Assembly: GCA_012522795.1 (NCBI GenBank)
Contig: JAAYJT010000042.1
Coordinates: 1 to 64,000 of the forward strand
Reading direction: 5' to 3'
From: Bacteroidales bacterium
GTDB lineage: Bacteria > Bacteroidota > Bacteroidia > Bacteroidales > JAAYJT01
DNA: 64,000 nt
Part shown: positions 1 through 64,000 of the stretch, one piece after another
How positions within the stretch are numbered: the first letter of the stretch is position 1
How the letters are laid out: each line of letters starts with the position of its first letter
Program-made: the position numbers and the translations under genes
The notes under the pieces: generated by a model
Seen by the model: the letters and a program-made list of their open reading frames with translations, nothing else
What the model was told of the DNA's origin: nothing
Database searches by the model: none

Positions 1-23
1 CTTCCACACATGATTTCTAGGAT

Positions 24-65
24 AAAAAAAATCTCCCTTTGGGTATTTTTATCCAAAGAGAGATT
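24..65 (-). terminator. Possible terminator hairpin
   Basis: Arms at 30-42 and 53-65 are complementary over 13 positions with one mismatch. On the minus strand the hairpin is followed by a T run (A run at 24-30). It lies beyond the tRNA-Lys terminator, so it would be a second stop for minus-strand transcription or the end of a gene outside the window. Confidence 0.4.
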
Positions 66-139
66 GTTGAAAGCTGTTTTTAATCCCAAAAAGTAGAAAT
101 TATTCTATTTTCTGAAAGTGCCTAAGTTAATTGAATAAA

Positions 140-164
140 AAAAGCCGCTATTTCAGCGGCTTTT
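140..164 (-). terminator. Rho-independent terminator of tRNA-Lys
   Basis: A 10-bp stem (140-149 with 155-164) closes a 5-nt loop. The stem core is GCCGCT/AGCGGC, and on the minus strand it is followed by a T run. It begins right after the 3' end of the tRNA gene, so it ends that transcript. Confidence 0.85.
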
Positions 165-165
165 G

Positions 166-238
166 TGATCCTGTTGGGATTCGAACCCAAGACCCCATCC
201 TTAAAAGGGATGTGCTCTACCTGCTGAGCTACAGAATC
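166..238 (-). tRNA. tRNA-Lys (anticodon TTT)
   Basis: The minus strand folds as a complete 73-nt tRNA. The acceptor stem is GATTCTG with CAGGATC, which includes a G-T pair. The D arm has TAGCTCAG, the anticodon loop is CTTTTAA with anticodon TTT, and the T arm has GGGTTCGAATCCC. The discriminator base is A and CCA is not encoded, as is common in Bacteroidota. Confidence 0.95.
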
Positions 239-332
239 AGTTTTTAATTTTAAGGGCGCAAAAATATATATATTCCCTGAATTAACAAAATATAATTTAA
301 TAATAAATTATAACTTGTTGTATTTGAGTGAA

Positions 333-668
333 TTAAATATTGATATTTCCATGAATTGCCAGCCAAATGCATGCAGGATCGGTACTTGTATAGCTAACTT
401 TATGTTTTTTTCGGGACTGAATAAGCATATAATCGCCTTTTTTGAGAAAAACATCTTCTTCATTCTCAAAACTCAGTCTTGCTTCCCCCTGTAACAGAAC
501 AACCCATTCGTCAGTATCCTGGTCATACCATTGATCTTCGGGAGTGGTTTGCCCGGTAGAAATAATTCTTTCAACCCTTATGTTATTTCCATAGAAGAGT
601 GTTTCAAATACCTCATCTTCTGATCTTTGGATTACTTCAGATATTTCAAAAATATTATTTTTATACAT
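333..668 (-). CDS. Small cupin-domain protein
   Basis: A 111-residue single-domain cupin of unknown substrate. The central region (about residues 45-100) has the cupin pattern: an acidic/aromatic stretch (QWYDQDTDEW), a strand with LLQGEARLSF, the turn KKGDYMLI and a later histidine (RKKHKV). The usual first HxH pair is replaced by WYDQDTDE, so metal binding is uncertain. Such short cupins are often sugar-binding or stress-linked; nothing nearby fixes a role. It stands alone, with the tRNA-Lys gene downstream and a gene-poor stretch upstream. Confidence 0.75.
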   Translation of the reverse strand: MYKNNIFEISEVIQRSEDEVFETLFYGNNIRVERIISTGQTTPEDQWYDQDTDEWVVLLQGEARLSFENEEDVFLKKGDYMLIQSRKKHKVSYTSTDPACIWLAIHGNINI

Positions 669-1266
669 GTTTGAAAGAATTATAGTTGGAAAATATTTTA
701 TAATTGTTTTAGCGGATTTTAAATACTAAAAAACATGATGACGAACTATCCACCAGCCAGTTAGCCTCTTTAAATTAATGTGCCAAATCCAATATTTAAT
801 AATAAAATTGCAGTTATCATGATATTATTCATTCATCAATTCAGGAGGTTTAGCAATTCAAAAACCTATTCATAATCAAACTTTTATTTTTCTCTCATTT
901 GCTACATTTCGTCACCTTTCAATCTCATTTCTTTCTTTTTTCATAAACAAATCAGAATTATTTGGTTATTGAGAAGAAGATACTATGTGCTAATATTGTT
1001 AAAATTTTTAAAATCCGGATATTTAGCCAGGCGAAGATTTAATCTGTTAAATTTTCTCCCATATTCAGTGATCGGAGTATTGGTAAACATAATATTACTT
1101 GCTAATTACGGTCGAGTATAAGTATAGTGTGGGATTAGAGATCATTCATATTTAATTTACCCACATGTTTATTAATTTGTAATTCGTTCAATTTTAATAC
1201 CTTAGTCCGCATTATACGTATACAATGTTATATGCTGTGCTACTTCACATTGTTTTTTTAATGTTG
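669..1266. other. Intergenic stretch without a supported gene
   Basis: About 600 bases of AT-rich DNA. The longest thing seen is a plus-strand frame open from 876 to 1121 (81 codons) with a basic/hydrophobic second half but no ATG. No RNA gene or clear promoter was recognised. Confidence 0.4.
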
Positions 1267-1830
1267 TTAGTTGAATATTTCTTCAATTATATAAAAAACA
1301 CCCGTATTAGAATTCTTCTTTTTAAATCTGTCTTTGTTTCTTAATTTTTCCAATTTTAGCTTTTCATTATCGGTTAGGTTATATTGCTCTATTAGCGTTT
1401 GCAATTTGAGGGGATAGATAGTATCCTGCAAAGTTTTGCTGAAATAAACCGATAATTTTTTATCGGGAATAATCATGTTGTCAAAAATAAGTGTATTATC
1501 TCTGAGGTCTGAATATAAAACAATTCTATTGTTTATGGCTTCAACTTTTAAGGATTTACCACGATGGTCTTTGACTTTATAAAATATTTTCTTTTCATTT
1601 GTATAGCCCCAAATACTATCACAGGGAATTTTGTTTTTATTGCCATTGAAGTCGAGAAGGATAAAATTATTTGTAAATGTAGCCAGTTTAATACTTTTGT
1701 ATGTTTCCTTGTTACATGTATCCTTATAATGCTCGTAACTCCTATAAAATTCAATTTGTCCAATAGCAAAAAAAGGACTCAAAATTAGAAGTACAAAGAT
1801 GGGTGAGAATATGATTCTATAACGAAACAT
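1267..1830 (-). CDS. Secreted protein of unknown function
   Basis: The chosen ATG at 1830 begins a typical signal peptide (MFRYRIIFSPIFVLLILSP, ending near FFAIGQ). A longer frame back to 1932 would put 34 residues ahead of it and overlap the broken gene upstream. The mature part (about 165 residues) is strand-rich, starts near EFYRSYEHYKD and ends in a lysine-rich helix (LTDNEKLKLEKLRNKDRFKKK). No known domain is recognised. It follows the broken gene at 1908-2248 on the same strand, so the two may once have been a unit. A periplasmic or surface role is inferred from the signal peptide only. Confidence 0.6.
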   Translation of the reverse strand: MFRYRIIFSPIFVLLILSPFFAIGQIEFYRSYEHYKDTCNKETYKSIKLATFTNNFILLDFNGNKNKIPCDSIWGYTNEKKIFYKVKDHRGKSLKVEAINNRIVLYSDLRDNTLIFDNMIIPDKKLSVYFSKTLQDTIYPLKLQTLIEQYNLTDNEKLKLEKLRNKDRFKKKNSNTGVFYIIEEIFN

Positions 1831-1907
1831 GGAATTACTCTTTGATTTTTGCCTATTCCGTTGCATAACATTTTTCGGTATAATGGATAAAATTAATACT
1901 ATTTTTT

Positions 1908-2248
1908 TTAGACAATGTTGTCTAATGGACATTTTTCGTAAATAATAGCACCAGCAACTGCATCAGGAAGAACTCCAACTCCTACTACCAAACCACTAAC
2001 TAACATCCCCAATGACATCAGCAAATATATGCCACCACTTAACTTTTCTTTAATTTGGTCTTCGAAGTTTTAATTTGTTTGAGCCCATGATAATGTGCTT
2101 ATTGAGCGATCGAATTTTTCACTTGATTGTTTTAAAGACAATAACCTTCTTTTTTCACCAATTTCAAGCAAATAATATATTTTTTCGGTGTATGATTAAT
2201 AGTCCATACTTTGTTTTTTAGCATTGCATACAACTGTTTCCCAGTCAT
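1908..2248 (-). pseudogene. Broken small gene of unknown function
   Basis: From the ATG at 2248 the frame reads MTGKQLYAMLKNKVWTINH, then TPKK at a run of six A (2180-2185). Adding one base there joins it to a second frame reading IYYLLEIGEKRRLLSLKQSS and then FDRSISTLSWAQTN. That frame meets a TAA at 2070-2072 and continues in frame through NFEDQIKEKLSGGIYLL to a Gly/Val-rich hydrophobic end (LVVGVGVLPDAVAGA) and a stop at 1908. One indel and one nonsense codon would restore a protein of about 113 residues with a C-terminal membrane-like segment. The family is not recognised. Confidence 0.5.
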
Positions 2249-2310
2249 AATATTTCAACCAAACTACCTGATATTAAACAAATAAACAATATTAATTCAT
2301 CGGATCGCAA

Positions 2311-2919
2311 TCACACTTCTCCTTTTCCTTCCCTTATCATTAATGGCTCGATGCCTGTACAGTCAATAATTGTAGAAGGAACATTGTCGCCGGGTCCGCC
2401 ATCAATAACTATATCAACAATATCCTTGTATTTTTCATAAATGAGTTCCGGATCGGTAGTGTATTCAACGATTTCGTCATCGTCTCGGATTGAAGTAGAC
2501 ATTATTGGGTGTCCTAATTCTTTTACAATTTCCAGTGGTATATTGTTTTCCGGAATTCTGATACCAAGGGTTTTCTTTCTGCTTTGGAATATTTTAGGCA
2601 CATTACTGTTGGCGTTCAGAATAAAAGTATAAGGCCCCGGCAAACTATTGCGCATCAAACGGAAAACTTCATTTGAAATGGGTTTGGTATATTCTGAAAG
2701 CTGACTCAAATCGGTAAAAATAAATGTAAAATTGGCTTTATCTTTTCTTACGCCTTTTATTTGCGCAATTCGTTCAAAGGCTTTGGATTTGAGAATATCA
2801 CATGCAAGCCCGTAAATTGTATCAGTAGGATAAATGATTACGCCACCATCGTTAAGACATTCGACAACCATTTTAATGTGGCGGGCGCTTGGGGTTTCTG
2901 GATGAATTTTTAGTAGCAT
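2311..2919 (-). CDS. Sua5/YciO/YrdC-family protein (threonylcarbamoyl-AMP synthase type)
   Basis: A 202-residue single-domain YrdC-fold protein. It shows the family motifs: IIYPTDTIYGLACDI near residue 30, the nucleotide-binding region KGVRKDKANFTFIF, the core SLPGPYTFIL, GIRIPENN, STSIRDDDE and the C-terminal STIIDCTG with IREGKG. TsaC-type members make threonylcarbamoyl-AMP from threonine, bicarbonate and ATP for t6A37 in ANN-decoding tRNAs. The length and the YPTDTIYGL motif also fit the YciO subgroup, whose role is less certain. The mtaB gene in this window acts on the t6A product. Confidence 0.85.
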   Translation of the reverse strand: MLLKIHPETPSARHIKMVVECLNDGGVIIYPTDTIYGLACDILKSKAFERIAQIKGVRKDKANFTFIFTDLSQLSEYTKPISNEVFRLMRNSLPGPYTFILNANSNVPKIFQSRKKTLGIRIPENNIPLEIVKELGHPIMSTSIRDDDEIVEYTTDPELIYEKYKDIVDIVIDGGPGDNVPSTIIDCTGIEPLMIREGKGEV

Positions 2920-2956
2920 AGCTTTGTTGATTAATTGTACTGAGAACTCAAAAAAA

Positions 2957-3053
2957 GGGTAAGCCTAAAATATCGCACCGCTACAACCGCCTACCCTTGC
3001 TTCCTTCCGGATCTGGGGGAGTTCAGCAGGAGCTGGTCGTATCAGACTTACCC
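2957..3053 (-). ncRNA. ffs: Signal recognition particle RNA (4.5S type)
   Basis: The minus strand holds the conserved SRP Alu-less core. The apical loop region has the GGAAGGAAGCA-type motif, preceded by CTGCTGAACTCCCCCAG and followed by GGTAGGCGG. The outer ends GGGTAAG and CTTACCC pair with each other, giving the long hairpin. A run of A at 2950-2956 becomes the U tail of the transcript. Length is about 97 nt. The RNA partners Ffh in co-translational targeting. It lies between the YciO-type gene and the divergent DUF4199 gene. Confidence 0.93.
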
Positions 3054-3116
3054 GCTGCAAAGATAGAAATTTTTGGATTATCTTGTGTTTTTAACGTGAT
3101 ATTTAACTTTACTTTA

Positions 3117-3124
3117 TAAATTTG
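3117..3124 (+). promoter_or_regulatory. Bacteroidota -7 promoter box (TAAATTTG)
   Basis: The sequence matches the TAnnTTTG consensus and lies 20 bases before the DUF4199 start. A -33 element is not clear. Confidence 0.5.
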
Positions 3125-3143
3125 CCAATTATCAAAAATTACT

Positions 3144-3677
3144 ATGATGGAAGAGAAATCAATGACTCTTAACAAAAACTCAATGATGACCGCAATGCCG
3201 GTTGGCGGCGCAATAGTATTGGTATCAATTGTTTTATACGTTTTCGATTTTGATACACGTGGTTTCTGGGGTTATCTTATTTATTCAATTCTGCTTGTCG
3301 GTATTATCTGGGGAACAAAAAAATTCCGAGACCAGTATAATAACGGATTATTAACCTATGGGCAGGGCATTAAGTCAGGATTATTGATAGGATTATTTAC
3401 AGGTATCATCAATGCTGTATACACCTTTGTGTTTTATAAGTTTTTTGCTCCTGAACAGATCATTGTTTTACTTCAAAAAACTGAAGAGCAGCTTCTGGAG
3501 AAATCTCCTGATATGACTGATCAACAGCTTGATATGGCACTTTCAATGACTGAAAAATTCATGACACCCGGATTTATGTCTTTCGGTTCGTTGATAAACA
3601 CCCTGATAGCCGCCCTGCTTTTATCACTGATAGTTGCAATTTTTCTGAAACGCGATGTGCCAAGGTCCATTGAATAG
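3144..3677 (+). CDS. DUF4199 membrane protein
   Basis: A 177-residue integral membrane protein with four predicted segments: about 18-35, 40-57, 78-100 and 150-170. A soluble, acidic helical loop lies between the third and fourth (EEQLLEKSPDMTDQQLDMAL). This topology, with the YGQGIKSGLLIGLFTGII segment, is typical of the Bacteroidota family DUF4199, whose function is unknown. The gene is followed after 14 bases by a glycosyltransferase on the same strand, an arrangement that suggests co-transcription and a possible link to envelope glycan work. Confidence 0.85.
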   Translation: MMEEKSMTLNKNSMMTAMPVGGAIVLVSIVLYVFDFDTRGFWGYLIYSILLVGIIWGTKKFRDQYNNGLLTYGQGIKSGLLIGLFTGIINAVYTFVFYKFFAPEQIIVLLQKTEEQLLEKSPDMTDQQLDMALSMTEKFMTPGFMSFGSLINTLIAALLLSLIVAIFLKRDVPRSIE

Positions 3678-3691
3678 TTAATTATTATTTC

Positions 3692-4636
3692 ATGAACATT
3701 ACAGTTGTAGTCCCATTATTTAACGAAGAAGAATCGCTTCCAGAGCTTGTTTCCTGGATCGAAAGCGTAATGAATGTCAATGATTTCAGTTATGAAGTTA
3801 TACTTGTTGATGATGGTAGCAGGGATGGTTCATGGAAGGTGATTGAACAGTTGAGTGCAAGGAATTCTAATGTTAAAGGAGTTAAGTTCAGGCGGAATTA
3901 TGGTAAATCAGCCGCTTTAAACGAAGGGTTTGCGCTGGCATCTGGTGAGGTGGTTATCACTATGGATGCCGACCTGCAGGATAGTCCTGAAGAAATACCT
4001 GAATTGTACAGAATGATAATTGACGAGGGTTATGATCTTGTTTCGGGATGGAAGAAAAAGCGCTATGATTCAAAACTTACTAAAAACCTCCCTTCAAAAA
4101 TCTATAATGCAGCTACCCGACGAATGTCGGGATTGAAATTGCATGATTTTAACTGTGGTTTGAAAGCGTATAAAAATGAAGTTGTGAAAAACATTGAGAT
4201 CTATGGCGAGATGCACCGCTATATCCCCATGATCGCAAAATGGGCAGGATTTCGGAAAATTGGTGAAAAAGTTGTTACACATCAGGCAAGGAAATTTGGT
4301 ACTACAAAATTCGGTGCGGAGCGTTTTATTCATGGCTTCCTCGACTTGCTTTCAATAGCCTTTGTAACCCGTTTTGGACGTAAGCCTATGCATCTTTTTG
4401 GTTTGCTTGGAACCCTTATTTTTGCCATAGGCTTTGTTATTGCTGGCTATCTGGCTTATGGACGGATCTTTTTGGATGTTTACCGAATGACTGAGCGCCC
4501 GCTGTTTTATTTTGGTTTACTGGCAATGATCCTGGGAACTCAACTGTTTCTTACCGGTTTTCTGGCTGAACTCATTGCCCGTAATAATAACGACAGGAAT
4601 AAATATCAGATTGAGAAAAGGATAGGTTTGGAATAA
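3692..4636 (+). CDS. Family 2 glycosyltransferase, dolichol-phosphate-mannose-synthase-like
   Basis: A 314-residue protein with a GT-A catalytic domain (1-230) and two C-terminal membrane segments (about 235-260 and 270-298). The nucleotide-binding start is VVVPLFNEEESLPEL, then ILVDDGSRDGS, the acidic motif MDADLQDSPEEIP and the acceptor-side HRYIPMIAKWAG. These features match GtrB/DPM1-like enzymes that move a hexose from a nucleotide sugar to undecaprenyl phosphate on the inner face of the membrane. Sugar and acceptor cannot be read from sequence. It follows the DUF4199 gene closely and precedes a GT4 enzyme, suggesting a small glycan cluster. Confidence 0.88.
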   Translation: MNITVVVPLFNEEESLPELVSWIESVMNVNDFSYEVILVDDGSRDGSWKVIEQLSARNSNVKGVKFRRNYGKSAALNEGFALASGEVVITMDADLQDSPEEIPELYRMIIDEGYDLVSGWKKKRYDSKLTKNLPSKIYNAATRRMSGLKLHDFNCGLKAYKNEVVKNIEIYGEMHRYIPMIAKWAGFRKIGEKVVTHQARKFGTTKFGAERFIHGFLDLLSIAFVTRFGRKPMHLFGLLGTLIFAIGFVIAGYLAYGRIFLDVYRMTERPLFYFGLLAMILGTQLFLTGFLAELIARNNNDRNKYQIEKRIGLE

Positions 4637-4768
4637 AATGTTTTTAAGAAACCGGAATCTGAAAATAAGGAAGGTGTGAAGTGTTTTATAAACAGCAAAA
4701 CAGACAAAAACTGATTACGTTAATATGATTTATAAACACAGTGGGATTTTTAATTAATTCTGCCGGAG

Positions 4769-5920
4769 ATGCAAGGAAAAAAAGTTGTAATTATTGGTTC
4801 GGCATATCCATTGCGGGGCGGACTTTCAAATTTTAATGAAAGACTGGCAAGGGAATTTATCAGTGTCGGTTATGAAACAACAATTTATACTTTCAGCCTG
4901 CAATATCCGTCAATTCTTTTTCCGGGTAAAACTCAACTTTCTTCAGAACCAAAACCTCAGGACCTTGATATCAGGGTGGTAATAAACTCGGTAAATCCTA
5001 CAAACTGGGTGAAATGGGGAAGGAAGATCAGGAAGCTGAAACCTGATCTGGTTATCATGAAATTCTGGATACCTTTCATGGCACCCTGCCTGGGAACCCT
5101 TGCGCGCATTATATGTAGGAATCGTAAAACCAGGGTGATTACAATTATTGATAATCTTGTTCCACACGAAAAACGACCTTTTGATAATACCTTAACCACT
5201 TATTTTGCTCGTAGTGTTGATGGCTTTCTGGCAATGTCGAGGGCTGTGTTTGAACAGGTTGAGTTATTTGTGCGTAAAAAGCCAAAAATATTTTCACCTC
5301 ATCCGGTTTATGATGTTTTTGGCAAAAAAACCGATAAGGTAAGAGCAAGAAAAAAGCTTAGTATTGATGAAAACGGAAAATACATTTTGTTTTTTGGGTT
5401 CATAAGGGATTACAAAGGACTTGACCTGCTGCTTGAAGCTATGGCAAATCCGGAAATAAAAGCTCAGAATATAAAGTTGCTGGTTGCAGGTGAATATTAT
5501 ACTGATCCCAAGCCTTATAACCATATGATCGAACAAAATGATCTCAATGATTATGTGGTTTTGCATACCGATTTTATTCCTGATTCAGCAGTGGGGCTTT
5601 ATTTCAGCGCTGCCGATCTGGTGGTGCAGCCGTACAAAACTGCCACTCAGAGCGGAGTTACCCAGATAGCATATCATTTTGAGGTTCCTATGATAATCAC
5701 AAATGTAGGAGGATTAGCTGAATTTGTTCCTCACGAAAAAGTGGGTTATATCGTAGATCCCGACCCGGCTTCGATCGCTGACGGTATTCTGAGATTTTTT
5801 AATACTGCTGACAGATCTCATTTTCTGAACCATTTAAAAGAAGAAAAGAAAAAATATAGCTGGGACTTTTTTCTTGGAAAGATATTTGAATTAAAAGACA
5901 TTATTGAAACAAAGCAATAA
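4769..5920 (+). CDS. Family 4 glycosyltransferase
   Basis: A 383-residue GT-B protein. The N-terminal domain opens with a glycine-rich turn (IIGSAYPLRGGLSNFN) that shapes the acceptor site. The C-terminal domain has ILFFGFIRDYKGLDLLLEA and the nucleotide-sugar region with TATQSGVTQIAYHFEVP and VGGLAEFV. The E-x7-E motif of retaining GT4 enzymes is partly changed here (QPYKTATQSGVTQ). It lies seven bases before the GHMP kinase, so the two are almost certainly co-transcribed. A cytoplasmic role in surface polysaccharide or lipid glycan synthesis is inferred. Confidence 0.85.
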   Translation: MQGKKVVIIGSAYPLRGGLSNFNERLAREFISVGYETTIYTFSLQYPSILFPGKTQLSSEPKPQDLDIRVVINSVNPTNWVKWGRKIRKLKPDLVIMKFWIPFMAPCLGTLARIICRNRKTRVITIIDNLVPHEKRPFDNTLTTYFARSVDGFLAMSRAVFEQVELFVRKKPKIFSPHPVYDVFGKKTDKVRARKKLSIDENGKYILFFGFIRDYKGLDLLLEAMANPEIKAQNIKLLVAGEYYTDPKPYNHMIEQNDLNDYVVLHTDFIPDSAVGLYFSAADLVVQPYKTATQSGVTQIAYHFEVPMIITNVGGLAEFVPHEKVGYIVDPDPASIADGILRFFNTADRSHFLNHLKEEKKKYSWDFFLGKIFELKDIIETKQ

Positions 5921-5927
5921 AATTAAG

Positions 5928-6950
5928 ATGATAATAAGAAGCAAAGCACCTTTAAGGCTTGGATTGGCGGGCGGAGGCTCTGATGTGGCGCCTTATTCTG
6001 ATTTATATGGAGGAGCGATCCTCAATGCTACAATAAATATGTATGCTTATGCTACCATAATACCCAGGAACGATGGTAAAATTGTGCTGAACAGCTACGA
6101 CAGTAAGCAAAGCATTGAACTTAACGCTAAGAAAACTCTTACAATAAATGGAAGACTCGATCTTCACAAAGGGGTTTATAACCGTGTTGTCAAAGATTAT
6201 GTACACAAGCCTTTGTCATTTGAACTTACTACCTTTGTGGATGCACCTCCCGGTTCAGGATTAGGAACATCATCTACAATGGTGGTGAGTATTTTGGGGG
6301 CTTTTACCGAGTGGCTAAAGCTCCCGCTCGGAGAATATGATATTGCACGCCTGGCATATGAAATTGAACGTATTGACCTTGGTATGGCAGGAGGAAAGCA
6401 GGATCAGTATGCTGCTACGTTTGGCGGTGTGAATTTCATGGAGTTTTTTAAGGATAACAAGGTCATTGTTAATCCTTTGCGCATAAGAAGTACGTATCTT
6501 AACGAACTGTCATACAGTCTGATACTATTTTATACTGAAACCAGCCGGCTATCGTCAAAGATCATAGAACAGCAGGTTAAAAATGTGCTGCATAATAAGG
6601 TTGAATCCATTGAGGCAATGCATCAGCTTAAAAATCAGGCTATTATGATGAAGGAGGCTTTACTCAAGGGCGATCTTGACGAAATGGGACATATCCTTGA
6701 TTTTGGGTGGCATTACAAAAAGCAAATGGCTGATGACATTACCAATGAGCAATTGGATCTTATTTATGAAACTGCCCGTGAAGCCGGTGCAAGCGGAGGA
6801 AAGATATCAGGTGCCGGAGGAGGTGGTTTTATGATATTTTATTGCCCTGAAAATACCCGCGTTAAAGTAATTCAGGAACTTGAAAAGATGGGCGGAAGGG
6901 TCAGGCGCTATGAATTTACTACTATGGGGCTGACAAGCTGGACAGTATAA
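5928..6950 (+). CDS. GHMP kinase, D-glycero-alpha-D-manno-heptose-7-phosphate kinase type
   Basis: The ATG at 5928 is chosen over an upstream TTG at 5904 because it leaves the standard start MIIRSKAPLRLGLAGGGSD and avoids overlap with the GT4 stop at 5920. The 340-residue protein has the three GHMP motifs: the N-terminal PLRLGLAGGGSD, the phosphate loop PPGSGLGTSSTM near residue 110 and the C-terminal GGKISGAGGGGF. The pattern fits HddA-like kinases of the GDP-heptose route; related enzymes phosphorylate other sugars, so the substrate is not certain. The preceding glycosyltransferases support a sugar-activation role. Confidence 0.83.
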   Translation: MIIRSKAPLRLGLAGGGSDVAPYSDLYGGAILNATINMYAYATIIPRNDGKIVLNSYDSKQSIELNAKKTLTINGRLDLHKGVYNRVVKDYVHKPLSFELTTFVDAPPGSGLGTSSTMVVSILGAFTEWLKLPLGEYDIARLAYEIERIDLGMAGGKQDQYAATFGGVNFMEFFKDNKVIVNPLRIRSTYLNELSYSLILFYTETSRLSSKIIEQQVKNVLHNKVESIEAMHQLKNQAIMMKEALLKGDLDEMGHILDFGWHYKKQMADDITNEQLDLIYETAREAGASGGKISGAGGGGFMIFYCPENTRVKVIQELEKMGGRVRRYEFTTMGLTSWTV

Positions 6951-7091
6951 TATGTGGTTGTTTAGTGGTATCTCAGTCGTATTTCAAGTTCACAAAAATG
7001 CGTAATAATAAAATAGTGTTAGTTTTTTATATTTTTATTTCGGATCAGAAACCTGAAAAAAACATCTAATTTGACAAAAACACGAAAGACA

Positions 7092-7625
7092 ATGAAATCA
7101 TATAAAAATTTCTTGCACTTAGCCCGGAATCGCTACTCTGTCCGGGCATTTGATACACGGTCTGTAGAAATGGAAAAAATCAATCATGTTCTTGAGGTAG
7201 GCAGAATTGCTCCTTCGGCAGCTAATTTGCAGCCCTGGAATTTTATTGTTGTAAAGGATGAGCCATATCGTTCGTATGTTTTTGAGGCTTATAACAGGGT
7301 ATGGTTCAGGGATGCACCTGTTTATCTTGTACTTTGCGCTGATCATAATATCTCATGGAAGCGTTCAGATGGTAAAGACCATGCTGATATTGACCTTGCT
7401 ATTGCTGCTGACCACATGACCCTGGCTGCTGCTGAACTGGGGCTTGGAACATGCTGGGTTTGTAATTTCAATCCTGACAGACTTAAAGAACTTTTAAATA
7501 TCCCTTCTAACTTTGAACCTATAGTAATTCTTCCTTTGGGATATCCGTTGGATACAGGCGAACCCGACCGTCATGAAACTAAACGAAAGCAATTAAAAGA
7601 TATAGTTAAGTGGAATTGTTTCTGA
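7092..7625 (+). CDS. Nitroreductase-family flavoprotein
   Basis: A 177-residue FMN-dependent oxidoreductase. The ATG at 7092 is preferred to a TTG at 7071. The protein shows ARNRYSVRAFD (FMN phosphate binding), IAPSAANLQPWNFIVV, the dimer-interface region AADHMTLAAAELGLGTCWV and the late VILPLGYP. Members reduce nitroaromatics, quinones or flavins with NAD(P)H; the true substrate cannot be read from sequence. The gene stands alone between the glycan cluster and the M23 peptidase gene, without a clear operon partner. Confidence 0.88.
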   Translation: MKSYKNFLHLARNRYSVRAFDTRSVEMEKINHVLEVGRIAPSAANLQPWNFIVVKDEPYRSYVFEAYNRVWFRDAPVYLVLCADHNISWKRSDGKDHADIDLAIAADHMTLAAAELGLGTCWVCNFNPDRLKELLNIPSNFEPIVILPLGYPLDTGEPDRHETKRKQLKDIVKWNCF

Positions 7626-7758
7626 ACCGGGATTTAAGCTGCATAAGTAACATGATTTTAGGTTGTTACATTCAGATGGCACTTAAAAATCAACCAAAAG
7701 GAGTAAAATGCCCTGAAATAATGTTTCTCTATATTCGTTTAGGCTAAAAACTCAGTAT

Positions 7759-9489
7759 ATGCGATTTAACCGGACTTTTTTTCTTCTGTTTATTTTCCTT
7801 TTAAGTAATTATTTAAATCTTTTTGCACAAAATAAATATCCACAGGGATATTTTCGCCTGCCACTTGATCTTACACCTTCATTATCCGGTACTTTCTCTG
7901 AGATCAGATCCAATCATTTTCATTCAGGTGTGGATCTCAGAACTCAGGGAGCTGAAGGCAAGCCTGTTTATGCTATTGCAGATGGACATGTGGCGAGGAT
8001 AAGGGTTCAGCCTGTAGGATTCGGAAAGGCTTTATATATTGAACATTCCAATGGATATACCTCTGTGTACGGGCATCTCCACAATTTTATCCCCGCCATT
8101 CAGAAATATGTTGTTGCAGAACAATACAGAAGGGAATCGTTTGATGTGGATTTATACCCTGCTGAAGATAAATTTTATTTCAAGAAGGGCGATCTGATTG
8201 CATGGAGTGGAAATTCAGGTAGTTCGGGAGGTCCACATCTGCATTTTGAGATAAGAAAAACTTCAAATCAGAACCCGATAAATCCCTTGTTATGTGGGCT
8301 GGACATCCGGGATAATATAGCTCCTGTCATACAGGCTTTTAAGGTTTATCCTGTAAGCGAATATTCCACCGTGAATAATTCTCCGGATAATATGCTGTTC
8401 ACAGTTACGGCAAATAACAACACATACACCATCAACGATAATAAGCCTCTTATGATATCGGGGGATGTGGCTTTCGGTGTTCAGTCGTATGACAAGCATA
8501 ATGCCAGTGAACTTCGTAACGGTATTGTTTCATTTAAGGTTTTTATTGACGATGAGCAGGTTTTTGCTTATCGTGTGGATGAGATTAGTTTTGATGAAAC
8601 CCGATATGTGAACTCGGTTATTGATTATGAGGAACTTATCAGAAGGAAACGAAGGTTTATTCAAACCAGGATACTGCCAAATAATCCGCTTAAAATATAT
8701 TCATCAGTTAAAAACAAGGGTGTGTTTACTTTTGATGAAAACAAAGAATATAAAGTCGTAGTTGAGCTTGCTGATGTGGCAGGGAATAAAGGAATTCTAA
8801 AATTCCTGGTAATTGGTAAACCACCTGTACATATACCTTTAAACCGTAATGAGCATAAAAATTCGGTTCATTTCAGGTGGGATCATCCCAATAGTTTTGA
8901 GTCTGAGACTTTTAACCTTGAAATCCCTCCCGGTTCATTGTATGAGAATATCTGGTTCACCTATAAGGAAGAACGGCCAAAGAATGGAACCTTTGCAAAG
9001 CTTTATCATGTGCATAATTATTATACACCTCTGCATAATAGCTTTACGATCTCGATAAAGACGGAGAATTTGTCGCCGGCATTGATTAATAAGGCAGTAG
9101 TTGCTCGTCTTGATGAAAAGGGGCAATGGGTTTCGGAAGGTGGCGGTTATAAAAATGGCTTTATGACTGCGAGATCAAGGAATTTTGGGGTTTATAGCGT
9201 GAAAGTTGACACTCTGGCGCCAAAAATCATACCTGTCAACATTCAAAATGGAAAGAATATTAGCCAGCAGAAAACCATCAGCCTGAAGATCAGCGATTCA
9301 TTTGCAGGTATTAAATCATACAGGGCAACCATGAATGGGAAATGGATTTTAATGGATTACGACAGGAAAAATGATCTGATAACCTACGAAATTGACGACA
9401 GAACATTAAAAGGCAATAATTCGTTTTTGCTGGTGGTTGAGGATAATGTTGGAAATCGCTCTGAGTACAAGGCTAATCTGATAAGATAA
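7759..9489 (+). CDS. Secreted M23-family metallopeptidase
   Basis: A 576-residue protein with a signal peptide (1-23, ending LFAQ) and an N-terminal LytM/M23 domain (about 50-165). The zinc ligands are visible: HSGVD (H55, D59) and HLHF (H160, H162), with GHLH at 106-108. M23 domains cut peptide cross-links in peptidoglycan or, in some members, glycine-rich proteins. Residues after about 180 form long strand-rich repeats resembling Ig-like or bacterial surface modules, with no T9SS sorting signal at the end. A role in cell-wall remodelling in the periplasm is most likely. It converges with the M48 gene. Confidence 0.88.
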   Translation: MRFNRTFFLLFIFLLSNYLNLFAQNKYPQGYFRLPLDLTPSLSGTFSEIRSNHFHSGVDLRTQGAEGKPVYAIADGHVARIRVQPVGFGKALYIEHSNGYTSVYGHLHNFIPAIQKYVVAEQYRRESFDVDLYPAEDKFYFKKGDLIAWSGNSGSSGGPHLHFEIRKTSNQNPINPLLCGLDIRDNIAPVIQAFKVYPVSEYSTVNNSPDNMLFTVTANNNTYTINDNKPLMISGDVAFGVQSYDKHNASELRNGIVSFKVFIDDEQVFAYRVDEISFDETRYVNSVIDYEELIRRKRRFIQTRILPNNPLKIYSSVKNKGVFTFDENKEYKVVVELADVAGNKGILKFLVIGKPPVHIPLNRNEHKNSVHFRWDHPNSFESETFNLEIPPGSLYENIWFTYKEERPKNGTFAKLYHVHNYYTPLHNSFTISIKTENLSPALINKAVVARLDEKGQWVSEGGGYKNGFMTARSRNFGVYSVKVDTLAPKIIPVNIQNGKNISQQKTISLKISDSFAGIKSYRATMNGKWILMDYDRKNDLITYEIDDRTLKGNNSFLLVVEDNVGNRSEYKANLIR

Positions 9490-9529
9490 AGCGATATATT
9501 TTAGTCGTAAAATCCTTCCCAAAACAATT

Positions 9530-10771
9530 TTAACCTTCGTTATTGTTAATTGCTCTGATCCTTTGCAGCAGGGTAGGGTGGGAGTAATGGAAGAAGACAT
9601 ATAATGGATGGGGGGTAAGGTTGCCAAGATTTTTCTGAGTAAGCTTTTTCAGGCTGTTTATCAGCTCCTTACCAAATCCATAGTTTTTTGCAAATCTGTC
9701 AGCCTGATATTCAGCTTTCCGCGACCAAAGGTTTAAAAATATTCCAAGTACAAATGATATGGGGCTGAACAAAATTCCAAAGGCTATCATACCTATATGA
9801 AAAGAATGCTCCTCAACACCAAATGCTGCGCTAAGCATAGGGCTACCGATAAATACCGAGAACAGCAGTAGTATCATTCCGGTTTGTAAAATGCCTGTGA
9901 TCAGGTTTATCCAAATGTGTTTTTTCTTGTAATGACCTGTTTCATGTGCTAAAACAGCTACTATTTCTGTTTTTTCCAGATCGTTGATTAGTGTATCGTA
10001 AAGAACAATCCGCTTTTTAGGACCAATACCAGTGAAATAAGCATTAGCTTTTGTGGATCGCTTAGAACCATCAATAACAAAAATGTTTTTCAGTTTAAAA
10101 CCGGCTTTCTTGACAAACTGCAGAATAGTATCACGCAGTTCTCCTGCTTCAAGAGGGGTTTGCTTGTTGAATAAAGGCACAATGATACTTGAATAAACAA
10201 GAGTCATGAAAACCGAAAAAATGCTAATGGCTATCCATGCATATATCCAGAACATTTGCTGGGTTTTCATATAAATCCATATGATAAGTGAAAGCAGCCC
10301 GCCGCCTATTATTGCTCCCAGCAGCCAACCTTTGATTTTGTCTAGTACAAAGGTTAAAGGTGTGGTTTTATTAAAACCAAAGCGTTCTTCGATCACGAAA
10401 ATCTGATAAACTGCAAACGGAGTTGAAAGAATATCGGATACAAGCATTAGTGAGCCAAAAAATAATAATGCCATAAGTACAGGATGCGTGGTAATGCTTC
10501 TGATTATCCCGTCAGCCCACGGAATACCACCAGCCAGAATAAAAACTATCATTATCAGAAACCCAAAAGTGCCTGAGATCAGACCAAAACGAGTATTTGT
10601 CTTTTTGTATTCCTGTTGTCTGGAGTATTGTTCTTCATCGTAAATACCTTTCAACTCATCGGGGATATGAGTGAAATGATGCCGGTAGTTAAGAAAATCA
10701 AGCCACAGTTCAAACAAAAAGTCGGCAACAAGAATGACTATAATAATACTGAAAAGTAATGAGGGGCTCAT
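9530..10771 (-). CDS. M48-family membrane metalloprotease (Ste24/CAAX protease 1 type)
   Basis: A 413-residue polytopic protein with several membrane segments before and after the active site. The zinc motif is AHETGHYKKKH, with the downstream ligand glutamate in RKAEYQADRFA. Long membrane-rich N-terminal parts and the motif FGFNKTTPLTFVLD match Ste24-like M48A proteases rather than short HtpX. In bacteria these act in membrane-protein quality control; prenyl-protein substrates are not expected. It follows dnaB with a 14-base gap on the same strand, so it may be read from the dnaB promoter. Confidence 0.88.
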   Translation of the reverse strand: MSPSLLFSIIIVILVADFLFELWLDFLNYRHHFTHIPDELKGIYDEEQYSRQQEYKKTNTRFGLISGTFGFLIMIVFILAGGIPWADGIIRSITTHPVLMALLFFGSLMLVSDILSTPFAVYQIFVIEERFGFNKTTPLTFVLDKIKGWLLGAIIGGGLLSLIIWIYMKTQQMFWIYAWIAISIFSVFMTLVYSSIIVPLFNKQTPLEAGELRDTILQFVKKAGFKLKNIFVIDGSKRSTKANAYFTGIGPKKRIVLYDTLINDLEKTEIVAVLAHETGHYKKKHIWINLITGILQTGMILLLFSVFIGSPMLSAAFGVEEHSFHIGMIAFGILFSPISFVLGIFLNLWSRKAEYQADRFAKNYGFGKELINSLKKLTQKNLGNLTPHPLYVFFHYSHPTLLQRIRAINNNEG

Positions 10772-10785
10772 AAAAAAATGATGCT

Positions 10786-12315
10786 TTAGTATGGTAATTC
10801 CTGTTCTTCATCGGTTTCATCATCCATTTCATTCATTTTACTCTGGTAGGTAACCACATTCTGACCATATGCCTGACCTGTTCCAGGTTCAAACTGAGGG
10901 GAGGTTTCAAGCTCAAGGAAAAGAGCATTTTTATCAATAAACTGGAATCTCAGATCACTTAGCTTTCCGTTTCTATGCTTCGCAATGCTTACTTCAGCAA
11001 TTCCTCTGGTGGAGTTACCCTGGTCATCCACTGTAATTTTATAATACTCAGGACGATATAAGAATAGCACCATATCGGCATCCTGTTCAATAGCTCCTGA
11101 TTCACGAAGGTCGGAAAGAATAGGTCTTTTTGAACCTCCGCGGGTTTCAACAGCACGGCTTAGCTGAGAAATAGCTATGATTGGAATATTTAATTCTTTG
11201 GCAAGACTTTTTAGTGAACGCGAGATATTGCTTATTTCCTGCTCACGGTTTCCTTTAACCTCACCACCACCCGACATTAACTGAAGGTAGTCGATCATAG
11301 CAAGCTGGATATTATGTTGAGCTTTGAGTCGACGACATTTAGCCCTTAATTCAAAAATAGTAAGAGCCGGACTATCGTCAATAAGTAGCGGGGCGTCTTC
11401 AAGATTTTTGATTTTTGCATTTAGCTGGTGCCACTCATGATTTTCGAGATTGCCCTTTTTAAGTTTATCAGCAGGCAATCCGGTTTCTGCTGAAATAAGA
11501 CGGGTAACAAGCTGGATAGCTGACATTTCAAGAGAAAATACAGCAATGGGCATATTATAAACAACTGAAATATTAAGAGCCATTGACAGCATAAATGCTG
11601 TTTTACCCATACCTGGTCTGGCTGCAATAATGATAAGGTCAGAAGGCTGCCAGCCGTTAGTTATGCGGTCTAACGATGAAAATCCTGATGGAACTCCGCT
11701 AAGCCCACCTTCTGTATTTCTTGCTTTTTCAATGTTTTCAACAGCTTCTCTGATAAGTGCAGGCATATTATAAACGCTTCGCCTGATGTTTGTTTCGCTT
11801 AACGAAAACAAATTCCTTTCAGCCTTATCGAGCAGATCAAAAACATCAACAGTGTCTTCAAAAGAGTCATGAATTATTTCGGATGAAGCACGGATCAATT
11901 CACGCTGTATGTATTTCTGCATTAAAATACGTGCGTGATATTCAATATTGGCTGCCGATGATATCCGATTTGTAAGTTGAGTAATGTAAAATGGTCCGCC
12001 AACAATGTCAAGTTTACCATTAGTCTTAAGTTTGTTTGTAACTGTGAGAATATCAACCGGTTGAGTTTCTTGGAATAATTGTAGTATAGCTTCAAAAATA
12101 TACTGATGTATCTCTTTATAGAAGGTTTCCGGTTTTAATATATCAATCACAGCTGTGAGAGCATCTTTCTCAAGCATGATAGCGCCAAGTACGGCTTCTT
12201 CAAGATCTAAAGCCTGTGGCGGCAGTTTCCCATGTTCGCTTATATCACTGACAATAACTCGTTTAGCCGTTCTTCGGGTAGTTTTTTCAATTATAGGTGT
12301 TTTAGTTTCTTCCAT
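10786..12315 (-). CDS. dnaB: Replicative DNA helicase DnaB
   Basis: A 509-residue hexameric helicase that unwinds DNA ahead of the replication fork. The N-terminal primase-interacting domain (about 30-135, starting LPPQALDLEEAVLGAIMLE) is followed by a linker and the RecA-like core. The Walker A is ARPGMGKTAF, the Walker B region is AMIDYLQLMSG, and arginine/DNA-binding motifs include SQLSRAVETRG and DLRESGAIEQDAD. Length is normal and no intein is present. A TATTTTTG promoter box sits only five bases before the ATG, hinting at a very short or absent leader. Confidence 0.97.
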   Translation of the reverse strand: MEETKTPIIEKTTRRTAKRVIVSDISEHGKLPPQALDLEEAVLGAIMLEKDALTAVIDILKPETFYKEIHQYIFEAILQLFQETQPVDILTVTNKLKTNGKLDIVGGPFYITQLTNRISSAANIEYHARILMQKYIQRELIRASSEIIHDSFEDTVDVFDLLDKAERNLFSLSETNIRRSVYNMPALIREAVENIEKARNTEGGLSGVPSGFSSLDRITNGWQPSDLIIIAARPGMGKTAFMLSMALNISVVYNMPIAVFSLEMSAIQLVTRLISAETGLPADKLKKGNLENHEWHQLNAKIKNLEDAPLLIDDSPALTIFELRAKCRRLKAQHNIQLAMIDYLQLMSGGGEVKGNREQEISNISRSLKSLAKELNIPIIAISQLSRAVETRGGSKRPILSDLRESGAIEQDADMVLFLYRPEYYKITVDDQGNSTRGIAEVSIAKHRNGKLSDLRFQFIDKNALFLELETSPQFEPGTGQAYGQNVVTYQSKMNEMDDETDEEQELPY

Positions 12316-12319
12316 GACC

Positions 12320-12327
12320 CAAAAATA
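12320..12327 (-). promoter_or_regulatory. Bacteroidota -7 box next to the dnaB start (TATTTTTG)
   Basis: Reads TATTTTTG on the minus strand and ends five bases from the dnaB ATG. If used, the transcript would start at or near the start codon. Confidence 0.35.
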
Positions 12328-12552
12328 AGTAATTACATTATATCCCTGCAGAATTAACTATAAAAAAGTTTTTAACACCGGATAAATCACATCACAAATC
12401 TGAAAAGTGTCATAAACCTTTATTCCTCTCTAAAAATCATCCCTGGCTGAACCATGAAAAGCTAATTTGCTATAAAAATCTCGTAGAGTCATAATAATCA
12501 GGCGCTTCGAGAGCTTCAGCATTCAAAAAGCTAATCCTATATCCCTTTATCA

Positions 12553-12725
12553 ACCCCATAAGGGGTGCTATGATTATAATGCCTATGGTACTCTAAAACA
12601 CATAAAAACCCCGAAGGGGTGAAATTATTATAACCGCCATGTTTCCACTCTACCATAGAGAACCCTGAAGGGGTGGTATGTTTATAGAAAATTTGACAAA
12701 TTCCAACCCTAAGCCCTACAGGGGC
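12553..12725. repeat. Four tandem palindromic repeats, about 54 bp apart
   Basis: Four GC-rich palindromic cores lie at 12553-12566, 12608-12620, 12662-12674 and 12713-12725. Each has the form ACCC(C), a short A-rich centre and GGGGT; the last is GCCCTACAGGGGC. Spacing is 51-55 bases, and the spacers share ATTATTATAA/TTATA- and ATGG-like patches. The minus-strand frame through them reads a false peptide with repeated TPSGF. The cores could form small hairpins. They interrupt the 3' side of the AAA_14 gene remnant. Similar TPSGF-type frames are, to my knowledge, a recurring artefact in Bacteroidota genomes. Confidence 0.7.
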
Positions 12726-12754
12726 TTCCCTAAATAGGGTTGCACCGTTTTGAT

Positions 12755-12954
12755 TCTGTTTGAAAAACGAACGCAGATCTGATTCCACTATAGCTCCGGT
12801 ATCTGGGCTTTCAAAATTATAATACGGCAAATGCCCAAACAGATGTTTTACCAGCGTTGTCTTACCAGATTGCCGTGGGTCCGGTAATAGTGAGCACCGG
12901 GTATTGTGCAGCCATTTCCTGCATTTCTGGTTCTATTTCTCTTCGTAGATACAT
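12755..12954 (-). pseudogene. AAA_14-type ATPase, N-terminal fragment with a frameshift
   Basis: From the ATG at 12954 the frame reads MYLRREIEPEMQEMAAQYPV and VLTITGP, then stops. Removing one C in the run GGACCCACGG restores the Walker A as TGPRQSGKTTLVKHL, followed by LPYYNFESPDTGAIVESD and LRSFFKQN. This is the N-terminal part of AAA_14/DUF4143 ATP-binding proteins (usually near 380 residues). Beyond KQN the sequence passes into the palindromic repeats, so about 300 residues are missing. These proteins are common accessory genes in Bacteroidota with an ill-defined role. Confidence 0.75.
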
Positions 12955-13052
12955 TTTTATGTATATTTATAGTTGAACTGCAAATACACATAAGTTTGCT
13001 AAATGATGTATCAGTTTGATTATTTATTCTGGGCAGATATTAGAAACTGCAT

Positions 13053-14516
13053 TCAGTCAGTTTCTAATATATCATGCAGGAAATTATAAAAGGATCTTAT
13101 GGATATTAAATACTGATCCGAGGATTTTTTTATCTTGTTCATGAAAGAAGCAGCTTCCGGCAGATTTGCAACAGCTTCATTATATTCAAGTATTGCTTCA
13201 GCATCAGATAAAACCTTTTCTTTAGCGAGCTCGTTGTTGAAATGAGCTGCTATATCTAGAATATCACTTTGTCCGAAAAAAATAGGGTCATAATAATAGT
13301 TCAGTGAAAGGATATTTTCAAGATCTATAAAAGAAACAGGATTAATTTCCGGACTAGATGAGGCAAGTTCATCATATATCAATCTGACTTCTTTATCATT
13401 AAATGTAACTATACAATTACACTTAGCAGCAACATCTGATAGTATTTGTCTGAATTGTATGAGGGGGTTAATATCAGGTTCAAGCAAATAATGATTTATT
13501 TCCATTTTTATATCCTTTTCTCCGAGTATTCCGGAACTAATAAAAAACGGAAGTTGTTCGTAGGGCTTTAAGCCGTCAAACAAAGGCAAAGCAGGTTTAT
13601 GATACCAAACCCGCAAAAAACATAGTTGTTGATTTCTTTTTCCGAGAAAGTCCTTTAAAGCCGCTTTGTTAGTTAAAACAATGTTTTCCTTATGAGCCTT
13701 GAGCTTCCTGATTTGCACTGGATCGGTAAGGAAATCATATGGAATATTGTCTGGGATTAGTATTCCTTTATAATACAGGTCGAATTTTTGAAGTTCATCA
13801 AGCCATTGCAGTTTAAAAACCGAGTTCTGAGGTACACGTTTCCAGCAATGTCCTTTGAAATCACATGGATAAGGGTAATCGCAATAAGTACCTATGTCAA
13901 TTGCGGGTGATTTATCAAGTTTTATCACTACAAGCTGTTCTTCAATCTCCTGTTGCACAAATGACTGCAACTTCAATATATCTTTTGTAACATTTTGCTG
14001 TATAAACAACTCGTTGAGTTTTGGTTCACTATTAAGGACATAATCCTCATTCATATAAATAATGAAGAAACCATCCAGTTTCAGTCCGCTGCCGGTGATC
14101 ACATAATATTGCAGAGCGGCATCCATTAAATATGTTTCGCTGATCGCAAGTGAGCTTTTAACTTCATAGCCGTACCATTTCCCATCCTGATACGCCAGGA
14201 TATCGAGAGCTGCCAATACACCATTATATACAAATGCTGCTTCATAGATAGTATTAGTGTTTTGAGAAATAAGACTTTGTGTATATGCCACTGATTTAGC
14301 ATATTGAAAAGGGGTAGAAGGTGATGCATCCACACCTTCGGGGAACAGGTCTCGGGCAATCAATCCGATATTAGTTCCACGTTTGAATTTGACAAGTCGT
14401 TCTGGAGTCAGCTTGTCGCGAAGATAATAGCGTTTTTTGTATAAATACAACGCTTTATGGCATTGCCAGCCTCTGATAAAAGCTGATTTTGAAAGAGCAT
14501 GTTTACTGGTTGTCAT
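13053..14516 (-). CDS. DUF2779 protein with PD-(D/E)XK nuclease and likely Fe-S cysteines
   Basis: A 487-residue protein whose N-terminal 225 residues resemble Cas4/AddB-type nucleases. Visible are E91, D104 in ALDILAY, E117 and K119 in YEVKSS, and a helix with AALQYYV. Four cysteines (C19, C211, C217, C223) have the N-terminal-one plus C-terminal-three layout that holds a 4Fe-4S cluster in that family. The rest (DUF2779, about 280-480) is unassigned. A DNA-end nuclease role is likely from the family but unproven. It is a lone gene next to the palindromic repeats, and ends in the usual DUF2779 length range. Confidence 0.78.
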   Translation of the reverse strand: MTTSKHALSKSAFIRGWQCHKALYLYKKRYYLRDKLTPERLVKFKRGTNIGLIARDLFPEGVDASPSTPFQYAKSVAYTQSLISQNTNTIYEAAFVYNGVLAALDILAYQDGKWYGYEVKSSLAISETYLMDAALQYYVITGSGLKLDGFFIIYMNEDYVLNSEPKLNELFIQQNVTKDILKLQSFVQQEIEEQLVVIKLDKSPAIDIGTYCDYPYPCDFKGHCWKRVPQNSVFKLQWLDELQKFDLYYKGILIPDNIPYDFLTDPVQIRKLKAHKENIVLTNKAALKDFLGKRNQQLCFLRVWYHKPALPLFDGLKPYEQLPFFISSGILGEKDIKMEINHYLLEPDINPLIQFRQILSDVAAKCNCIVTFNDKEVRLIYDELASSSPEINPVSFIDLENILSLNYYYDPIFFGQSDILDIAAHFNNELAKEKVLSDAEAILEYNEAVANLPEAASFMNKIKKSSDQYLISIRSFYNFLHDILETD

Positions 14517-14561
14517 AATTTGAAGCCCAATTAAGTGGGCAGGGACTTATGCAGGCTGATA

Positions 14562-14606
14562 ATAAAAAGACCGGATGTATAGGGGTTCATTTCCCTATAC
14601 ATCCGG
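14562..14606 (-). terminator. Strong rho-independent terminator
   Basis: A perfect 14-bp stem (14571-14584 with 14593-14606) and 8-nt loop, followed on the minus strand by a T-rich run. It begins just after the stop of the S8 protease gene and ends that transcript. Confidence 0.88.
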
Positions 14607-14613
14607 AGTTTAA

Positions 14614-17600
14614 TTATTTCATCGAAACTATTTTCTTAATAAACATTTCATTACCAATACTGATTCTGCAGAAATAAATTCCGGGTAACATATCTTCTGA
14701 TTCAACGGGCAGTTGATAATCGCCGGCTGGTTCATAAGTATCTTTCAATGATAGGATCATTTTACCCTGAGAATTGAACAATTCAATATTAACCTGTGAA
14801 TCTACCGGTAATGAATAGGATATCATTGTTGAACCTGAGAAAGGATTAGGATAAACTGCAGGTTCGTAAATTTTTGTCATTAAATTTTCATTATACTGAT
14901 ATTTAATCATCGGCACTTCTATTGCATTAACATTGGCAGCAACTACATCACCCCAGGTGAGGTCATTCAGTCTGGTCTTGAATTTCATGATGGTTTTTCT
15001 TTCTGCAGGTAGGGGCGAATTATCGAAACTAAAGATAATACAGCGCAGGCTGTTGCCAATCTCAGCACATCTGAATTCATAGCCTCTCAGAGCTATTTCC
15101 ACATCCTTCATTGTTAATCCCTGAATATCAAACTGCAATCCGGCTAAAGTACCATCATTTGCTAGATCGATTCCGTCATTATTCAGATAAATATAACCAG
15201 TTTCTGAATTCACTATTTGCGAACCATGTTTTCTTTCGCCAACAATTATACTGTTTGTACCAACAACATCCTGTACGTTGATAATATTGTCGCCGTTAAC
15301 GTCAGCATTTTCAAAACAGAAAGGAGTAGGATTCTGAAGGAGGATATAGTTGGTAGTTGTAACAATATCAAGTACACTCACAACTCCGTCGCAGTTTGAA
15401 TCGCCCAGTAGCGGCAGGCTCATACTTCCAATGAAAATATTGTCAATAAACACATTATCACCTTCATTATTGATCTTATCATGAATGCGGCAGCTTGATT
15501 GAAGTGTTATTGTGAAAGCCGTGCCTTTGAATTCAGAAAGATCAAATATCTTTTTAGAAAACGGATCAGCATTTGTGGTTGGATTAAAATCCATAACACC
15601 ATCAATATCAGCAATCTGAACAGTATCATTGATAAGAACTCTGAACCATGAGAATTTGATTCCCAAACTATAGGTTTGACGCAGATCAAATGCTAGATAT
15701 ACTTCGGGCATATTAGTGGCGTCAACATTACATATTTCGGCAAAACCATGAAAATCAACGTTTGAATTCCATGCCTGCTCTGGTGTTGTTCCTGTAGGTG
15801 TTCCTGACCAGCCAGTGAATAATCCAGCACCGGTGAAATGTAATCCGAATTCACTTTCATATGCCGAACGCCTGTCAACTTTTACAAATGCTTTTGAGTT
15901 TGAGGAAAGAATGAAATTATCTGATTCCCCGGTTTCAAAATCATCTTCAAGCGGGAGGTTTCTTCCGTCAATAGAAAAATGATCATCAAATACTACAGTG
16001 GTAGTGCCATTGGCATTAACTACGGTAACATGAACACTGTAAACACCTGGAGCAGTGAAAATAATTTCAGGATGCTGGCTTGCTGATGTGGTTCCGTTAA
16101 TGAACATATATGTTGAAGGTGTAAAGCTCCATTGCCAGCTTGTCGGATTATAAAGAGTATTATCTTCAATTGTTATTGGGTCATAAATACAACCTGCTGT
16201 TGAGCTGGCTTCAAACTGCGGATATGGAGCGGGATTATTTGTTACCACAATGAAGCCTTGTTTGGTAAGGGTTTCATTTCCGTATGCGTTTTGAGCTGTC
16301 AGGGTAACATTATATGTGCCGGGAGTGGAATAGGTGATACCTGTGGGATCTTTAACAGTTGAAGTAGCAGGTACACCTCCGTTGAATGTCCAGTTCCATG
16401 AATTGGGAACCCCTTTTGTGAGATCAGTGAAATTAATTGACTGCCCAGGTTGAATAATAGTAACGGGAGTGCTGAAATCAGGTTGTGGAGAAAAAGGAAC
16501 AGCTTTTACAGCTGCGTATGCATCAATTCTTCCGGCACCCAATTGTCCTGCCCATTGTGGGTTCAAAGCGTCAATATTAACGCAAGTAGCTTCCATAACG
16601 CTTTTAAGATCAGCATTTGTGAGGTTGGGATTAATTGATTTCATCAATCCGGCAAGTCCTGCTGCCACAGGGGTAGCCATTGAAGTACCAAAATATGAAT
16701 CGTAATAACCCATTGACGTGTTTTCAAAAACAGTGCTTAAAAGTCCCATAGGACCGGGTGAAGCATAACCACCGGGAGCACACACTGAAACGTAGGTACC
16801 CCAGTTCGAAAAGTCAGTTTTTACGTCATTATCGTTAGTTGAAACAACAGCAATAACGTGGGCATAGCCTGCAGGATATCTTATTGCATTGTCAGATTCG
16901 TTTCCTGCAGAAGCTAAAAACGAAATTCCCATGGCAGCACCTGTATTAATAATATTCTGATAGGTTTGGCTATATCCTGAACCTCCATATGACATACTTA
17001 TAACATCGGCGCCATTATTAATTGCCCAGTTTACACCCTGTTGTGAGTGAGTAATTGCTACTGCCTGATTGGAAGCTCTTACGCCAATTAAACTTGTATT
17101 ATAGCCAATTGCAGCAATTCCGAGATGATTGTTTGTTTCGCCTGCAGCAAGTCCGGCACAGTGAGTTCCATGCGACCAGTCGCCAGGATCACCAGTATTT
17201 GGAGGGTTTGAATCCGGGGTGTTGTTTACCACATTACGTTGCAAAACAACTTTATTGGTAAGATCGGGGTGATGTGACCATACTGCATTATCAACTATAG
17301 CAATTTTAATTTCAGGATCGCCTTTTGTAATTTCCCATGCCTGTTCAGCATTGATAACATCAAGATGCCATTTCCATTTATAGGGTCCGTTGACCAGATT
17401 GTAAAGGCTGTCGTTGGGCTTGAAATCGGGATAGTAGCAAGGTACTTTTTCTGCATAATCTATTTCGGGTTTTGCTTCAAGATCTGAAATTATTTTATTA
17501 AGCGCTTTATGATCGGTGAAAGTTAAAAGGAAGGTCCTTAATAACTTGATGTCATTATTGGCATCAAGGGGACGGTTAATGCTGATAAGTTCATGTTTGT

Positions 17601-17817
17601 TAAAAATATCAGCAAAATAACCAGCATCTTCCTTTTTTACTGTATAATCAGGTGCTACGGAAATTTGCGGATCATAGTCGTCGTGGAATTTAACAAAGAT
17701 TTGTCCGTCAACATAATCTTTTTCGAAATTTTGTCCGTTAGCGACATAACCTGTCAGCATTAAGGTAAAGAATAAAATAGTTATCACCTTGCTGATCAAT
17801 TTGTTAGCATTTTTCAT
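14614..17817 (-). CDS. Secreted S8 subtilisin-like protease with PKD, dockerin-like and T9SS sorting domains
   Basis: A 1067-residue extracellular protease. After a signal peptide (1-28) comes a propeptide-like region, then the S8 domain with Asp176 (IAIVDN), His216 (SHGTHCAG), oxyanion Asn306 (SAGNE) and Ser379 (GTSMATP). Two PKD domains follow (about 445-527 and 533-615), then a beta-rich module (625-800) and a dockerin-like pair of calcium loops (803-860: DSNCDGVVSVLDIV and DVNGDNIINVQDVV). A strand-rich segment (875-975) resembles a cohesin fold. The end (985-1067, YPNPFSGSTMISYSL to FIKKIVSMK) is a type A T9SS sorting signal, so the protein is exported and anchored at the cell surface. 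Confidence 0.92.
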   Translation of the reverse strand: MKNANKLISKVITILFFTLMLTGYVANGQNFEKDYVDGQIFVKFHDDYDPQISVAPDYTVKKEDAGYFADIFNKHELISINRPLDANNDIKLLRTFLLTFTDHKALNKIISDLEAKPEIDYAEKVPCYYPDFKPNDSLYNLVNGPYKWKWHLDVINAEQAWEITKGDPEIKIAIVDNAVWSHHPDLTNKVVLQRNVVNNTPDSNPPNTGDPGDWSHGTHCAGLAAGETNNHLGIAAIGYNTSLIGVRASNQAVAITHSQQGVNWAINNGADVISMSYGGSGYSQTYQNIINTGAAMGISFLASAGNESDNAIRYPAGYAHVIAVVSTNDNDVKTDFSNWGTYVSVCAPGGYASPGPMGLLSTVFENTSMGYYDSYFGTSMATPVAAGLAGLMKSINPNLTNADLKSVMEATCVNIDALNPQWAGQLGAGRIDAYAAVKAVPFSPQPDFSTPVTIIQPGQSINFTDLTKGVPNSWNWTFNGGVPATSTVKDPTGITYSTPGTYNVTLTAQNAYGNETLTKQGFIVVTNNPAPYPQFEASSTAGCIYDPITIEDNTLYNPTSWQWSFTPSTYMFINGTTSASQHPEIIFTAPGVYSVHVTVVNANGTTTVVFDDHFSIDGRNLPLEDDFETGESDNFILSSNSKAFVKVDRRSAYESEFGLHFTGAGLFTGWSGTPTGTTPEQAWNSNVDFHGFAEICNVDATNMPEVYLAFDLRQTYSLGIKFSWFRVLINDTVQIADIDGVMDFNPTTNADPFSKKIFDLSEFKGTAFTITLQSSCRIHDKINNEGDNVFIDNIFIGSMSLPLLGDSNCDGVVSVLDIVTTTNYILLQNPTPFCFENADVNGDNIINVQDVVGTNSIIVGERKHGSQIVNSETGYIYLNNDGIDLANDGTLAGLQFDIQGLTMKDVEIALRGYEFRCAEIGNSLRCIIFSFDNSPLPAERKTIMKFKTRLNDLTWGDVVAANVNAIEVPMIKYQYNENLMTKIYEPAVYPNPFSGSTMISYSLPVDSQVNIELFNSQGKMILSLKDTYEPAGDYQLPVESEDMLPGIYFCRISIGNEMFIKKIVSMK

Positions 17818-17856
17818 TGTGGGATTTTTTTGATGAATATTACATTTTAAAGGCTA

Positions 17857-17864
17857 CAAAAATA
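17857..17864 (-). promoter_or_regulatory. Bacteroidota -7 box (TATTTTTG)
   Basis: Minus-strand TATTTTTG, 40 bases before the S8 protease ATG. A TTTTG lies about 25 bases further upstream, slightly beyond the usual spacing. Confidence 0.45.
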
Positions 17865-17977
17865 CAATTTTTAACTTAAACCCGACTTTCAAAAACTGAG
17901 TTTCTGTTTCAAAAAGTAATACTTAGGCTCATAAGAACAAAAATTAGTACTTTCGTAGTCAAATTAAAAAATGTAAA

Positions 17978-19240
17978 ATGACTATACTTATCACAAATAT
18001 AAAAGAGCTTGTAGGTGTTGATTATGAAAGAAAAGCAAGGTTGTGCGGATCTGAAATGGAAACTCTTAAAACTATTGAGAATGCTTTTTTACTTATTGAA
18101 AACGGATTGATATCATTATTCGGACAGATGAAAGAATTAAATAATTCTGTTGTTAATGATCCGGTTCGTGAAATTACAAAAATAGATGCCGGCGGACGTA
18201 TGGTTTTTCCTTCATTCTGCGATTCACACACTCATCTTGTGTATGCCGGAAGTCGTGAGATTGAATATATAGATAAGATCAGGGGGTTGTCGTATGAAGA
18301 AATTGCAAAGCGTGGGGGAGGAATACTCAATTCAGCCAGAAAACTTCATGACACCTCATTTGAAAGCCTTGTAGAACAAGCAACTGAGCGGCTTAATGAA
18401 ATCATTAAGCTGGGAACCGGTGCTGTTGAAATTAAATCGGGTTATGGTTTGAACACAGAAGATGAGCTTAAAATGCTCAGGGTGATTAAAAAGCTTAAAG
18501 AAACTTCGCCGCTGACAATTGTATCAACCTTTCTTGGCGCTCATGCAGTTCCTGCTGAATATAAAGGTCGTCAAAGCGAGTATGTTGACCATATAATAAA
18601 CGAAATGATACCTTTGGTTGCTGCCGAAGAGCTTGCTGATTATATAGATGTGTTTTGCGATAAAGGTTTTTTTACGGTTGAAGAAACAGAGCGAATACTT
18701 ATGGCAGGAATCAAACATGGGATGCGCCCAAAGATACATGCCAATGAGCTTGATTATTCTGGTGGGATACAGGTGGGAGTAAAATACAATGCTTTGTCAG
18801 TTGATCATCTGGAATATACCGGAGAAGAAGAGATCAAATGCCTACTTGGTTCGGAAACAATGCCAACATTATTGCCCGGAGCATCATTCTTTCTTGGTTT
18901 GATATACGCACCTGCCCGCCGTATGATTGACGCAGGTTTGCCGGTTGCTCTGGCAAGCGATTTTAACCCAGGATCTTCGCCATCAGGAAATATGCAACTG
19001 GTTTTATCAATGGGTTGTATAAAATACAAGATGACTCCTGAGGAAGCAATTAATGCCGTTACTCTAAACAGCGCCTATGCCATGGGTTTAAGCGAGGATT
19101 TGGGAAGTATTGCAGTAGGTAAAAAAGCCAATGTGTTCATTACCAAACCTGTCCCAACATATTCCTTTTTACCTTACGCCTACGGTAGCAATAAAGTGGC
19201 CACTGTGATATTAAATGGCGAAATACAGAAATTAAGTTAA
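17978..19240 (+). CDS. hutI: Imidazolonepropionase
   Basis: A 420-residue amidohydrolase that opens 4-imidazolone-5-propanoate to N-formimino-L-glutamate, third step of histidine breakdown. The metal site begins with FCDSHTHLVYAGSRE, a signature of HutI. Further ligands lie in FLGAHAVP, IHANELDYSGG and the late ASDFNPGSSPSGNM. Length is normal. It is followed by ftcD after 68 bases, which handles the product. hutH and hutU are not in this window, so the pathway must be completed elsewhere. A promoter was not clearly found. Confidence 0.96.
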   Translation: MTILITNIKELVGVDYERKARLCGSEMETLKTIENAFLLIENGLISLFGQMKELNNSVVNDPVREITKIDAGGRMVFPSFCDSHTHLVYAGSREIEYIDKIRGLSYEEIAKRGGGILNSARKLHDTSFESLVEQATERLNEIIKLGTGAVEIKSGYGLNTEDELKMLRVIKKLKETSPLTIVSTFLGAHAVPAEYKGRQSEYVDHIINEMIPLVAAEELADYIDVFCDKGFFTVEETERILMAGIKHGMRPKIHANELDYSGGIQVGVKYNALSVDHLEYTGEEEIKCLLGSETMPTLLPGASFFLGLIYAPARRMIDAGLPVALASDFNPGSSPSGNMQLVLSMGCIKYKMTPEEAINAVTLNSAYAMGLSEDLGSIAVGKKANVFITKPVPTYSFLPYAYGSNKVATVILNGEIQKLS

Positions 19241-19308
19241 GGTATTGATCCGCTATTAATTTGTAAATATTTTATTAAATAATAATCAAATAAACCATTA
19301 AATTTTTT

Positions 19309-20994
19309 ATGAAACAACTTATTGAATGTGTACCTAATTTTAGTGAAGGCCGTAATATGGCTGTTATTAAGCAAATTACTGATCAGATCGAAACTGTTGA
19401 AGGTGTCAAGCTTCTTGATGTAGATCCGGGTGCGGCTACCAATCGAACTGTTGTAACTTTTGTGGGAACTCCTGATGAAGTGGTTGAAGCTGCTTTTAGG
19501 GCTGTTAAAAAAGCGTCAGAGGTAATTGATATGCGTCACCATAAAGGAGAGCATCCGCGTTTTGGCGCCACAGATGTTTGTCCGTTGGTTCCAATATCAG
19601 GCATTACCATGGAGGAAACTGTGGTTCATGCCCGTAAGCTTGCTGAACGGATTGGAGATGAATTGGGTATTCCTGTTTATTGTTATGAAAATGCAGCCTT
19701 TACACCTGAACGAAAAAATCTGGCTAATTGCCGCGCAGGGGAATATGAAGGCTTGCCTGAAAAGCTTGCAAAACCTGAATGGAAACCAGATTTTGGTCCG
19801 GCTTCTTTCAACGCTAAAGCAGGCGCAACAGCTGTAGGAGCAAGAGATTTTCTTGTAGCTTATAATATAAACCTGAACACCACTTCAACACGAAGGGCTA
19901 ATGCCGTTGCTTTTGACATAAGAGAGAGAGGACGTCCCATGCGTGAAGGAAACCCTATTACAGGGAAAATTGTAAAGGATGAGAAAGGGAATGATGTTTA
20001 TATCCCGGGTTCTTTAAAGGAATGTAAGGCAATTGGATGGTTCATTGAAGAATATGGTGTAGCCCAAATTTCAATTAATCTTACAAACATAAGTGTTACT
20101 CCGGTACATATAGCTTTTGAGGAAACATGTAAAAAAGCCAATGAGCGTGGATTAAGGGTAACAGGTTCTGAAATTGTAGGTTTGATCCCTCTGAAAGCAA
20201 TGCTTGATGCAGGTAAATATTTTTTACGTAAACAAAAACGTTCGCTTGGAGTATCGGAGGAAGAGATAATAAAAATTGCAGTAAAATCTATGGGGCTTGA
20301 CGAGCTGAAACCTTTTAAGCCTGAAGAAAAAATAATTGAATATATACTTCGTGACAAGACTGAGAAACGGTTGGTAGATCTTACCCTTATGGAATATGCC
20401 AATATAACTGCCAGCGAGTCACCAACACCGGGTGGTGGTTCAGCTTCAGCATATATAGGAGCTTTAGGTACTTCTTTAGGAACCATGGTTGCAAATCTAT
20501 CAGCACATAAGGCAGGATGGGATGATCGTTGGAAAGAGTTTTCTGACTGGGCAGAGAAAGGACAGAAAATCAAGGATGAACTCTTGTTCTTGGTTGATGA
20601 AGATACCAGATCATATAATCTTATTATTGAAGCTTTTAAACTGCCAAAAGGCACTCCGGAGGAAATTGCCGAACGTAAAAAGGCAATTCAGGATGCTACC
20701 CGTTATGCAATTGAGATCCCATTTAAGGTTATGCAAAAAGCTTTTGAATCAATGGAGGTAATAAAAGCAATGACTGAGCATGGTAATCCAAGTTCGGTAT
20801 CTGATGCCGGAGTTGGTGCGCTTTGTGCCCGTACTGCCGTTATGGGAGCTTTTATGAATGTCAGGATCAATGCATCAGGACTTGAAGACAAAGATTTTAT
20901 AAATGATATAATTGCCAAAGGAGCTGTTATAGAGAAAGAGGCAAAAGATCTTGAAGCTCAGATCCTTGAAATAGTATTTGAAAAGGTAAAATAA
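19309..20994 (+). CDS. ftcD: Glutamate formimidoyltransferase / formimidoyl-THF cyclodeaminase
   Basis: A 561-residue fused enzyme. The N-terminal part (1 to about 300, MKQLIECVPNFSEGRN and HHKGEHPRFGATDVCP) moves the formimino group from formiminoglutamate to tetrahydrofolate. The C-terminal FTCD_C domain (from about 360, ITASESPTPGGGSASAYIGA) removes ammonia to give methenyl-THF. Both activities on one chain, as in animals, is common in Bacteroidota. The final products are glutamate and one-carbon units. It lies directly after hutI and only four bases before the HD-domain gene. Confidence 0.95.
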   Translation: MKQLIECVPNFSEGRNMAVIKQITDQIETVEGVKLLDVDPGAATNRTVVTFVGTPDEVVEAAFRAVKKASEVIDMRHHKGEHPRFGATDVCPLVPISGITMEETVVHARKLAERIGDELGIPVYCYENAAFTPERKNLANCRAGEYEGLPEKLAKPEWKPDFGPASFNAKAGATAVGARDFLVAYNINLNTTSTRRANAVAFDIRERGRPMREGNPITGKIVKDEKGNDVYIPGSLKECKAIGWFIEEYGVAQISINLTNISVTPVHIAFEETCKKANERGLRVTGSEIVGLIPLKAMLDAGKYFLRKQKRSLGVSEEEIIKIAVKSMGLDELKPFKPEEKIIEYILRDKTEKRLVDLTLMEYANITASESPTPGGGSASAYIGALGTSLGTMVANLSAHKAGWDDRWKEFSDWAEKGQKIKDELLFLVDEDTRSYNLIIEAFKLPKGTPEEIAERKKAIQDATRYAIEIPFKVMQKAFESMEVIKAMTEHGNPSSVSDAGVGALCARTAVMGAFMNVRINASGLEDKDFINDIIAKGAVIEKEAKDLEAQILEIVFEKVK

Positions 20995-20998
20995 CAGA

Positions 20999-21580
20999 GT
21001 GGAAAATCCGACTTTCAATCCCGGGAAATTCAAATTACACCAGAGCCATTTTGAATCGAAAAGTTCGCTGCATGGCATAAAACACACATACAGGGTAATG
21101 TGTCATGTATTGGTTCTGGGTAACAAAATGAAATGGGAGCGAGAAACTCGCCTGGCTTTTTGTGCTGCCTTTATCCATGATATGTCGCGCCTTCACGATG
21201 GTTATTGTACGAACCATGGCTTGTGGGCAGCACAAAATAAATTACCGGAGTTTACTGAGTTTTTTCAAAGTCAGGGAATTAATAATTATGAGATTGAAGA
21301 GATAGGAGTAGCTGTTCAGAACCATTCTGAAAGATTTGAATTGGAAAAAAATAATAAATTCTGGAAAACAACAGCTTTACTTAAAGATGCTGATGCGCTC
21401 GATCGTATCAGATTAGGTGAGAACAACCTCGATCCGGCTTATCTGAGACTCAGTTATTCAAAAGAAATGATCCTCTTTGCCAGGGATTTGTATTTTGCTT
21501 CTACAACTAAGGAGATCAATGATTTTAACGATATGTTAAAGCTGGCAGAATCAATAATGAACAAGGATATGTTGAAATAA
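20999..21580 (+). CDS. HD-domain phosphohydrolase-like protein
   Basis: A 193-residue protein. A GTG start four bases after ftcD is chosen because the first metal histidine lies early (SLHGIKHTYRVM). The HD pair is in AAFIHDMSRLHDG, further histidines in NHGLWA and QNHSERF, and the last aspartate in LLKDADALDRIRLG. The set is complete, so a metal-dependent phosphohydrolase is likely; substrates of such proteins range from nucleotides to cyclic dinucleotides and cannot be told here. Tight coupling to hutI-ftcD suggests co-expression, but a role in histidine use is not established. Confidence 0.8.
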   Translation: MENPTFNPGKFKLHQSHFESKSSLHGIKHTYRVMCHVLVLGNKMKWERETRLAFCAAFIHDMSRLHDGYCTNHGLWAAQNKLPEFTEFFQSQGINNYEIEEIGVAVQNHSERFELEKNNKFWKTTALLKDADALDRIRLGENNLDPAYLRLSYSKEMILFARDLYFASTTKEINDFNDMLKLAESIMNKDMLK

Positions 21581-21685
21581 AATTGGCTGGAAATTCAAAT
21601 TTCCGAAATGGTAAATTATTATGGGTTTTGGGTAAGAAAGCCATAAATTATACCTTTCAGTAGCCCCTGCTTTTTTAATTAGTAT

Positions 21686-21693
21686 TAACTTTG
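21686..21693 (+). promoter_or_regulatory. Bacteroidota -7 box (TAACTTTG)
   Basis: Matches TAnnTTTG and lies 34 bases before the M6 protease start; a T run near 21671 may serve as the -33 element. Confidence 0.55.
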
Positions 21694-21727
21694 CCATCTA
21701 TTATTATTCTCATTAAATTTTTTAAAC

Positions 21728-24664
21728 ATGAAAACTGTTTTTACTAAATCCGGGAATCTGATGAAAAAACTAAAGATTTCTCTGGTTCTATTATTTTTTA
21801 TGAGCTCATTTGCTCTCACGGCCGCCTGGTTCGACAGCCTGCCATACACTGTTACCCAACCTGATAGAAGTACAATTGAATGCTTTGTATCGGGTGATGA
21901 GTTTTTTAACTGGCTTCACGACGATGCTGGTTATACGATCATTGTAGGTGATGACGGATTTTACTATTATGGCACTGTTGAAGGTGAAATAGTTGTTCCT
22001 ACTGCCTACAGAGTTAATAGTGTAAATCCTGAAAGCATAGGTTTGCAGCCATGGGCTAAAATTTCACAAAGAGAGTATCAGAATAAAAGGGATGAGTTCT
22101 GGAAAGATGCCAACCGTTCAACCCGCGCACCTCATGCCGGAACATTGAATAATTTGGTTGTTTACATCAGATTTAACGATCAGCCAGAGTTTACGCTTCC
22201 ACGTTCAGTTTACGATGGTCGTTTTAACAATACCAATGGATCTTCATTAAAAACATATTATACTGAGGTTTCGTATGATAATTTATTGATTGACAGCCAT
22301 CATTATCCAATCTGTGACCTTTCGGTTAACCTGTCCTATCAGGATCCGCATAATAGAAGTTATTTTGAACCATATCATGCAGTCAATAATCCTGATGGTT
22401 ATAAAAACTCTTCACAACGTACCAACAGGGAGCATACTTTATTAAAAGATGCCATTGCTTTCATTCATGATGAAGTACCGCTTGACTTAGATATTGATGC
22501 CGACAACGACGGATATGTTGATAACATGTGTTTTGTAATCCGCGGAAACTCCGGTGCATGGGCTGATCTGTTATGGGCACATCGCTGGGTGCTTTATTCC
22601 TATAATGTTCATATTCATGGGAAAAAGGTATATGATTACACATTCCAGCCTGAAAATCAAAATGATGTTCAGACTCTTTGTCATGAAATGTTTCATTCTC
22701 TCGGTGCTCCTGACCTGTATCACTACACAAGTAATGGTATTGCACCTGCCGGACCGTGGGATTTAATGGAAAGTGGTTTTGGGCATATGCTTGGATATAT
22801 GAAATACAAATATGCAAACCACACATGGATCACAGAAATACCTGAAATTACGACAGCAGGAACTTATACGCTCAATCCTTTAACTTCACCCTCAAATAAT
22901 ATTTACAAAATTGCCTCGCCAAATTCGCCAACACAATTTTTTATTGTGGAATATAGAAGAAAAGTTCCAGGAACATTTGAAATGAATCTACCGGGTTCAG
23001 GACTTTTGGTTTATCGGATTGATGTAACAGTTGGTGATGGCAATGCCGATGGTCCGCCGGACGAAGTATATGTTTATCGCCCCAATGGCACTACAACAAA
23101 TAACGGCACTGTAAACCAAGCATATTTTGCTGCAAATGTTAATCGTACTGCTATCAATGACGAAACCAACCCGAGCAGCTTTTTGCAGAATGGTAGTCCG
23201 GGCGGTTTGAACATTTTCAATATTGGACAGGCAGGCGAAACAATTTCATTTGATGTTTTAATGGGCACCGAGATCATTCCTGATATTATCGCTGATGTGA
23301 CAACAGTTCCTCTTGGTGGTTCAGTTTATTTTACTGATAACTCTTCAAATAATCCTACTTCATGGTTATGGAGTTTCCCTGGTGGCAATCCGGCAACATC
23401 CACACAGCCAAATCCGACCGTTTCTTATGAAACACTGGGTATTTATGATGTAAGCCTTGAAGTTTCAAATAGTCTTGGAAGTGCTCAGATAAATCTGGAA
23501 AACTTTATCATTGTTGGCGATCCTGAAATTCAGGTTACACCTGAAGCTTTAAATATCACCCTTGCACCCAATCAAAACGGAATAGCTGATCTGAAAATTA
23601 CAAACACAGGTAATACCTGGCTGCGCTATTCATCTGAAAAAGAATTTATAAGCGCTGCTGGTGAAGTGGGAACCATACTCGGAACCTATGGAAATGTATC
23701 CTTCAGCCGTAGTGGTATCACCTGGGCTGACGGCTCATTGTATATTGTTGGGCTGAATGGCACATTAAACGTTTATGATACAGTTCAGAAACAAATTGTC
23801 AATACATTTGACATTCACGCACAACCATTTAGTATAGCCTATGACGGTGAATATCTCTGGATAGGAGAAAATAATGGGACTGTTTTCGCATATACTCTTG
23901 ATGGTGTCGCAACAGGTGCTTCTTTTCAGTTGCCTACAAGTGATATTTATTCTCTGACATGGGATGGAAATTATTTTATTGTCAATCTTATTGGATCATC
24001 AAGCCCTAATTTCTACAGAGTTGATAATCAGGGAAATATATTGCAATTATTAACTACAAGTTTTGAAGACCGCGTTACACAATTAGTTTGGGTACCTTCT
24101 CATGCCGAAGGAAATCTATGGGCGAGCTCATTGGGCAAAATACTTCATTTTGCTGAAACTGACGATGGCAGGTTTGAGGTAATTGAAGAATTCAATGCTC
24201 CTACAAGTCTTAGCTATTCTATTGGGCATGATGGCACTGACCTATGGTGGAGCGGACTTGGCAATCAGCTCTATCGTTTTGAAGACGGGGTGCAGGACTG
24301 GTTTTATTATTTAGATGACACTACCCTGATCGAAGCAAATTCGAGTGTGGAATTTCCGATTTATTTTAAAACTAAAAGTCTTGAAATAGGTGTACATAGC
24401 GGAATAATAAAACTGTATTGCAATGATCCTTTAAACCCTGTTGTGGAAATCCCTGTGAATCTCATTGTTAACTATGATGTTGTATTGCCCGGCGATTCAA
24501 ATTGCGATGGTGTTGTAAATATTAATGACCTTGTACATACAGTAAATTATATCCTGGGTATGAGCCCTATACCATTCTGCTTTGATAATGCTGATTTTAA
24601 CGGCGATGGTGCGGTGGACGCAAATGACCTTGTGTTGACAATTAACCTTATTATGGGATTATAA
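21728..24664 (+). CDS. Secreted M6-family metalloprotease with PKD and C-terminal dockerin-like domain
   Basis: A 978-residue secreted protein. Either the ATG at 21728 or the one at 21761 gives a signal peptide (ending near FALTAA). The M6 (immune-inhibitor-A-like) domain has HEMFHSLGAPD (H319, E320, H323) and the Met-turn DLMESG near 345. A PKD domain spans about 523-597, then a beta-propeller-like region (about 640-890). The last 60 residues (918-978) form a dockerin-like pair of calcium loops (DSNCDGVVNINDLV and DFNGDGAVDANDLV). There is no T9SS sorting domain after it, unlike the S8 protease nearby. It probably degrades extracellular protein. Confidence 0.9.
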   Translation: MKTVFTKSGNLMKKLKISLVLLFFMSSFALTAAWFDSLPYTVTQPDRSTIECFVSGDEFFNWLHDDAGYTIIVGDDGFYYYGTVEGEIVVPTAYRVNSVNPESIGLQPWAKISQREYQNKRDEFWKDANRSTRAPHAGTLNNLVVYIRFNDQPEFTLPRSVYDGRFNNTNGSSLKTYYTEVSYDNLLIDSHHYPICDLSVNLSYQDPHNRSYFEPYHAVNNPDGYKNSSQRTNREHTLLKDAIAFIHDEVPLDLDIDADNDGYVDNMCFVIRGNSGAWADLLWAHRWVLYSYNVHIHGKKVYDYTFQPENQNDVQTLCHEMFHSLGAPDLYHYTSNGIAPAGPWDLMESGFGHMLGYMKYKYANHTWITEIPEITTAGTYTLNPLTSPSNNIYKIASPNSPTQFFIVEYRRKVPGTFEMNLPGSGLLVYRIDVTVGDGNADGPPDEVYVYRPNGTTTNNGTVNQAYFAANVNRTAINDETNPSSFLQNGSPGGLNIFNIGQAGETISFDVLMGTEIIPDIIADVTTVPLGGSVYFTDNSSNNPTSWLWSFPGGNPATSTQPNPTVSYETLGIYDVSLEVSNSLGSAQINLENFIIVGDPEIQVTPEALNITLAPNQNGIADLKITNTGNTWLRYSSEKEFISAAGEVGTILGTYGNVSFSRSGITWADGSLYIVGLNGTLNVYDTVQKQIVNTFDIHAQPFSIAYDGEYLWIGENNGTVFAYTLDGVATGASFQLPTSDIYSLTWDGNYFIVNLIGSSSPNFYRVDNQGNILQLLTTSFEDRVTQLVWVPSHAEGNLWASSLGKILHFAETDDGRFEVIEEFNAPTSLSYSIGHDGTDLWWSGLGNQLYRFEDGVQDWFYYLDDTTLIEANSSVEFPIYFKTKSLEIGVHSGIIKLYCNDPLNPVVEIPVNLIVNYDVVLPGDSNCDGVVNINDLVHTVNYILGMSPIPFCFDNADFNGDGAVDANDLVLTINLIMGL

Positions 24665-24685
24665 ATTCAACTGAAATTATAAACG

Positions 24686-24736
24686 CCACGAATGCGGGGA
24701 ATGGAAATTCAGGTTCTGCATTCGTGGTTTTTTTGT
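24686..24736 (+). terminator. Rho-independent terminator after the M6 protease
   Basis: A perfect 10-bp stem (24686-24695 with 24718-24727; CCACGAATGC/GCATTCGTGG) is followed by a run of T. It lies 22 bases after the M6 stop. Confidence 0.88.
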
Positions 24737-24775
24737 GATTTCAATTAAAGATTTTGCTATTTGGTTAATTTTATT

Positions 24776-25470
24776 TTAACGTAGGTTCGACATATTTTTG
24801 AATAGTGTAAGTTGCTGTGAGTAAACTTTTTCAAGCTGGATAGCTGGTTTTTTAGGAAATAAACTATAAGCAATCAATGATGAAATGAAGTTTACAATAA
24901 AATTTGTAAAGTAACGATGTCTTGAATGTTCAATTAGGTAAATGTTTTTCAGTTCATCGTTGTTAGATTCAATTATTGCTCTCTTGCGCAACGGTAGTTT
25001 ATCTTCAAAGCTAAGTAGGGAGTTTCTCATATTGCTACGGACCTTTGTTATCAGGTGTATACCACTATCAGATAAAAATTCAAACAGCTTCTGTGATATA
25101 TATCCCGGCGCCAAATAGTTTTCCTTGAACTTTATCAAGTAAACTGCTTCTTAATAGCTGTTCCCAATCATCAACGTTACCCTGGGCTATGATAAAGTCA
25201 ATAATTTCACCTTTATCGTTCACAACTAGATGAAGTTTAAAACATTAAAACCAGACCATACTCCTTTTACCCCTCTGTGCAATACCTTTGAATACCTTTG
25301 TTACACATTTTCAATGTTAATGAAGTACCTGTATAATTGCCCATACATACATATCATTTTAAGGTATGGAGTCATAGGCAACATTTCTTTTTGCATGAAT
25401 TCAACAAAACGGTTGCAGGAAACCAACTTAGGGAAGTCATTTTAAAGATGAGTTTTAATATAGAAAAGTT
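24776..25470 (-). mobile_element. Degraded IS982-family transposase
   Basis: The last 120 residues (24776-25138) keep typical IS982 text: GYISQKLFE, LITKVRSNMRNSL, DKLPLRKRAIIES and IEHSRHRYFTNFIVN. Upstream, the minus strand in shifted frames reads FPKLVSCNRFVEFMQKEMLP, then VFKGIAQRGKRSM, FKLHLVVNDKGEIIDF and IAQGNVDDW, with a TAG/TAA and at least two frame changes. The N-terminal part is weak or lost, and no clear terminal inverted repeats were found. The element is dead and marks the left side of the arsenic island. Confidence 0.8.
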
Positions 25471-25680
25471 GGAAATGCTTAAAGTTTCAGAAACTTCCCA
25501 AATGGAAAGTGTATCAGGATTGTAATAACTTCACTATTCGACATTGAAAGGGGTTTGTTTTTTTTAGTTTGTCGACATAAATATAGGAAGACTTTCTCTA
25601 TTATTTAATTGAACATCAACTTGTTAGTAAAATATTTTAAAACTGATAATAACCACAAAATTCAGAAATCCGATAAATCG

Positions 25681-25694
25681 AACTAACGTTAGTT
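25681..25694. promoter_or_regulatory. 14-bp perfect palindrome, possible operator
   Basis: The sequence AACTAACGTTAGTT equals its own reverse complement. It lies in the non-coding gap between the IS982 remnant and arsR, about 260 bases before arsR. Such size fits a dimeric repressor site, but no cognate regulator is evident. Confidence 0.3.
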
Positions 25695-25922
25695 TATTAG
25701 TAACTCCCAAAAACACTCCCTTAGCAAAATAACCATCTCATAAAAGATTGATTTTTCAAAATAATACCGATTGGAAAAATATAACAGACCAATTATCGCT
25801 CCGCTCAATTTTTCTGAATGTTTTAACCACCGGCATTAACGATTGTAATTTACAAAACAGCTTGGACTATTTTGTAAATACAATTCGTATAAAGTAAAGA
25901 TTAAAGCTGAATTTAAAATCTT

Positions 25923-25940
25923 TATTGTAATATTGCAATA
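25923..25940. promoter_or_regulatory. Likely ArsR operator
   Basis: An 18-bp near-perfect palindrome (TATTGTAATATTGCAATA, one mismatched pair) ends 14 bases before the arsR start. Position and form fit autoregulation by ArsR-family repressors, which leave the DNA when arsenite binds. Confidence 0.55.
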
Positions 25941-25954
25941 AATAAATAGATAAA

Positions 25955-26287
25955 ATGAGAGTCTCAAGAAAGAGTAGTTACACAGATGCTCAGCAGAAAA
26001 TGGCAGTATTATTAAAAGCTTTGGGGCACCCTGCCAGGGTAGCAATTATGGAGCATTTGTTAAAAGTAAACGCTTGTATTTGTAATGATATCGTTGATGA
26101 ATTGCCTTTGGCTCAACCGACTGTTTCACAGCATTTGAAAGAACTAAAAAATGCTGGATTGATAAAAGGAAGTATTGAAGGAAATACAATTTGCTATTGT
26201 ATCAACGAAAAAGGAATTGAAAAGCTGAATCATTACTTTTCAATTTTTTCATCTCAACTGATCAAACAAGAAAATGATTATTGTTAA
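25955..26287 (+). CDS. arsR: ArsR-family transcriptional repressor
   Basis: A 110-residue winged-helix protein. The recognition region is LPLAQPTVSQHLKELKNAGL (residues about 50-70), followed by the wing (IKGSIEGNTICYCI). Cysteines in NACICND and ICYC plus the last residue YC could bind As(III); the classical ELCVCDL motif is replaced by NACICNDIVDEL, which keeps the CxC pair. It is first in the arsenic operon, 19 bases before arsM, and has a palindrome just upstream that could be its own operator. It probably controls arsM, the broken pump and arsC. Confidence 0.9.
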   Translation: MRVSRKSSYTDAQQKMAVLLKALGHPARVAIMEHLLKVNACICNDIVDELPLAQPTVSQHLKELKNAGLIKGSIEGNTICYCINEKGIEKLNHYFSIFSSQLIKQENDYC

Positions 26288-26306
26288 ACATTTAAAAATG
26301 AATACA

Positions 26307-27128
26307 ATGAATAAAAACGAAGAAATCAGAGAAATGGTAAAGCAAAAATACCACGAGATCGCATTACATGGTCACGAAACTGCTACTTCATCCTGCTGTT
26401 GTTTCCGAAAATATAGCAACAAGGTGTATCACATTATGGGAGAAGATTATAGTGAAATAGACGGTTACCATCCTGATGCAGACTTAGGTTTGGGTTGTGG
26501 ATTACCGACACCATTTGCGAAAATAAAGAAAGGCGATACTGTCGTTGACTTAGGAAGCGGTGCAGGTAATGATTGTTTTGTAGCCAGAGCAGAAACAGGC
26601 AAATCGGGAAAGGTTATTGGAATTGATTTTGCTGAAGCAATGATTGAAAAAGCTCGCTCCAATACAGAAAAGTTAGGTTTCAACAATGTAGAATTCAGAT
26701 TAGGTGATATTGAAAAAATACCTGTAGCTTCAAATAGTGCAGATGTAATCCTGAGCAACTGTGTGCTCAATCTCGTGCCTGATAAGGCTGTTGTTTTTGC
26801 AGAAATGTTTCGTGTTTTAAAATCAGGTGGACATTTTAGTGTTTCGGATATTGTTTTGACAGGAAATTTACCTGGCAAAATTAAAGATGCAGCTGAAATG
26901 TATGCAGGTTGTGTGGCAAGTGCCATTGATAAAGATGAATACTTAGGCTATATCACTCAGGCAGGTTTCTCCAATTTAACCATTCAAAAAGATAAACCTA
27001 TCATTGTGCCTGACAGTATTTTAAAAGACTATTTGACTGAAGAAGAAATCAAAGAATATAATTCAAAAGAAACAGTTATTAGGAGCCTGACGATTTATGC
27101 TGAAAAACCAGGAGGTTGTTGTTCATAA
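26307..27128 (+). CDS. arsM: Arsenite S-adenosylmethionine methyltransferase
   Basis: A 273-residue class I methyltransferase when started at the third ATG (26307); earlier starts at 26274 (overlapping arsR) or 26298 add 11 or 3 residues. The SAM site is VVDLGSGAGNDCFVAR, with GIDFAEAMIEKAR and LSNCVLNLVPDK. The three catalytic cysteines of ArsM are present: C64 (GLGCGLP), C152 (SNCVLNL) and C202 (YAGCVASA). The N-terminal SSCCCF and C-terminal GGCCS add extra thiols. The enzyme turns As(III) into methylated arsenicals. It is intact although the pump gene behind it is broken. Confidence 0.95.
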   Translation: MNKNEEIREMVKQKYHEIALHGHETATSSCCCFRKYSNKVYHIMGEDYSEIDGYHPDADLGLGCGLPTPFAKIKKGDTVVDLGSGAGNDCFVARAETGKSGKVIGIDFAEAMIEKARSNTEKLGFNNVEFRLGDIEKIPVASNSADVILSNCVLNLVPDKAVVFAEMFRVLKSGGHFSVSDIVLTGNLPGKIKDAAEMYAGCVASAIDKDEYLGYITQAGFSNLTIQKDKPIIVPDSILKDYLTEEEIKEYNSKETVIRSLTIYAEKPGGCCS

Positions 27129-27137
27129 AAGAAAAAG

Positions 27138-28168
27138 ATGAACGTAAGAATGAAGTTTATTGACCGTTGTCTAACGGTTTGGTTATTTTTGGCGATGGCA
27201 CTTGGTGTGGGATTAGGTTATCTTTTCCCCCATTTTTTTCAATATGGATAAGTTTTCTGTAGGCACAACGATTGTTCTCTTATTGATAGGCTTGATTTTA
27301 ATAATGTATCCGTCATTAGCAAAGGTGGATTATTTACTTTTGCCTAAAGTATTGCAAGATAAAAAAGCAATTACCATTTCGTTAATCCTGAATTGGGTAG
27401 TTGGAACGGTTTTTATGTTTGGTTTAGTAGTTTTGTTTTAAGTAACGAGCCTGAATATATGGCTGGACTGATATTAATAGGTTTAGCAAGATGTATGGCT
27501 ATGGTCATTGTTTGGAGTGATCTAGCCAAAACCAACAGGGAATACACAACTGTATTGGTTGTCCTTAACAGCATTTTTCAAGTCGCATCCTATAGCTTTT
27601 TTGTCTGGTTATTAATCAATTTCTTGCCTAAACACCTTGGATTTAAAATAATTATGTACGCGTTTCAATGCGTAATGTTACTGAAAGCGTATTGATTTAA
27701 CTGGGGATTCCATTTATGGTAGGATTTCTCAGTCGTTATTTTTTAACCCAGAAGAAAGGTAATGATTGGTATCAAAATAGCTTTATTCGGAAAATTTCAC
27801 CAATAACATTGATAGCTCTATTGGCAACCATTGTTTTAATGTTCAGTTTAAAAGGCAGTCAAATCATTGAATTACCCTTAGAAGTGGTGAAAATTGCTAT
27901 TCCACTTATTCTTTATTTTGTTTTGATGTTTTTCATTAGTTTTCTCATCAATAAAGCACTGAAAATCCAGTACGACAAAAATGCTTCGATTGCATTTACA
28001 GCAACAGGTAATTACTCTGAATTAGCGATTGCCGTTGCAATTGCTAATTTTGGATTAAGCTCTCCACAAGCATTTGCTGCTGTGATCGGCACTTTGTTTG
28101 GAGTTCCGGTACTTATATTTTTAATGAAAGTAAGTTTGAAGTTCAATAAGAAATACTATTTGAAATGA
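27138..28168 (+). pseudogene. acr3: ACR3-type arsenite efflux pump, broken
   Basis: Ordered ACR3 homology runs through three frames. Frame one: [19 protein letters not shown] to PHFF, broken by an extra T in the T run 27233-27239. Frame two: [20 protein letters not shown] to VGTVFMFGL, broken by a missing T near 27436-27439. Back in frame one: LSNEPEYMAGLILIGLARC to NFLPKHLG, then a shift near 27655-27680. Frame three: TESVLI, a TAA at about 27693 where Tyr is usual, LGIPFMVGFLSRYF, and on to KKYYLK. The pump would have about 343 residues and ten membrane segments. Three indels and one nonsense codon mean it cannot work unless the reads are wrong. Its stop overlaps the arsC start. Confidence 0.88.
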
Positions 28169-28584
28169 AACCTAAGATTTTAGTTTTATGTACAGGGAAC
28201 TCGTGCAGAAGTCAAATTGCAGAAGGATATTTACGCCATTTTACTGGGAACAAGGCTGATATATACAGTGCAGGTATAGAAGCACACGGAGTAAATCCAA
28301 AAGCAATAGCCACAATGCAGGAAGACGGAATAGATATATCCAATCAAACATCTAATAATATTGATGAATATTTAGATGTTAATTTCGATTTTATCATTAC
28401 TGTTTGCGATAATGCAAAGGAACAATGTCCCATCTTTCCCGGCAAAGCAAGGAAATTTCATTTTAATTTTCCAGATCCGGCTAAAGCAACCGGATCAGTA
28501 GATGAGATTTCTGAACAATTCAGGCAAGTAAGAGAACAAATAAAAATATATTGCAGTAATTTTGTGCTTGAAAATCTAACCTGA
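28165..28584 (+). CDS. arsC: Arsenate reductase, thioredoxin-coupled (LMW-phosphatase type)
   Basis: A 139-residue protein with the phosphatase loop LCTGNSCRS (C9 to R15) and the two further redox cysteines C81 and C88 in TVCDNAKEQCP. The aspartate general acid lies in NFPDPAKATG. This set marks the ArsC class that passes electrons to thioredoxin, turning arsenate into arsenite. Its ATG overlaps the acr3 stop by four bases (ATGA), so it was translated together with the pump. With the pump dead, the product arsenite would be left to ArsM or other exporters. Confidence 0.94.
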   Translation: MKPKILVLCTGNSCRSQIAEGYLRHFTGNKADIYSAGIEAHGVNPKAIATMQEDGIDISNQTSNNIDEYLDVNFDFIITVCDNAKEQCPIFPGKARKFHFNFPDPAKATGSVDEISEQFRQVREQIKIYCSNFVLENLT

Positions 28585-28604
28585 ATTATTCATAAAAACA
28601 GAAA

Positions 28605-28669
28605 AATGCGGGCAAATATACCACTATTACATTGAATAACAGTATATTTGCATTACAACACTCCGCATT
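28605..28669. repeat. Two-part inverted repeat behind arsC
   Basis: Outer arms AATGCGG (28605-28611) and CCGCATT (28663-28669) surround inner arms GCAAATATAC (28612-28621) and GTATATTTGC (28642-28651). The right side carries an 11-nt bulge between the arms and the loop is 20 nt. No T run follows, so it is a poor terminator; it may be a folded RNA element or a recombination site. Confidence 0.5.
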
Positions 28670-28799
28670 ATGAGCAAAGAAAAGATAAAATAAAAAAGTC
28701 ATCCCCTTATAATTTTGAGCAAAAAAATTCTCAACCTATACTTTTTAGTCTTTCTGACTTTGGGAATAAAAAAGTAGAAGTGTAGTTTACAAGCTAACA

Positions 28800-29202
28800 A
28801 ATTTCAAGTGATGGCAGACTTCTTTTTGCTTGATAAATTAAGGCCTATCTGAATAAATATTGGATTAATAAAACTGATTTTGAAGATATAATTTGCTCGT
28901 CTGAGCTACTTGTTCTTGATATTGACAGAAGTTTAGTAACTGAAGATTTTTTTAAATATGTTCTATCATCTGAAATAATACAAACACAAATAGCTGATAA
29001 AACAAGCGGTGCAAGAACGCCGAGAATAAATGAAAAGGTATTTATGAATCTTGAATTTCCCATTCCAAGCATTGACGACCAAAAAGAAATTTCAAAATAA
29101 CTTTACAAGCTCATAGCAGACAGAAAAGTAAAGCAAGTAAAAGTATCCGAGTTGAAAGAACAAGCCATAAAAAACTTTGAAGAAAAAATATTTAAGAACT
29201 AA
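28800..29202 (+). pseudogene. hsdS: Type I restriction specificity subunit (HsdS) C-terminal relic
   Basis: The plus strand reads ADFFLLDKLRP, then a one-base loss near 28846 joins it to YLNKYWINKTDFEDIICSSE and LLVLDIDR, FFKYVLSSEII, SGARTPRINEKVFMN and LEFPIPSIDDQKEISK. A TAA at 29098-29100 interrupts the text, which goes on in frame as LYKLIADRKVKQVKVSELKE to the final stop. This is the second target-recognition domain end plus the conserved coiled coil of HsdS. No hsdM or hsdR is present. It is a dead remnant of a restriction system. Confidence 0.75.
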
Positions 29203-29525
29203 ACATCGACAACCCACACTAACAGCCATACACATTGCCCAACCACACAAGCCATCTCGCTAACCAAAACTTGGCAGAGAGTGTGTCTGTCCTACCGAAC
29301 CATAGACTAACAGACCAACGAAAATAACAGCAGGGCAGCCTGTTACAGCTCGCTTGGCAAAAGCGGCAGGAAACAGTTACGAATAAAAATTTTTGTTTAA
29401 TTTTAAAGTCATTCTTCGGTTCTCTAAAACTGATGTATTTATACTTTTTAACTGCTTTGGATGTCAAATCGCTGTTTTATAAAATTTTGTTCATTATTCT
29501 GTTTTAAATAAATATTTTAAATTTC
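29203..29525. other. C-rich strand-skewed spacer at the island's right edge
   Basis: From about 29203 to 29390 the plus strand is unusually rich in A and C and poor in T (for example ACAACCCACACTAACAGCC), unlike the AT-rich DNA around it. No gene or RNA was recognised. Such skewed spacers are often seen beside transferred genes in Bacteroidota; that is an impression, not a test. Confidence 0.4.
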
Positions 29526-29533
29526 TACCTTTG
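29526..29533 (+). promoter_or_regulatory. Bacteroidota -7 box (TACCTTTG)
   Basis: Exact TAnnTTTG match 43 bases before the lysine-ketoglutarate reductase start; a TTTT at 29502-29505 lies 20 bases upstream, at -33 spacing. Confidence 0.6.
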
Positions 29534-29575
29534 CAGCCCCAAGTAGCACTATCTACAAACTAATTATATACTGAT

Positions 29576-30883
29576 ATGAATAACATTATTGGAATCCGAC
29601 ACGAGGATAAGTACGTGATGGAACGTCGGACCCCGCTTACTCCCAGACATATAGCGCGGTTGATTAAAGATGAAAAACTGAATTTTATTATTCAGCGTTC
29701 GGCTAAACGTGTGTTTACCGAAAAAGAATATCTGGACGCTGGTGCCAGAGTTGAAGATACACTGAAAGATTGCTCAGTGATACTTGGCGTTAAAGAAATG
29801 CCTGAGTCCTTTTTCGAGCCTGAAAAAACCTATGTCTTTTTCTCTCATGTCATTAAAGGACAACCTTACAACATGCCAATGCTCAGAAAAATGATGGAGC
29901 TGAAATGCAACCTCATTGATTATGAACGTATTGTAGATGAAAGAAATAAACGTTTGATATTCTTTGGGAAATTTGCAGGGCTGGCAGGCATGATAAATTC
30001 GTTATGGAGCCTTGGGCAACGTCTGCATCATTACGGGTACAACACTCCTTTTCTGAAAATCAGACAGGCATGTACCTATGATTCGCTTGCTGAAGCCAAA
30101 CAGGAAATATCAAAGGTAGGGATGGAAATAGCCAGACATGGTTTGCCTACAGAACTTCTCCCTCTTACAATTGGTTTTACAGGCTATGGCAATGTTTCGG
30201 ATGGGGCACAGGAAATAGCTCATTTATTACCCCTTATTGAGATTTCATCGGCTGAGCTGCTCAAATTAAAGGATAGGAAAGACCTGCCAAACAATATCAT
30301 TTATAAAACAATATTCAGAAAAGATGACCTTTCGAAACACAAAAACCCGGGTCAGGAATTTGATGTTTACGAATATAGCAGGCATCCTGAAAATTACCGG
30401 AATCAGTTTGATAAATTCATTCCTCACCTCACCGTACTGATGAATTGCATGTATTGGGATGAGCGTTTCCCGCGTATTGTTACCAAGGAATATCTCAAGG
30501 AACTGTATTCCGAAGGAACGCCGAAGCTTACCGTTATTGGTGATATTACCTGCGATCCCGATGGCTCAATAGAATGTACTCACAAAGGCACCGAAATTGA
30601 AGATCCGGTATTTGTATATAACCCATTTACCGGACAACCCACATCAGGATTCAGCGGAGAGGGGATTCTGGTTATGGCTGTTGATATCCTGCCAAGCGAG
30701 CTTCCCCGCGATTCATCAATGGCTTTTGCCGATGCACTGATGCCCTTTATAAAATCACTGGCTACAGCCGATTTCAGTAAGGATTTCAATGATGTGAACT
30801 TGCCTTCTGCCTTGAAAAGAGCTTTTATAGTTCACAAGGGCAAACTTACACCTGAATATAAATACATTGAGCAATACTTATAA
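29576..30883 (+). CDS. Lysine-2-oxoglutarate reductase domain protein (saccharopine-forming)
   Basis: A 435-residue protein of the alanine dehydrogenase/PNT-like fold that matches the N-terminal LKR half of eukaryotic AASS. Key stretches are GIRHEDKYVMERRTPLTPRH, VFFSHVIKGQ, LIDYERIVDE, GKFAGLAGMINSL and GFTGYGNVSDGAQE (nucleotide site). The reaction joins lysine and 2-oxoglutarate, using NAD(P)H, to make saccharopine. The next gene, 23 bases on, supplies saccharopine dehydrogenase, so the pair forms a split version of AASS. The direction is probably lysine breakdown, but reversible use cannot be excluded. Confidence 0.87.
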   Translation: MNNIIGIRHEDKYVMERRTPLTPRHIARLIKDEKLNFIIQRSAKRVFTEKEYLDAGARVEDTLKDCSVILGVKEMPESFFEPEKTYVFFSHVIKGQPYNMPMLRKMMELKCNLIDYERIVDERNKRLIFFGKFAGLAGMINSLWSLGQRLHHYGYNTPFLKIRQACTYDSLAEAKQEISKVGMEIARHGLPTELLPLTIGFTGYGNVSDGAQEIAHLLPLIEISSAELLKLKDRKDLPNNIIYKTIFRKDDLSKHKNPGQEFDVYEYSRHPENYRNQFDKFIPHLTVLMNCMYWDERFPRIVTKEYLKELYSEGTPKLTVIGDITCDPDGSIECTHKGTEIEDPVFVYNPFTGQPTSGFSGEGILVMAVDILPSELPRDSSMAFADALMPFIKSLATADFSKDFNDVNLPSALKRAFIVHKGKLTPEYKYIEQYL

Positions 30884-30906
30884 ACCAAATTTTAGAAATT
30901 AGTTTT

Positions 30907-32244
30907 ATGCAAAAAGTTTTAATATTAGGAGCTGGGATGGTGGTAAAACCCATAGTTACCTATTTACTTGAAAAAGGTTATCAGGTAACAGTAGCCACCC
31001 GTACAAAATCGAAAGCCGATGCCATGATTGGTTCACATAAAAATGGTTTCTCGATAGCATGGACAATTGATGATACAGAAGGCCTGGCAAAACTTATCGC
31101 AGAGCATGATCTTACGGTAAGTCTTTTACCATGGATACATCACATTATGGTTGCAAAACAATGTATTGCACTGAAAAAGAACATGGTAACGACTTCGTAT
31201 GTTAAACCTGAAATGCAGGCTTTTGATCAGGCAGCAAAAGATGCAGGCATTATTATTCTTAACGAACTGGGGCTTGATCCCGGAATTGACCACATGGGCG
31301 CTATGCGCATCATTGACCATGTTCATGGTAAGGGTGGCAAAATTGAAGAATTTTATTCAATCTGCGGTGCTTTACCGGCTCCCGAAGCTGCTGACAATCC
31401 ATTCCGTTACAAGTTTTCATGGAGTCCCAAAGGTGTGGTAATGGCAGGGAATAATGACGGAAAATATCTGCGCTATGGAAAAATAGTTACAGTTCCTACT
31501 GAAGATCTCTTCAAAAATCCTCTTTCAGTTGATTTCCCTGAAGTTGGTAAGCTTGAGATTTATCCGAACCGTGATTCATTACCTTATATTCAGCTTTATG
31601 GTATTCCGGAAACCAAAACCATGATGCGCGGTACCTTCCGTTTCCCCGGATGGTGCGAAAGCATTGATGTTATGAAGGCGCTGAAGCTCATTACCAGCGA
31701 TAAATATGATTTTACCGGAAAAATCTATGCTGAGTTCGTAGCTATGCTGATTGGTGCGAAGGATGCTACCAATATCCGTAAAAAAGCTGCTGACTATCTG
31801 AAAATAGATGAAAAATCCTATGCTCTTGATGCTATCGAATGGTTAGGACTGTTCAGCGACGAACTTATGAACAGGGGAGAAGACACTCCTTTTGAGATTA
31901 CCAGTGATGTGATGATTGCAAAAATGGAATTAGGTCGTACTGAGCGCGATATGGTTGCAATGCAGCATGTATTCCTGGCTTCATACCCCGATGGCAGGCA
32001 GGAAATCATCAAATCGTCAATGCTTGATTTTGGAACACTGGCTACTGATACTGCAATAGCCCGTACGGTAGCTCTGCCCGCTGCCATTGGAGTGGAAATG
32101 ATCTTAAAAGGCGAGATAACTGAAAAAGGAGTTCATATTCCGGTCATCCCTGGAATTTATAATCCAATTCTGAACCGCCTTGAAGACCTGAATATCAGGA
32201 TGGTAGAAGAATTTGGACTGCCTTTGTCAGAAAATATTAAATAG
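30907..32244 (+). CDS. Saccharopine dehydrogenase (glutamate- and aminoadipate-semialdehyde-forming type)
   Basis: A 445-residue oxidoreductase with an N-terminal Rossmann fold (VLILGAGMVVKPIVTYLLEK) and the SDH region (NELGLDPGIDHMGAMRIID, RGTFRFPGWCE, with GVEMIL and HIPVIPGIYNPIL near the end). It matches LYS9 and the C-terminal half of AASS. From saccharopine it makes glutamate and 2-aminoadipate 6-semialdehyde with NAD(P)+. It is co-transcribed with the LKR gene. The next enzyme, aminoadipate semialdehyde dehydrogenase, is not in the window. Confidence 0.9.
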   Translation: MQKVLILGAGMVVKPIVTYLLEKGYQVTVATRTKSKADAMIGSHKNGFSIAWTIDDTEGLAKLIAEHDLTVSLLPWIHHIMVAKQCIALKKNMVTTSYVKPEMQAFDQAAKDAGIIILNELGLDPGIDHMGAMRIIDHVHGKGGKIEEFYSICGALPAPEAADNPFRYKFSWSPKGVVMAGNNDGKYLRYGKIVTVPTEDLFKNPLSVDFPEVGKLEIYPNRDSLPYIQLYGIPETKTMMRGTFRFPGWCESIDVMKALKLITSDKYDFTGKIYAEFVAMLIGAKDATNIRKKAADYLKIDEKSYALDAIEWLGLFSDELMNRGEDTPFEITSDVMIAKMELGRTERDMVAMQHVFLASYPDGRQEIIKSSMLDFGTLATDTAIARTVALPAAIGVEMILKGEITEKGVHIPVIPGIYNPILNRLEDLNIRMVEEFGLPLSENIK

Positions 32245-32246
32245 TA

Positions 32247-32273
32247 AATCCAAAAATATAATCATTTTGGATT
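32247..32273 (+). terminator. Weak hairpin after the LKR/SDH pair
   Basis: A 9-bp perfect stem (32247-32255 with 32265-32273) with a 9-nt loop begins two bases after the SDH stop, but no T run follows, so terminator activity is uncertain. Confidence 0.35.
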
Positions 32274-32451
32274 GATTATTGTTAGATCGTAAAAACAATT
32301 TAAATTAATGATAAATATTTGCGGTTTATCATTAATCAGAATAGATACATATTTATTACGGTAGATATGCAGGGCTTGAAATAACTGGTTATTGTTTTGA
32401 ACCCAAACGTAAAATGTTTTGTTAATTCACTAAATACCATTTGGTTTTAAA

Positions 32452-34893
32452 ATGGCTAAAAAATCTAAAAAGGGTCTTATACATGGATCTGAAACACAGT
32501 TTTCACTTCCTTCCCGAACCGAAATTCTAAGGGATTATCGTATAGGGCACGAAAGTCGCCAGATAAGTTTAATGGGTCGTAAAGAGGTTTTGACCGGAAA
32601 AGCAAAATTTGGCATTTTTGGTGATGGCAAAGAAGTACCGCAGCTTGCTATGTCGCGCTATTTTAAAGAAGGCGACTGGCGCTCAGGATATTACCGCGAC
32701 CAGACTTTTATGCTTGCTGCAGGAATGATGACCCTGGAAGAGTTTTTTGCACAGCTATACGGCGATACTGACCGAAAGGCAAGCCCGGGAAGTGGCGGCA
32801 GAATGATGAATAATCATTTTTCTACTCAGCTTCTTGATGAAAATGGAGAATGGAAAGACCTGACAAAACAAAAAAACACCTCAGCCGATATTTCACCAAC
32901 TGCCGGACAAATGCCTCGTTTGCTCGGACTTGCACTGGCATCAAAATTATACAGGAACAATCCTGAACTGAAAGTTTTTAAGAAGTTTACAAACAATGGT
33001 AACGAAATTGCATTCGGAACCATTGGAGATGCCAGCACCAGCGAAGGGCATTTTTTTGAAACCATTAATGCCATTGGTGTACTTAAAGTTCCTGTAGTTA
33101 TGTCAGTGTGGGATGATGGTTGGGGAATTTCGGTTTCAAGAGAATATCAGACCACTAAAAATAGTATTTCAGAGATCTTAAGGGGTTTTGAGCTTGATGA
33201 GAATGGAGATGGATTTAAAATTTTCAAAATCGTTGGTTGGAATTATCCTGAACTTCTAAAAGTTTATTTTCAGGCAACTGAACTTGCAAGAAGGTATCAT
33301 ATCCCTTCAATAGTTCACGTTGTAGAACTTACTCAGCCACAAGGGCATTCAACTTCAGGTTCGCACGAAAGATATAAAAGTCCTGAGCAGCTTGACTGGG
33401 AAAATAGTCATGACTGTCTGCTGATGATGAGAAAATGGATGCTTGATGAAAAAATTGCAAGTGCTAAAGAACTTGACAGGATTGAAGAAGAGGCTGTAAA
33501 AACAGCCCGTAAGGCACGCAATAATGCCTGGAAAACTTTTATGTCCCCGATCCTGAAGATGCGCGATGAATTCATCAGAATGGTGGATGTTACCACTTGC
33601 AATTGCGCCAAGACCTCTAAAATTGAAGCTATTAAACATGATCTGCTGCGTATTCCCGAACCCATACGTAAAGACATTTATGCTTCGGCAAGACGCATTT
33701 TAAGACTTATCTGCGATTCATGCTCCAACCCCGAAAACTCATTAAAGATCAATGTTACCAAATGGTTGGACGATGCTATGGCAGATAGTTATCAGCGTTA
33801 TAACTCACACTTGTATAGCGAATCGAAATATTCTGCTCTTAAAGTTCAGGAAATAAAACCAATATTTTCTGAATCTTCCAAAACTGTACCGGGTCGTGAA
33901 ATTCTTCGCGATAATTTTGACAGGATAATGGATAAATATAAGGAAGTGGTTATTTTTGGAGAAGATGTCGGTAAAATAGGCGGAGTTAACCAGACTTATG
34001 AAGGTTTGCAGGAAAAATACGGCGAAAATCGGATTTTTGATACCGGTATTCGTGAAGCAACAATAGTAGGGCAGGGGATAGGACTGGCAATGCGGGGTTT
34101 CAGACCTATTGCCGAAATTCAGTATTTTGATTATCTGCTTTACGGTTTGCAGGTTCTCAGCGATGATCTGGCTACGCTGCAATATCGCACAGTTGGAAGG
34201 CAGAAAGCTCCTATGATTATTACCACACGAGGGCATCGTCTTGAAGGTATCTGGCATGCCGGTTCTCCATTAAGCATGGTAATTAATTCAGTACAAGGTG
34301 TTTACGTTCTGGTTCCAAGAAATATGACACAGGCAGCAGGGTTTTACAACACTATGCTTGCTTCTGACGAACCCGCATTGATAATTGAGCCACTCAACGC
34401 ATACAGACTAAGAGAACCCAGACCTGACAACATAGGTGAATTCCGTGTGCTACCCGGAATACCTGAGATACTACAGGAAGGCACTGATGTTACTGTGGTA
34501 ACCTACGGCTCATGTGTAAGAATAGCGCAGGATGCAACTCAACAACTTAAGGATTTCAATATTAGTGTTGAACTGATTGACGTTCAGAGCCTTCTCCCTT
34601 TTGACCTGAACCATGTGATCGTGGATTCTCTTAAGAAAACCAATAAAATAATTTTCTTTGATGAGGATGTTCCGGGGGGTGCAACTTCATATATGATGCA
34701 ACAGGTTCTCGAAAACCAGGGTGGATATCGCTATCTTGATGCCCAGCCTACAACAGTTACTTCAAAACCTCACCGTGCAGCTTATAGTACTGATGGTGAT
34801 TATTTTTCTAACCCCAATGCCGAAGATGTATTTGATGCGGTTTATAACCTGATGCATGAATACAATCCGGTGAAGTATCCAAAGATATTTTGA
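32452..34893 (+). CDS. Fused 2-oxoacid dehydrogenase E1 alpha/beta (branched-chain type)
   Basis: An 813-residue thiamine-diphosphate enzyme. The alpha part (about 20-460) has RSGYYRDQTFMLAAGM, SPTAGQMPRLLGLALASK and the ThDP motif GDASTSEGHFFETINA with WDDGWGIS. The beta part (from about 480) has EILRDNFDRIMDKYKEVVIF and GEDVGKIGGVNQTYEG, then FDTGIREATIVGQGIGLAM and the late EDVPGGATSYM. Alpha and beta on one chain is common in Bacteroidota. It decarboxylates 2-oxoacids and loads the acyl group on E2. The likely substrates are branched-chain 2-oxoacids, by family likeness. The E2 gene lies 3.3 kb downstream, beyond two unrelated genes. Confidence 0.9.
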   Translation: MAKKSKKGLIHGSETQFSLPSRTEILRDYRIGHESRQISLMGRKEVLTGKAKFGIFGDGKEVPQLAMSRYFKEGDWRSGYYRDQTFMLAAGMMTLEEFFAQLYGDTDRKASPGSGGRMMNNHFSTQLLDENGEWKDLTKQKNTSADISPTAGQMPRLLGLALASKLYRNNPELKVFKKFTNNGNEIAFGTIGDASTSEGHFFETINAIGVLKVPVVMSVWDDGWGISVSREYQTTKNSISEILRGFELDENGDGFKIFKIVGWNYPELLKVYFQATELARRYHIPSIVHVVELTQPQGHSTSGSHERYKSPEQLDWENSHDCLLMMRKWMLDEKIASAKELDRIEEEAVKTARKARNNAWKTFMSPILKMRDEFIRMVDVTTCNCAKTSKIEAIKHDLLRIPEPIRKDIYASARRILRLICDSCSNPENSLKINVTKWLDDAMADSYQRYNSHLYSESKYSALKVQEIKPIFSESSKTVPGREILRDNFDRIMDKYKEVVIFGEDVGKIGGVNQTYEGLQEKYGENRIFDTGIREATIVGQGIGLAMRGFRPIAEIQYFDYLLYGLQVLSDDLATLQYRTVGRQKAPMIITTRGHRLEGIWHAGSPLSMVINSVQGVYVLVPRNMTQAAGFYNTMLASDEPALIIEPLNAYRLREPRPDNIGEFRVLPGIPEILQEGTDVTVVTYGSCVRIAQDATQQLKDFNISVELIDVQSLLPFDLNHVIVDSLKKTNKIIFFDEDVPGGATSYMMQQVLENQGGYRYLDAQPTTVTSKPHRAAYSTDGDYFSNPNAEDVFDAVYNLMHEYNPVKYPKIF

Positions 34894-34899
34894 TTTTTT

Positions 34900-34907
34900 T
34901 ATTTTTG
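34900..34907 (+). promoter_or_regulatory. Bacteroidota -7 box (TATTTTTG)
   Basis: Lies 60 bases before the chosen start of the TPR protein and directly after the E1 stop; no clear -33 box. Confidence 0.45.
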
Positions 34908-34967
34908 CCACTTAATTTTTTTAACATGAATCTCAATCATATTAATTTATTAACTAAATCAAGAAAG

Positions 34968-35939
34968 ATGAAAATTAAGTTAATTTCGGGCGTAACATTA
35001 CTCTTTGTTTTTTCGCTGGCAACTATTTCACTAAATGCCCAAACCCTGGATGATGTTGTCAGTAAGTATAATGCAGCCGCTGAATTTGTAAATTCTGATG
35101 CAATAAAAGCAGCAGGACTTTTAGAAGAAGCCGTTGATCTGGCAAATAAGGTAGGTGCCGAAGCCGATGAATTGAGAATTATGGCTGAAAGTCAGCTTCC
35201 GGCAGTATATTTCAAAATAGCCGGTCAGCACCAGAAAGATGGAGATATAGATGCTGCAATTGAAGCTTTTCGTAAAAGTTTTGACCTTGGCCTTGAATAC
35301 AACGACCCACATACAGTATCCAGGTCCCAGGCTAACCTCGGACGTTTGTATCTCATGCAGGGCAACAATGCCTATCGTGGCGGGGAAAATGAAAAAGCAA
35401 TTGAATATCTGAAGAATTCAGTGAACTTCGATCCTGAAAATGCCAAAACATTTTTACTGATGGGTCTGGCATACAGAAAGCTTGAAAACCTTGAGGAAAT
35501 GACTACTGCAATGGATCAGTCAATAGTTCTGGCTCAAAACGCCGATGATAATCAAACTAAGGCTACTGCCGAGAAAAGTATGCGGGATTATCTTGCAGTA
35601 AGGGCAAATAAAAGTATTCAGGCTAACAAAGGTGCTGAAGCTGTTGAATTTATGCAACTGGCGCTTAAATATGGCGAAGAGGCTCAGACTTATTTCCTGC
35701 TTACTCTGGCATATAACAACCTGAAACAGTGGGATAATGCCCTTGAAGCTGCTGAAAAAGCCCTGGTTCTTGAAAATGATACCCCAACTGACAAGGCAAA
35801 GATCTATTTTGAAATGGGAAATGCCTATCGTGAAAAGGGTAATACTGCCGAAGCCTGCAAGGCATTTAAAAATGCTGCTCACGGTAATTATGCCGAATCT
35901 GCAAATTATCAGATACAGCATGTGCTGAAATGCCAGTAA
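34968..35939 (+). CDS. Secreted TPR-repeat protein
   Basis: The ATG at 34968 begins a clear signal peptide (MKIKLISGVTLLFVFSLATI, ending SLNAQT); earlier starts only lengthen it. The mature 300 residues are TPR repeats, seen as DIDAAIEAFRKSFDLGLEYN, ARLGLYL-like ANLGRLYLMQGNNAY, EKAIEYLKNSVNFDPENA, FLLMGLAYRKLENLEEM and the last EMGNAYREKGNTAEACKAF. It is likely a periplasmic scaffold. No catalytic domain is present. It is a single gene with its own promoter and a terminator behind it. Confidence 0.83.
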   Translation: MKIKLISGVTLLFVFSLATISLNAQTLDDVVSKYNAAAEFVNSDAIKAAGLLEEAVDLANKVGAEADELRIMAESQLPAVYFKIAGQHQKDGDIDAAIEAFRKSFDLGLEYNDPHTVSRSQANLGRLYLMQGNNAYRGGENEKAIEYLKNSVNFDPENAKTFLLMGLAYRKLENLEEMTTAMDQSIVLAQNADDNQTKATAEKSMRDYLAVRANKSIQANKGAEAVEFMQLALKYGEEAQTYFLLTLAYNNLKQWDNALEAAEKALVLENDTPTDKAKIYFEMGNAYREKGNTAEACKAFKNAAHGNYAESANYQIQHVLKCQ

Positions 35940-35965
35940 TATTAATATAAATATCACTTGAAAAG

Positions 35966-36000
35966 ACCTGACAGTTTATCAACAAGCTGTCAGGTTTTCA
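35966..36000 (+). terminator. Rho-independent terminator after the TPR gene
   Basis: A 9-bp stem (ACCTGACAG at 35966-35974 with CTGTCAGGT at 35987-35995) followed by TTTTCATTTT, 27 bases behind the TPR stop. Confidence 0.78.
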
Positions 36001-36021
36001 TTTTATAAAGGTTTAATAACG

Positions 36022-36029
36022 TATTTTTG
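36022..36029 (+). promoter_or_regulatory. Bacteroidota -7 box (TATTTTTG)
   Basis: Matches TAnnTTTG, 25 bases before the glycosyltransferase fusion start. Confidence 0.55.
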
Positions 36030-36053
36030 CGATTGTAAGTCAATTAACCACTG

Positions 36054-38018
36054 ATGAAGCTTTCAATTGTTATCGTTAATTACAATGTCAGGTTTTTTCT
36101 TGAGCAATGTTTGCTTTCGGTTCGGAGAGCTGTTAAAGATATTGATGCTGAAATATTTGTAGTTGACAATAATTCAGTTGACGGATCGGTGAGTATGCTG
36201 GAAGAGAAATTTCCGGAGGTTAAAGTTATTGCCAATAAAGATAATAAAGGTTTTTCAAAAGCTAACAATCAGGCAATCAGGATATCGGAAGGGGAGTATG
36301 TGCTGCTACTGAATCCTGATACTATCGTTGAGGATGACACCCTTTCAAAAGTAGTTTCCTTTATGGATAATCATCCTGATGCCGGTGGTCTGGGTGTGAA
36401 AATGATTGATGGTAAAGGCCGCTTCCTGCCAGAATCAAAACGTGGCTTGCCAACTCCGGCAGTTTCGTTTTATAAGATATTCGGGCTAGCAAAATTATTT
36501 CCAAGATCCAGGGTTTTCGGTCAGTACCACCTGACTTATCTTGATAAAGACCAGACTCATCAGGTGGATGTGCTTAGCGGCGCATTTATGCTTTTGCGCA
36601 GAGAAGCACTTGATAAGACAGGATTGCTAGATGAAGCATTCTTTATGTATGGCGAAGATATTGATCTGTCGTACCGCCTTATTCTGGCCGGTTACAAAAA
36701 TTACTACTATCCTGAGACAAGAATAATACATTACAAGGGCGAAAGCACAAAGAAAACCAGTGTCAATTATGTTCTGACGTTTTATAACGCTATGAATATT
36801 TTTGCCACCAAACATTTCTCAAAACAAAATGCAAGGTTGTTTTCATTTCTAATCAATCTTGCAATCTGGTTCAGAGCAGGAATTTCAATTTTCTGGCGCT
36901 TTATCCGAAGTGCTTTTATGCCTTTGCTCGATGCAACACTCATATATACAGGTGTTTATGTATTAAAGAACTATTGGGAAGATAAATTTATATACCTCGA
37001 AGGGGGGAATTACCCTCCGGAGTTCATGCGGATACTGGTACCTGTATATATTTTAATATGGTTACTTTCAACGTATTACAGCGGTGGATACGATAAACCT
37101 GTAAAACTCATAAAAATACTTCAGGGATTATTTTTCGGAACCATAACCATACTCGTAATTTATGCCCTTTTACCAGAAGCTTTTCGTTTTTCTCGGGCAC
37201 TCATTATTCTTGGCGCTTTCTGGGGGCTTATATCAATGATAGGCATCAGGCTATTGTTACATCTTACCAATATCAGGTTTTTCAGGCTTGGATCGGCTGA
37301 AAATAAAAGATATCTTATAGCCGGGGAATTAGAAGAGGCTGAACGGGTAGCAGAACTGTTGAGAAAAACTGAACTTAACCCAAGCTTCATTGGATTGGTA
37401 AGTGTAAGTAATTCCGGATCAAAGGGTAATGGTTTCATAGGAAGTTTAAGTCAAATAAAGGACATTATTACAATTTATAAGATTGATGAAGTGGTTTTCT
37501 GTGCAAAAGACATACCTGCCAGCAATATGATTGACCTCATGTCAGAACTGGGACAGGAACAGGTAGAATATAAAATAGCACCGCCTGAAAGCCTCTTCAT
37601 TATTGGTAGTAACTCAATTAATGCAACCGGCGATTTGTATATGATTGAAATTAACTCCGTTGCGAGTGCCGGCAACCTGAGGACCAAACGCCTGTTTGAT
37701 GTGATCGCATCGCTTGTAATGCTCGTAATGCTGCCTGTTCTTGTATTTATTGTTAAAAAACCTCTGGGATTCATTCGGAATATATTTTATGTACTCATTG
37801 GCAAGCGTTCATGGGTAGGTTACGAAACCACACAGTCCAGACCCGAAATGCGCCTTCCTGAAATTCGCCAAGGCGTTTTACATCCCATTGATGTTTTGCA
37901 GAAACAGGTTCTCAGTCCTGATGATATTAGCAGGCTGAACATATTATATGCTCGTAATTATAAGGTGATCAATGATTTCAGGATATTACTGAAAGGCTTC
38001 AGAGAACTTGGCAGATGA
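36054..38018 (+). CDS. Family 2 glycosyltransferase fused to a phosphoglycosyltransferase-like membrane domain
   Basis: A 654-residue protein. Residues 1-240 are a GT2 domain of the rhamnosyltransferase (WbbL) kind: SIVIVNYNVRFFLEQCLLSV, VDNNSVDGS, LLLNPDTIV and EAFFMYGEDIDLSYR. Residues about 280-420 hold four or so membrane segments, then a Rossmann-like region (RYLIAGELEEAERVAELLRK). The end has KRLFDVIASLVMLVMLPVL and SWVGYETTQSRPE, which resemble polyprenyl-phosphate glycosylphosphotransferases (WcaJ type), but the catalytic Asp-Glu pair and the LVGPRPE box are changed or missing. It probably makes surface polysaccharide; the second domain may be structural. Confidence 0.82.
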   Translation: MKLSIVIVNYNVRFFLEQCLLSVRRAVKDIDAEIFVVDNNSVDGSVSMLEEKFPEVKVIANKDNKGFSKANNQAIRISEGEYVLLLNPDTIVEDDTLSKVVSFMDNHPDAGGLGVKMIDGKGRFLPESKRGLPTPAVSFYKIFGLAKLFPRSRVFGQYHLTYLDKDQTHQVDVLSGAFMLLRREALDKTGLLDEAFFMYGEDIDLSYRLILAGYKNYYYPETRIIHYKGESTKKTSVNYVLTFYNAMNIFATKHFSKQNARLFSFLINLAIWFRAGISIFWRFIRSAFMPLLDATLIYTGVYVLKNYWEDKFIYLEGGNYPPEFMRILVPVYILIWLLSTYYSGGYDKPVKLIKILQGLFFGTITILVIYALLPEAFRFSRALIILGAFWGLISMIGIRLLLHLTNIRFFRLGSAENKRYLIAGELEEAERVAELLRKTELNPSFIGLVSVSNSGSKGNGFIGSLSQIKDIITIYKIDEVVFCAKDIPASNMIDLMSELGQEQVEYKIAPPESLFIIGSNSINATGDLYMIEINSVASAGNLRTKRLFDVIASLVMLVMLPVLVFIVKKPLGFIRNIFYVLIGKRSWVGYETTQSRPEMRLPEIRQGVLHPIDVLQKQVLSPDDISRLNILYARNYKVINDFRILLKGFRELGR

Positions 38019-38121
38019 TGCGCTGGTTTGTTAGGCAGAATTCTTAAATCAGTTATGATAACAATAGAAAATCTGATTATTGTTATTCAAGTGTATTGCT
38101 GACTTACAAACAAATAAACTT

Positions 38122-38129
38122 TATCTTTG
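38122..38129 (+). promoter_or_regulatory. Bacteroidota -7 box (TATCTTTG)
   Basis: Exact TAnnTTTG match about 90 bases before the E2 start. Confidence 0.55.
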
Positions 38130-38219
38130 TTACCTATTATGAACACGATAAAATCTCAGAAATCATTAATACATATTTAGTTATAAAACATATAAAATCA
38201 TCTTTAAACAAGACCAATA

Positions 38220-39515
38220 ATGACAAATTTTGAAATTATAATGCCCAAGATGGGCGAGAGTGTTATAGAAGCCACAATTATTCGCTGGTTGAAAAAAGAG
38301 GGTGAAATTATTAAAGAAGACGATCCAATCTGTGAAATTGCCACTGATAAGGTTGATTCTGAAATTCCCAGCCCTGTTGAGGGGGTTCTGAAGAAAATCC
38401 TGTTTGCTGAAAATGATGTGGTGCCTGTTGGTACAGCTATTGCCATTATTGATATGGGTGGTGAAGATGCAGAGGAACCTGTAGCAGACAAGCCAGAAAA
38501 ACCTGCGGAGAAGGAAGAAGTTGTTACTGAAACAACTGCTCAGCCTGTTGGAACACCGGCACTTTCTGTTGATGAGCAGGTTACGTCTACCAGATTTTAC
38601 TCTCCTCTGGTAAAAAGTATTGCCAAAGAAGAAAAAATCAGCATTGCCGAGCTTGAAACTATCCCCGGTTCGGGCAAAAACGGACGTCTAACCAAAGATG
38701 ATCTTTTGCAGTATATTAAAAACCGTCAGCAGCCTGTAGTTCAGCCACCAGCAGTTTCAAAACTGGAAGCGCCAAAAGTTGTTACTCCTCCGGTTACAGT
38801 TTCAGGTGATGATGAAGTCTTTGAAATGGATCGTATGAGACGTCTGATTGCCGATCACATGGTGCAGTCAGTTCATACTTCTCCTCATGTAACTTCCTTT
38901 ATTGAGGTAGATGTTACTAACGTTGTGAAATGGCGTGAAAGCATCAAGGATAGTTTCCTGAAGCGTGAAGGTGAGAAGATAACCTATATGCCTATTTTTA
39001 TTGAAGCTACGGCAAAGGTACTGAAAGAATTTCCCAATGTGAACGCTTCAGTTGATGGTTATAAAGTGATACGGCGAAAAAAGATCAATATAGGAATGGC
39101 AACCGCTCTCCCAAATGGTAATCTGATTGTTCCGGTCATCAAAAATGCTGATCAGAAAAATCTTATTGGGCTTGCAAAAGATGTTAATAGCCTTGCAAAT
39201 AAAGCCAGAAATAGTAAACTTAATCCGGATGATATTCAGGGTGGCACTTTTACAATTACCAATTTTGGCACTTTCGACAGTATTACCGGAACACCAATCA
39301 TCAATCAGCCCCAGGTAGCAATATTAGGTATCGGCGCAATAAAGAAAAAACCTGTTGTGCTAGAAACCAAAGACGGCGATGTAATTGCTGTAAGGCATAT
39401 GATGATACTTAGTCTCTCGTACGATCATCGGATTGTTGATGGAGCTTTGGGTGGTATGTTTATAAGAAGAATTGCACAATTGCTCGAAAATTTTGATACT
39501 GAAATGACTATATAA
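38220..39515 (+). CDS. Dihydrolipoamide acyltransferase E2 of a 2-oxoacid dehydrogenase
   Basis: A 431-residue E2 subunit. One lipoyl domain (1-78) carries the lipoylated Lys44 in EIATDKVDSEIPSP. An Ala/Pro/Glu-rich linker leads to the peripheral-subunit-binding domain (about 123-163, FYSPLVKSIAKEEKI to TKDDLLQYI), a second linker and the catalytic domain (about 200-431) with the active-site motif YDHRIVDGALGG. It moves the acyl group from E1 to CoA. The fused E1 gene is the likely partner; the E3 (lipoamide dehydrogenase) gene is not in this window. Branched-chain use is inferred. Confidence 0.92.
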   Translation: MTNFEIIMPKMGESVIEATIIRWLKKEGEIIKEDDPICEIATDKVDSEIPSPVEGVLKKILFAENDVVPVGTAIAIIDMGGEDAEEPVADKPEKPAEKEEVVTETTAQPVGTPALSVDEQVTSTRFYSPLVKSIAKEEKISIAELETIPGSGKNGRLTKDDLLQYIKNRQQPVVQPPAVSKLEAPKVVTPPVTVSGDDEVFEMDRMRRLIADHMVQSVHTSPHVTSFIEVDVTNVVKWRESIKDSFLKREGEKITYMPIFIEATAKVLKEFPNVNASVDGYKVIRRKKINIGMATALPNGNLIVPVIKNADQKNLIGLAKDVNSLANKARNSKLNPDDIQGGTFTITNFGTFDSITGTPIINQPQVAILGIGAIKKKPVVLETKDGDVIAVRHMMILSLSYDHRIVDGALGGMFIRRIAQLLENFDTEMTI

Positions 39516-39587
39516 CTATTTAATTGTCTATAGTATCACAACCTTTATCAATCTTTTTGTCTGAACCTGAAACCTTATTATTTAGGA

Positions 39588-39595
39588 TAGTTTTG
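39588..39595 (+). promoter_or_regulatory. Bacteroidota -7 box (TAGTTTTG)
   Basis: Matches TAnnTTTG, 19 bases before the exonuclease ATG; the only nearby TTTG (39556-39559) is spaced too far for a normal -33 box. Confidence 0.45.
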
Positions 39596-39614
39596 GCAGT
39601 ATATTTATTTGATT

Positions 39615-40439
39615 ATGAATCTGAACCTGACCCGTCCGCTTGCCGTTATTGACCTGGAAACAACCGGTACCAATATTGGCACAGACCGTATTGTTGAAAT
39701 CTGCATTTTGAAAGTTTACCCTGATGGTAAGAAAGAAGTGAAAACTCACAGGGTGAACCCTGAAATTCCAATACCAGCCGAGGTTATAGCCATTCATGGT
39801 ATTAGTGATGAGGATATAAAAGATGAGCCTGTTTTTGCTGACTTAGCTCACCAGTTGTCTCAAATGCTTAACGGCTGTGATCTGTGCGGTTATAATGCAT
39901 TGAAGTTTGATATTCCCTTGCTTGCCGAAGAGTTTTTACGTGCAGGCACCGATTTTGATTTGAAAGGAAGACGTATAGTGGATGTACAGAATATTTTTCA
40001 TAAAATGGAACCACGTAACCTTAGGGCTGCCTATCAGTTCTATTGTAGTAAAGACCTTGAAAATGCCCATAGTGCCGAGGCTGATACAATTGCAACATTC
40101 GAGGTTCTGGATGCTCAGGTCAAAAAATATGAAAATGCTGAGTATAATGATACAAAATCAAAAACTTCATATCCTATAGAAAATGATATTGGCTTTTTAC
40201 ATACGTTTTCAATTTATCATAAATTTTGCGATCTTGCCGGACATCTTATTTTTGACGATAAGGGAAGGGAGACTTTTAATTTTGGAAAATACAAAGGAAA
40301 ACCTGTTGAAGAGGTGTTCAAAAAAGAGCCTTCATATTACGACTGGATGATGAATGCACAATTTCCAAATTATACTAAGAAAGTTATTACAGCTATAAAA
40401 CTTAGAGGTTTTAACAAAGGCTCAGCTCAAATGAAGTAA
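39615..40439 (+). CDS. DEDDh 3'-5' exonuclease (DNA polymerase III epsilon-like)
   Basis: The ATG at 39615 is used rather than a TTG at 39609. The 274-residue protein has the DEDDh motifs: VIDLETTGTN (Asp and Glu), the middle YNALKFDIPLLAEEF and the last HSAEADTIATFEVL (His and Asp). The C-terminal 60 residues (FNFGKYKGKPVEEVFKKEP, YYDWMM) form a DUF3820-like module often attached to such exonucleases in Bacteroidota. Proofreading, repair or RNA trimming are all possible. The next gene is 78 bases on and unrelated. Confidence 0.9.
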   Translation: MNLNLTRPLAVIDLETTGTNIGTDRIVEICILKVYPDGKKEVKTHRVNPEIPIPAEVIAIHGISDEDIKDEPVFADLAHQLSQMLNGCDLCGYNALKFDIPLLAEEFLRAGTDFDLKGRRIVDVQNIFHKMEPRNLRAAYQFYCSKDLENAHSAEADTIATFEVLDAQVKKYENAEYNDTKSKTSYPIENDIGFLHTFSIYHKFCDLAGHLIFDDKGRETFNFGKYKGKPVEEVFKKEPSYYDWMMNAQFPNYTKKVITAIKLRGFNKGSAQMK

Positions 40440-40517
40440 TATATTAAGATTCTAAAGAACTATATATAAGTGAATTAAGCCAGGCTAATAAAAGTAATAA
40501 TTTAATATCACCCCGTC

Positions 40518-41129
40518 ATGAAAATTGTATGTATAGGACGTAATTATATAGAACATGCCAATGAATTGAAAAACCCTATTCCCCAAAAACCTATCTTTTT
40601 TCTGAAACCTGATACCGCATTACTTATTCGTAACCGACCATTTTTCTTTCCGGATTTTTCAAATGATATTCATTACGAACTTGAGCTGGTTTTCAAGGTT
40701 TCGAAAAATGGAAAGAATATTTCAGAGAAATTTGCTCCGGATTATTATAATGAAATCGGACTTGGAATTGATTTTACAGCCCGCGATCTCCAGCAGGAAT
40801 GTAAGGAAAAAGGTTTGCCCTGGGAAATTGCCAAAGGATTTGATCAGTCGGCAGCAATAAGTGAGTTCATACCTATTGAATCATTATCAGATCCGGGAAA
40901 TATTTCATTTCATCTTGTAATGAACGGGCAAACAGTACAACATGGTAAAAGTACCGATATGATTTTCGGGATAAATATAATTATTTCCTATGTTTCATCT
41001 TTTATGACTTTACGTGCCGGTGACCTTATTTTTACCGGAACACCTGCAGGAGTTGGCTCTGTGAAAATAGGAGACAAACTTCAGGGCTACCTCGAAGGTA
41101 AACCAATGATATATTGCGATATAAAATAA
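40518..41129 (+). CDS. Fumarylacetoacetate-hydrolase-family protein
   Basis: A 203-residue single-domain FAH-family protein. It opens with KIVCIGRNYIEHANELKN and keeps the metal and active-site stretches HYELELVFKV, GIDFTARDLQ and IFTGTPAGVG. Short members act as acylpyruvases, oxaloacetate decarboxylases or isomerases of aromatic breakdown; the substrate is not clear. No other aromatic or tyrosine pathway gene is near, so a housekeeping oxaloacetate or acylpyruvate role is more likely. It converges with the alkaline phosphatase gene without a visible shared terminator. Confidence 0.87.
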   Translation: MKIVCIGRNYIEHANELKNPIPQKPIFFLKPDTALLIRNRPFFFPDFSNDIHYELELVFKVSKNGKNISEKFAPDYYNEIGLGIDFTARDLQQECKEKGLPWEIAKGFDQSAAISEFIPIESLSDPGNISFHLVMNGQTVQHGKSTDMIFGINIIISYVSSFMTLRAGDLIFTGTPAGVGSVKIGDKLQGYLEGKPMIYCDIK

Positions 41130-41178
41130 TCAGACTAAGTTTCTTTGAGCCGGTTGTTTCAGAGAAGCTAATTACTGA

Positions 41179-42585
41179 TCAACGATCCCAAAACAAGAAT
41201 ACTGATTTTGCTATTTCTGTATTCTGCACAAATGGTCCATGAACCGGATCGAACTCATCAGCGAGAAATCTGAAAATCTCACTTCCTTTTCCACGTACAT
41301 AAAGTGGCACCAATGAATTAGTATGATCTTTGCTATACCAGTTCATTTCGGGTAAATTGCCTTTTCCGTTCGACTTGACCTGAGTAACAACCTGATCTCC
41401 TTCCACAGGTCCGCAAAGCATACCGGTTTCGTGATCAGCAGTTACAATTACCAGTGTTTCATCCCAACTGCTATACTTTTCAATCCAATCAACCACAGCA
41501 GCGATTGCTTTGTTAAAATCATGAGTTTCTTCAATTACCCTTCCTGATTGATTTGCATGTGCAGCCCAGTCAATTGCGCCTCCTTCAATCATAACAAAAA
41601 ATCCTTTAGGATTTTGATTTAAAACATTCAGAGCTGCCAGTGACATTTGTGCCAAATCAGGCAAACCTGTATTCATAGGTTGCTTCCATGGAATTTCCTC
41701 ATCATCATTTTTTCTGCTTTGCTGAAGTGTGGAATGTACTTTCGGTATACCTAGTAGCCTGTGGGGTAATTTCTCTCCTCTGGCAATCGCTGCAAAATCA
41801 GTGCTGTCAGTAATTAAAGCCCATGCATCTGGTTTTGAATCACCATTAATGTCGCTTACCGTATATTCAACACTGTCAATTACAAATTTTGTTACTGACT
41901 TGTCTGCCGTAAGTTGTTCCCATAATTGTGAACCACCCACATATTTGTAATTAGCTTCATCAGGTTCACCGTCATTATTCAATTCTGGATGTCCGCAACC
42001 CATCAGCACATCAAGTTTTGTATTCAGAATTTGCTGCTTTGCTATTTGCTCATATCTGTTACGGTGCACACTATTGGCTGAAAATCCTGCAGGGGTTGCA
42101 TGTGATAACATAACACTTGTAACAACTCCGGCTGATTTTCCAATTTCTTTTGCAAGTTCAGTAGCGTGTTTCAGTGTATCGCCGTGAATATCAAGCCCAA
42201 TAGCTGAATTATAAGTTTTATAACCAGTTGATAAGGCTGTTGCTGCCGCTCCTGAATCAGTAAAGTTCGATTTAAGATAGGCGGTGTCATTCCTGGCATA
42301 ACGTGGGCTATAACCTGTGGTATATCCATCATCTGAATCTTTATTAGTAATGGCAGAATAAGTAGCTTGAGCTAATTTTAACCATTCATCACCTTCAAAA
42401 ACAAGTTTGCCTGCTTCGCCATACATAAACATGCTTGTTGCATCCACATGGTTAAAACCCATGCCATCACCAATGAAAACAATAATATTCTTAGGGACAT
42501 CGTCCGTTTTTTTAGGCTTTGAACACATTAGGTTCAATGTAATTACTGCAACTAATGGCAGATAAAGAAGAGATTTGATTTTCAT
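41179..42585 (-). CDS. Secreted alkaline phosphatase
   Basis: A 468-residue exported enzyme with a signal sequence (1 to about 22) that ends near a cysteine (NLMCSK), so a lipoprotein is possible although Met at -1 is unusual. The metal site begins IIVFIGDGMGFNHVD. The phosphorylated serine is in FTDSGAAATALSTG, later ligands are in MIEGGAIDWAAHANQ, VTADHETGM and the late DHTNSLVPL. It frees phosphate from esters in the periplasm or outside. It has its own promoter (TTTG and TATTTTTG boxes, 19 bases apart). Confidence 0.93.
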   Translation of the reverse strand: MKIKSLLYLPLVAVITLNLMCSKPKKTDDVPKNIIVFIGDGMGFNHVDATSMFMYGEAGKLVFEGDEWLKLAQATYSAITNKDSDDGYTTGYSPRYARNDTAYLKSNFTDSGAAATALSTGYKTYNSAIGLDIHGDTLKHATELAKEIGKSAGVVTSVMLSHATPAGFSANSVHRNRYEQIAKQQILNTKLDVLMGCGHPELNNDGEPDEANYKYVGGSQLWEQLTADKSVTKFVIDSVEYTVSDINGDSKPDAWALITDSTDFAAIARGEKLPHRLLGIPKVHSTLQQSRKNDDEEIPWKQPMNTGLPDLAQMSLAALNVLNQNPKGFFVMIEGGAIDWAAHANQSGRVIEETHDFNKAIAAVVDWIEKYSSWDETLVIVTADHETGMLCGPVEGDQVVTQVKSNGKGNLPEMNWYSKDHTNSLVPLYVRGKGSEIFRFLADEFDPVHGPFVQNTEIAKSVFLFWDR

Positions 42586-42612
42586 AATGCTAAAATTTCA
42601 ATTAAAAAAATA

Positions 42613-42643
42613 CAAAAATACTTAAACATGAGTTGTAAACAAA
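42613..42643 (-). promoter_or_regulatory. Bacteroidota promoter of the alkaline phosphatase gene
   Basis: On the minus strand TTTG (42643-42640), 19 bases, then TATTTTTG (42620-42613), followed after 27 bases by the ATG. Both boxes and spacing fit the Bacteroidota sigma-A consensus, the best promoter seen in the window. Confidence 0.7.
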
Positions 42644-42657
42644 TTACAAGTTAAGGA

Positions 42658-45021
42658 TTAAATTCCTTCATGCTCGGTTCTTTCAATAATTTCATTCTGG
42701 AGTGTTTCGCTGAGATCATTGAAATAATCAGAATAACCGGCTACACGAACTATCAAATCCCGGTATTTCTCCGGATGTTTTTGAGCATCTCTCAAAGTGT
42801 CAGCATTTACAACATTAAATTGTATGTGGTGTCCGTCAAGTTTAAAATAGGTTCGAACCAAAGCTGCCAATTTAGTAATTGCTTCTTCAGAATTGAAAAA
42901 CGAAGGCGAAAATTTTTGATTTAGCAGAGTACCTCCGGTTTTAATATGATCAATTTTTGCCGCTGATTGAAGTACTGCCACCGGACCATTATGGTCAGCC
43001 CCCTGAACCGGACTAATACCTTCACTCAAGGGTTCGCCTGCAAGCCTCCCATCAGGCATTGCGCCTATAACACTTCCGAAATAAACATGGCTGGTAGTAG
43101 GCAGCATGTTGATCCTGAATACTCCGCCTCTGTATGTTTTCCGACCGGTCACAGCTTTATGAAAACTATTGAAAACCCTTGCAGCATGCTGGTCTGCCTC
43201 ATCATCATTATTGCCCCATTTTGGAGTTTCATAAACAAATTTATAGCGCCACTGATCAAAATTATCAAAATTTGCCTCTAAAATATCTGTTAACTCTTTC
43301 ATTGACAGCATTCTGTTATCAAAAACCCATTTTTTGAGAACACTAAGATTATCTGTTATACTGCCTAATCCTACTCCCTGAACATAACTTGTATTGTAGC
43401 GTGCGCCACCGGCATTGTAATCTGTGCCGTTTGATATGCAGTCATCAATTAAGAGAGACAGGAAAGGAGCGGGCATATGATCAGCATAGAGTTTTTCAAT
43501 ACGATTATTGCCTTCTATTTTAATGTCAATAAAATAATTCAATTGCTTTTCAAATGCCTGATAAAATTCCTCAAAACTTTGAAAACTGCTTGCTTCACCG
43601 GTTTTAATACCGATTTGTTTTTTTGTTCCTGGGTCAAACCCATTAAAAAGCGTAATTTCCAGTACTTTGTTCAAATTGAAATATCCTGAGAGAGTATAAG
43701 CTTCAGTTCCAAAAGCACCGGTTTCAACACAACCACTTGCGCCGCCGTTACGAGCATCAACCAATGATTTACCCTGACTGAGCAATTGCTGGATTATAGC
43801 ATCAGTGTTAAAAATCGAAGGTTGCCCGAAACCGGTTTTTATTATTTTAAAAGCACGTTTCAAAAATTTATCAGGGCTTTTTTTACTTATCTGAACCATG
43901 CTGCTTGGTTGCAGTATGCGCATTTCTTCAATGACATCGAGAATAAGATATGAAAGTTCATTAACTGCATCCGAACCATCTTCCTTCACCCCGCCTAAAT
44001 TAATAAGAGAAAAGTCGGTGTAGGTATTGCTTTCAAGAGCTGTAACTCCCATTTTCGGAGGAGACGGATGATTGTTGAATTTCACCCAGAAAGCCATTAG
44101 CAATTCCTTAGCCTTTTCTGTAGTTAAGGAACCTCCCTGAAGTTCTCTTCTGTAGAATGGCAGCAAATGCTGATCAAGTCTGCCTGGATTGAATGAATCC
44201 CAGGGGTTAAGTTCTGTAATTACACCCAGATGAATAAACCAGTAATGTTGTAATGCTTCATGAAAAGTTTGGGGTGCATTCAAAGGTACCCTCCGGCATA
44301 TCCTTATCATCTCCAGTAGTTCATTCTGACGGGCCTCACTCTTCTCAGCAAGTAGTATCTTTTCAAGCTCATCGGCATGACGATTTGCAAACTCGACAAT
44401 AGCGTCAGCAACTATTTCCATTGCCTCAAGTTCGTGTTTTTTGTCTTTTGCTTTGGGATCATTGGAAAAATCAAGTTTTTTCAAAGCACTTCCTATCTCA
44501 TTTTTGAGATCTGCCATTCCTTTCTGAAACAGGGATTTGCCGGCTACAGTATGCCCGGGGGCTCGTTGTTCCTGAAATTCAGTAAAAACTCCTGCCTGAT
44601 ATGCATTTTTCCATTCCTCAGTCATGTTTTCAAACACCTTGTCGCGCTGGGTTTTACCTTTCCAGAAAGGAATTATCTCATCCTGATATGCTTTACGGGT
44701 ATTATCATCCACTTTGAATGAAACTTTTGGGCGCTTATGTATAATTTCAAGGTCTTCCAAAGAATGAAGACAAATTTCAGGATAGGTAGAGGCAGCTTTG
44801 GGCATATTACCGCGTTCGCCAACAATTAATTCATCGGGAAGGATACATATTTTTTTATGCCTCATTATATGTCTGAAACATTTAGCCCTTAAAACCGGAA
44901 CAGGCGTTTCCTGTATTTCAGCAAACTTATAAAACTCAGTGACTAAAAGTGCTCTTTCTGCTGAAAGTGTATTGATAGCGTTAATACTGTTATTTCTTAA
45001 TTTTTGTATTCGATGGTTCAT
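42658..45021 (-). CDS. hypD: trans-4-hydroxy-L-proline dehydratase (glycyl-radical enzyme)
   Basis: A 787-residue glycyl-radical enzyme. The thiyl cysteine is C431 with E433 in ASGCVETGAFGTEAY, the substrate-side D336 and F337 are in NTYTDFSLINLGG, and the radical glycine is G762 in VRVAGYSDYF. These positions are the ones I recall from Clostridioides difficile HypD (C434, E436, D339, F340), shifted by three, and the surrounding text matches that family along the whole length. It removes water from trans-4-hydroxyproline to give 1-pyrroline-5-carboxylate. The activase gene lies 13 bases upstream. Older annotation would say formate acetyltransferase. The enzyme needs anaerobic conditions. Confidence 0.88.
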   Translation of the reverse strand: MNHRIQKLRNNSINAINTLSAERALLVTEFYKFAEIQETPVPVLRAKCFRHIMRHKKICILPDELIVGERGNMPKAASTYPEICLHSLEDLEIIHKRPKVSFKVDDNTRKAYQDEIIPFWKGKTQRDKVFENMTEEWKNAYQAGVFTEFQEQRAPGHTVAGKSLFQKGMADLKNEIGSALKKLDFSNDPKAKDKKHELEAMEIVADAIVEFANRHADELEKILLAEKSEARQNELLEMIRICRRVPLNAPQTFHEALQHYWFIHLGVITELNPWDSFNPGRLDQHLLPFYRRELQGGSLTTEKAKELLMAFWVKFNNHPSPPKMGVTALESNTYTDFSLINLGGVKEDGSDAVNELSYLILDVIEEMRILQPSSMVQISKKSPDKFLKRAFKIIKTGFGQPSIFNTDAIIQQLLSQGKSLVDARNGGASGCVETGAFGTEAYTLSGYFNLNKVLEITLFNGFDPGTKKQIGIKTGEASSFQSFEEFYQAFEKQLNYFIDIKIEGNNRIEKLYADHMPAPFLSLLIDDCISNGTDYNAGGARYNTSYVQGVGLGSITDNLSVLKKWVFDNRMLSMKELTDILEANFDNFDQWRYKFVYETPKWGNNDDEADQHAARVFNSFHKAVTGRKTYRGGVFRINMLPTTSHVYFGSVIGAMPDGRLAGEPLSEGISPVQGADHNGPVAVLQSAAKIDHIKTGGTLLNQKFSPSFFNSEEAITKLAALVRTYFKLDGHHIQFNVVNADTLRDAQKHPEKYRDLIVRVAGYSDYFNDLSETLQNEIIERTEHEGI

Positions 45022-45034
45022 TTATTATTCTGTA

Positions 45035-45829
45035 TTATCCTCCAATACTTATAAATGGAGCTGAATTATTAAAAAAATCTTTTATTTCTGCAGCTTTCTG
45101 CGAATCATAATTTTCCGAAACCGAATAAACCGGTATCCTGCCCATTCGTTCATATTTATTATATGCTGAAGAATGATAAGGCAAAAGATCAATACGGATT
45201 ATTCCGGGTGTTGACTCAATAATATTTCTGAGTGCTTCAAGATTGGCTATATTATCAGTGATATCAGGAATTAACGGGATTCGGATTATAATTGGTTTGT
45301 TGTTTTTGCTGATGATCTTTAAGTTGCTTAAAATCAACTGATTACCCACTCCTGTATATTGTGTGTGTTTTTGTTCGTCAGCAATTTTCAGGTCATATAA
45401 AAACAAATCAGTAAATGGCAGAATGCTTTCAAGAACCTGAGGTTCAGCATATCCGCAGGTATCAATAGTTGTGTGAATATTTTCATTTTTACAGGCATTG
45501 AGCAAAGAGCCCGCAAATTCTCCCTGCATCATCGGTTCGCCACCCGATAAAGTTACACCACCGCCTGATTCTTCATAAAAAGGAATATCCTTCTTAACAA
45601 TTTTCATAACCTCATCAACGCCCATCCATTTTCCAACTTTTTCAACTGAGGAGAATACCTTATTACCGATTTTTTTATTCTTTCTGATAGTTTCAGTTTC
45701 ATTTTTCTGACTCTCCGGATTATGACACCATGCACAACGCAACGGGCAACCTTTAAGAAAGACAGTTTGCCTGATACCTGGTCCGTCGTGGACTGAGAAA
45801 CTTCGTATATCGAATATAAGCCCCAGCAT
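45035..45829 (-). CDS. Glycyl-radical enzyme activase (radical SAM), short form
   Basis: A 264-residue radical SAM enzyme that installs the glycyl radical on the neighbouring HypD. The cluster motif is GCPLRCAWCHNPE (CxxxCxxC), with FSVHDGPGIRQTVF before it and the SAM-binding GGGVTLSGGEPM after. Most activases of this group carry an added ferredoxin-like part with two CxxCxxxC sets between CHNPESQ and the GGE motif; here that stretch is only about 45 residues, lysine-rich, and has no cysteine. It therefore resembles the minimal PflA build. It is first in a two-gene operon with hypD. Confidence 0.9.
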   Translation of the reverse strand: MLGLIFDIRSFSVHDGPGIRQTVFLKGCPLRCAWCHNPESQKNETETIRKNKKIGNKVFSSVEKVGKWMGVDEVMKIVKKDIPFYEESGGGVTLSGGEPMMQGEFAGSLLNACKNENIHTTIDTCGYAEPQVLESILPFTDLFLYDLKIADEQKHTQYTGVGNQLILSNLKIISKNNKPIIIRIPLIPDITDNIANLEALRNIIESTPGIIRIDLLPYHSSAYNKYERMGRIPVYSVSENYDSQKAAEIKDFFNNSAPFISIGG

Positions 45830-46194
45830 TTATAGATTTATAAAGCTTCGTGTAAGCAGTTGAATTAGAATTTATCAATTGAATATTGAAGAAGCTGAAA
45901 ACAAAAAATGCTTGATCAGCAAATCCAGCAGGCAAACAGGCCTTTGCCGTTATTGTGGTATAGGGTGTGAATGATAAATTGATTCATTTGAATCTGATTT
46001 TCTGCAAAAATAATAAAACACTTTTATTAAAAGCAGATTTGCTCAATTTCAAAAACTAATAATTATTTAATGATCTGAATTTCAATCATCTAAATGCGAC
46101 CCTTAATTTTGATACTTTATTAGTGAAAATAATTATCCTTGAAAAAATAGGGCATAGTTCTTTACAAAAACTAAATGTGTTTTTACGGGATGTC
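45830..46194. other. Intergenic region upstream of the hypD operon
   Basis: About 365 bases. A minus-strand TATTTTTG at 46005-46012 could drive the operon through a leader of about 175 bases. On the plus strand, 45936-45971 holds a short frame ending RQTGLCRYCGIGCE and a stop, with the look of a molybdopterin-oxidoreductase iron-sulfur motif but no ATG and no continuation. No known riboswitch fold was recognised in the long leader. Confidence 0.4.
46005..46012 (-). promoter_or_regulatory. Possible -7 box for the activase-hypD operon (TATTTTTG)
   Basis: Minus-strand match to TAnnTTTG, 175 bases before the activase ATG; no clear -33 element. Confidence 0.35.
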
Positions 46195-47565
46195 TTATAT
46201 TTTTCTTACAAAAAGCTGAGCAGTTTCATAATTTACAACCACTATTTCTTCACCTTTCTCAATAAAATCACTATCGGATGAAGCATCATAAATTTCATTA
46301 TCAATAATAATCTTTCCTGAAGGACGAAGCACAGTATGGGCGCGCCCTGTTTTACCAATTAAGCCGCTGTAACTGATATCAGCAGATGTGAATCCTTTTT
46401 TGGCATCCTGAACAGCATCAAGTGCCAGACGTCCAAATATTGTTGTTGTGAACATTTTCCGGGTTAGATAAAAAGAGCCGATCAATGAAAGAAATGCTGC
46501 TATTGATACAATGAAAAACGATTTTATAATCTCCTGAAAATATTGCGGACCGAAATTCAAATCCATATTGTCAGTCATAGCGAGCATAAGTCCGGCAAAA
46601 GCCAGTATGATCCCAGCTATGCCAACAACCCCGAATCCTGGTATGGCGAATATCTCTATAGCAATAAGTATCAATCCTATAACAAAAATAATTATCTCCC
46701 AATTGGCAGCTATGCCTTCAAGATATAATGGTGCAAAATATAGTAATGCAGCCGTAATGGCAGCAATAAGCGGAAATCCCACTCCGGGAGTCTGGAGCTC
46801 AAAATATATACCTCCAATTATTACCATGATGAGCAAACCACTTATAATAGGGCTGATAAGAAATCCAATTATTTTATCAAGTGTGGTTAATTGCTGCTCA
46901 GTAATTTCATAATTATCAATACCTGCTTTTTCCAGTAAATCCACAACACTCTCAGCTTTACCTTCACAAAATCCTTGTAGAATGGCTTCTGAAGCTGTAA
47001 ATGTAACAACTTGTCCTGTATCAGTAACATTTTCAATAGCAATACGCGGATCAACCATAGCCTGTGCTATATCAGGGTTACGTCCTTTCGACTCAGCAGT
47101 CGAACGCATCATCGAGCGCATATAAGACTGATATTTGTCGGGTAGGGGAGCACCCGTCTGATCCACAACAGTTGCAGCACCTATGTTAGCTCCCGGGCGC
47201 ATGTAAATACTGTCGCAGGCTATTGCTATCAGAGCACCTGCTGATGCTGCATTATTGTCAATGAAAACAAAAACAGGTATGTTCGATTGCAAAATAATGG
47301 TTCTGATACTATCAGCAGCTTCAAGAGTGCCTCCATAAGTGTTCATATGTATCATTATCAGATCCATCTCTTTTTCATTAGCTTCCTTCATTGCTTTCTG
47401 GGTCGAACGCCAGATAGGCGGAGCAATAGGTTCTTTGATATCAAATTTATAAACCCTTATCAGCTTCTTACTGTCAATTTTGGTTCTGAGGCTTTCGTCT
47501 GCGTTAAGCCTACTTGAAAATATAAGCAATATACTTGCAAATAGTAATAAAAACTTGTATTTCAT
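46195..47565 (-). CDS. NfeD-family membrane serine protease
   Basis: A 456-residue protein. A signal peptide (1-22) leads to a ClpP-like serine protease domain (about 30-220) with the nucleophile in NNAASAGALIA and the lysine of the Ser-Lys pair likely in AESKGRNP. Four to five membrane segments (about 235-365) follow, and the end (about 385-456) is the NfeD OB-fold (GLIGKTGRAHTVLRPSGKI and ENEIYDAS-like text). Full-length NfeD proteins work beside SPFH/stomatin proteins on membrane quality; no stomatin gene is adjacent here. It is followed by no close gene on its strand. Confidence 0.9.
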   Translation of the reverse strand: MKYKFLLLFASILLIFSSRLNADESLRTKIDSKKLIRVYKFDIKEPIAPPIWRSTQKAMKEANEKEMDLIMIHMNTYGGTLEAADSIRTIILQSNIPVFVFIDNNAASAGALIAIACDSIYMRPGANIGAATVVDQTGAPLPDKYQSYMRSMMRSTAESKGRNPDIAQAMVDPRIAIENVTDTGQVVTFTASEAILQGFCEGKAESVVDLLEKAGIDNYEITEQQLTTLDKIIGFLISPIISGLLIMVIIGGIYFELQTPGVGFPLIAAITAALLYFAPLYLEGIAANWEIIIFVIGLILIAIEIFAIPGFGVVGIAGIILAFAGLMLAMTDNMDLNFGPQYFQEIIKSFFIVSIAAFLSLIGSFYLTRKMFTTTIFGRLALDAVQDAKKGFTSADISYSGLIGKTGRAHTVLRPSGKIIIDNEIYDASSDSDFIEKGEEIVVVNYETAQLFVRKI

Positions 47566-47582
47566 GTCTTTATAATATTTCT

Positions 47583-48383
47583 TTAATTAAAAAATTTCTT
47601 CATAAGCAACATAAATTCATCAAATAATGCCAGATTGGTAGCTACTATTTCCTTACCGTAGATATAATTATCCCGCCCTTTAAAATCACAAACCCTGCCA
47701 CCCGCCTGTTGCACAATAAACGCCCCTGCAGCTACATCCCATGGATGTAAGCCATATTCGTAAAAACTTTCAAAACGCCCACATGCAACATAAGCCAGAT
47801 CAAGGGCTGCAGACCCCAGCCTTCTTATACCTGTTGCATTTTGCATGAGATACGAAAACAAGTCAATGTAGGGTTGTAAACGACTGAAATCGTAATAAGG
47901 AAATCCTGTGGCGATTAAAGCCTGATGCATTTCTGAAGTCCTTGAAACTTGAATTTCTCCGGAATTCAGATAGGCTTTGCTTTCTTTCCACGCGTAAAAA
48001 CACTCTCCGGAATTTATTTCATAAACCACTCCCATCAGGGTTTCATTACCTCTTATCAAAGCTATACTGATACAAAAAATTGGAATTGAGTGGATAAAAT
48101 TAGTAGTTCCGTCAAGTGGGTCAATTATCCACATGTATTCTTTCAAATCAGTGTTTGCAACATTTTCCTCAGCTAGTATTCCTGATCCTGGAAGAATCTT
48201 CATTAAGTCTTCTACAAGTTTTAATTCGGACTGTTTGTCAACAAAAGTTACAAAATTATTAGGTCCTTTTTCTATGATATCTGTTTCGTTAATGGCCGAT
48301 GCCTGCTCCCTGATGAAAGCTCCTGTTTTCTTAGCTAATTCAATAGTTTGATGGCAAATATCTTCTAATTGTCTATAATTCAT
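47583..48383 (-). CDS. Inositol-monophosphatase-family phosphatase
   Basis: A 266-residue Mg-dependent phosphatase. The metal-binding motifs are complete: FVTFVDKQSELKLVEDL, the GILAEEN glutamate pair, WIIDPLDGTTNFIHSIPIFC and the late HPWDVAAGAFIVQQAGG. Family members act on inositol phosphate, histidinol phosphate, 3'-phosphoadenosine 5'-phosphate or sugar phosphates; the WIIDPLDGTTNF form is most like SuhB-type enzymes. Its start overlaps the lgt stop by four bases, so the two genes are translationally coupled. The nfeD gene follows after 17 bases on the same strand. Confidence 0.9.
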   Translation of the reverse strand: MNYRQLEDICHQTIELAKKTGAFIREQASAINETDIIEKGPNNFVTFVDKQSELKLVEDLMKILPGSGILAEENVANTDLKEYMWIIDPLDGTTNFIHSIPIFCISIALIRGNETLMGVVYEINSGECFYAWKESKAYLNSGEIQVSRTSEMHQALIATGFPYYDFSRLQPYIDLFSYLMQNATGIRRLGSAALDLAYVACGRFESFYEYGLHPWDVAAGAFIVQQAGGRVCDFKGRDNYIYGKEIVATNLALFDEFMLLMKKFFN

Positions 48384-49543
48384 TTTTTCTTTGTTTTTTT
48401 TCTGTGATCCAGTATCAGATAAATGGAACCGGTAATTCCTATAATTATCAGGACAAAAGAGATTATTTCAGCTTGTGTGATTTCCAGACTTCCAATGTGA
48501 TAAGGCGGATTTACCCTGATCTTTTCAATCAGAAAGCGCGATATACCGTTGATAACCAAATATATAGAGAATAACAAGCCATTTATCATGATTTTCTTCC
48601 TGATGAGCCAAACAAATATAAAGAAAATCAGTGCCATTACACTCTCATACAAAGATGTTGGATATACAGGCTGTTCAAGAACCCTGCAGAACTGCCCCGA
48701 ACAATTTTCTATTAATTCGCCTTCGCGTATGACATTGTGCGGAAAATCAAATGCCCAAGCCCAATCGGGTAAAAAGCTCAGCCATTCAGGTTTGGGATTC
48801 ACATTCACAATACCCCAGCAACCATCGCCAGAAAACTGACAACCTAGTCGCCCTACGCAATAGGCAAGCAGTAGGGCAGGGGCAGCAGAATCTACAAAAA
48901 TGAGCCAGTGTATTTTATTCTTACGGGCATACCAGATAAGGGTTATAGCCGCTACGATCAAACCACCATAAAATGTAAGACCCTGAAAAGCAAATAATGT
49001 CTTTATGGGATTAGCCAGAAATGCTGAGAGATTTTCAAGAATATCAAAAATCTTTGCACCAATAATACCTGTAACAGCAGCCAGCAATATGAAATTAGCG
49101 GTAAGCTCGTAAGGATGCACTTCTACATTTTCAACCACAGGTTTTGGAAGCTTCTTTTTATTATAACTCCTCCAGGTAGAAAACACTGAAGCTGCAGCAA
49201 GCAGTAGCCCTCCAATAATACTTCCTTCGCCTGAAAGCAAGAACTCCTGAGGATTTTCTACAAAAAATGAATAGTTAGTGATCATTGCCAACCCTTTAAA
49301 ACCTATTAAAAAACCAAGCAATCCACTTCCGGCTAATTCTTTTATACCTGCAGGTTTACCTTTTGTTATACTTTTATTCACAGGGCTCAAAATTCCTTGT
49401 TTTTCCTTACGTTTTAATTCTAAATAAAGAATGAATGCACCTACAACAAAAGCCAGGGCAACAAAAAAACCATAGGTCTGTATGGGTAATCTGATGGAAG
49501 TTCCAAACAGATCATTTATCATATCACTAAGTCGTGGATACAT
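48380..49543 (-). CDS. lgt: Prolipoprotein diacylglyceryl transferase
   Basis: A 387-residue polytopic membrane enzyme that moves a diacylglyceryl group from phosphatidylglycerol to the lobe-box cysteine of prelipoproteins. The signature lies in VGRLGCQFSGDGCWGIVN, with YPTSLYESVMALIFF and RFLIEKIRVNP near the end. It is longer than the typical 260-300 residues because of a first periplasmic/cytoplasmic stretch and an added loop (NVIREGELIENCSGQFCR), as is usual for Bacteroidota Lgt. It overlaps the phosphatase gene downstream by four bases and follows mtaB after 38 bases. Confidence 0.94.
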   Translation of the reverse strand: MYPRLSDMINDLFGTSIRLPIQTYGFFVALAFVVGAFILYLELKRKEKQGILSPVNKSITKGKPAGIKELAGSGLLGFLIGFKGLAMITNYSFFVENPQEFLLSGEGSIIGGLLLAAASVFSTWRSYNKKKLPKPVVENVEVHPYELTANFILLAAVTGIIGAKIFDILENLSAFLANPIKTLFAFQGLTFYGGLIVAAITLIWYARKNKIHWLIFVDSAAPALLLAYCVGRLGCQFSGDGCWGIVNVNPKPEWLSFLPDWAWAFDFPHNVIREGELIENCSGQFCRVLEQPVYPTSLYESVMALIFFIFVWLIRKKIMINGLLFSIYLVINGISRFLIEKIRVNPPYHIGSLEITQAEIISFVLIIIGITGSIYLILDHRKKTKKK

Positions 49544-49581
49544 GCTGACTATTTTTTTTATATTGATCTTTTTCTAAAATA

Positions 49582-50874
49582 TTAAAGAGGAGAATAACAA
49601 TAAACATTTTCCTTATCCAAAGTATCCAGTCTGATCTCAGCAATTTTATTTACCAGGTCCTTTCTGAAGAGAGTCCTGACACGAATGTAATTACTTGTAA
49701 ATCCGCTCATAAAACCATTATTATCTTCTGATTCAAACAATATTTTTTCAATCCGCCCAAAATTCTCTTTTAAGAATGTTGTTTTCTTTATTTCACCCAA
49801 CTCAAGCAGTTTGCCAACTCTTGCACGGATGATTCCGGGATTGATCTTATCAGGAAAGCTGCTTGCAAGGGTTCCTGGCCTTTCCGAGAATGGAAACACA
49901 TGCAAATAAGAGATCGGTAGCTGAGTGATAAGCGAAAAAGTTTCCTCATATTCTTCTTCGTTTTCGCCAGGGAATCCTGTAATAACATCGGCTGCTATGC
50001 ATGCATGAGGCAGTTTGCTTTTTATAAAATTTACGCGGTTTTTGAAAAGTTCAGAATCATAATGTCGCTTCATGCGTTTCAGAACTCCGTCAGAGCCCGA
50101 TTGAAGAGGAATATGAAAATGTGGCATAAATATTTTTGAACCGGCAACAAGATCAATTATTGGATCAGATAGTAAATCAGGTTCAATTGACGATAGCCTG
50201 AAACGTATATTAAAATCACTTTTTTCTATTTCCTGGAGTAGAGCAAAGAGGGTTTCATTATTGCCTTTGCCAAAATCACCAATATTCACTCCTGTCAGAA
50301 CCACTTCTTTCGGATCATTTTCCATTGCTGCCCTTATTTGAACCATAGTTTCCGAAATGGTATTACTGCGGCTTCTGCCACGCGCAAATGGAATTGTGCA
50401 ATAAGAGCAAAAATAATCGCAGCCATCCTGGATCTTAACAAATGTCCGCGTTCTGTCAGAACCTGAAAAAGATGGATAGAACTCTCTGCTTTTCAGGATA
50501 TTGGATATATTTATATGATCATTTAGTTTAACTGAATTATTTTGAAGATATTCCTTTAAACTGAATTTTTCAGAATTGTCCAAAACCAGCTTCACACCTT
50601 CAATTTTTGATAACTGCTCTGACCTAAGCTGAGCCATGCAACCAATGACTATTATATCTGCCTCGGGGTTCCGCTGATGAGCCTGCCTGATATACGATCG
50701 GCATTTTTTCTCTGCCATAGCTGTAACAGAGCAGCTGTGAACTACATAATAATCAGCACTATCGGTGAAATCAACTATCTGATAATCAGTTTCAAGATCG
50801 CGCGATAAACCTGATGTTTCAGCAAAATTCAGCTTACAGCCAAGGGTATGGAATGCAATGCGTTTTTTATTCAT
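49582..50874 (-). CDS. mtaB: tRNA t6A37 methylthiotransferase
   Basis: A 430-residue radical SAM methylthiotransferase that turns t6A37 of tRNA into ms2t6A. The N-terminal UPF0004 domain opens FHTLGCKLNFAETS, typical of MtaB, with further cluster cysteines in HSCSVTAMAEKKC and VIGCMAQL. The radical SAM motif is DGCDYFCSYCTIPFARG. A C-terminal TRAM-like part (about 370-430) binds tRNA. It is distinguished from MiaB by the TLGCKLN start. It may start an operon with lgt, the inositol-type phosphatase and nfeD. Confidence 0.93.
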   Translation of the reverse strand: MNKKRIAFHTLGCKLNFAETSGLSRDLETDYQIVDFTDSADYYVVHSCSVTAMAEKKCRSYIRQAHQRNPEADIIVIGCMAQLRSEQLSKIEGVKLVLDNSEKFSLKEYLQNNSVKLNDHINISNILKSREFYPSFSGSDRTRTFVKIQDGCDYFCSYCTIPFARGRSRSNTISETMVQIRAAMENDPKEVVLTGVNIGDFGKGNNETLFALLQEIEKSDFNIRFRLSSIEPDLLSDPIIDLVAGSKIFMPHFHIPLQSGSDGVLKRMKRHYDSELFKNRVNFIKSKLPHACIAADVITGFPGENEEEYEETFSLITQLPISYLHVFPFSERPGTLASSFPDKINPGIIRARVGKLLELGEIKKTTFLKENFGRIEKILFESEDNNGFMSGFTSNYIRVRTLFRKDLVNKIAEIRLDTLDKENVYCYSPL

Positions 50875-51117
50875 TTTTGTGCAAATTTAATGGTTTTGTC
50901 AATGTGTTGCATCGTCAGGAGAAACTAGCGGTTTTTATAATGCTGTTTTGCTGCTTCATTATTTTTTATGAAATACAGAATGAGTACCATGTTTATTTAT
51001 GTTTACAAAGCTTATTGAAGTAGAAAAAATATAAAACCAGAATAGTAAAATAGTGCCGGAATTGTGATAAATTTGAAAACCGATAATTAAACCGGAATCT
51101 TCAAATCAAAATGTAAA

Positions 51118-51441
51118 TTATTCAGGATTTTCGTCTGTAAATGAATCATCTGTTGTGACGGTATCAGAGTTGATAGTATCAGACTCATCAGGAATTCTGT
51201 TAGCTTCGTTGCTAAAAAGATCTTCTTCGAGCTTATCAATTTTGTCCAATTTCACTTTTACTTTTACCAAATAGCTGGTATCTTCAGTATCTACTGTTAT
51301 GGCATGAAAGAACTTGTTATTCGATAAATTTACCTTAACAACATGATTAGCATATCCTGACGGATATTTTTTCATAATCGCCTGAATCACTTCAGGTTCA
51401 AGGTTTTCGTAGTTGATGACTACTTTCTTTTTCAGATTCAT
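51118..51441 (-). CDS. Small conserved-looking protein of unknown function
   Basis: A 107-residue cytoplasmic protein. The first 75 residues look folded (KKKVVINYENLEPEVIQAI, MKKYPSGYANHVVKVNL, YLVKVKVKLDKIDKL), and the last 30 are acidic and low in complexity (ESDTINSDTVTTDDSFTDEN). There is no signal or membrane segment. I do not recognise the family with certainty, although similar short proteins with a YPxGY segment occur in Bacteroidota. It stands alone between mtaB and the TPR gene, with gaps of about 240 bases on each side. Confidence 0.65.
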   Translation of the reverse strand: MNLKKKVVINYENLEPEVIQAIMKKYPSGYANHVVKVNLSNNKFFHAITVDTEDTSYLVKVKVKLDKIDKLEEDLFSNEANRIPDESDTINSDTVTTDDSFTDENPE

Positions 51442-51621
51442 TTTTTAATCGAAATTTCGCGGCAATAATACATAAGAAATTGAAATATTTTAATGTTTCT
51501 TAAATTTTTTTGTAAAGTTTTTAATGAATCCATATTTTTTATAAACTGTAAGAAATAGCCGTTTTAGGATTATCTAAAGATAAAGTCATATAATTATTAT
51601 TATGTTAAATATGGTTTTTGA

Positions 51622-51652
51622 AATAAAAAAAAGGGGAAATATGTATTCCCCC
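51622..51652 (-). terminator. Rho-independent terminator after the TPR gene
   Basis: Hairpin GGGGAA/TTCCCC at 51633-51651; on the minus strand a run of T (A run at 51625-51632) follows. It lies 40 bases after the TPR gene's stop. Confidence 0.75.
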
Positions 51653-51691
51653 TCTTACTGCTAAATACTGATTATATTAAAATCTCAAGAA

Positions 51692-52873
51692 TCAGTCTTT
51701 TGATTGATGCATCTCAATTTTTTTATTTATTTCTTTAAGCTTATCATACTCATTCATTCTAGTATAAATCTCTTTCAATGAAACCATTGTACTAAAATCA
51801 TCCGGCTGAAGTTCAATAGCTTTTTCGAGTGTAGGCATCGCCAGTTCAAGGTACTTATTAGCTTGTCCTAATAACTCATCATACTTTTCCTGCTCTGATA
51901 AAGGAAGCTTGTTAGCTTCTTCAATAAGTATAGCTGCCGAGTTAACATAAAGTGCGCCAAGGTTATAAACTGCATCAAAGTATTCAGGATTAAGATCAAT
52001 GGCTTTTTTATATGATTCTTCTGCCTTAGCAAAATATTCACTGCCAGAATCGGAATATTTGCTCCTTAACTGATCATAAGCTACCCCAACAGCAAAAAAG
52101 ATAGTTGGATTGGTGTCGTCTTTTGTTACAGCTATTTCCAGATTTTCAAGAGCCTTTTCAACATCACCTGTTAGTAAATATACATTTATCTCATTGATTA
52201 ACAGGTTGAAGTCATCAGGATGAATTTCTCTTCCCTCTTTAATGTAGTTCAAACCTCCAACGGTATCACCCTTAGCCATATGGATCTTACTTAATGAAAC
52301 AAAGACTTCTGGTGTGTTAAAGCCCATCTTCATGAGGTCTTTGTAGCTTTTTTCAGCAACTTCATTTTCATCTGCCAGTTCAGCGGTAAGAGCAACATTA
52401 TATAAAGCCATGGTATCAGCGCTTCCCATCATTTCACTTACAACAACCGAATGTTGAAAAGCATGCATAGCATCTTTAAATGATTTTGAATTGTACGCAT
52501 CAACGCCAAGTATATAGTATTGCTCACTTATCACAAACAGATTTGTGAGAATATCAGTATAAAACTCTTTTGATTTGTCATATTCCTGAGCTTTCTGATA
52601 GGCTTCCAAAGCAGTTTCAAGAGCATTGTCATCCAGTGCTTTGTACTCAGGTTTCTCGCTCATATGAATCGAAAGATAGATATTACCCCTGTAGAACCAG
52701 GCTTTGGCGTCTTCTTTGGTTGTTGGATGTTCAATGGTTTTGTCAATAAATTCTTTCGCTCTGTCCAATTTACCATTACGAAGGTAATTAAAGGCAGAGG
52801 TTCGGTTGTTTCTTTGACCGATAGCAATGCCGGTGATGAAAACAAAAACTAAAAATAATCCTAATCTTTTCAT
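51692..52873 (-). CDS. Secreted TPR-repeat protein
   Basis: The ATG at 52873 gives a signal peptide (MKRLGLFLVFVFITGIAIGQ); the frame is open back to 52936, but those 21 extra residues do not fit. The 393-residue protein is made of TPR repeats, for example AFNYLRNGKLDRAKEFIDKT, ARFYRGNIYL-like AWFYRGNIYLSIHM, DVEKALENLEIAVTKDD, YKKAIDLNPEYFDAVYNLGA and EKAIELQPDDFSTMVSLKEI. It has no enzyme domain and is probably a periplasmic or outer-membrane-associated scaffold. It lies 102 bases behind gyrA on the same strand and has its own terminator. Confidence 0.85.
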   Translation of the reverse strand: MKRLGLFLVFVFITGIAIGQRNNRTSAFNYLRNGKLDRAKEFIDKTIEHPTTKEDAKAWFYRGNIYLSIHMSEKPEYKALDDNALETALEAYQKAQEYDKSKEFYTDILTNLFVISEQYYILGVDAYNSKSFKDAMHAFQHSVVVSEMMGSADTMALYNVALTAELADENEVAEKSYKDLMKMGFNTPEVFVSLSKIHMAKGDTVGGLNYIKEGREIHPDDFNLLINEINVYLLTGDVEKALENLEIAVTKDDTNPTIFFAVGVAYDQLRSKYSDSGSEYFAKAEESYKKAIDLNPEYFDAVYNLGALYVNSAAILIEEANKLPLSEQEKYDELLGQANKYLELAMPTLEKAIELQPDDFSTMVSLKEIYTRMNEYDKLKEINKKIEMHQSKD

Positions 52874-52975
52874 TGTTTCGTAATTTAGAGTGGTTAAAGT
52901 TTGCTGCAAAACTACACTGTTTGCTTTTATTTCCAAAATTCTGATTAATTAGTTAACAAATATTGTTTTTAAGTT

Positions 52976-55513
52976 TTAAATAATATCTGAATTCTCATCT
53001 GTTAGTTCATCTGTTAGTTCATCATTCACGGTGTTTTTCTCATTCACATCCTCGTCTTCTTCCTGATCTACTTTAGTAACAGCCGCTATACTATCACCCT
53101 CTTTAATATTTATCACCCTAACGCCCTGTGTTGCTCTTCCAATCACCGGTAACGATGAAACCGGAAGTCTAATTAACAACCCTGCCCTGCTTATGATCAT
53201 CAGATGATTTTCGTTAATTACATTCTTTACCGCAATTAGCTTGCCAGTTTTCTCAGTTATGTTAATTGTTTTTACACCTTTGCCTCCCCTTCCTGTAATT
53301 CTGTAATCATTAACCCTTGACCTTTTGCCATACCCGTTTGAAGAAACTACAAGAATATCATACTTGTCATCTTCTAAACAAATCATTCCAATTACCTCAT
53401 TATCAGGTTCTGACAAGGTAATTCCCTTTACTCCACTGGCATTTCTACCCATTGGTCTGACAGTATTTTCATTAAATCTTATAGCTCTTCCTTCTTTGGT
53501 CGCAAGAATTATTTCACTGCTTCCGTTTGTAAGCCGCGCTTCAATTAATTCATCATTTTCACGTATTGTGATAGCATTTATTCCGTTCACTCTTGGGCGT
53601 GAATAGGCTTCAAGCGATGTTTTCTTGATTATTCCTTTTTTAGTACAGAGAATAATGTAGTTATTGTTGATGTATTCTTCATCGCTGAGGCTGTGAACAT
53701 TTATATATGCCTTAACCTTATCGTCAGGTTCAATATTAATAAGGTTTTGCATTGCCCTTCCCTTTGAACTTTTAGTTCCTTCAGGAACTTCAAAAACCCT
53801 TAGCCAGAAACATCTGCCTTTTTCAGTAAAAAATAAAATATAATTATGTGCTGTAGCTACAAACAAATGTTCAACAAAATCTTCATCCCTTACTTCACTG
53901 CCTTTCGCGCCGCGCCCTCCCCTGTGCTGTACCCTGTATTCCACCAGCGAAGTACGTTTGATATACCCAAGGTGTGAGATACTAACTACCATACTTTCAT
54001 TGGCTATGGTATCTTCAATTCTGAAATCTTTTGCTGAATAAACTATGTCGGTTTTGGGTTCGTCACCGTATTTATCTCTTATCTCGATTAATTCATTCTT
54101 AATAAGCTCCATTCTCAAGCCTTCATCAGCAAGCAAGCTTTTCAGATATTCGATTTGCTTCATCAATTCTTCATACTCTTCTTTTATCTTTCCCCTCTCA
54201 AGTCCGGTTAATCTCTGCAATCTCATGTCCAGAATAGCTTTTGCCTGTACTTCAGTAAGACCGAATTCCTGCATCAACCCATTTTTTGCTTCATCCGGAG
54301 TTTGAGACGCACGAATAAGCGCTATTACTTCATCAAGATGATCGAGTGCTATAAGCAAACCCTCAAGAATATGAGCCCGCTTTTCAGCTTCCTTCAATTC
54401 AAACTCGGTCCTTCTGACTACAACTTCATGACGATGTTCAACAAATGCAGCAATTATCTCTTTAAGATTCAAGGTTTTAGGTCTGCCCTTCACCAAAGCC
54501 ACATTATTAACACTAAATGAGGATTGCAGAGCAGTATATTGATATAATTTGTTTAAAACCACATTGGCAACAGCATCGCGTTTGAGTTCGTAAACAATGC
54601 GTAGACCCTGGCGATTTGATTCATCACGTATATCTGATATTCCCTCAATTCTTCTGTCTTCAGCCAATTCAGCAGTTTTCCGGATCATTTCGGCTTTATT
54701 AACCTGATAAGGAATTGATGAAACTATTATACTTTCACGCCCGTTAGCATCCTCTTCTATTTTTGCCTCACCTCTTATTATAACTCTTCCTTTACCTGTT
54801 TCGTAAGCTTCAATAACCCCATCGTACCCATATATTACCCCACCTGTTGGAAAATCAGGTCCTTTTATGATCTTCATCAAATCAGGAATACTTATCTCAT
54901 TATCATCAATATATGCTATTGTTCCATTTATTACTTCAGTAAGATTATGAGGTGGCATATTGGTTGCCATTCCAACAGCAATTCCTGAAGCACCGTTCAC
55001 AAGCAAATTAGGGATACGGGTAGGCAGTACTACCGGTTCATAAAGACTATCATCAAAATTAAGCTGAAAATCAACTGTCTCCTTATTAATATCGGCAAGC
55101 ATTTCTTCAGCTATCTTTTTTAGTTTGGCTTCTGTATATCGCATTGCTGCAGGGCTGTCGCCGTCAATTGAGCCGAAATTTCCCTGCCCATCAATCAAAG
55201 GATAACGCAACGACCATTCCTGAGCCATCCTCACCATTGCATCATAAACAGAGGTGTCACCATGAGGGTGGAATTTTCCAAGCACCTCCCCTACTATTCT
55301 GGCAGATTTTTTATAAGGTCTGTTCGATAAAGTTCCCAATTCAAGCATTCCAAACAGAACTCTGCGATGTACGGGCTTTAAACCATCCCTGACATCAGGC
55401 AGCGCTCGTGACACAATTACTGACATTGAATAGTCAATATAAGCTGCCTTCATCTGGTTCTCAATATTTACCCTTATAATTCTTTCAGTAGTTGGATTTA
55501 ATTCTTCATTCAT
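52976..55513 (-). CDS. gyrA: DNA gyrase subunit A
   Basis: An 845-residue type II topoisomerase subunit that breaks and rejoins DNA with GyrB. The catalytic tyrosine is Y126 in AAMRYTEAK. The quinolone region reads [13 protein letters not shown] (84-96), with Thr87 at the E. coli Ser83 position and Asp91 at the Asp87 position. The C-terminal beta-pinwheel holds the GyrA box in [10 protein letters not shown] (about 540-550), which marks gyrase rather than topoisomerase IV. An acidic tail ([10 protein letters not shown], repeated DELTDE) ends the protein. All catalytic parts are intact. Confidence 0.97.
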
Positions 55514-55989
55514 TTTTTTTAATCTTTCTTTTTCTCCTTTTTATGTTAGAATTCTTGAAAATATTGCTAATAGCAAATCCTAACAAGCTTATTATCAAAT
55601 AATTATATAAACTTATATTAAAACACGAATTTACGGATTTTTTTTTAATCAGAGCCAAAATATAATTGATAGATTATTAACAAGTTATTATATTATAAAT
55701 CAGCATATTAATTTGCCAAACCAATAAAAACAAAATTGAGCTACGACATTGCTGTTCAAAACAAATGAAAACTGTTTTTCGTTTTATAGCTGTTTGAAAC
55801 ATTGATAGTATGTAATTGTTATAACTTTGTGTCGGATTGGTACAAATTGTCATGTCAGTCTGGTTGATTTCAATATTTCGGCAAGGCTTTTGATAATAAT
55901 AATATTAACTAATAAGGATAGTTTAATACTAATTGATATTTTAAGTCTAATTCATTGTAAATAAGTATATTATAACATATTGTAAATAA
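55514..55989. other. Divergent gyrA-clpC intergenic region
   Basis: A 476-base AT-rich gap between two divergent genes. It holds a TAACTTTG box for clpC at 55822-55829 and an AAAGGAG stretch upstream of gyrA (minus strand, near 55535-55541). No gene or structured RNA was seen. Confidence 0.5.
55822..55829 (+). promoter_or_regulatory. Bacteroidota -7 box (TAACTTTG)
   Basis: Matches TAnnTTTG; a TTTG at 55793-55796 lies 25 bases upstream. The clpC ATG is 160 bases further, implying a long leader. Confidence 0.4.
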
Positions 55990-58554
55990 ATGGAAGCGAA
56001 ATTCTCACAACGTGTAAAGGACGTTTTGTCATATAGCAGAGAAGAAGCCATGCGACTTGGAAATGATACCGTGGGCGTAGAGCACCTCCTTCTTGGTATC
56101 ATTCGTGAAGGTAATGGTTTGGCTATACAAGTTATCAAAGAAATGAGCTTTGATCTGGATTCTTTAAAAATAGAAATCGAAAATTCAATTTCTGTTTCAG
56201 GCAGAAAAGTACGCTCGCATGATAATCTACCCCTTTCAAAGCAGGCTGAGCGTGCATTGAAGCTCACTTATCTTGAATCTAAACTATTAAACAGTGAACT
56301 TATTGGCACTGAACATCTCTTGCTGGCAATACTTAAAGACGAAGACAATATTGTATCTCAGATTTTTCTTAGAAGCAACTATGAATACACGGATTTTAAA
56401 TCAAAATTAGAACGTATAGTTAAGCGAAGAAAAAAGATTAAAGAAGAGGATGATATCCAACCAGATATTTCTTTAAAATATCCTGGAGATACTACAGATG
56501 ATGATCCTGAAGATAAACCTTATGAAAGAAGAGGTAGAAGACCGGGAGATTCAAAATCAAAAACTCCTGTCCTGGATAATTTTGGCAGAGATTTAACACG
56601 GGCTGCTGAAGAAGGGCGCCTTGATCCCATTGTTGGAAGGGAAAAAGAATTAGAACGAATAGCTCAGATCCTTAGCCGTAGAAAGAAAAATAATCCAGTT
56701 TTAATTGGTGAGCCCGGCGTGGGCAAATCAGCAATTGCCGAAGGTCTCGCACTTAGGATTATTGATCGTAAAGTAAGCAGGGCTTTATTTAATAAGCGTG
56801 TATTTACTCTTGATCTGGCATCAATTGTAGCAGGAACAAAATATCGCGGACAGTTTGAAGAGCGTATGAAAGCTTTATTAAGTGAACTTGAAAAGAATCG
56901 TAATATTATTCTTTTCATTGATGAACTTCATACCATTGTAGGAGCCGGAAATGCTTCCGGATCTCTGGATGCTTCAAATATGTTCAAACCTGCTCTTGCC
57001 CGTGGTGAAATTCAGTGTATAGGTGCAACAACCCTTGACGAATATCGTCAGCATATTGAAAAAGATGGTGCCCTGGAACGCCGCTTTCAGAAGATCATGG
57101 TAGATCCTACCACTCCTGAAGAAACAGTTGACATCCTTCAGAATATAAAGGAAAAATATGAGGACCATCATTTTGTAAAATATACTGATGATGCCATCAA
57201 TGCCTGTGTTTCACTTACACAGCGTTATATCAGTGACAGATATCTGCCCGATAAGGCTATTGATGCCCTTGATGAAGCCGGGGCAAGAGTACATATTACC
57301 AATATTCGTGTTCCGAACGACATTATTACTATGGAAGAGCGTATTGATGAAGTAAAAGATTTGAAGGTTAAGTCAATAAGTAGTCAAAAATTTGAAAAGG
57401 CAGCTGAATATCGAGATACTGAACGCAAATTACAGCAGGAACTGGAGGTTATTAAAAAGAAATGGGAAGAAGAATCAAAAACTCATCGCGAAACAGTTAA
57501 AGAAGAAGATGTAGCTGAGATAGTAGCAATGATGACAGGGGTTCCTGTTCAGCGAATAGCACAAAACGAAAGTGAACGATTGATAAAGATGGAATCAGAA
57601 CTTGCCAATTCGGTTATAGGACAGGATGATGCAATTAAGAAAATTGTAAAAGCTATAAGAAGGAACCGTGCAGGACTTAAAGATCCTAATAAACCGATAG
57701 GAACATTTATCTTCCTTGGTCCTACCGGAGTTGGTAAAACTCATCTGGCCAAAATACTTGCAAAATACCTGTTTGACAGTGTTGATGCCCTGGTAAGGAT
57801 TGATATGAGTGAGTATATGGAGAAGTTTTCAGTTTCAAGGCTAGTTGGAGCCCCTCCGGGATATGTTGGTTATGAAGAAGGTGGACAACTAACTGAAAGA
57901 GTCAGACGCAAACCTTATTCAATTGTTCTTTTGGATGAAATTGAAAAAGCTCATCCGGATATTTTCCATATCCTGCTACAGGTTCTTGACGATGGACAAT
58001 TAACTGATAGCCTGGGAAGAAGGGTGGACTTCAAAAATACAATCCTTATCATGACTTCCAACATAGGTTCACGTCAACTGAAGGATTTCGGTCAGGGTGT
58101 TGGTTTCGCAACTACAGCACGTCGTGGAGCTTCGGCTGATTATGCAAGAAGTATCATTGAAAACGCTCTGAAAAAGACATTTGCTCCTGAATTTATTAAT
58201 CGTATTGATGATATTATCATTTTTGATCCTCTGGAACGCGATTCTATTCACAAGATCATTGAAATTGAACTCAATAATCTCTTTGAAAGAACAAAACAAA
58301 TGGATTATACTGTGGAAGTAACTGAGCAGGCAAAGGATTTCATTGTTGAAAAAGGCTGGGATTCGCAATATGGGGCAAGACCACTGAAAAGAGCGATCCA
58401 AAAATATATTGAAGATGAACTTGCTGAGGCTATTATTACATCAAAAGCCACAGCTGGAGATCATATTCTTGTGGATCACCGTAAAGGTGAAGAAAAGCTC
58501 GACTTTACGGTCATAAAGAAAGAAATTGTTATCGAAAAGGAAAAAGAAAAATAG
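55990..58554 (+). CDS. clpC: Clp protease ATP-binding subunit ClpC
   Basis: An 854-residue Hsp100 unfoldase that feeds proteins to ClpP. The double Clp_N domain (1-145) is followed by an acidic linker. The first AAA+ module has Walker A GEPGVGKS (240-247) and Walker B FIDELHT. A UVR/middle motif (about 450-490, SSQKFEKAAEYRDTERKLQ) separates ClpC from ClpA and ClpB. The second module has GPTGVGKT (about 577-584), followed by DEIEKAHPD and the GARPLKRAI sensor arginine. A ClpP-docking loop lies near GQGVGF. No clpP gene is in the window. Confidence 0.95.
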   Translation: MEAKFSQRVKDVLSYSREEAMRLGNDTVGVEHLLLGIIREGNGLAIQVIKEMSFDLDSLKIEIENSISVSGRKVRSHDNLPLSKQAERALKLTYLESKLLNSELIGTEHLLLAILKDEDNIVSQIFLRSNYEYTDFKSKLERIVKRRKKIKEEDDIQPDISLKYPGDTTDDDPEDKPYERRGRRPGDSKSKTPVLDNFGRDLTRAAEEGRLDPIVGREKELERIAQILSRRKKNNPVLIGEPGVGKSAIAEGLALRIIDRKVSRALFNKRVFTLDLASIVAGTKYRGQFEERMKALLSELEKNRNIILFIDELHTIVGAGNASGSLDASNMFKPALARGEIQCIGATTLDEYRQHIEKDGALERRFQKIMVDPTTPEETVDILQNIKEKYEDHHFVKYTDDAINACVSLTQRYISDRYLPDKAIDALDEAGARVHITNIRVPNDIITMEERIDEVKDLKVKSISSQKFEKAAEYRDTERKLQQELEVIKKKWEEESKTHRETVKEEDVAEIVAMMTGVPVQRIAQNESERLIKMESELANSVIGQDDAIKKIVKAIRRNRAGLKDPNKPIGTFIFLGPTGVGKTHLAKILAKYLFDSVDALVRIDMSEYMEKFSVSRLVGAPPGYVGYEEGGQLTERVRRKPYSIVLLDEIEKAHPDIFHILLQVLDDGQLTDSLGRRVDFKNTILIMTSNIGSRQLKDFGQGVGFATTARRGASADYARSIIENALKKTFAPEFINRIDDIIIFDPLERDSIHKIIEIELNNLFERTKQMDYTVEVTEQAKDFIVEKGWDSQYGARPLKRAIQKYIEDELAEAIITSKATAGDHILVDHRKGEEKLDFTVIKKEIVIEKEKEK

Positions 58555-58619
58555 AAATTCTGAAAGATTAGTTCATAAAAACTAAAAAAGGCAATTACCG
58601 GCGTTTTTGCCGCATTATT

Positions 58620-60338
58620 CTATTCAATATAGCTCTGGTTCTTATAACCACTTAGATCATTAGCTGAGAAGTTATTAATGAAGCTGATATTAGCTACATT
58701 TTCTGATCTGGCTTTTCTAATAAAAATTTCGGCAGGGGAAGTATATTTTCTATTCCTCTCGGCATCAAGTAATAGCAAGTATCCCATTATAATATTACCA
58801 GCCATTTCAACAAGGCGGCGTGCGTGAAAATCAAATAATTCGTTATCATCGAATTCGTTAACTCTGTTCACTGCTTTCTCGTACTGATCAGTCATTTTTA
58901 GCAAAATGTTTTTAATATATTCCAATTCAGGATGTATAGGTCGAGATGCATATTCCTGCATCAGTTTTAGATAAGCACCATTGCCTACACCCTTAATAGC
59001 AGCTACCACCTGTAGTTGCGATGTTCCTTCGTAAATAGTGGTAATACGTGCATCCCTGTAGAGACGCTCAACAGGGAAATCCTTCATATATCCGGTACCG
59101 CCATGTATCTGAATGGCATCGTAAGTAATCTGATTACAATATTCACTTGCAAACAGCTTTATCATTGGAGTAAGAATATCAGCATTACGACTATAATATT
59201 TCTGTTCATTTCTTTCTTCGTTTGTCAGCTTGCGAGTTTCAGCCAGATAGTTGTATGCCTTATAAATATCAACAAACCGGGATGTTTCGTATAACAATGA
59301 TCTTGCCGCATGAATTTTTACCTGCATCATAGTAAGCATCTCATACACAGCAGGATATTTGATAATGGGTTTTCCAAATTGCTCGCGTTCACCGGCATAT
59401 TTTAATGCTTCGCGATAAGCAGCCTCAGCTATTCCCACTGACTGTGCGCCTACTCCCAGGCGGGCTGAATTCATCAGCGACATAACATATTTTATCAAAC
59501 CCATACGGGTATCACCAATCAGTGTGGAAGGTGCATTGTTGAACACTATTTCGCAGGTTGGTGAGCCTTTAATACCAAGTTTATTTTCTATTCTACGGAT
59601 CTTGACAGCTTTAGCTGTGCGATCGTAAATAAAAAGTGAAAGTCCGCGGGCATCGGTAGTACCCTCTTCAGTGCGAGCCAGTACCAGTGAAATATCAGCA
59701 TCGCCATTTGTAATAAAACGTTTTACTCCGTTCAGATACCATTTACCGGAAACCTGGTCGTATGTAGCTTTTAACTGCACCGACTGGAGGTCAGAGCCTG
59801 CATCAGGTTCAGTAAGTATCATGGCTGCGGTGGCTCCTTTGTTGAAACACGGCAAATATTGTTCTTTTATCTCATCAGATGCAAATTCATGAATGGTTTC
59901 AGCACAATCCTGTAATCCCCAAATATTGGCAAATCCGCCATCGGCGCGCGAAACTATCTCGGCAGACATTACATAAGGAACTATGGGAAAGTTCAGCCCA
60001 TCATATTTTCTTGGAAGTGATAGTCCTACCAGACCTGCTTTTACAAGAACATCATGGTTTTCCCTTGTTCCCGGAGCATATTTAACTTCATTATTAACTA
60101 GTTCCGGTCCGGTTTTATCAACTTCTTCAGCATTAGGATGAATGACTTCGCCTGAGATTTCACCAATAATCTCCAGAACCTTCTCATAACTATCAATGGC
60201 ATCTTCATAATCGAGAGGTGCATGATCATAAAGCTCTCTTTCTGAGAAATTATCTTCTTTCAGGCTGACAATTTTCTGCATAAAAGGATGGGTGAGATGA
60301 AATTTAAGATGTTCGTTATCATTAAAAAAATTTGCCAT
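58620..60338 (-). CDS. Acyl-CoA dehydrogenase family protein, long form
   Basis: A 572-residue flavoprotein, longer than the usual 380 because of an N-terminal extension and about 130 extra C-terminal residues, a common Bacteroidota form. The FAD and substrate regions are LTEPDAGSDLQSVQLKA, FITNGDADIS, GIKGSPTCEIVF and the late QIHGGTGYMKDFPVERLYRD with TTIYEGTSQLQ (the segment that carries the catalytic acid in many members). It oxidises an acyl-CoA and passes electrons to ETF. The etfA gene lies 26 bases upstream, so they form one operon. Chain-length or branched substrate is not known. Confidence 0.9.
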   Translation of the reverse strand: MANFFNDNEHLKFHLTHPFMQKIVSLKEDNFSERELYDHAPLDYEDAIDSYEKVLEIIGEISGEVIHPNAEEVDKTGPELVNNEVKYAPGTRENHDVLVKAGLVGLSLPRKYDGLNFPIVPYVMSAEIVSRADGGFANIWGLQDCAETIHEFASDEIKEQYLPCFNKGATAAMILTEPDAGSDLQSVQLKATYDQVSGKWYLNGVKRFITNGDADISLVLARTEEGTTDARGLSLFIYDRTAKAVKIRRIENKLGIKGSPTCEIVFNNAPSTLIGDTRMGLIKYVMSLMNSARLGVGAQSVGIAEAAYREALKYAGEREQFGKPIIKYPAVYEMLTMMQVKIHAARSLLYETSRFVDIYKAYNYLAETRKLTNEERNEQKYYSRNADILTPMIKLFASEYCNQITYDAIQIHGGTGYMKDFPVERLYRDARITTIYEGTSQLQVVAAIKGVGNGAYLKLMQEYASRPIHPELEYIKNILLKMTDQYEKAVNRVNEFDDNELFDFHARRLVEMAGNIIMGYLLLLDAERNRKYTSPAEIFIRKARSENVANISFINNFSANDLSGYKNQSYIE

Positions 60339-60364
60339 TGTTCAAATGTTTGATTTTTAATCTT

Positions 60365-61390
60365 TTACTTTGAGTTCTTACGATAAAAACTGATAATTTT
60401 AGGAATAACCTCGGCTGTATCACCAATGATTGTATAATCCGCAATTGCATTAATCGGTGCATTTGGGTCCGTATTTATTGAAATAACCTGGGCTGACTGG
60501 TCCATTCCTGCTCTATGCTGGACTGCACCGGAAATTCCACAAGCAATATAGAGTTTGGGTCTAACGGTAATACCGGTTTGCCCTATTTGCCTTTCGGGTT
60601 CAGCGTAACCAGCATCAACGGCAGCACGTGATGCACCAACCTCAGCTCCAAGCACTTCTGCAAGCTGAAATAAGAGATCAAAATTCTCTTTCGAACTAAC
60701 ACCATATCCTCCAGCAACAATGATCTGTGAATTCTTAAAATCAACTTTGCTTTTTTCAATATGTTGTTCAATGATACTTACACTAAAATCATTGTCGCTT
60801 AATATTGAATTAACATCAATTTTTTTGACCGTACCTTTATGTTTAGGATTGAAAATTTCTTTTTTCATCACACCTTCGCGCACTGTAGCCATTTGCGGAC
60901 GGGTTTCAGGATTTATAATGGTAGCAATTATATTACCTCCAAAAGCAGGCCGTATCTGATAAAGCAAATTCTTGTATTCTCTTTGAGTTCGATTTTCGGT
61001 ATGATCACCAATTTCAAGACTTGTACAATCGGCTGTAAGCCCACATTTAAGGGCGGAAGCAATGCGTGGCGCCAGATCACGCCCAATTGAAGTGGCTCCA
61101 AACAACACTATTTCAGGTTTTTCTTTCTCAAAAACATGTTTTAAGATAGAGGCATGAGGTAGGGTAAGATAGGGAAACAAATTATCATGAGACGCTATAT
61201 GAGCCACATCAACCCCAAAAGGAAATACTGCCGGAGCAATTGATGCCGATTTTGAACTTCCTATTATTACAGCTTCGAGTCTGACTTTCAACTGGTTTGC
61301 CAGTTTTCTTCCTTTCGAAAGCAGTTCAAGGCTTACCTCAGCTACCTGAGCATCCTCTGTTACTTCGCAATATACAAAAACACTATTCAC
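60365..61390 (-). CDS. etfA: Electron transfer flavoprotein subunit alpha
   Basis: A 341-residue ETF alpha subunit. The C-terminal FAD-binding half has the signature GYGVSSKENFDLLFQLAEVL, GASRAAVDAGY, QIGQTGITVRPKLYIACGIS, GAVQHRAGMD and INTDPNAPINAIADY. The N-terminal half forms the shared fold with EtfB. It takes electrons from acyl-CoA dehydrogenase and hands them to a quinone reductase or, in bifurcating systems, to ferredoxin; sequence alone does not decide here. It sits between etfB and the acyl-CoA dehydrogenase gene in one minus-strand operon. Confidence 0.95.
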   Translation of the reverse strand: MNSVFVYCEVTEDAQVAEVSLELLSKGRKLANQLKVRLEAVIIGSSKSASIAPAVFPFGVDVAHIASHDNLFPYLTLPHASILKHVFEKEKPEIVLFGATSIGRDLAPRIASALKCGLTADCTSLEIGDHTENRTQREYKNLLYQIRPAFGGNIIATIINPETRPQMATVREGVMKKEIFNPKHKGTVKKIDVNSILSDNDFSVSIIEQHIEKSKVDFKNSQIIVAGGYGVSSKENFDLLFQLAEVLGAEVGASRAAVDAGYAEPERQIGQTGITVRPKLYIACGISGAVQHRAGMDQSAQVISINTDPNAPINAIADYTIIGDTAEVIPKIISFYRKNSK

Positions 61391-61450
61391 GTCTGTTATA
61401 TTTATTTTTTTGATCCAATATGAAATTTATCATCAAAACAACCACATTTT

Positions 61451-62320
61451 CTAACCGATTATATGAGCATCAAGTAATTCCTTGACCAAAGCCTCTATTT
61501 CCTGATCAGTACGGATTACCTGGGTAGCTTTATGCTGTAAAACAACGTTTTCAATCTTTTTTACTTTAGTAGGGCTTCCTGATAATCCAAGATGCTCAAC
61601 ATCAGCTTGTATATCTTCAAATCCCCATTCATTGATCTGAAGATAAGGGCGGCTCTGATAAAGTTCAGTATAATCACGTGTTTCAGCTTGCAGCTCAGTA
61701 ACAGAGCGTGCATGTTTGTTTTGCATTACAAGTCGGGCTATCCTTGGTCTGCAATGAGATGCAGAGTTGTGAACCGTAATTGCCAGTGGCATAGTTGCTC
61801 TGACAATTTCAACTCCTTTTTCCAGTCTTCTTTTTATAACAATTTCATCATCGGTAAGTGAAATTATTTCTTCAGCATAAGTAACCTGCGGAATTCCAAG
61901 TTTTTCGGCTGTTTGAGGCCCAACCTGTGCAGTATCTCCGTCAATAGCCTGACGACCGCTTATAATGAGGTTGAAAGGCGCAAGTTTTCTAATTGCGAGC
62001 GAAAGCACATAAGATGTTGCCAGAGTATCGCTTCCGGCAAATTTACGGTCAGTTATCAGATAACCCTTATCTGCTCCGCGGTATAAGCCTTCACGGATGA
62101 TTTCTGCAGCTCGTGCTGGTCCCATCGTAAGTAATATCACTTCAGCGTCAGGTCTGGTATCTTTGATACGTAAAGCCTGTTCAAGTGCGTTAAGATCTTC
62201 GGGATTGAAAATTGCAGGCAGAGCGGCTCTGTTCACCGTTCCATCAGCTTTCATCGCATCCTTTCCAACATTTCTGGTGTCAGGTACTTGTTTGGCTAAA
62301 CAAATTATTCGAAAACTCAT
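61451..62320 (-). CDS. etfB: Electron transfer flavoprotein subunit beta
   Basis: A 289-residue ETF beta subunit. It opens with IICLAKQVPDTRNVGKDAM and has NPEDLNALEQALRIKD, LTMGPARAAEIIREGLYRGA, SGRQAIDGDTAQVGPQ with AEKLG, and the long arm that carries the ETF signature (VEIVRATMPLAITVHNSASH). The N-terminal pocket binds AMP in standard ETFs or a second FAD in bifurcating ones; the loop cannot be settled by eye. It is separated from etfA by 60 bases and from the FabI-like gene by 73 bases. Confidence 0.94.
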   Translation of the reverse strand: MSFRIICLAKQVPDTRNVGKDAMKADGTVNRAALPAIFNPEDLNALEQALRIKDTRPDAEVILLTMGPARAAEIIREGLYRGADKGYLITDRKFAGSDTLATSYVLSLAIRKLAPFNLIISGRQAIDGDTAQVGPQTAEKLGIPQVTYAEEIISLTDDEIVIKRRLEKGVEIVRATMPLAITVHNSASHCRPRIARLVMQNKHARSVTELQAETRDYTELYQSRPYLQINEWGFEDIQADVEHLGLSGSPTKVKKIENVVLQHKATQVIRTDQEIEALVKELLDAHIIG

Positions 62321-62393
62321 AGAAGATTTTTTTTGTTTGAATTAATTTTTGCAAAAATAGAAATTCAGGGCGTCACTTAATCTCCAATACTAA

Positions 62394-63254
62394 TCACTCA
62401 GTTTTATTCAGAGGATTCTCTTTGCAGTCCTTGCATTCAAGGCTTTTATTATACATTTCCATAGCTCTTGCACTCATTCCCATGCTGCTGAATCCTCCAT
62501 CGTGATACAGATTTTGCATAGTGACTTTTCGGGTCAGATCGGAAAAAAGAGTAATGCAATAGGCGGCACATTCCTGAGCACTGGCATTGCCAAGCGGCGA
62601 CATACGTTCAGTAAAGTCCATTAACCCGCTAAAACCTTTAACGCCCATACCGGCAGTGGTTGGAGTTGGTGACTGTGAAATGGTATTGATTCTTATTCTT
62701 TTCTGCCGCCCATAAATATAACCAAAACTCCTTGCTATTGATTCTAGTGCTGCCTTTGCGTCAGCCATATCATTGTATTCAAACAAGGTACGCTGGGCTG
62801 CTATGTATGTGAGTGCAACAATAGAACCCCATTCGTTGATAGCATCAAATTTTTTAGCTACCTGTATCATTTTATGGAAAGAGATGGCTGAAATATCTAT
62901 AGTTTTCAAAAAGTTTTCATAATTGATATCATCGTAAGGTATCTTCTTCCTTACATTTGGCGACATGCCTATTGAGTGAAGTATAAAATCAACTTTCCCT
63001 CCGAAATGCTCCATTGTTTGTTTGAAAAGCTCTTCAAGATCACTGATTTTTGTTGCATCGGCAGCAATGACTTTGGCTGATATCTTTTGAGCCAACTCAT
63101 CAATTGTACCCATTCTCAATGCAATCGGGGTATTGGTAAGCACAATCTCGGCTCCTTCATCATGAGCACGTTCGGCTACTTTCCATGCAATTGAAAGATC
63201 GTTCAACGCACCGAAAATCAAACCTTTCTTATTCTTTAATAAATTATGTCCCAT
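62394..63254 (-). CDS. fabI: FabI-like enoyl-ACP reductase (short-chain dehydrogenase)
   Basis: A 286-residue NAD(P)H reductase if started at the ATG at 63254 (MGHNLLKNKKGLIFGALND); the frame is open to 63293, which would overlap the recN stop. The Rossmann start GALNDLSIAWKVAERAH and the FabI-type active site YNDMADAKAALESIAR (Tyr-x6-Lys) are present, with ADATKISDLEELF, FILHSIGMSP and TPTTAGMGVKGF. It makes the last reduction of fatty-acid elongation. A C-terminal cysteine pair (CKDCKEN) is unusual. Substrate preference (FabI versus related SDR) is likely but not proved. Confidence 0.82.
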   Translation of the reverse strand: MGHNLLKNKKGLIFGALNDLSIAWKVAERAHDEGAEIVLTNTPIALRMGTIDELAQKISAKVIAADATKISDLEELFKQTMEHFGGKVDFILHSIGMSPNVRKKIPYDDINYENFLKTIDISAISFHKMIQVAKKFDAINEWGSIVALTYIAAQRTLFEYNDMADAKAALESIARSFGYIYGRQKRIRINTISQSPTPTTAGMGVKGFSGLMDFTERMSPLGNASAQECAAYCITLFSDLTRKVTMQNLYHDGGFSSMGMSARAMEMYNKSLECKDCKENPLNKTE

Positions 63255-63276
63255 AGTAATAAATAGTTTTAGTTTT

Positions 63277-64000
63277 TCATGATTGGAATTCAATAAGTTC
63301 TTTTGCTTTCATTACTGAAATTTCTGAAATATTCTCGTCACTGAGCATTTTTGCAATCTCCATTATTCGCTGGTCATAGTCAAGATTTTTAATATTTGAC
63401 CTTACGAATTTATCCTCAGTTTCTTTATAGATCAGCAAATGATTATCACCCTTTCCGGCAATTTGTGGTAGGTGTGTAATAGTGAGCAACTGCATGAATT
63501 TTGACATATTCTTCATTAAAGTACCCATTTTGGCAGCAATTTCTCCTGAAATACCAACATCAATTTCATCAAAAACAAGTGTAGGCAGCTTCTTGTTTTT
63601 TGAAAGTAAATATTTAACTGATAGCATTAATCTCGATAATTCGCCGCCGGATGCAATATTTGCCACTTCTTTCAGCTCCCCTCCCCTATTGGCATTAAAC
63701 AATATTTTTATTCTGTCGGAACCGTCATTTCCAGGCTCAGACAACTTTTCAGCAATTAATTTAACACTGGCATCTGGCATTCCAAGCTGGCTTACAAGTT
63801 CAGTAAGTTCATCGGAAACTGCTTTCAGGACAGAGAGTCTGGATTTACTCATTGTACTGTCCAGCACATTAAGTTGTTCTTTCTTATTTTCAATACTCTT
63901 ATGAAGTCCCTGGATTTTTCCTTCAAGCGAAACAATTCCGCTTATTTTTTCTTCGAGTTCCCGTGCAATTTGTAGCAATTCATTTATTCCCTGTACATGA
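63277..64000 (-). CDS. recN: DNA repair protein RecN, C-terminal part (cut by window edge)
   Basis: The frame is open to the end of the window, so the start lies outside (about 240 residues are visible; the full protein is about 550). The visible part has the end of the coiled coil (LEEKISGIVSLEGKIQ) and the C-terminal ATPase half: the ABC signature in IASGGELSRLMLSVKYLL, Walker B in LPTLVFDEIDVGISG and the H-loop in LTITHLPQIAGKGD. RecN is an SMC-like protein that acts on DNA double-strand breaks. It ends 22 bases before the FabI-like ATG on the same strand. Confidence 0.93.
   Translation of the reverse strand, partial: HVQGINELLQIARELEEKISGIVSLEGKIQGLHKSIENKKEQLNVLDSTMSKSRLSVLKAVSDELTELVSQLGMPDASVKLIAEKLSEPGNDGSDRIKILFNANRGGELKEVANIASGGELSRLMLSVKYLLSKNKKLPTLVFDEIDVGISGEIAAKMGTLMKNMSKFMQLLTITHLPQIAGKGDNHLLIYKETEDKFVRSNIKNLDYDQRIMEIAKMLSDENISEISVMKAKELIEFQS

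Follow-up and report, generated by a model that had tools for sequence, protein, structure and literature searches.

The cellulosomes of clostridia and ruminococci combine a tandem-cohesin scaffold with anchors, cohesin-dockerin adaptors and enzymes that end in dockerins. Bacteroidota, for their part, possess gingipain-type surface proteases, in which C25, C10, M14, S8, M6 and peptidylarginine-deiminase(PAD)-type enzymes carry sorting tails of the type IX secretion system (T9SS). According to the accessible parts of two reports, protein-degrading cohesin-dockerin machines have already been proposed in Planctomycetes (PMC6461901) and in Cloacimonadota (PMC8542988). The first of these, the ‘Planctosome’ of freshwater Nemodlikiaceae, is presented there as a machine that handles peptides and includes M14 and M12B peptidases, and it is defined by an anchor that combines a lamin tail, P-domains and a single cohesin (PMC6461901). 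For ‘Candidatus Stygibacter’, the accessible text puts forward a cellulosome-like complex for protein, chitin and starch, whose enzymes (S8, C25, GH18, GH57) have a signal peptide and a C-terminal dockerin, and whose scaffold of 3,755 aa carries tandem cohesins, CBM2/CBM3 and a T9SS-type C-terminal domain (PMC8542988). With respect to Bacteroidota, the available part of a report on rumen Bacteroidetes states that neither cohesins nor dockerins were detected in them, consistent with other Bacteroidetes genomes (PMC5831590), and the available part of a cockroach study mentions dockerins in some Bacteroidota cells (PMC10266427). In the literature searched, with subscription journals largely outside, we found no proteolytic cohesin-dockerin complex in Bacteroidota, in agreement with the statement of an earlier note on this DNA that a complex of this kind is not usually described for the group.

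The window, i.e. the whole analysed stretch of 64,000 nucleotides, encodes an M6 metalloprotease with a C-terminal dockerin and, not far from it, an S8 protease (Table 1). We consider the M6 protease to be, probably, a plug-in subunit of a genome-wide, T9SS-anchored and peptidase-rich cohesin-dockerin complex, and the bacterium seems to build a cellulosome-like surface complex that digests protein and not cellulose. The sequence evidence that points to this reading consists of the domain content, the replacement of a tail, the abundance of both halves of the system and the gene neighbourhood in related genomes.

Table 1. Features of the M6 and S8 protease loci; positions are those of the window.
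Feature	Position	Strand	Basis or remark
S8 protease, 1067 aa: S8, two PKD, dockerin, cohesin-like X, T9SS tail	14614..17817	-	
T9SS type A sorting domain of S8 protease	14626..14856	-	
X domain of S8 protease, predicted cohesin fold	14899..15207	-	predicted structure
Dockerin of S8 protease	15265..15408	-	
M6 metalloprotease, 978 aa: signal peptide, C-terminal dockerin, no T9SS tail	21728..24664	+	ORF and profile searches
M6 catalytic domain, residues 144-430, motif HEMFHSLGAPD	22157..23017	+	TIGR03296
PKD domain of M6 protease, residues 525-589	23300..23494	+	profile match
Type I dockerin of M6 protease, with Cys pair, extreme C-terminus	24488..24652	+	
Terminator-like hairpin and T run directly 3' of M6 stop codon	24684..24735	+	folding energy, z -8.6
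DDE transposase remnant	24776-25138	-	~110 bp downstream of M6, past the hairpin

In the M6 protease, a Sec-type signal peptide is followed by the M6 domain, the PKD domain, further parts and the dockerin. Membership in the M6 family is indicated by TIGR03296 (123.6 bits, cut-off 110.8) together with the HExxH zinc motif, which reads HEMFH in this open reading frame. The dockerin matches PF00404 at residues 921-975 (33.1 bits, cut-off 22.9; E 1.8e-9 in the whole-genome dockerin scan) and has clostridial dockerins as its closest PDB sequences (6kge, E 3e-6). Only 3 residues follow the match, and neither TIGR04183 nor PF18962 matched the protein, so it lacks the C-terminal sorting domain that would mark it as T9SS cargo. 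The description in the earlier note, a protease that ends in a dockerin and has no T9SS tail, is therefore confirmed, and the same applies to its statement that no sorting signal follows: a search of the following 1.5 kb in all three forward frames gave neither a T9SS tail nor a remnant of the cohesin-like X domain. A crude script found no lipobox-like motif in the protein, and a lipoprotein route was rejected.

The M6 dockerin is one of many. The search for other dockerin and cohesin genes proposed in the earlier note returned 52 dockerins, 30 copies of a cohesin type that we term Coh-B and nine matches to the Pfam Cohesin model in the source genome (G000; 2.9 Mb, 97% complete, 100 contigs), which in profile scans also contains 86 T9SS sorting tails and the T9SS translocon SprA (2659 bits). 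The chain ends at the dockerin without a tail (3-20 residues past the match) in 32 of the 52 proteins, one of which is an 84-aa fragment ORF; 14 proteins continue to a T9SS tail and six are built otherwise. Between dockerin and tail, 13 of the 14 tailed proteins have a domain of ~100 residues, here called X. A different use of the dockerin is seen on contigs C21, C48 and C79, where it lies near the N-terminus and is followed by Fib_succ_major domains; dockerins near the N-terminus were also found among the dockerin genes of the related genome G270.

The cargo scan with Pfam or NCBIfam covered 47 of the 52 dockerin proteins, leaving out four Coh-B-dockerin adaptors and the 84-aa fragment. Fourteen of these 47 are peptidases, namely M6, C25 (four), S8 (four), M14 (three), C10 and M28, and the other cargo includes a peptidyl-arginine-deiminase-type enzyme, GH18, a PNGase F-type domain and CotH. 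No cellulase or CBM family was detected with Pfam in the 47 proteins and four Coh-B proteins, and for this reason we do not speak of a cellulosome proper. Besides, the dockerins share a cysteine pair (CDG...PFC), of which both members are present in 42 of 52 and neither in ten, but never a single one. This joint presence or absence suggests a disulfide, which likely forms between them; to our knowledge, such a bond is not usual in clostridial dockerins. Within the set, the M6 dockerin stands out by the second variable residue of the calcium loops, a position that we take to be the partner-choosing site: it is Asn in both loops, the only N/N case of 52, and Leu occupies it in both halves of 14 dockerins. 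Hence, the partner of the M6 protease may not be of the commonest Coh-B type, and the possibility that its dockerin does not bind the common Coh-B counts against the complex.

On the cohesin side, the nine matches above the Pfam cut-off lie mostly on one contig. A sub-threshold match pointed to an open frame of 1728 residues on contig C85 with 10 tandem repeats, which together with three relatives form the alignment (A2) that defines Coh-B and whose profile search gave the 30 copies. The 10 repeats of this scaffold are interspersed with CarboxypepD_reg domains; as the frame stops at the contig edge, the copy number is at least 10, and scaffold lengths in general are lower bounds because contigs break inside the repeats. 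Further bearers of Coh-B are i) a contig-edge protein with five copies (one partial) and a T9SS tail, ii) a one-cohesin protein of 390 residues with a T9SS tail, iii) smaller tailed proteins, two proteins with an internal dockerin and one solitary Coh-B, and iv) six putative adaptors of ~245 residues made up of Coh-B and dockerin, one of them interrupted by a contig end. Pfam scans of four Coh-B proteins gave Por_Secre_tail on three (the one at the start of contig C80, C80:63068 and C36). Taken as parts of a cellulosome-like system, the genome thus holds enzymes with type I dockerins (52 dockerins, that of M6 above the Pfam cut-off), a non-catalytic tandem-cohesin scaffold (the C85 frame, with the Coh-B fold taken from a model) and scaffold anchoring at the surface, the latter by sequence only, as the end of the C85 scaffold itself lies off the contig.

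The cohesin folds of the proposed complex are predicted ones. An AlphaFold2 model of Coh-B from locus L123 (Bacteroidales STD1_41; pLDDT 97.4) had cohesins as its best Foldseek matches (E 1.8e-8), with cohesin CaCohA2 as the closest (VIA Z 17.0, 129 residues, rmsd 1.8 Å), and the best 49 structure entries listed are all cohesins or cohesin-type modules. The fold comparisons served for positive matches alone, and no conclusion was drawn from families missing among the entries listed. Judged by this model, Coh-B is a divergent cohesin that mostly goes unreported by the Cohesin model of Pfam. At the sequence level, the Coh-B profile gave one weak match among PDB sequences, the scaffoldin cohesin 5n5p (E 0.019), and the profile comparison of Coh-B with X (E 2e-4, probability 46%) is suggestive only, the structure being more telling. 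Concerning the alignments, A4 comprised seven of the 13 X domains of the genome and A5 all 13 plus nine of 12 others; A6 omitted one of 18 dockerin-X rows, A7 one of 25 Coh-B rows and the dockerin profile omitted C30.

A comparison of orthologues suggests how the M6 protease acquired its present end. All three orthologues, with 72% and 67% identity in two genomes of the same genus and 48% in G003 over the searched part, finish in the T9SS sorting domain TIGR04183 above the NCBIfam cut-off, and in the two same-genus proteins similarity extends through the domain that precedes the dockerin and goes no further. In the present lineage, the dockerin appears to have replaced the ancestral T9SS tail. 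The exchange was examined for two tail-less enzymes, the second being an M14 enzyme of contig C49, which has orthologues with T9SS tails in G048, G158 and G270 and one in G003 that ends in dockerin, X and tail. Since G158, a genome of the same genus with Coh-B and dockerins, keeps the T9SS tail on its M6 protease, and G003 likewise, the exchange is no requirement of having a cohesin system and the swap of M6 is specific to the present lineage.

Among 295 sampled genomes of the order (183 genera), Coh-B occurs in 19 genomes (13 genera), including our own. Each of the 18 others has at least one dockerin, and in 17 of them a Coh-B shares its frame with a dockerin or has one no more than 1 kb away, the gaps being upper bounds from the nearest coordinates plus a sample; the exception, G158, is assembled in 280 contigs. 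Five of the genomes have exactly one dockerin, and in each it adjoins a Coh-B. Strong dockerins under a strict threshold were detected in 13 of the 19 Coh-B genomes versus 26 of the 276 without Coh-B (Fisher 8e-9). Four Coh-B-negative genomes with 5-14 strong dockerins (G094, G095, G116, G196) argue against the complex, and their dockerins are perhaps another class with another partner. Most dockerin matches listed for these four begin at profile position 8 or later.

The relatives also show a recurring pair, a large dockerin-X-tail protein followed by a Coh-B gene on the same strand; five such large proteins were scanned and comprise three S8 proteases, one M6 protease (UBA2287) and one without a peptidase match. 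X itself is present in 10 of the 18 other Coh-B genomes versus none of the 11 searched genomes without Coh-B. Regarding cargo, 12 of 16 examined dockerin proteins of G003 (another family; 38 matches in the genome) end in the dockerin, and the nine that were scanned include four C25 and two C10 peptidases, so that a peptidase-loaded cargo recurs; in G270, only three of 15 examined (19 matches) end in this way. Searched against named genomes, the Coh-B alignment A2 gave no match and the X alignment A5 gave 16 loci, all from MAGs that are mostly labelled Bacteroidales or Bacteroidetes; several of their sample names are presumably of the soda-lake type. Three of these loci, L117 and L130 (titled Thioalkalivibrio) and L119 (titled Mollicutes), have dockerin-X-T9SS-tail genes in records whose titles point to other phyla, and they are probably misbinned or mislabelled MAGs.

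As to the mechanism, we infer the binding between cohesin and dockerin, the identity of the partner cohesin and the way a tail-less enzyme crosses the outer membrane. The M6 protease would be exported by Sec and then fold, and its dockerin would clip, in a calcium-dependent manner, into a Coh-B on scaffold or anchor proteins that bear a T9SS sorting tail. By means of this tail, the partner would supply the surface retention that the M6 protease has lost. The suggestion of the earlier note that the protease may depend on a partner for its retention at the surface is probably right, and the genome does contain cohesins. Export is the weak point of this reading. Proteins known to use the T9SS require a folded C-terminal domain and are already folded on passage, as stated in the accessible part of the source (PMC9251779). 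Without a tail, the M6 protease should not be exported by the known T9SS route and could be periplasmic, which counts against the complex. Type II secretion was rejected as an exit, because no secretin (PF00263) was found in the genome. The tail-less enzymes would either leave the cell by another route before docking, or meet a tailed partner in the periplasm and be carried out with it. In the latter case, which is conceivable but which we hold to be rather doubtful, they would be bound by the Coh-B or X domains of periplasmic T9SS cargo and leave in a folded state through SprA on the sorting tail of the partner, the dockerin being export pass and anchor at once. If true, type IX secretion would have a piggyback mode, evolution having swapped a sorting tail for a dockerin.

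A dockerin that binds nothing, and merely stabilises a periplasmic or released protein by calcium binding, would be compatible with an M6 protease without tail and lipobox in a genome without secretin, and with the dockerin-like domains in some genomes that lack Coh-B. This is improbable, since dockerin and Coh-B genes are neighbours in 17 of the 18 relatives, since the domain sits where the same-genus orthologues bear a surface-anchoring tail and since it is common to dozens of otherwise unrelated secreted proteins. Still less probable, and in fact rejected, is a truncation of a gene that formerly ended in dockerin, X and T9SS tail as in the S8 protease. Although this ending is common in the genome (13 of 52) and a transposase remnant lies close downstream, a strong terminator-like hairpin with a T run (within ~20 bases of the stop codon; -35.7 kcal/mol, z -8.6) separates the two and argues for an intact gene end, the downstream frames hold no remnant of X or tail, 31 other proteins have the same ending with up to 20 residues past the dockerin match, and the M6 orthologues finish in a plain tail. 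The consensus terminator scan did not list the hairpin, probably because its loop exceeds the limit of the scan.

The earlier note had further pointed to the similar dockerins of M6 and S8 protease and proposed that the two, only 4 kb apart, could form a small proteolytic complex. The shared text is real, however it is not specific: PxPFCF occurs in 35 and NCDG in 33 of the 52 dockerins (DSNCDGVV in four), among 51 dockerins ranked by similarity to that of M6, the S8 one comes only 12th (55% identity), and in the opposite direction the M6 dockerin comes 31st of 51. Because this likeness runs through the whole genome, a private pair was rejected as the main reading. In addition, the two genes are 4 kb apart but divergently oriented, the space between them being taken up by an HD-domain gene and, as named by eye, genes of the histidine-degradation type, and together with dockerins that are not closest relatives this speaks against a two-protein complex. 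Nevertheless, the S8 protease, as far as its predicted structure tells, combines a dockerin with a cohesin-like domain and a sorting tail, and this cohesin-like domain makes direct docking of the M6 protease on X, between the S8 dockerin and the T9SS tail, possible. In a structural model of the S8 dockerin and X (pLDDT 93, pTM 0.88), residues 1-63 align with a dockerin (Z 11.1 and rmsd 1.8 over 63 residues), and the matches of residues 71-179 are cohesins (Z 11.6 and rmsd 2.4 over 106 residues; about 100-106 residues and Z up to 11.6 over the comparisons). With its own tail the S8 protease could hold the M6 protease at the surface, and the genes are close. We nonetheless regard such docking as unlikely: the genome has 13 X domains, among which that of S8 is not special, unrelated genes separate the two divergent protease genes, and the M6 and S8 dockerins are not a matched pair. 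Moreover, X directly follows the dockerin in the complete genes fetched, and this adjacency and the pTM of the two-domain model suggest that X packs on its own dockerin, so that the cohesin-like domain of S8 may already be occupied. For the genome-wide complex, the 30 Coh-B cohesins elsewhere are better candidate partners of the M6 protease than S8.

The complex proposed here resembles that of Stygibacter, as far as the accessible description goes, in its dockerin-terminal enzymes, tandem-cohesin scaffold and T9SS-type tail. It differs in belonging to another phylum, in the CBM2/CBM3 of the Stygibacter scaffold, in divergent cohesins mostly missed by the Pfam Cohesin model, and in the presence of dockerin-cohesin-tail enzymes, Coh-B-dockerin adaptors and an exchange of tail and dockerin among orthologues. 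The Planctosome is likewise a proposed cohesin-dockerin machine with peptidases, but it has a single-cohesin lamin-tail anchor and few subunits, and the accessible part of its description does not mention T9SS. Clostridial and ruminococcal cellulosomes share scaffold, anchors, adaptors and enzyme-end dockerins with the system described here, which in contrast shows no cellulase in the 47 of 52 proteins scanned, a peptidase cargo and anchoring by T9SS tails in a Gram-negative envelope. Compared with gingipain-type proteases, many such enzymes here bear a dockerin, either in addition to the tail or in its place. The findings would extend cellulosome-type assembly to an order of Bacteroidota, with divergent cohesins, a peptidase load and type IX attachment. 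The natural exchange of tail and dockerin among same-genus orthologues opens two questions to testing, namely the way out of the cell for tail-less enzymes and the ability of cohesin-dockerin docking to substitute for a sorting tail.

Elsewhere in the window, two adjacent frames on the plus strand (27393-28168) each match part of one SBF-family transporter and adjoin ArsR-like, arsenite-methyltransferase-like and arsenate-reductase-like genes (names by eye); they are probably an interrupted Acr3-type arsenite exporter.
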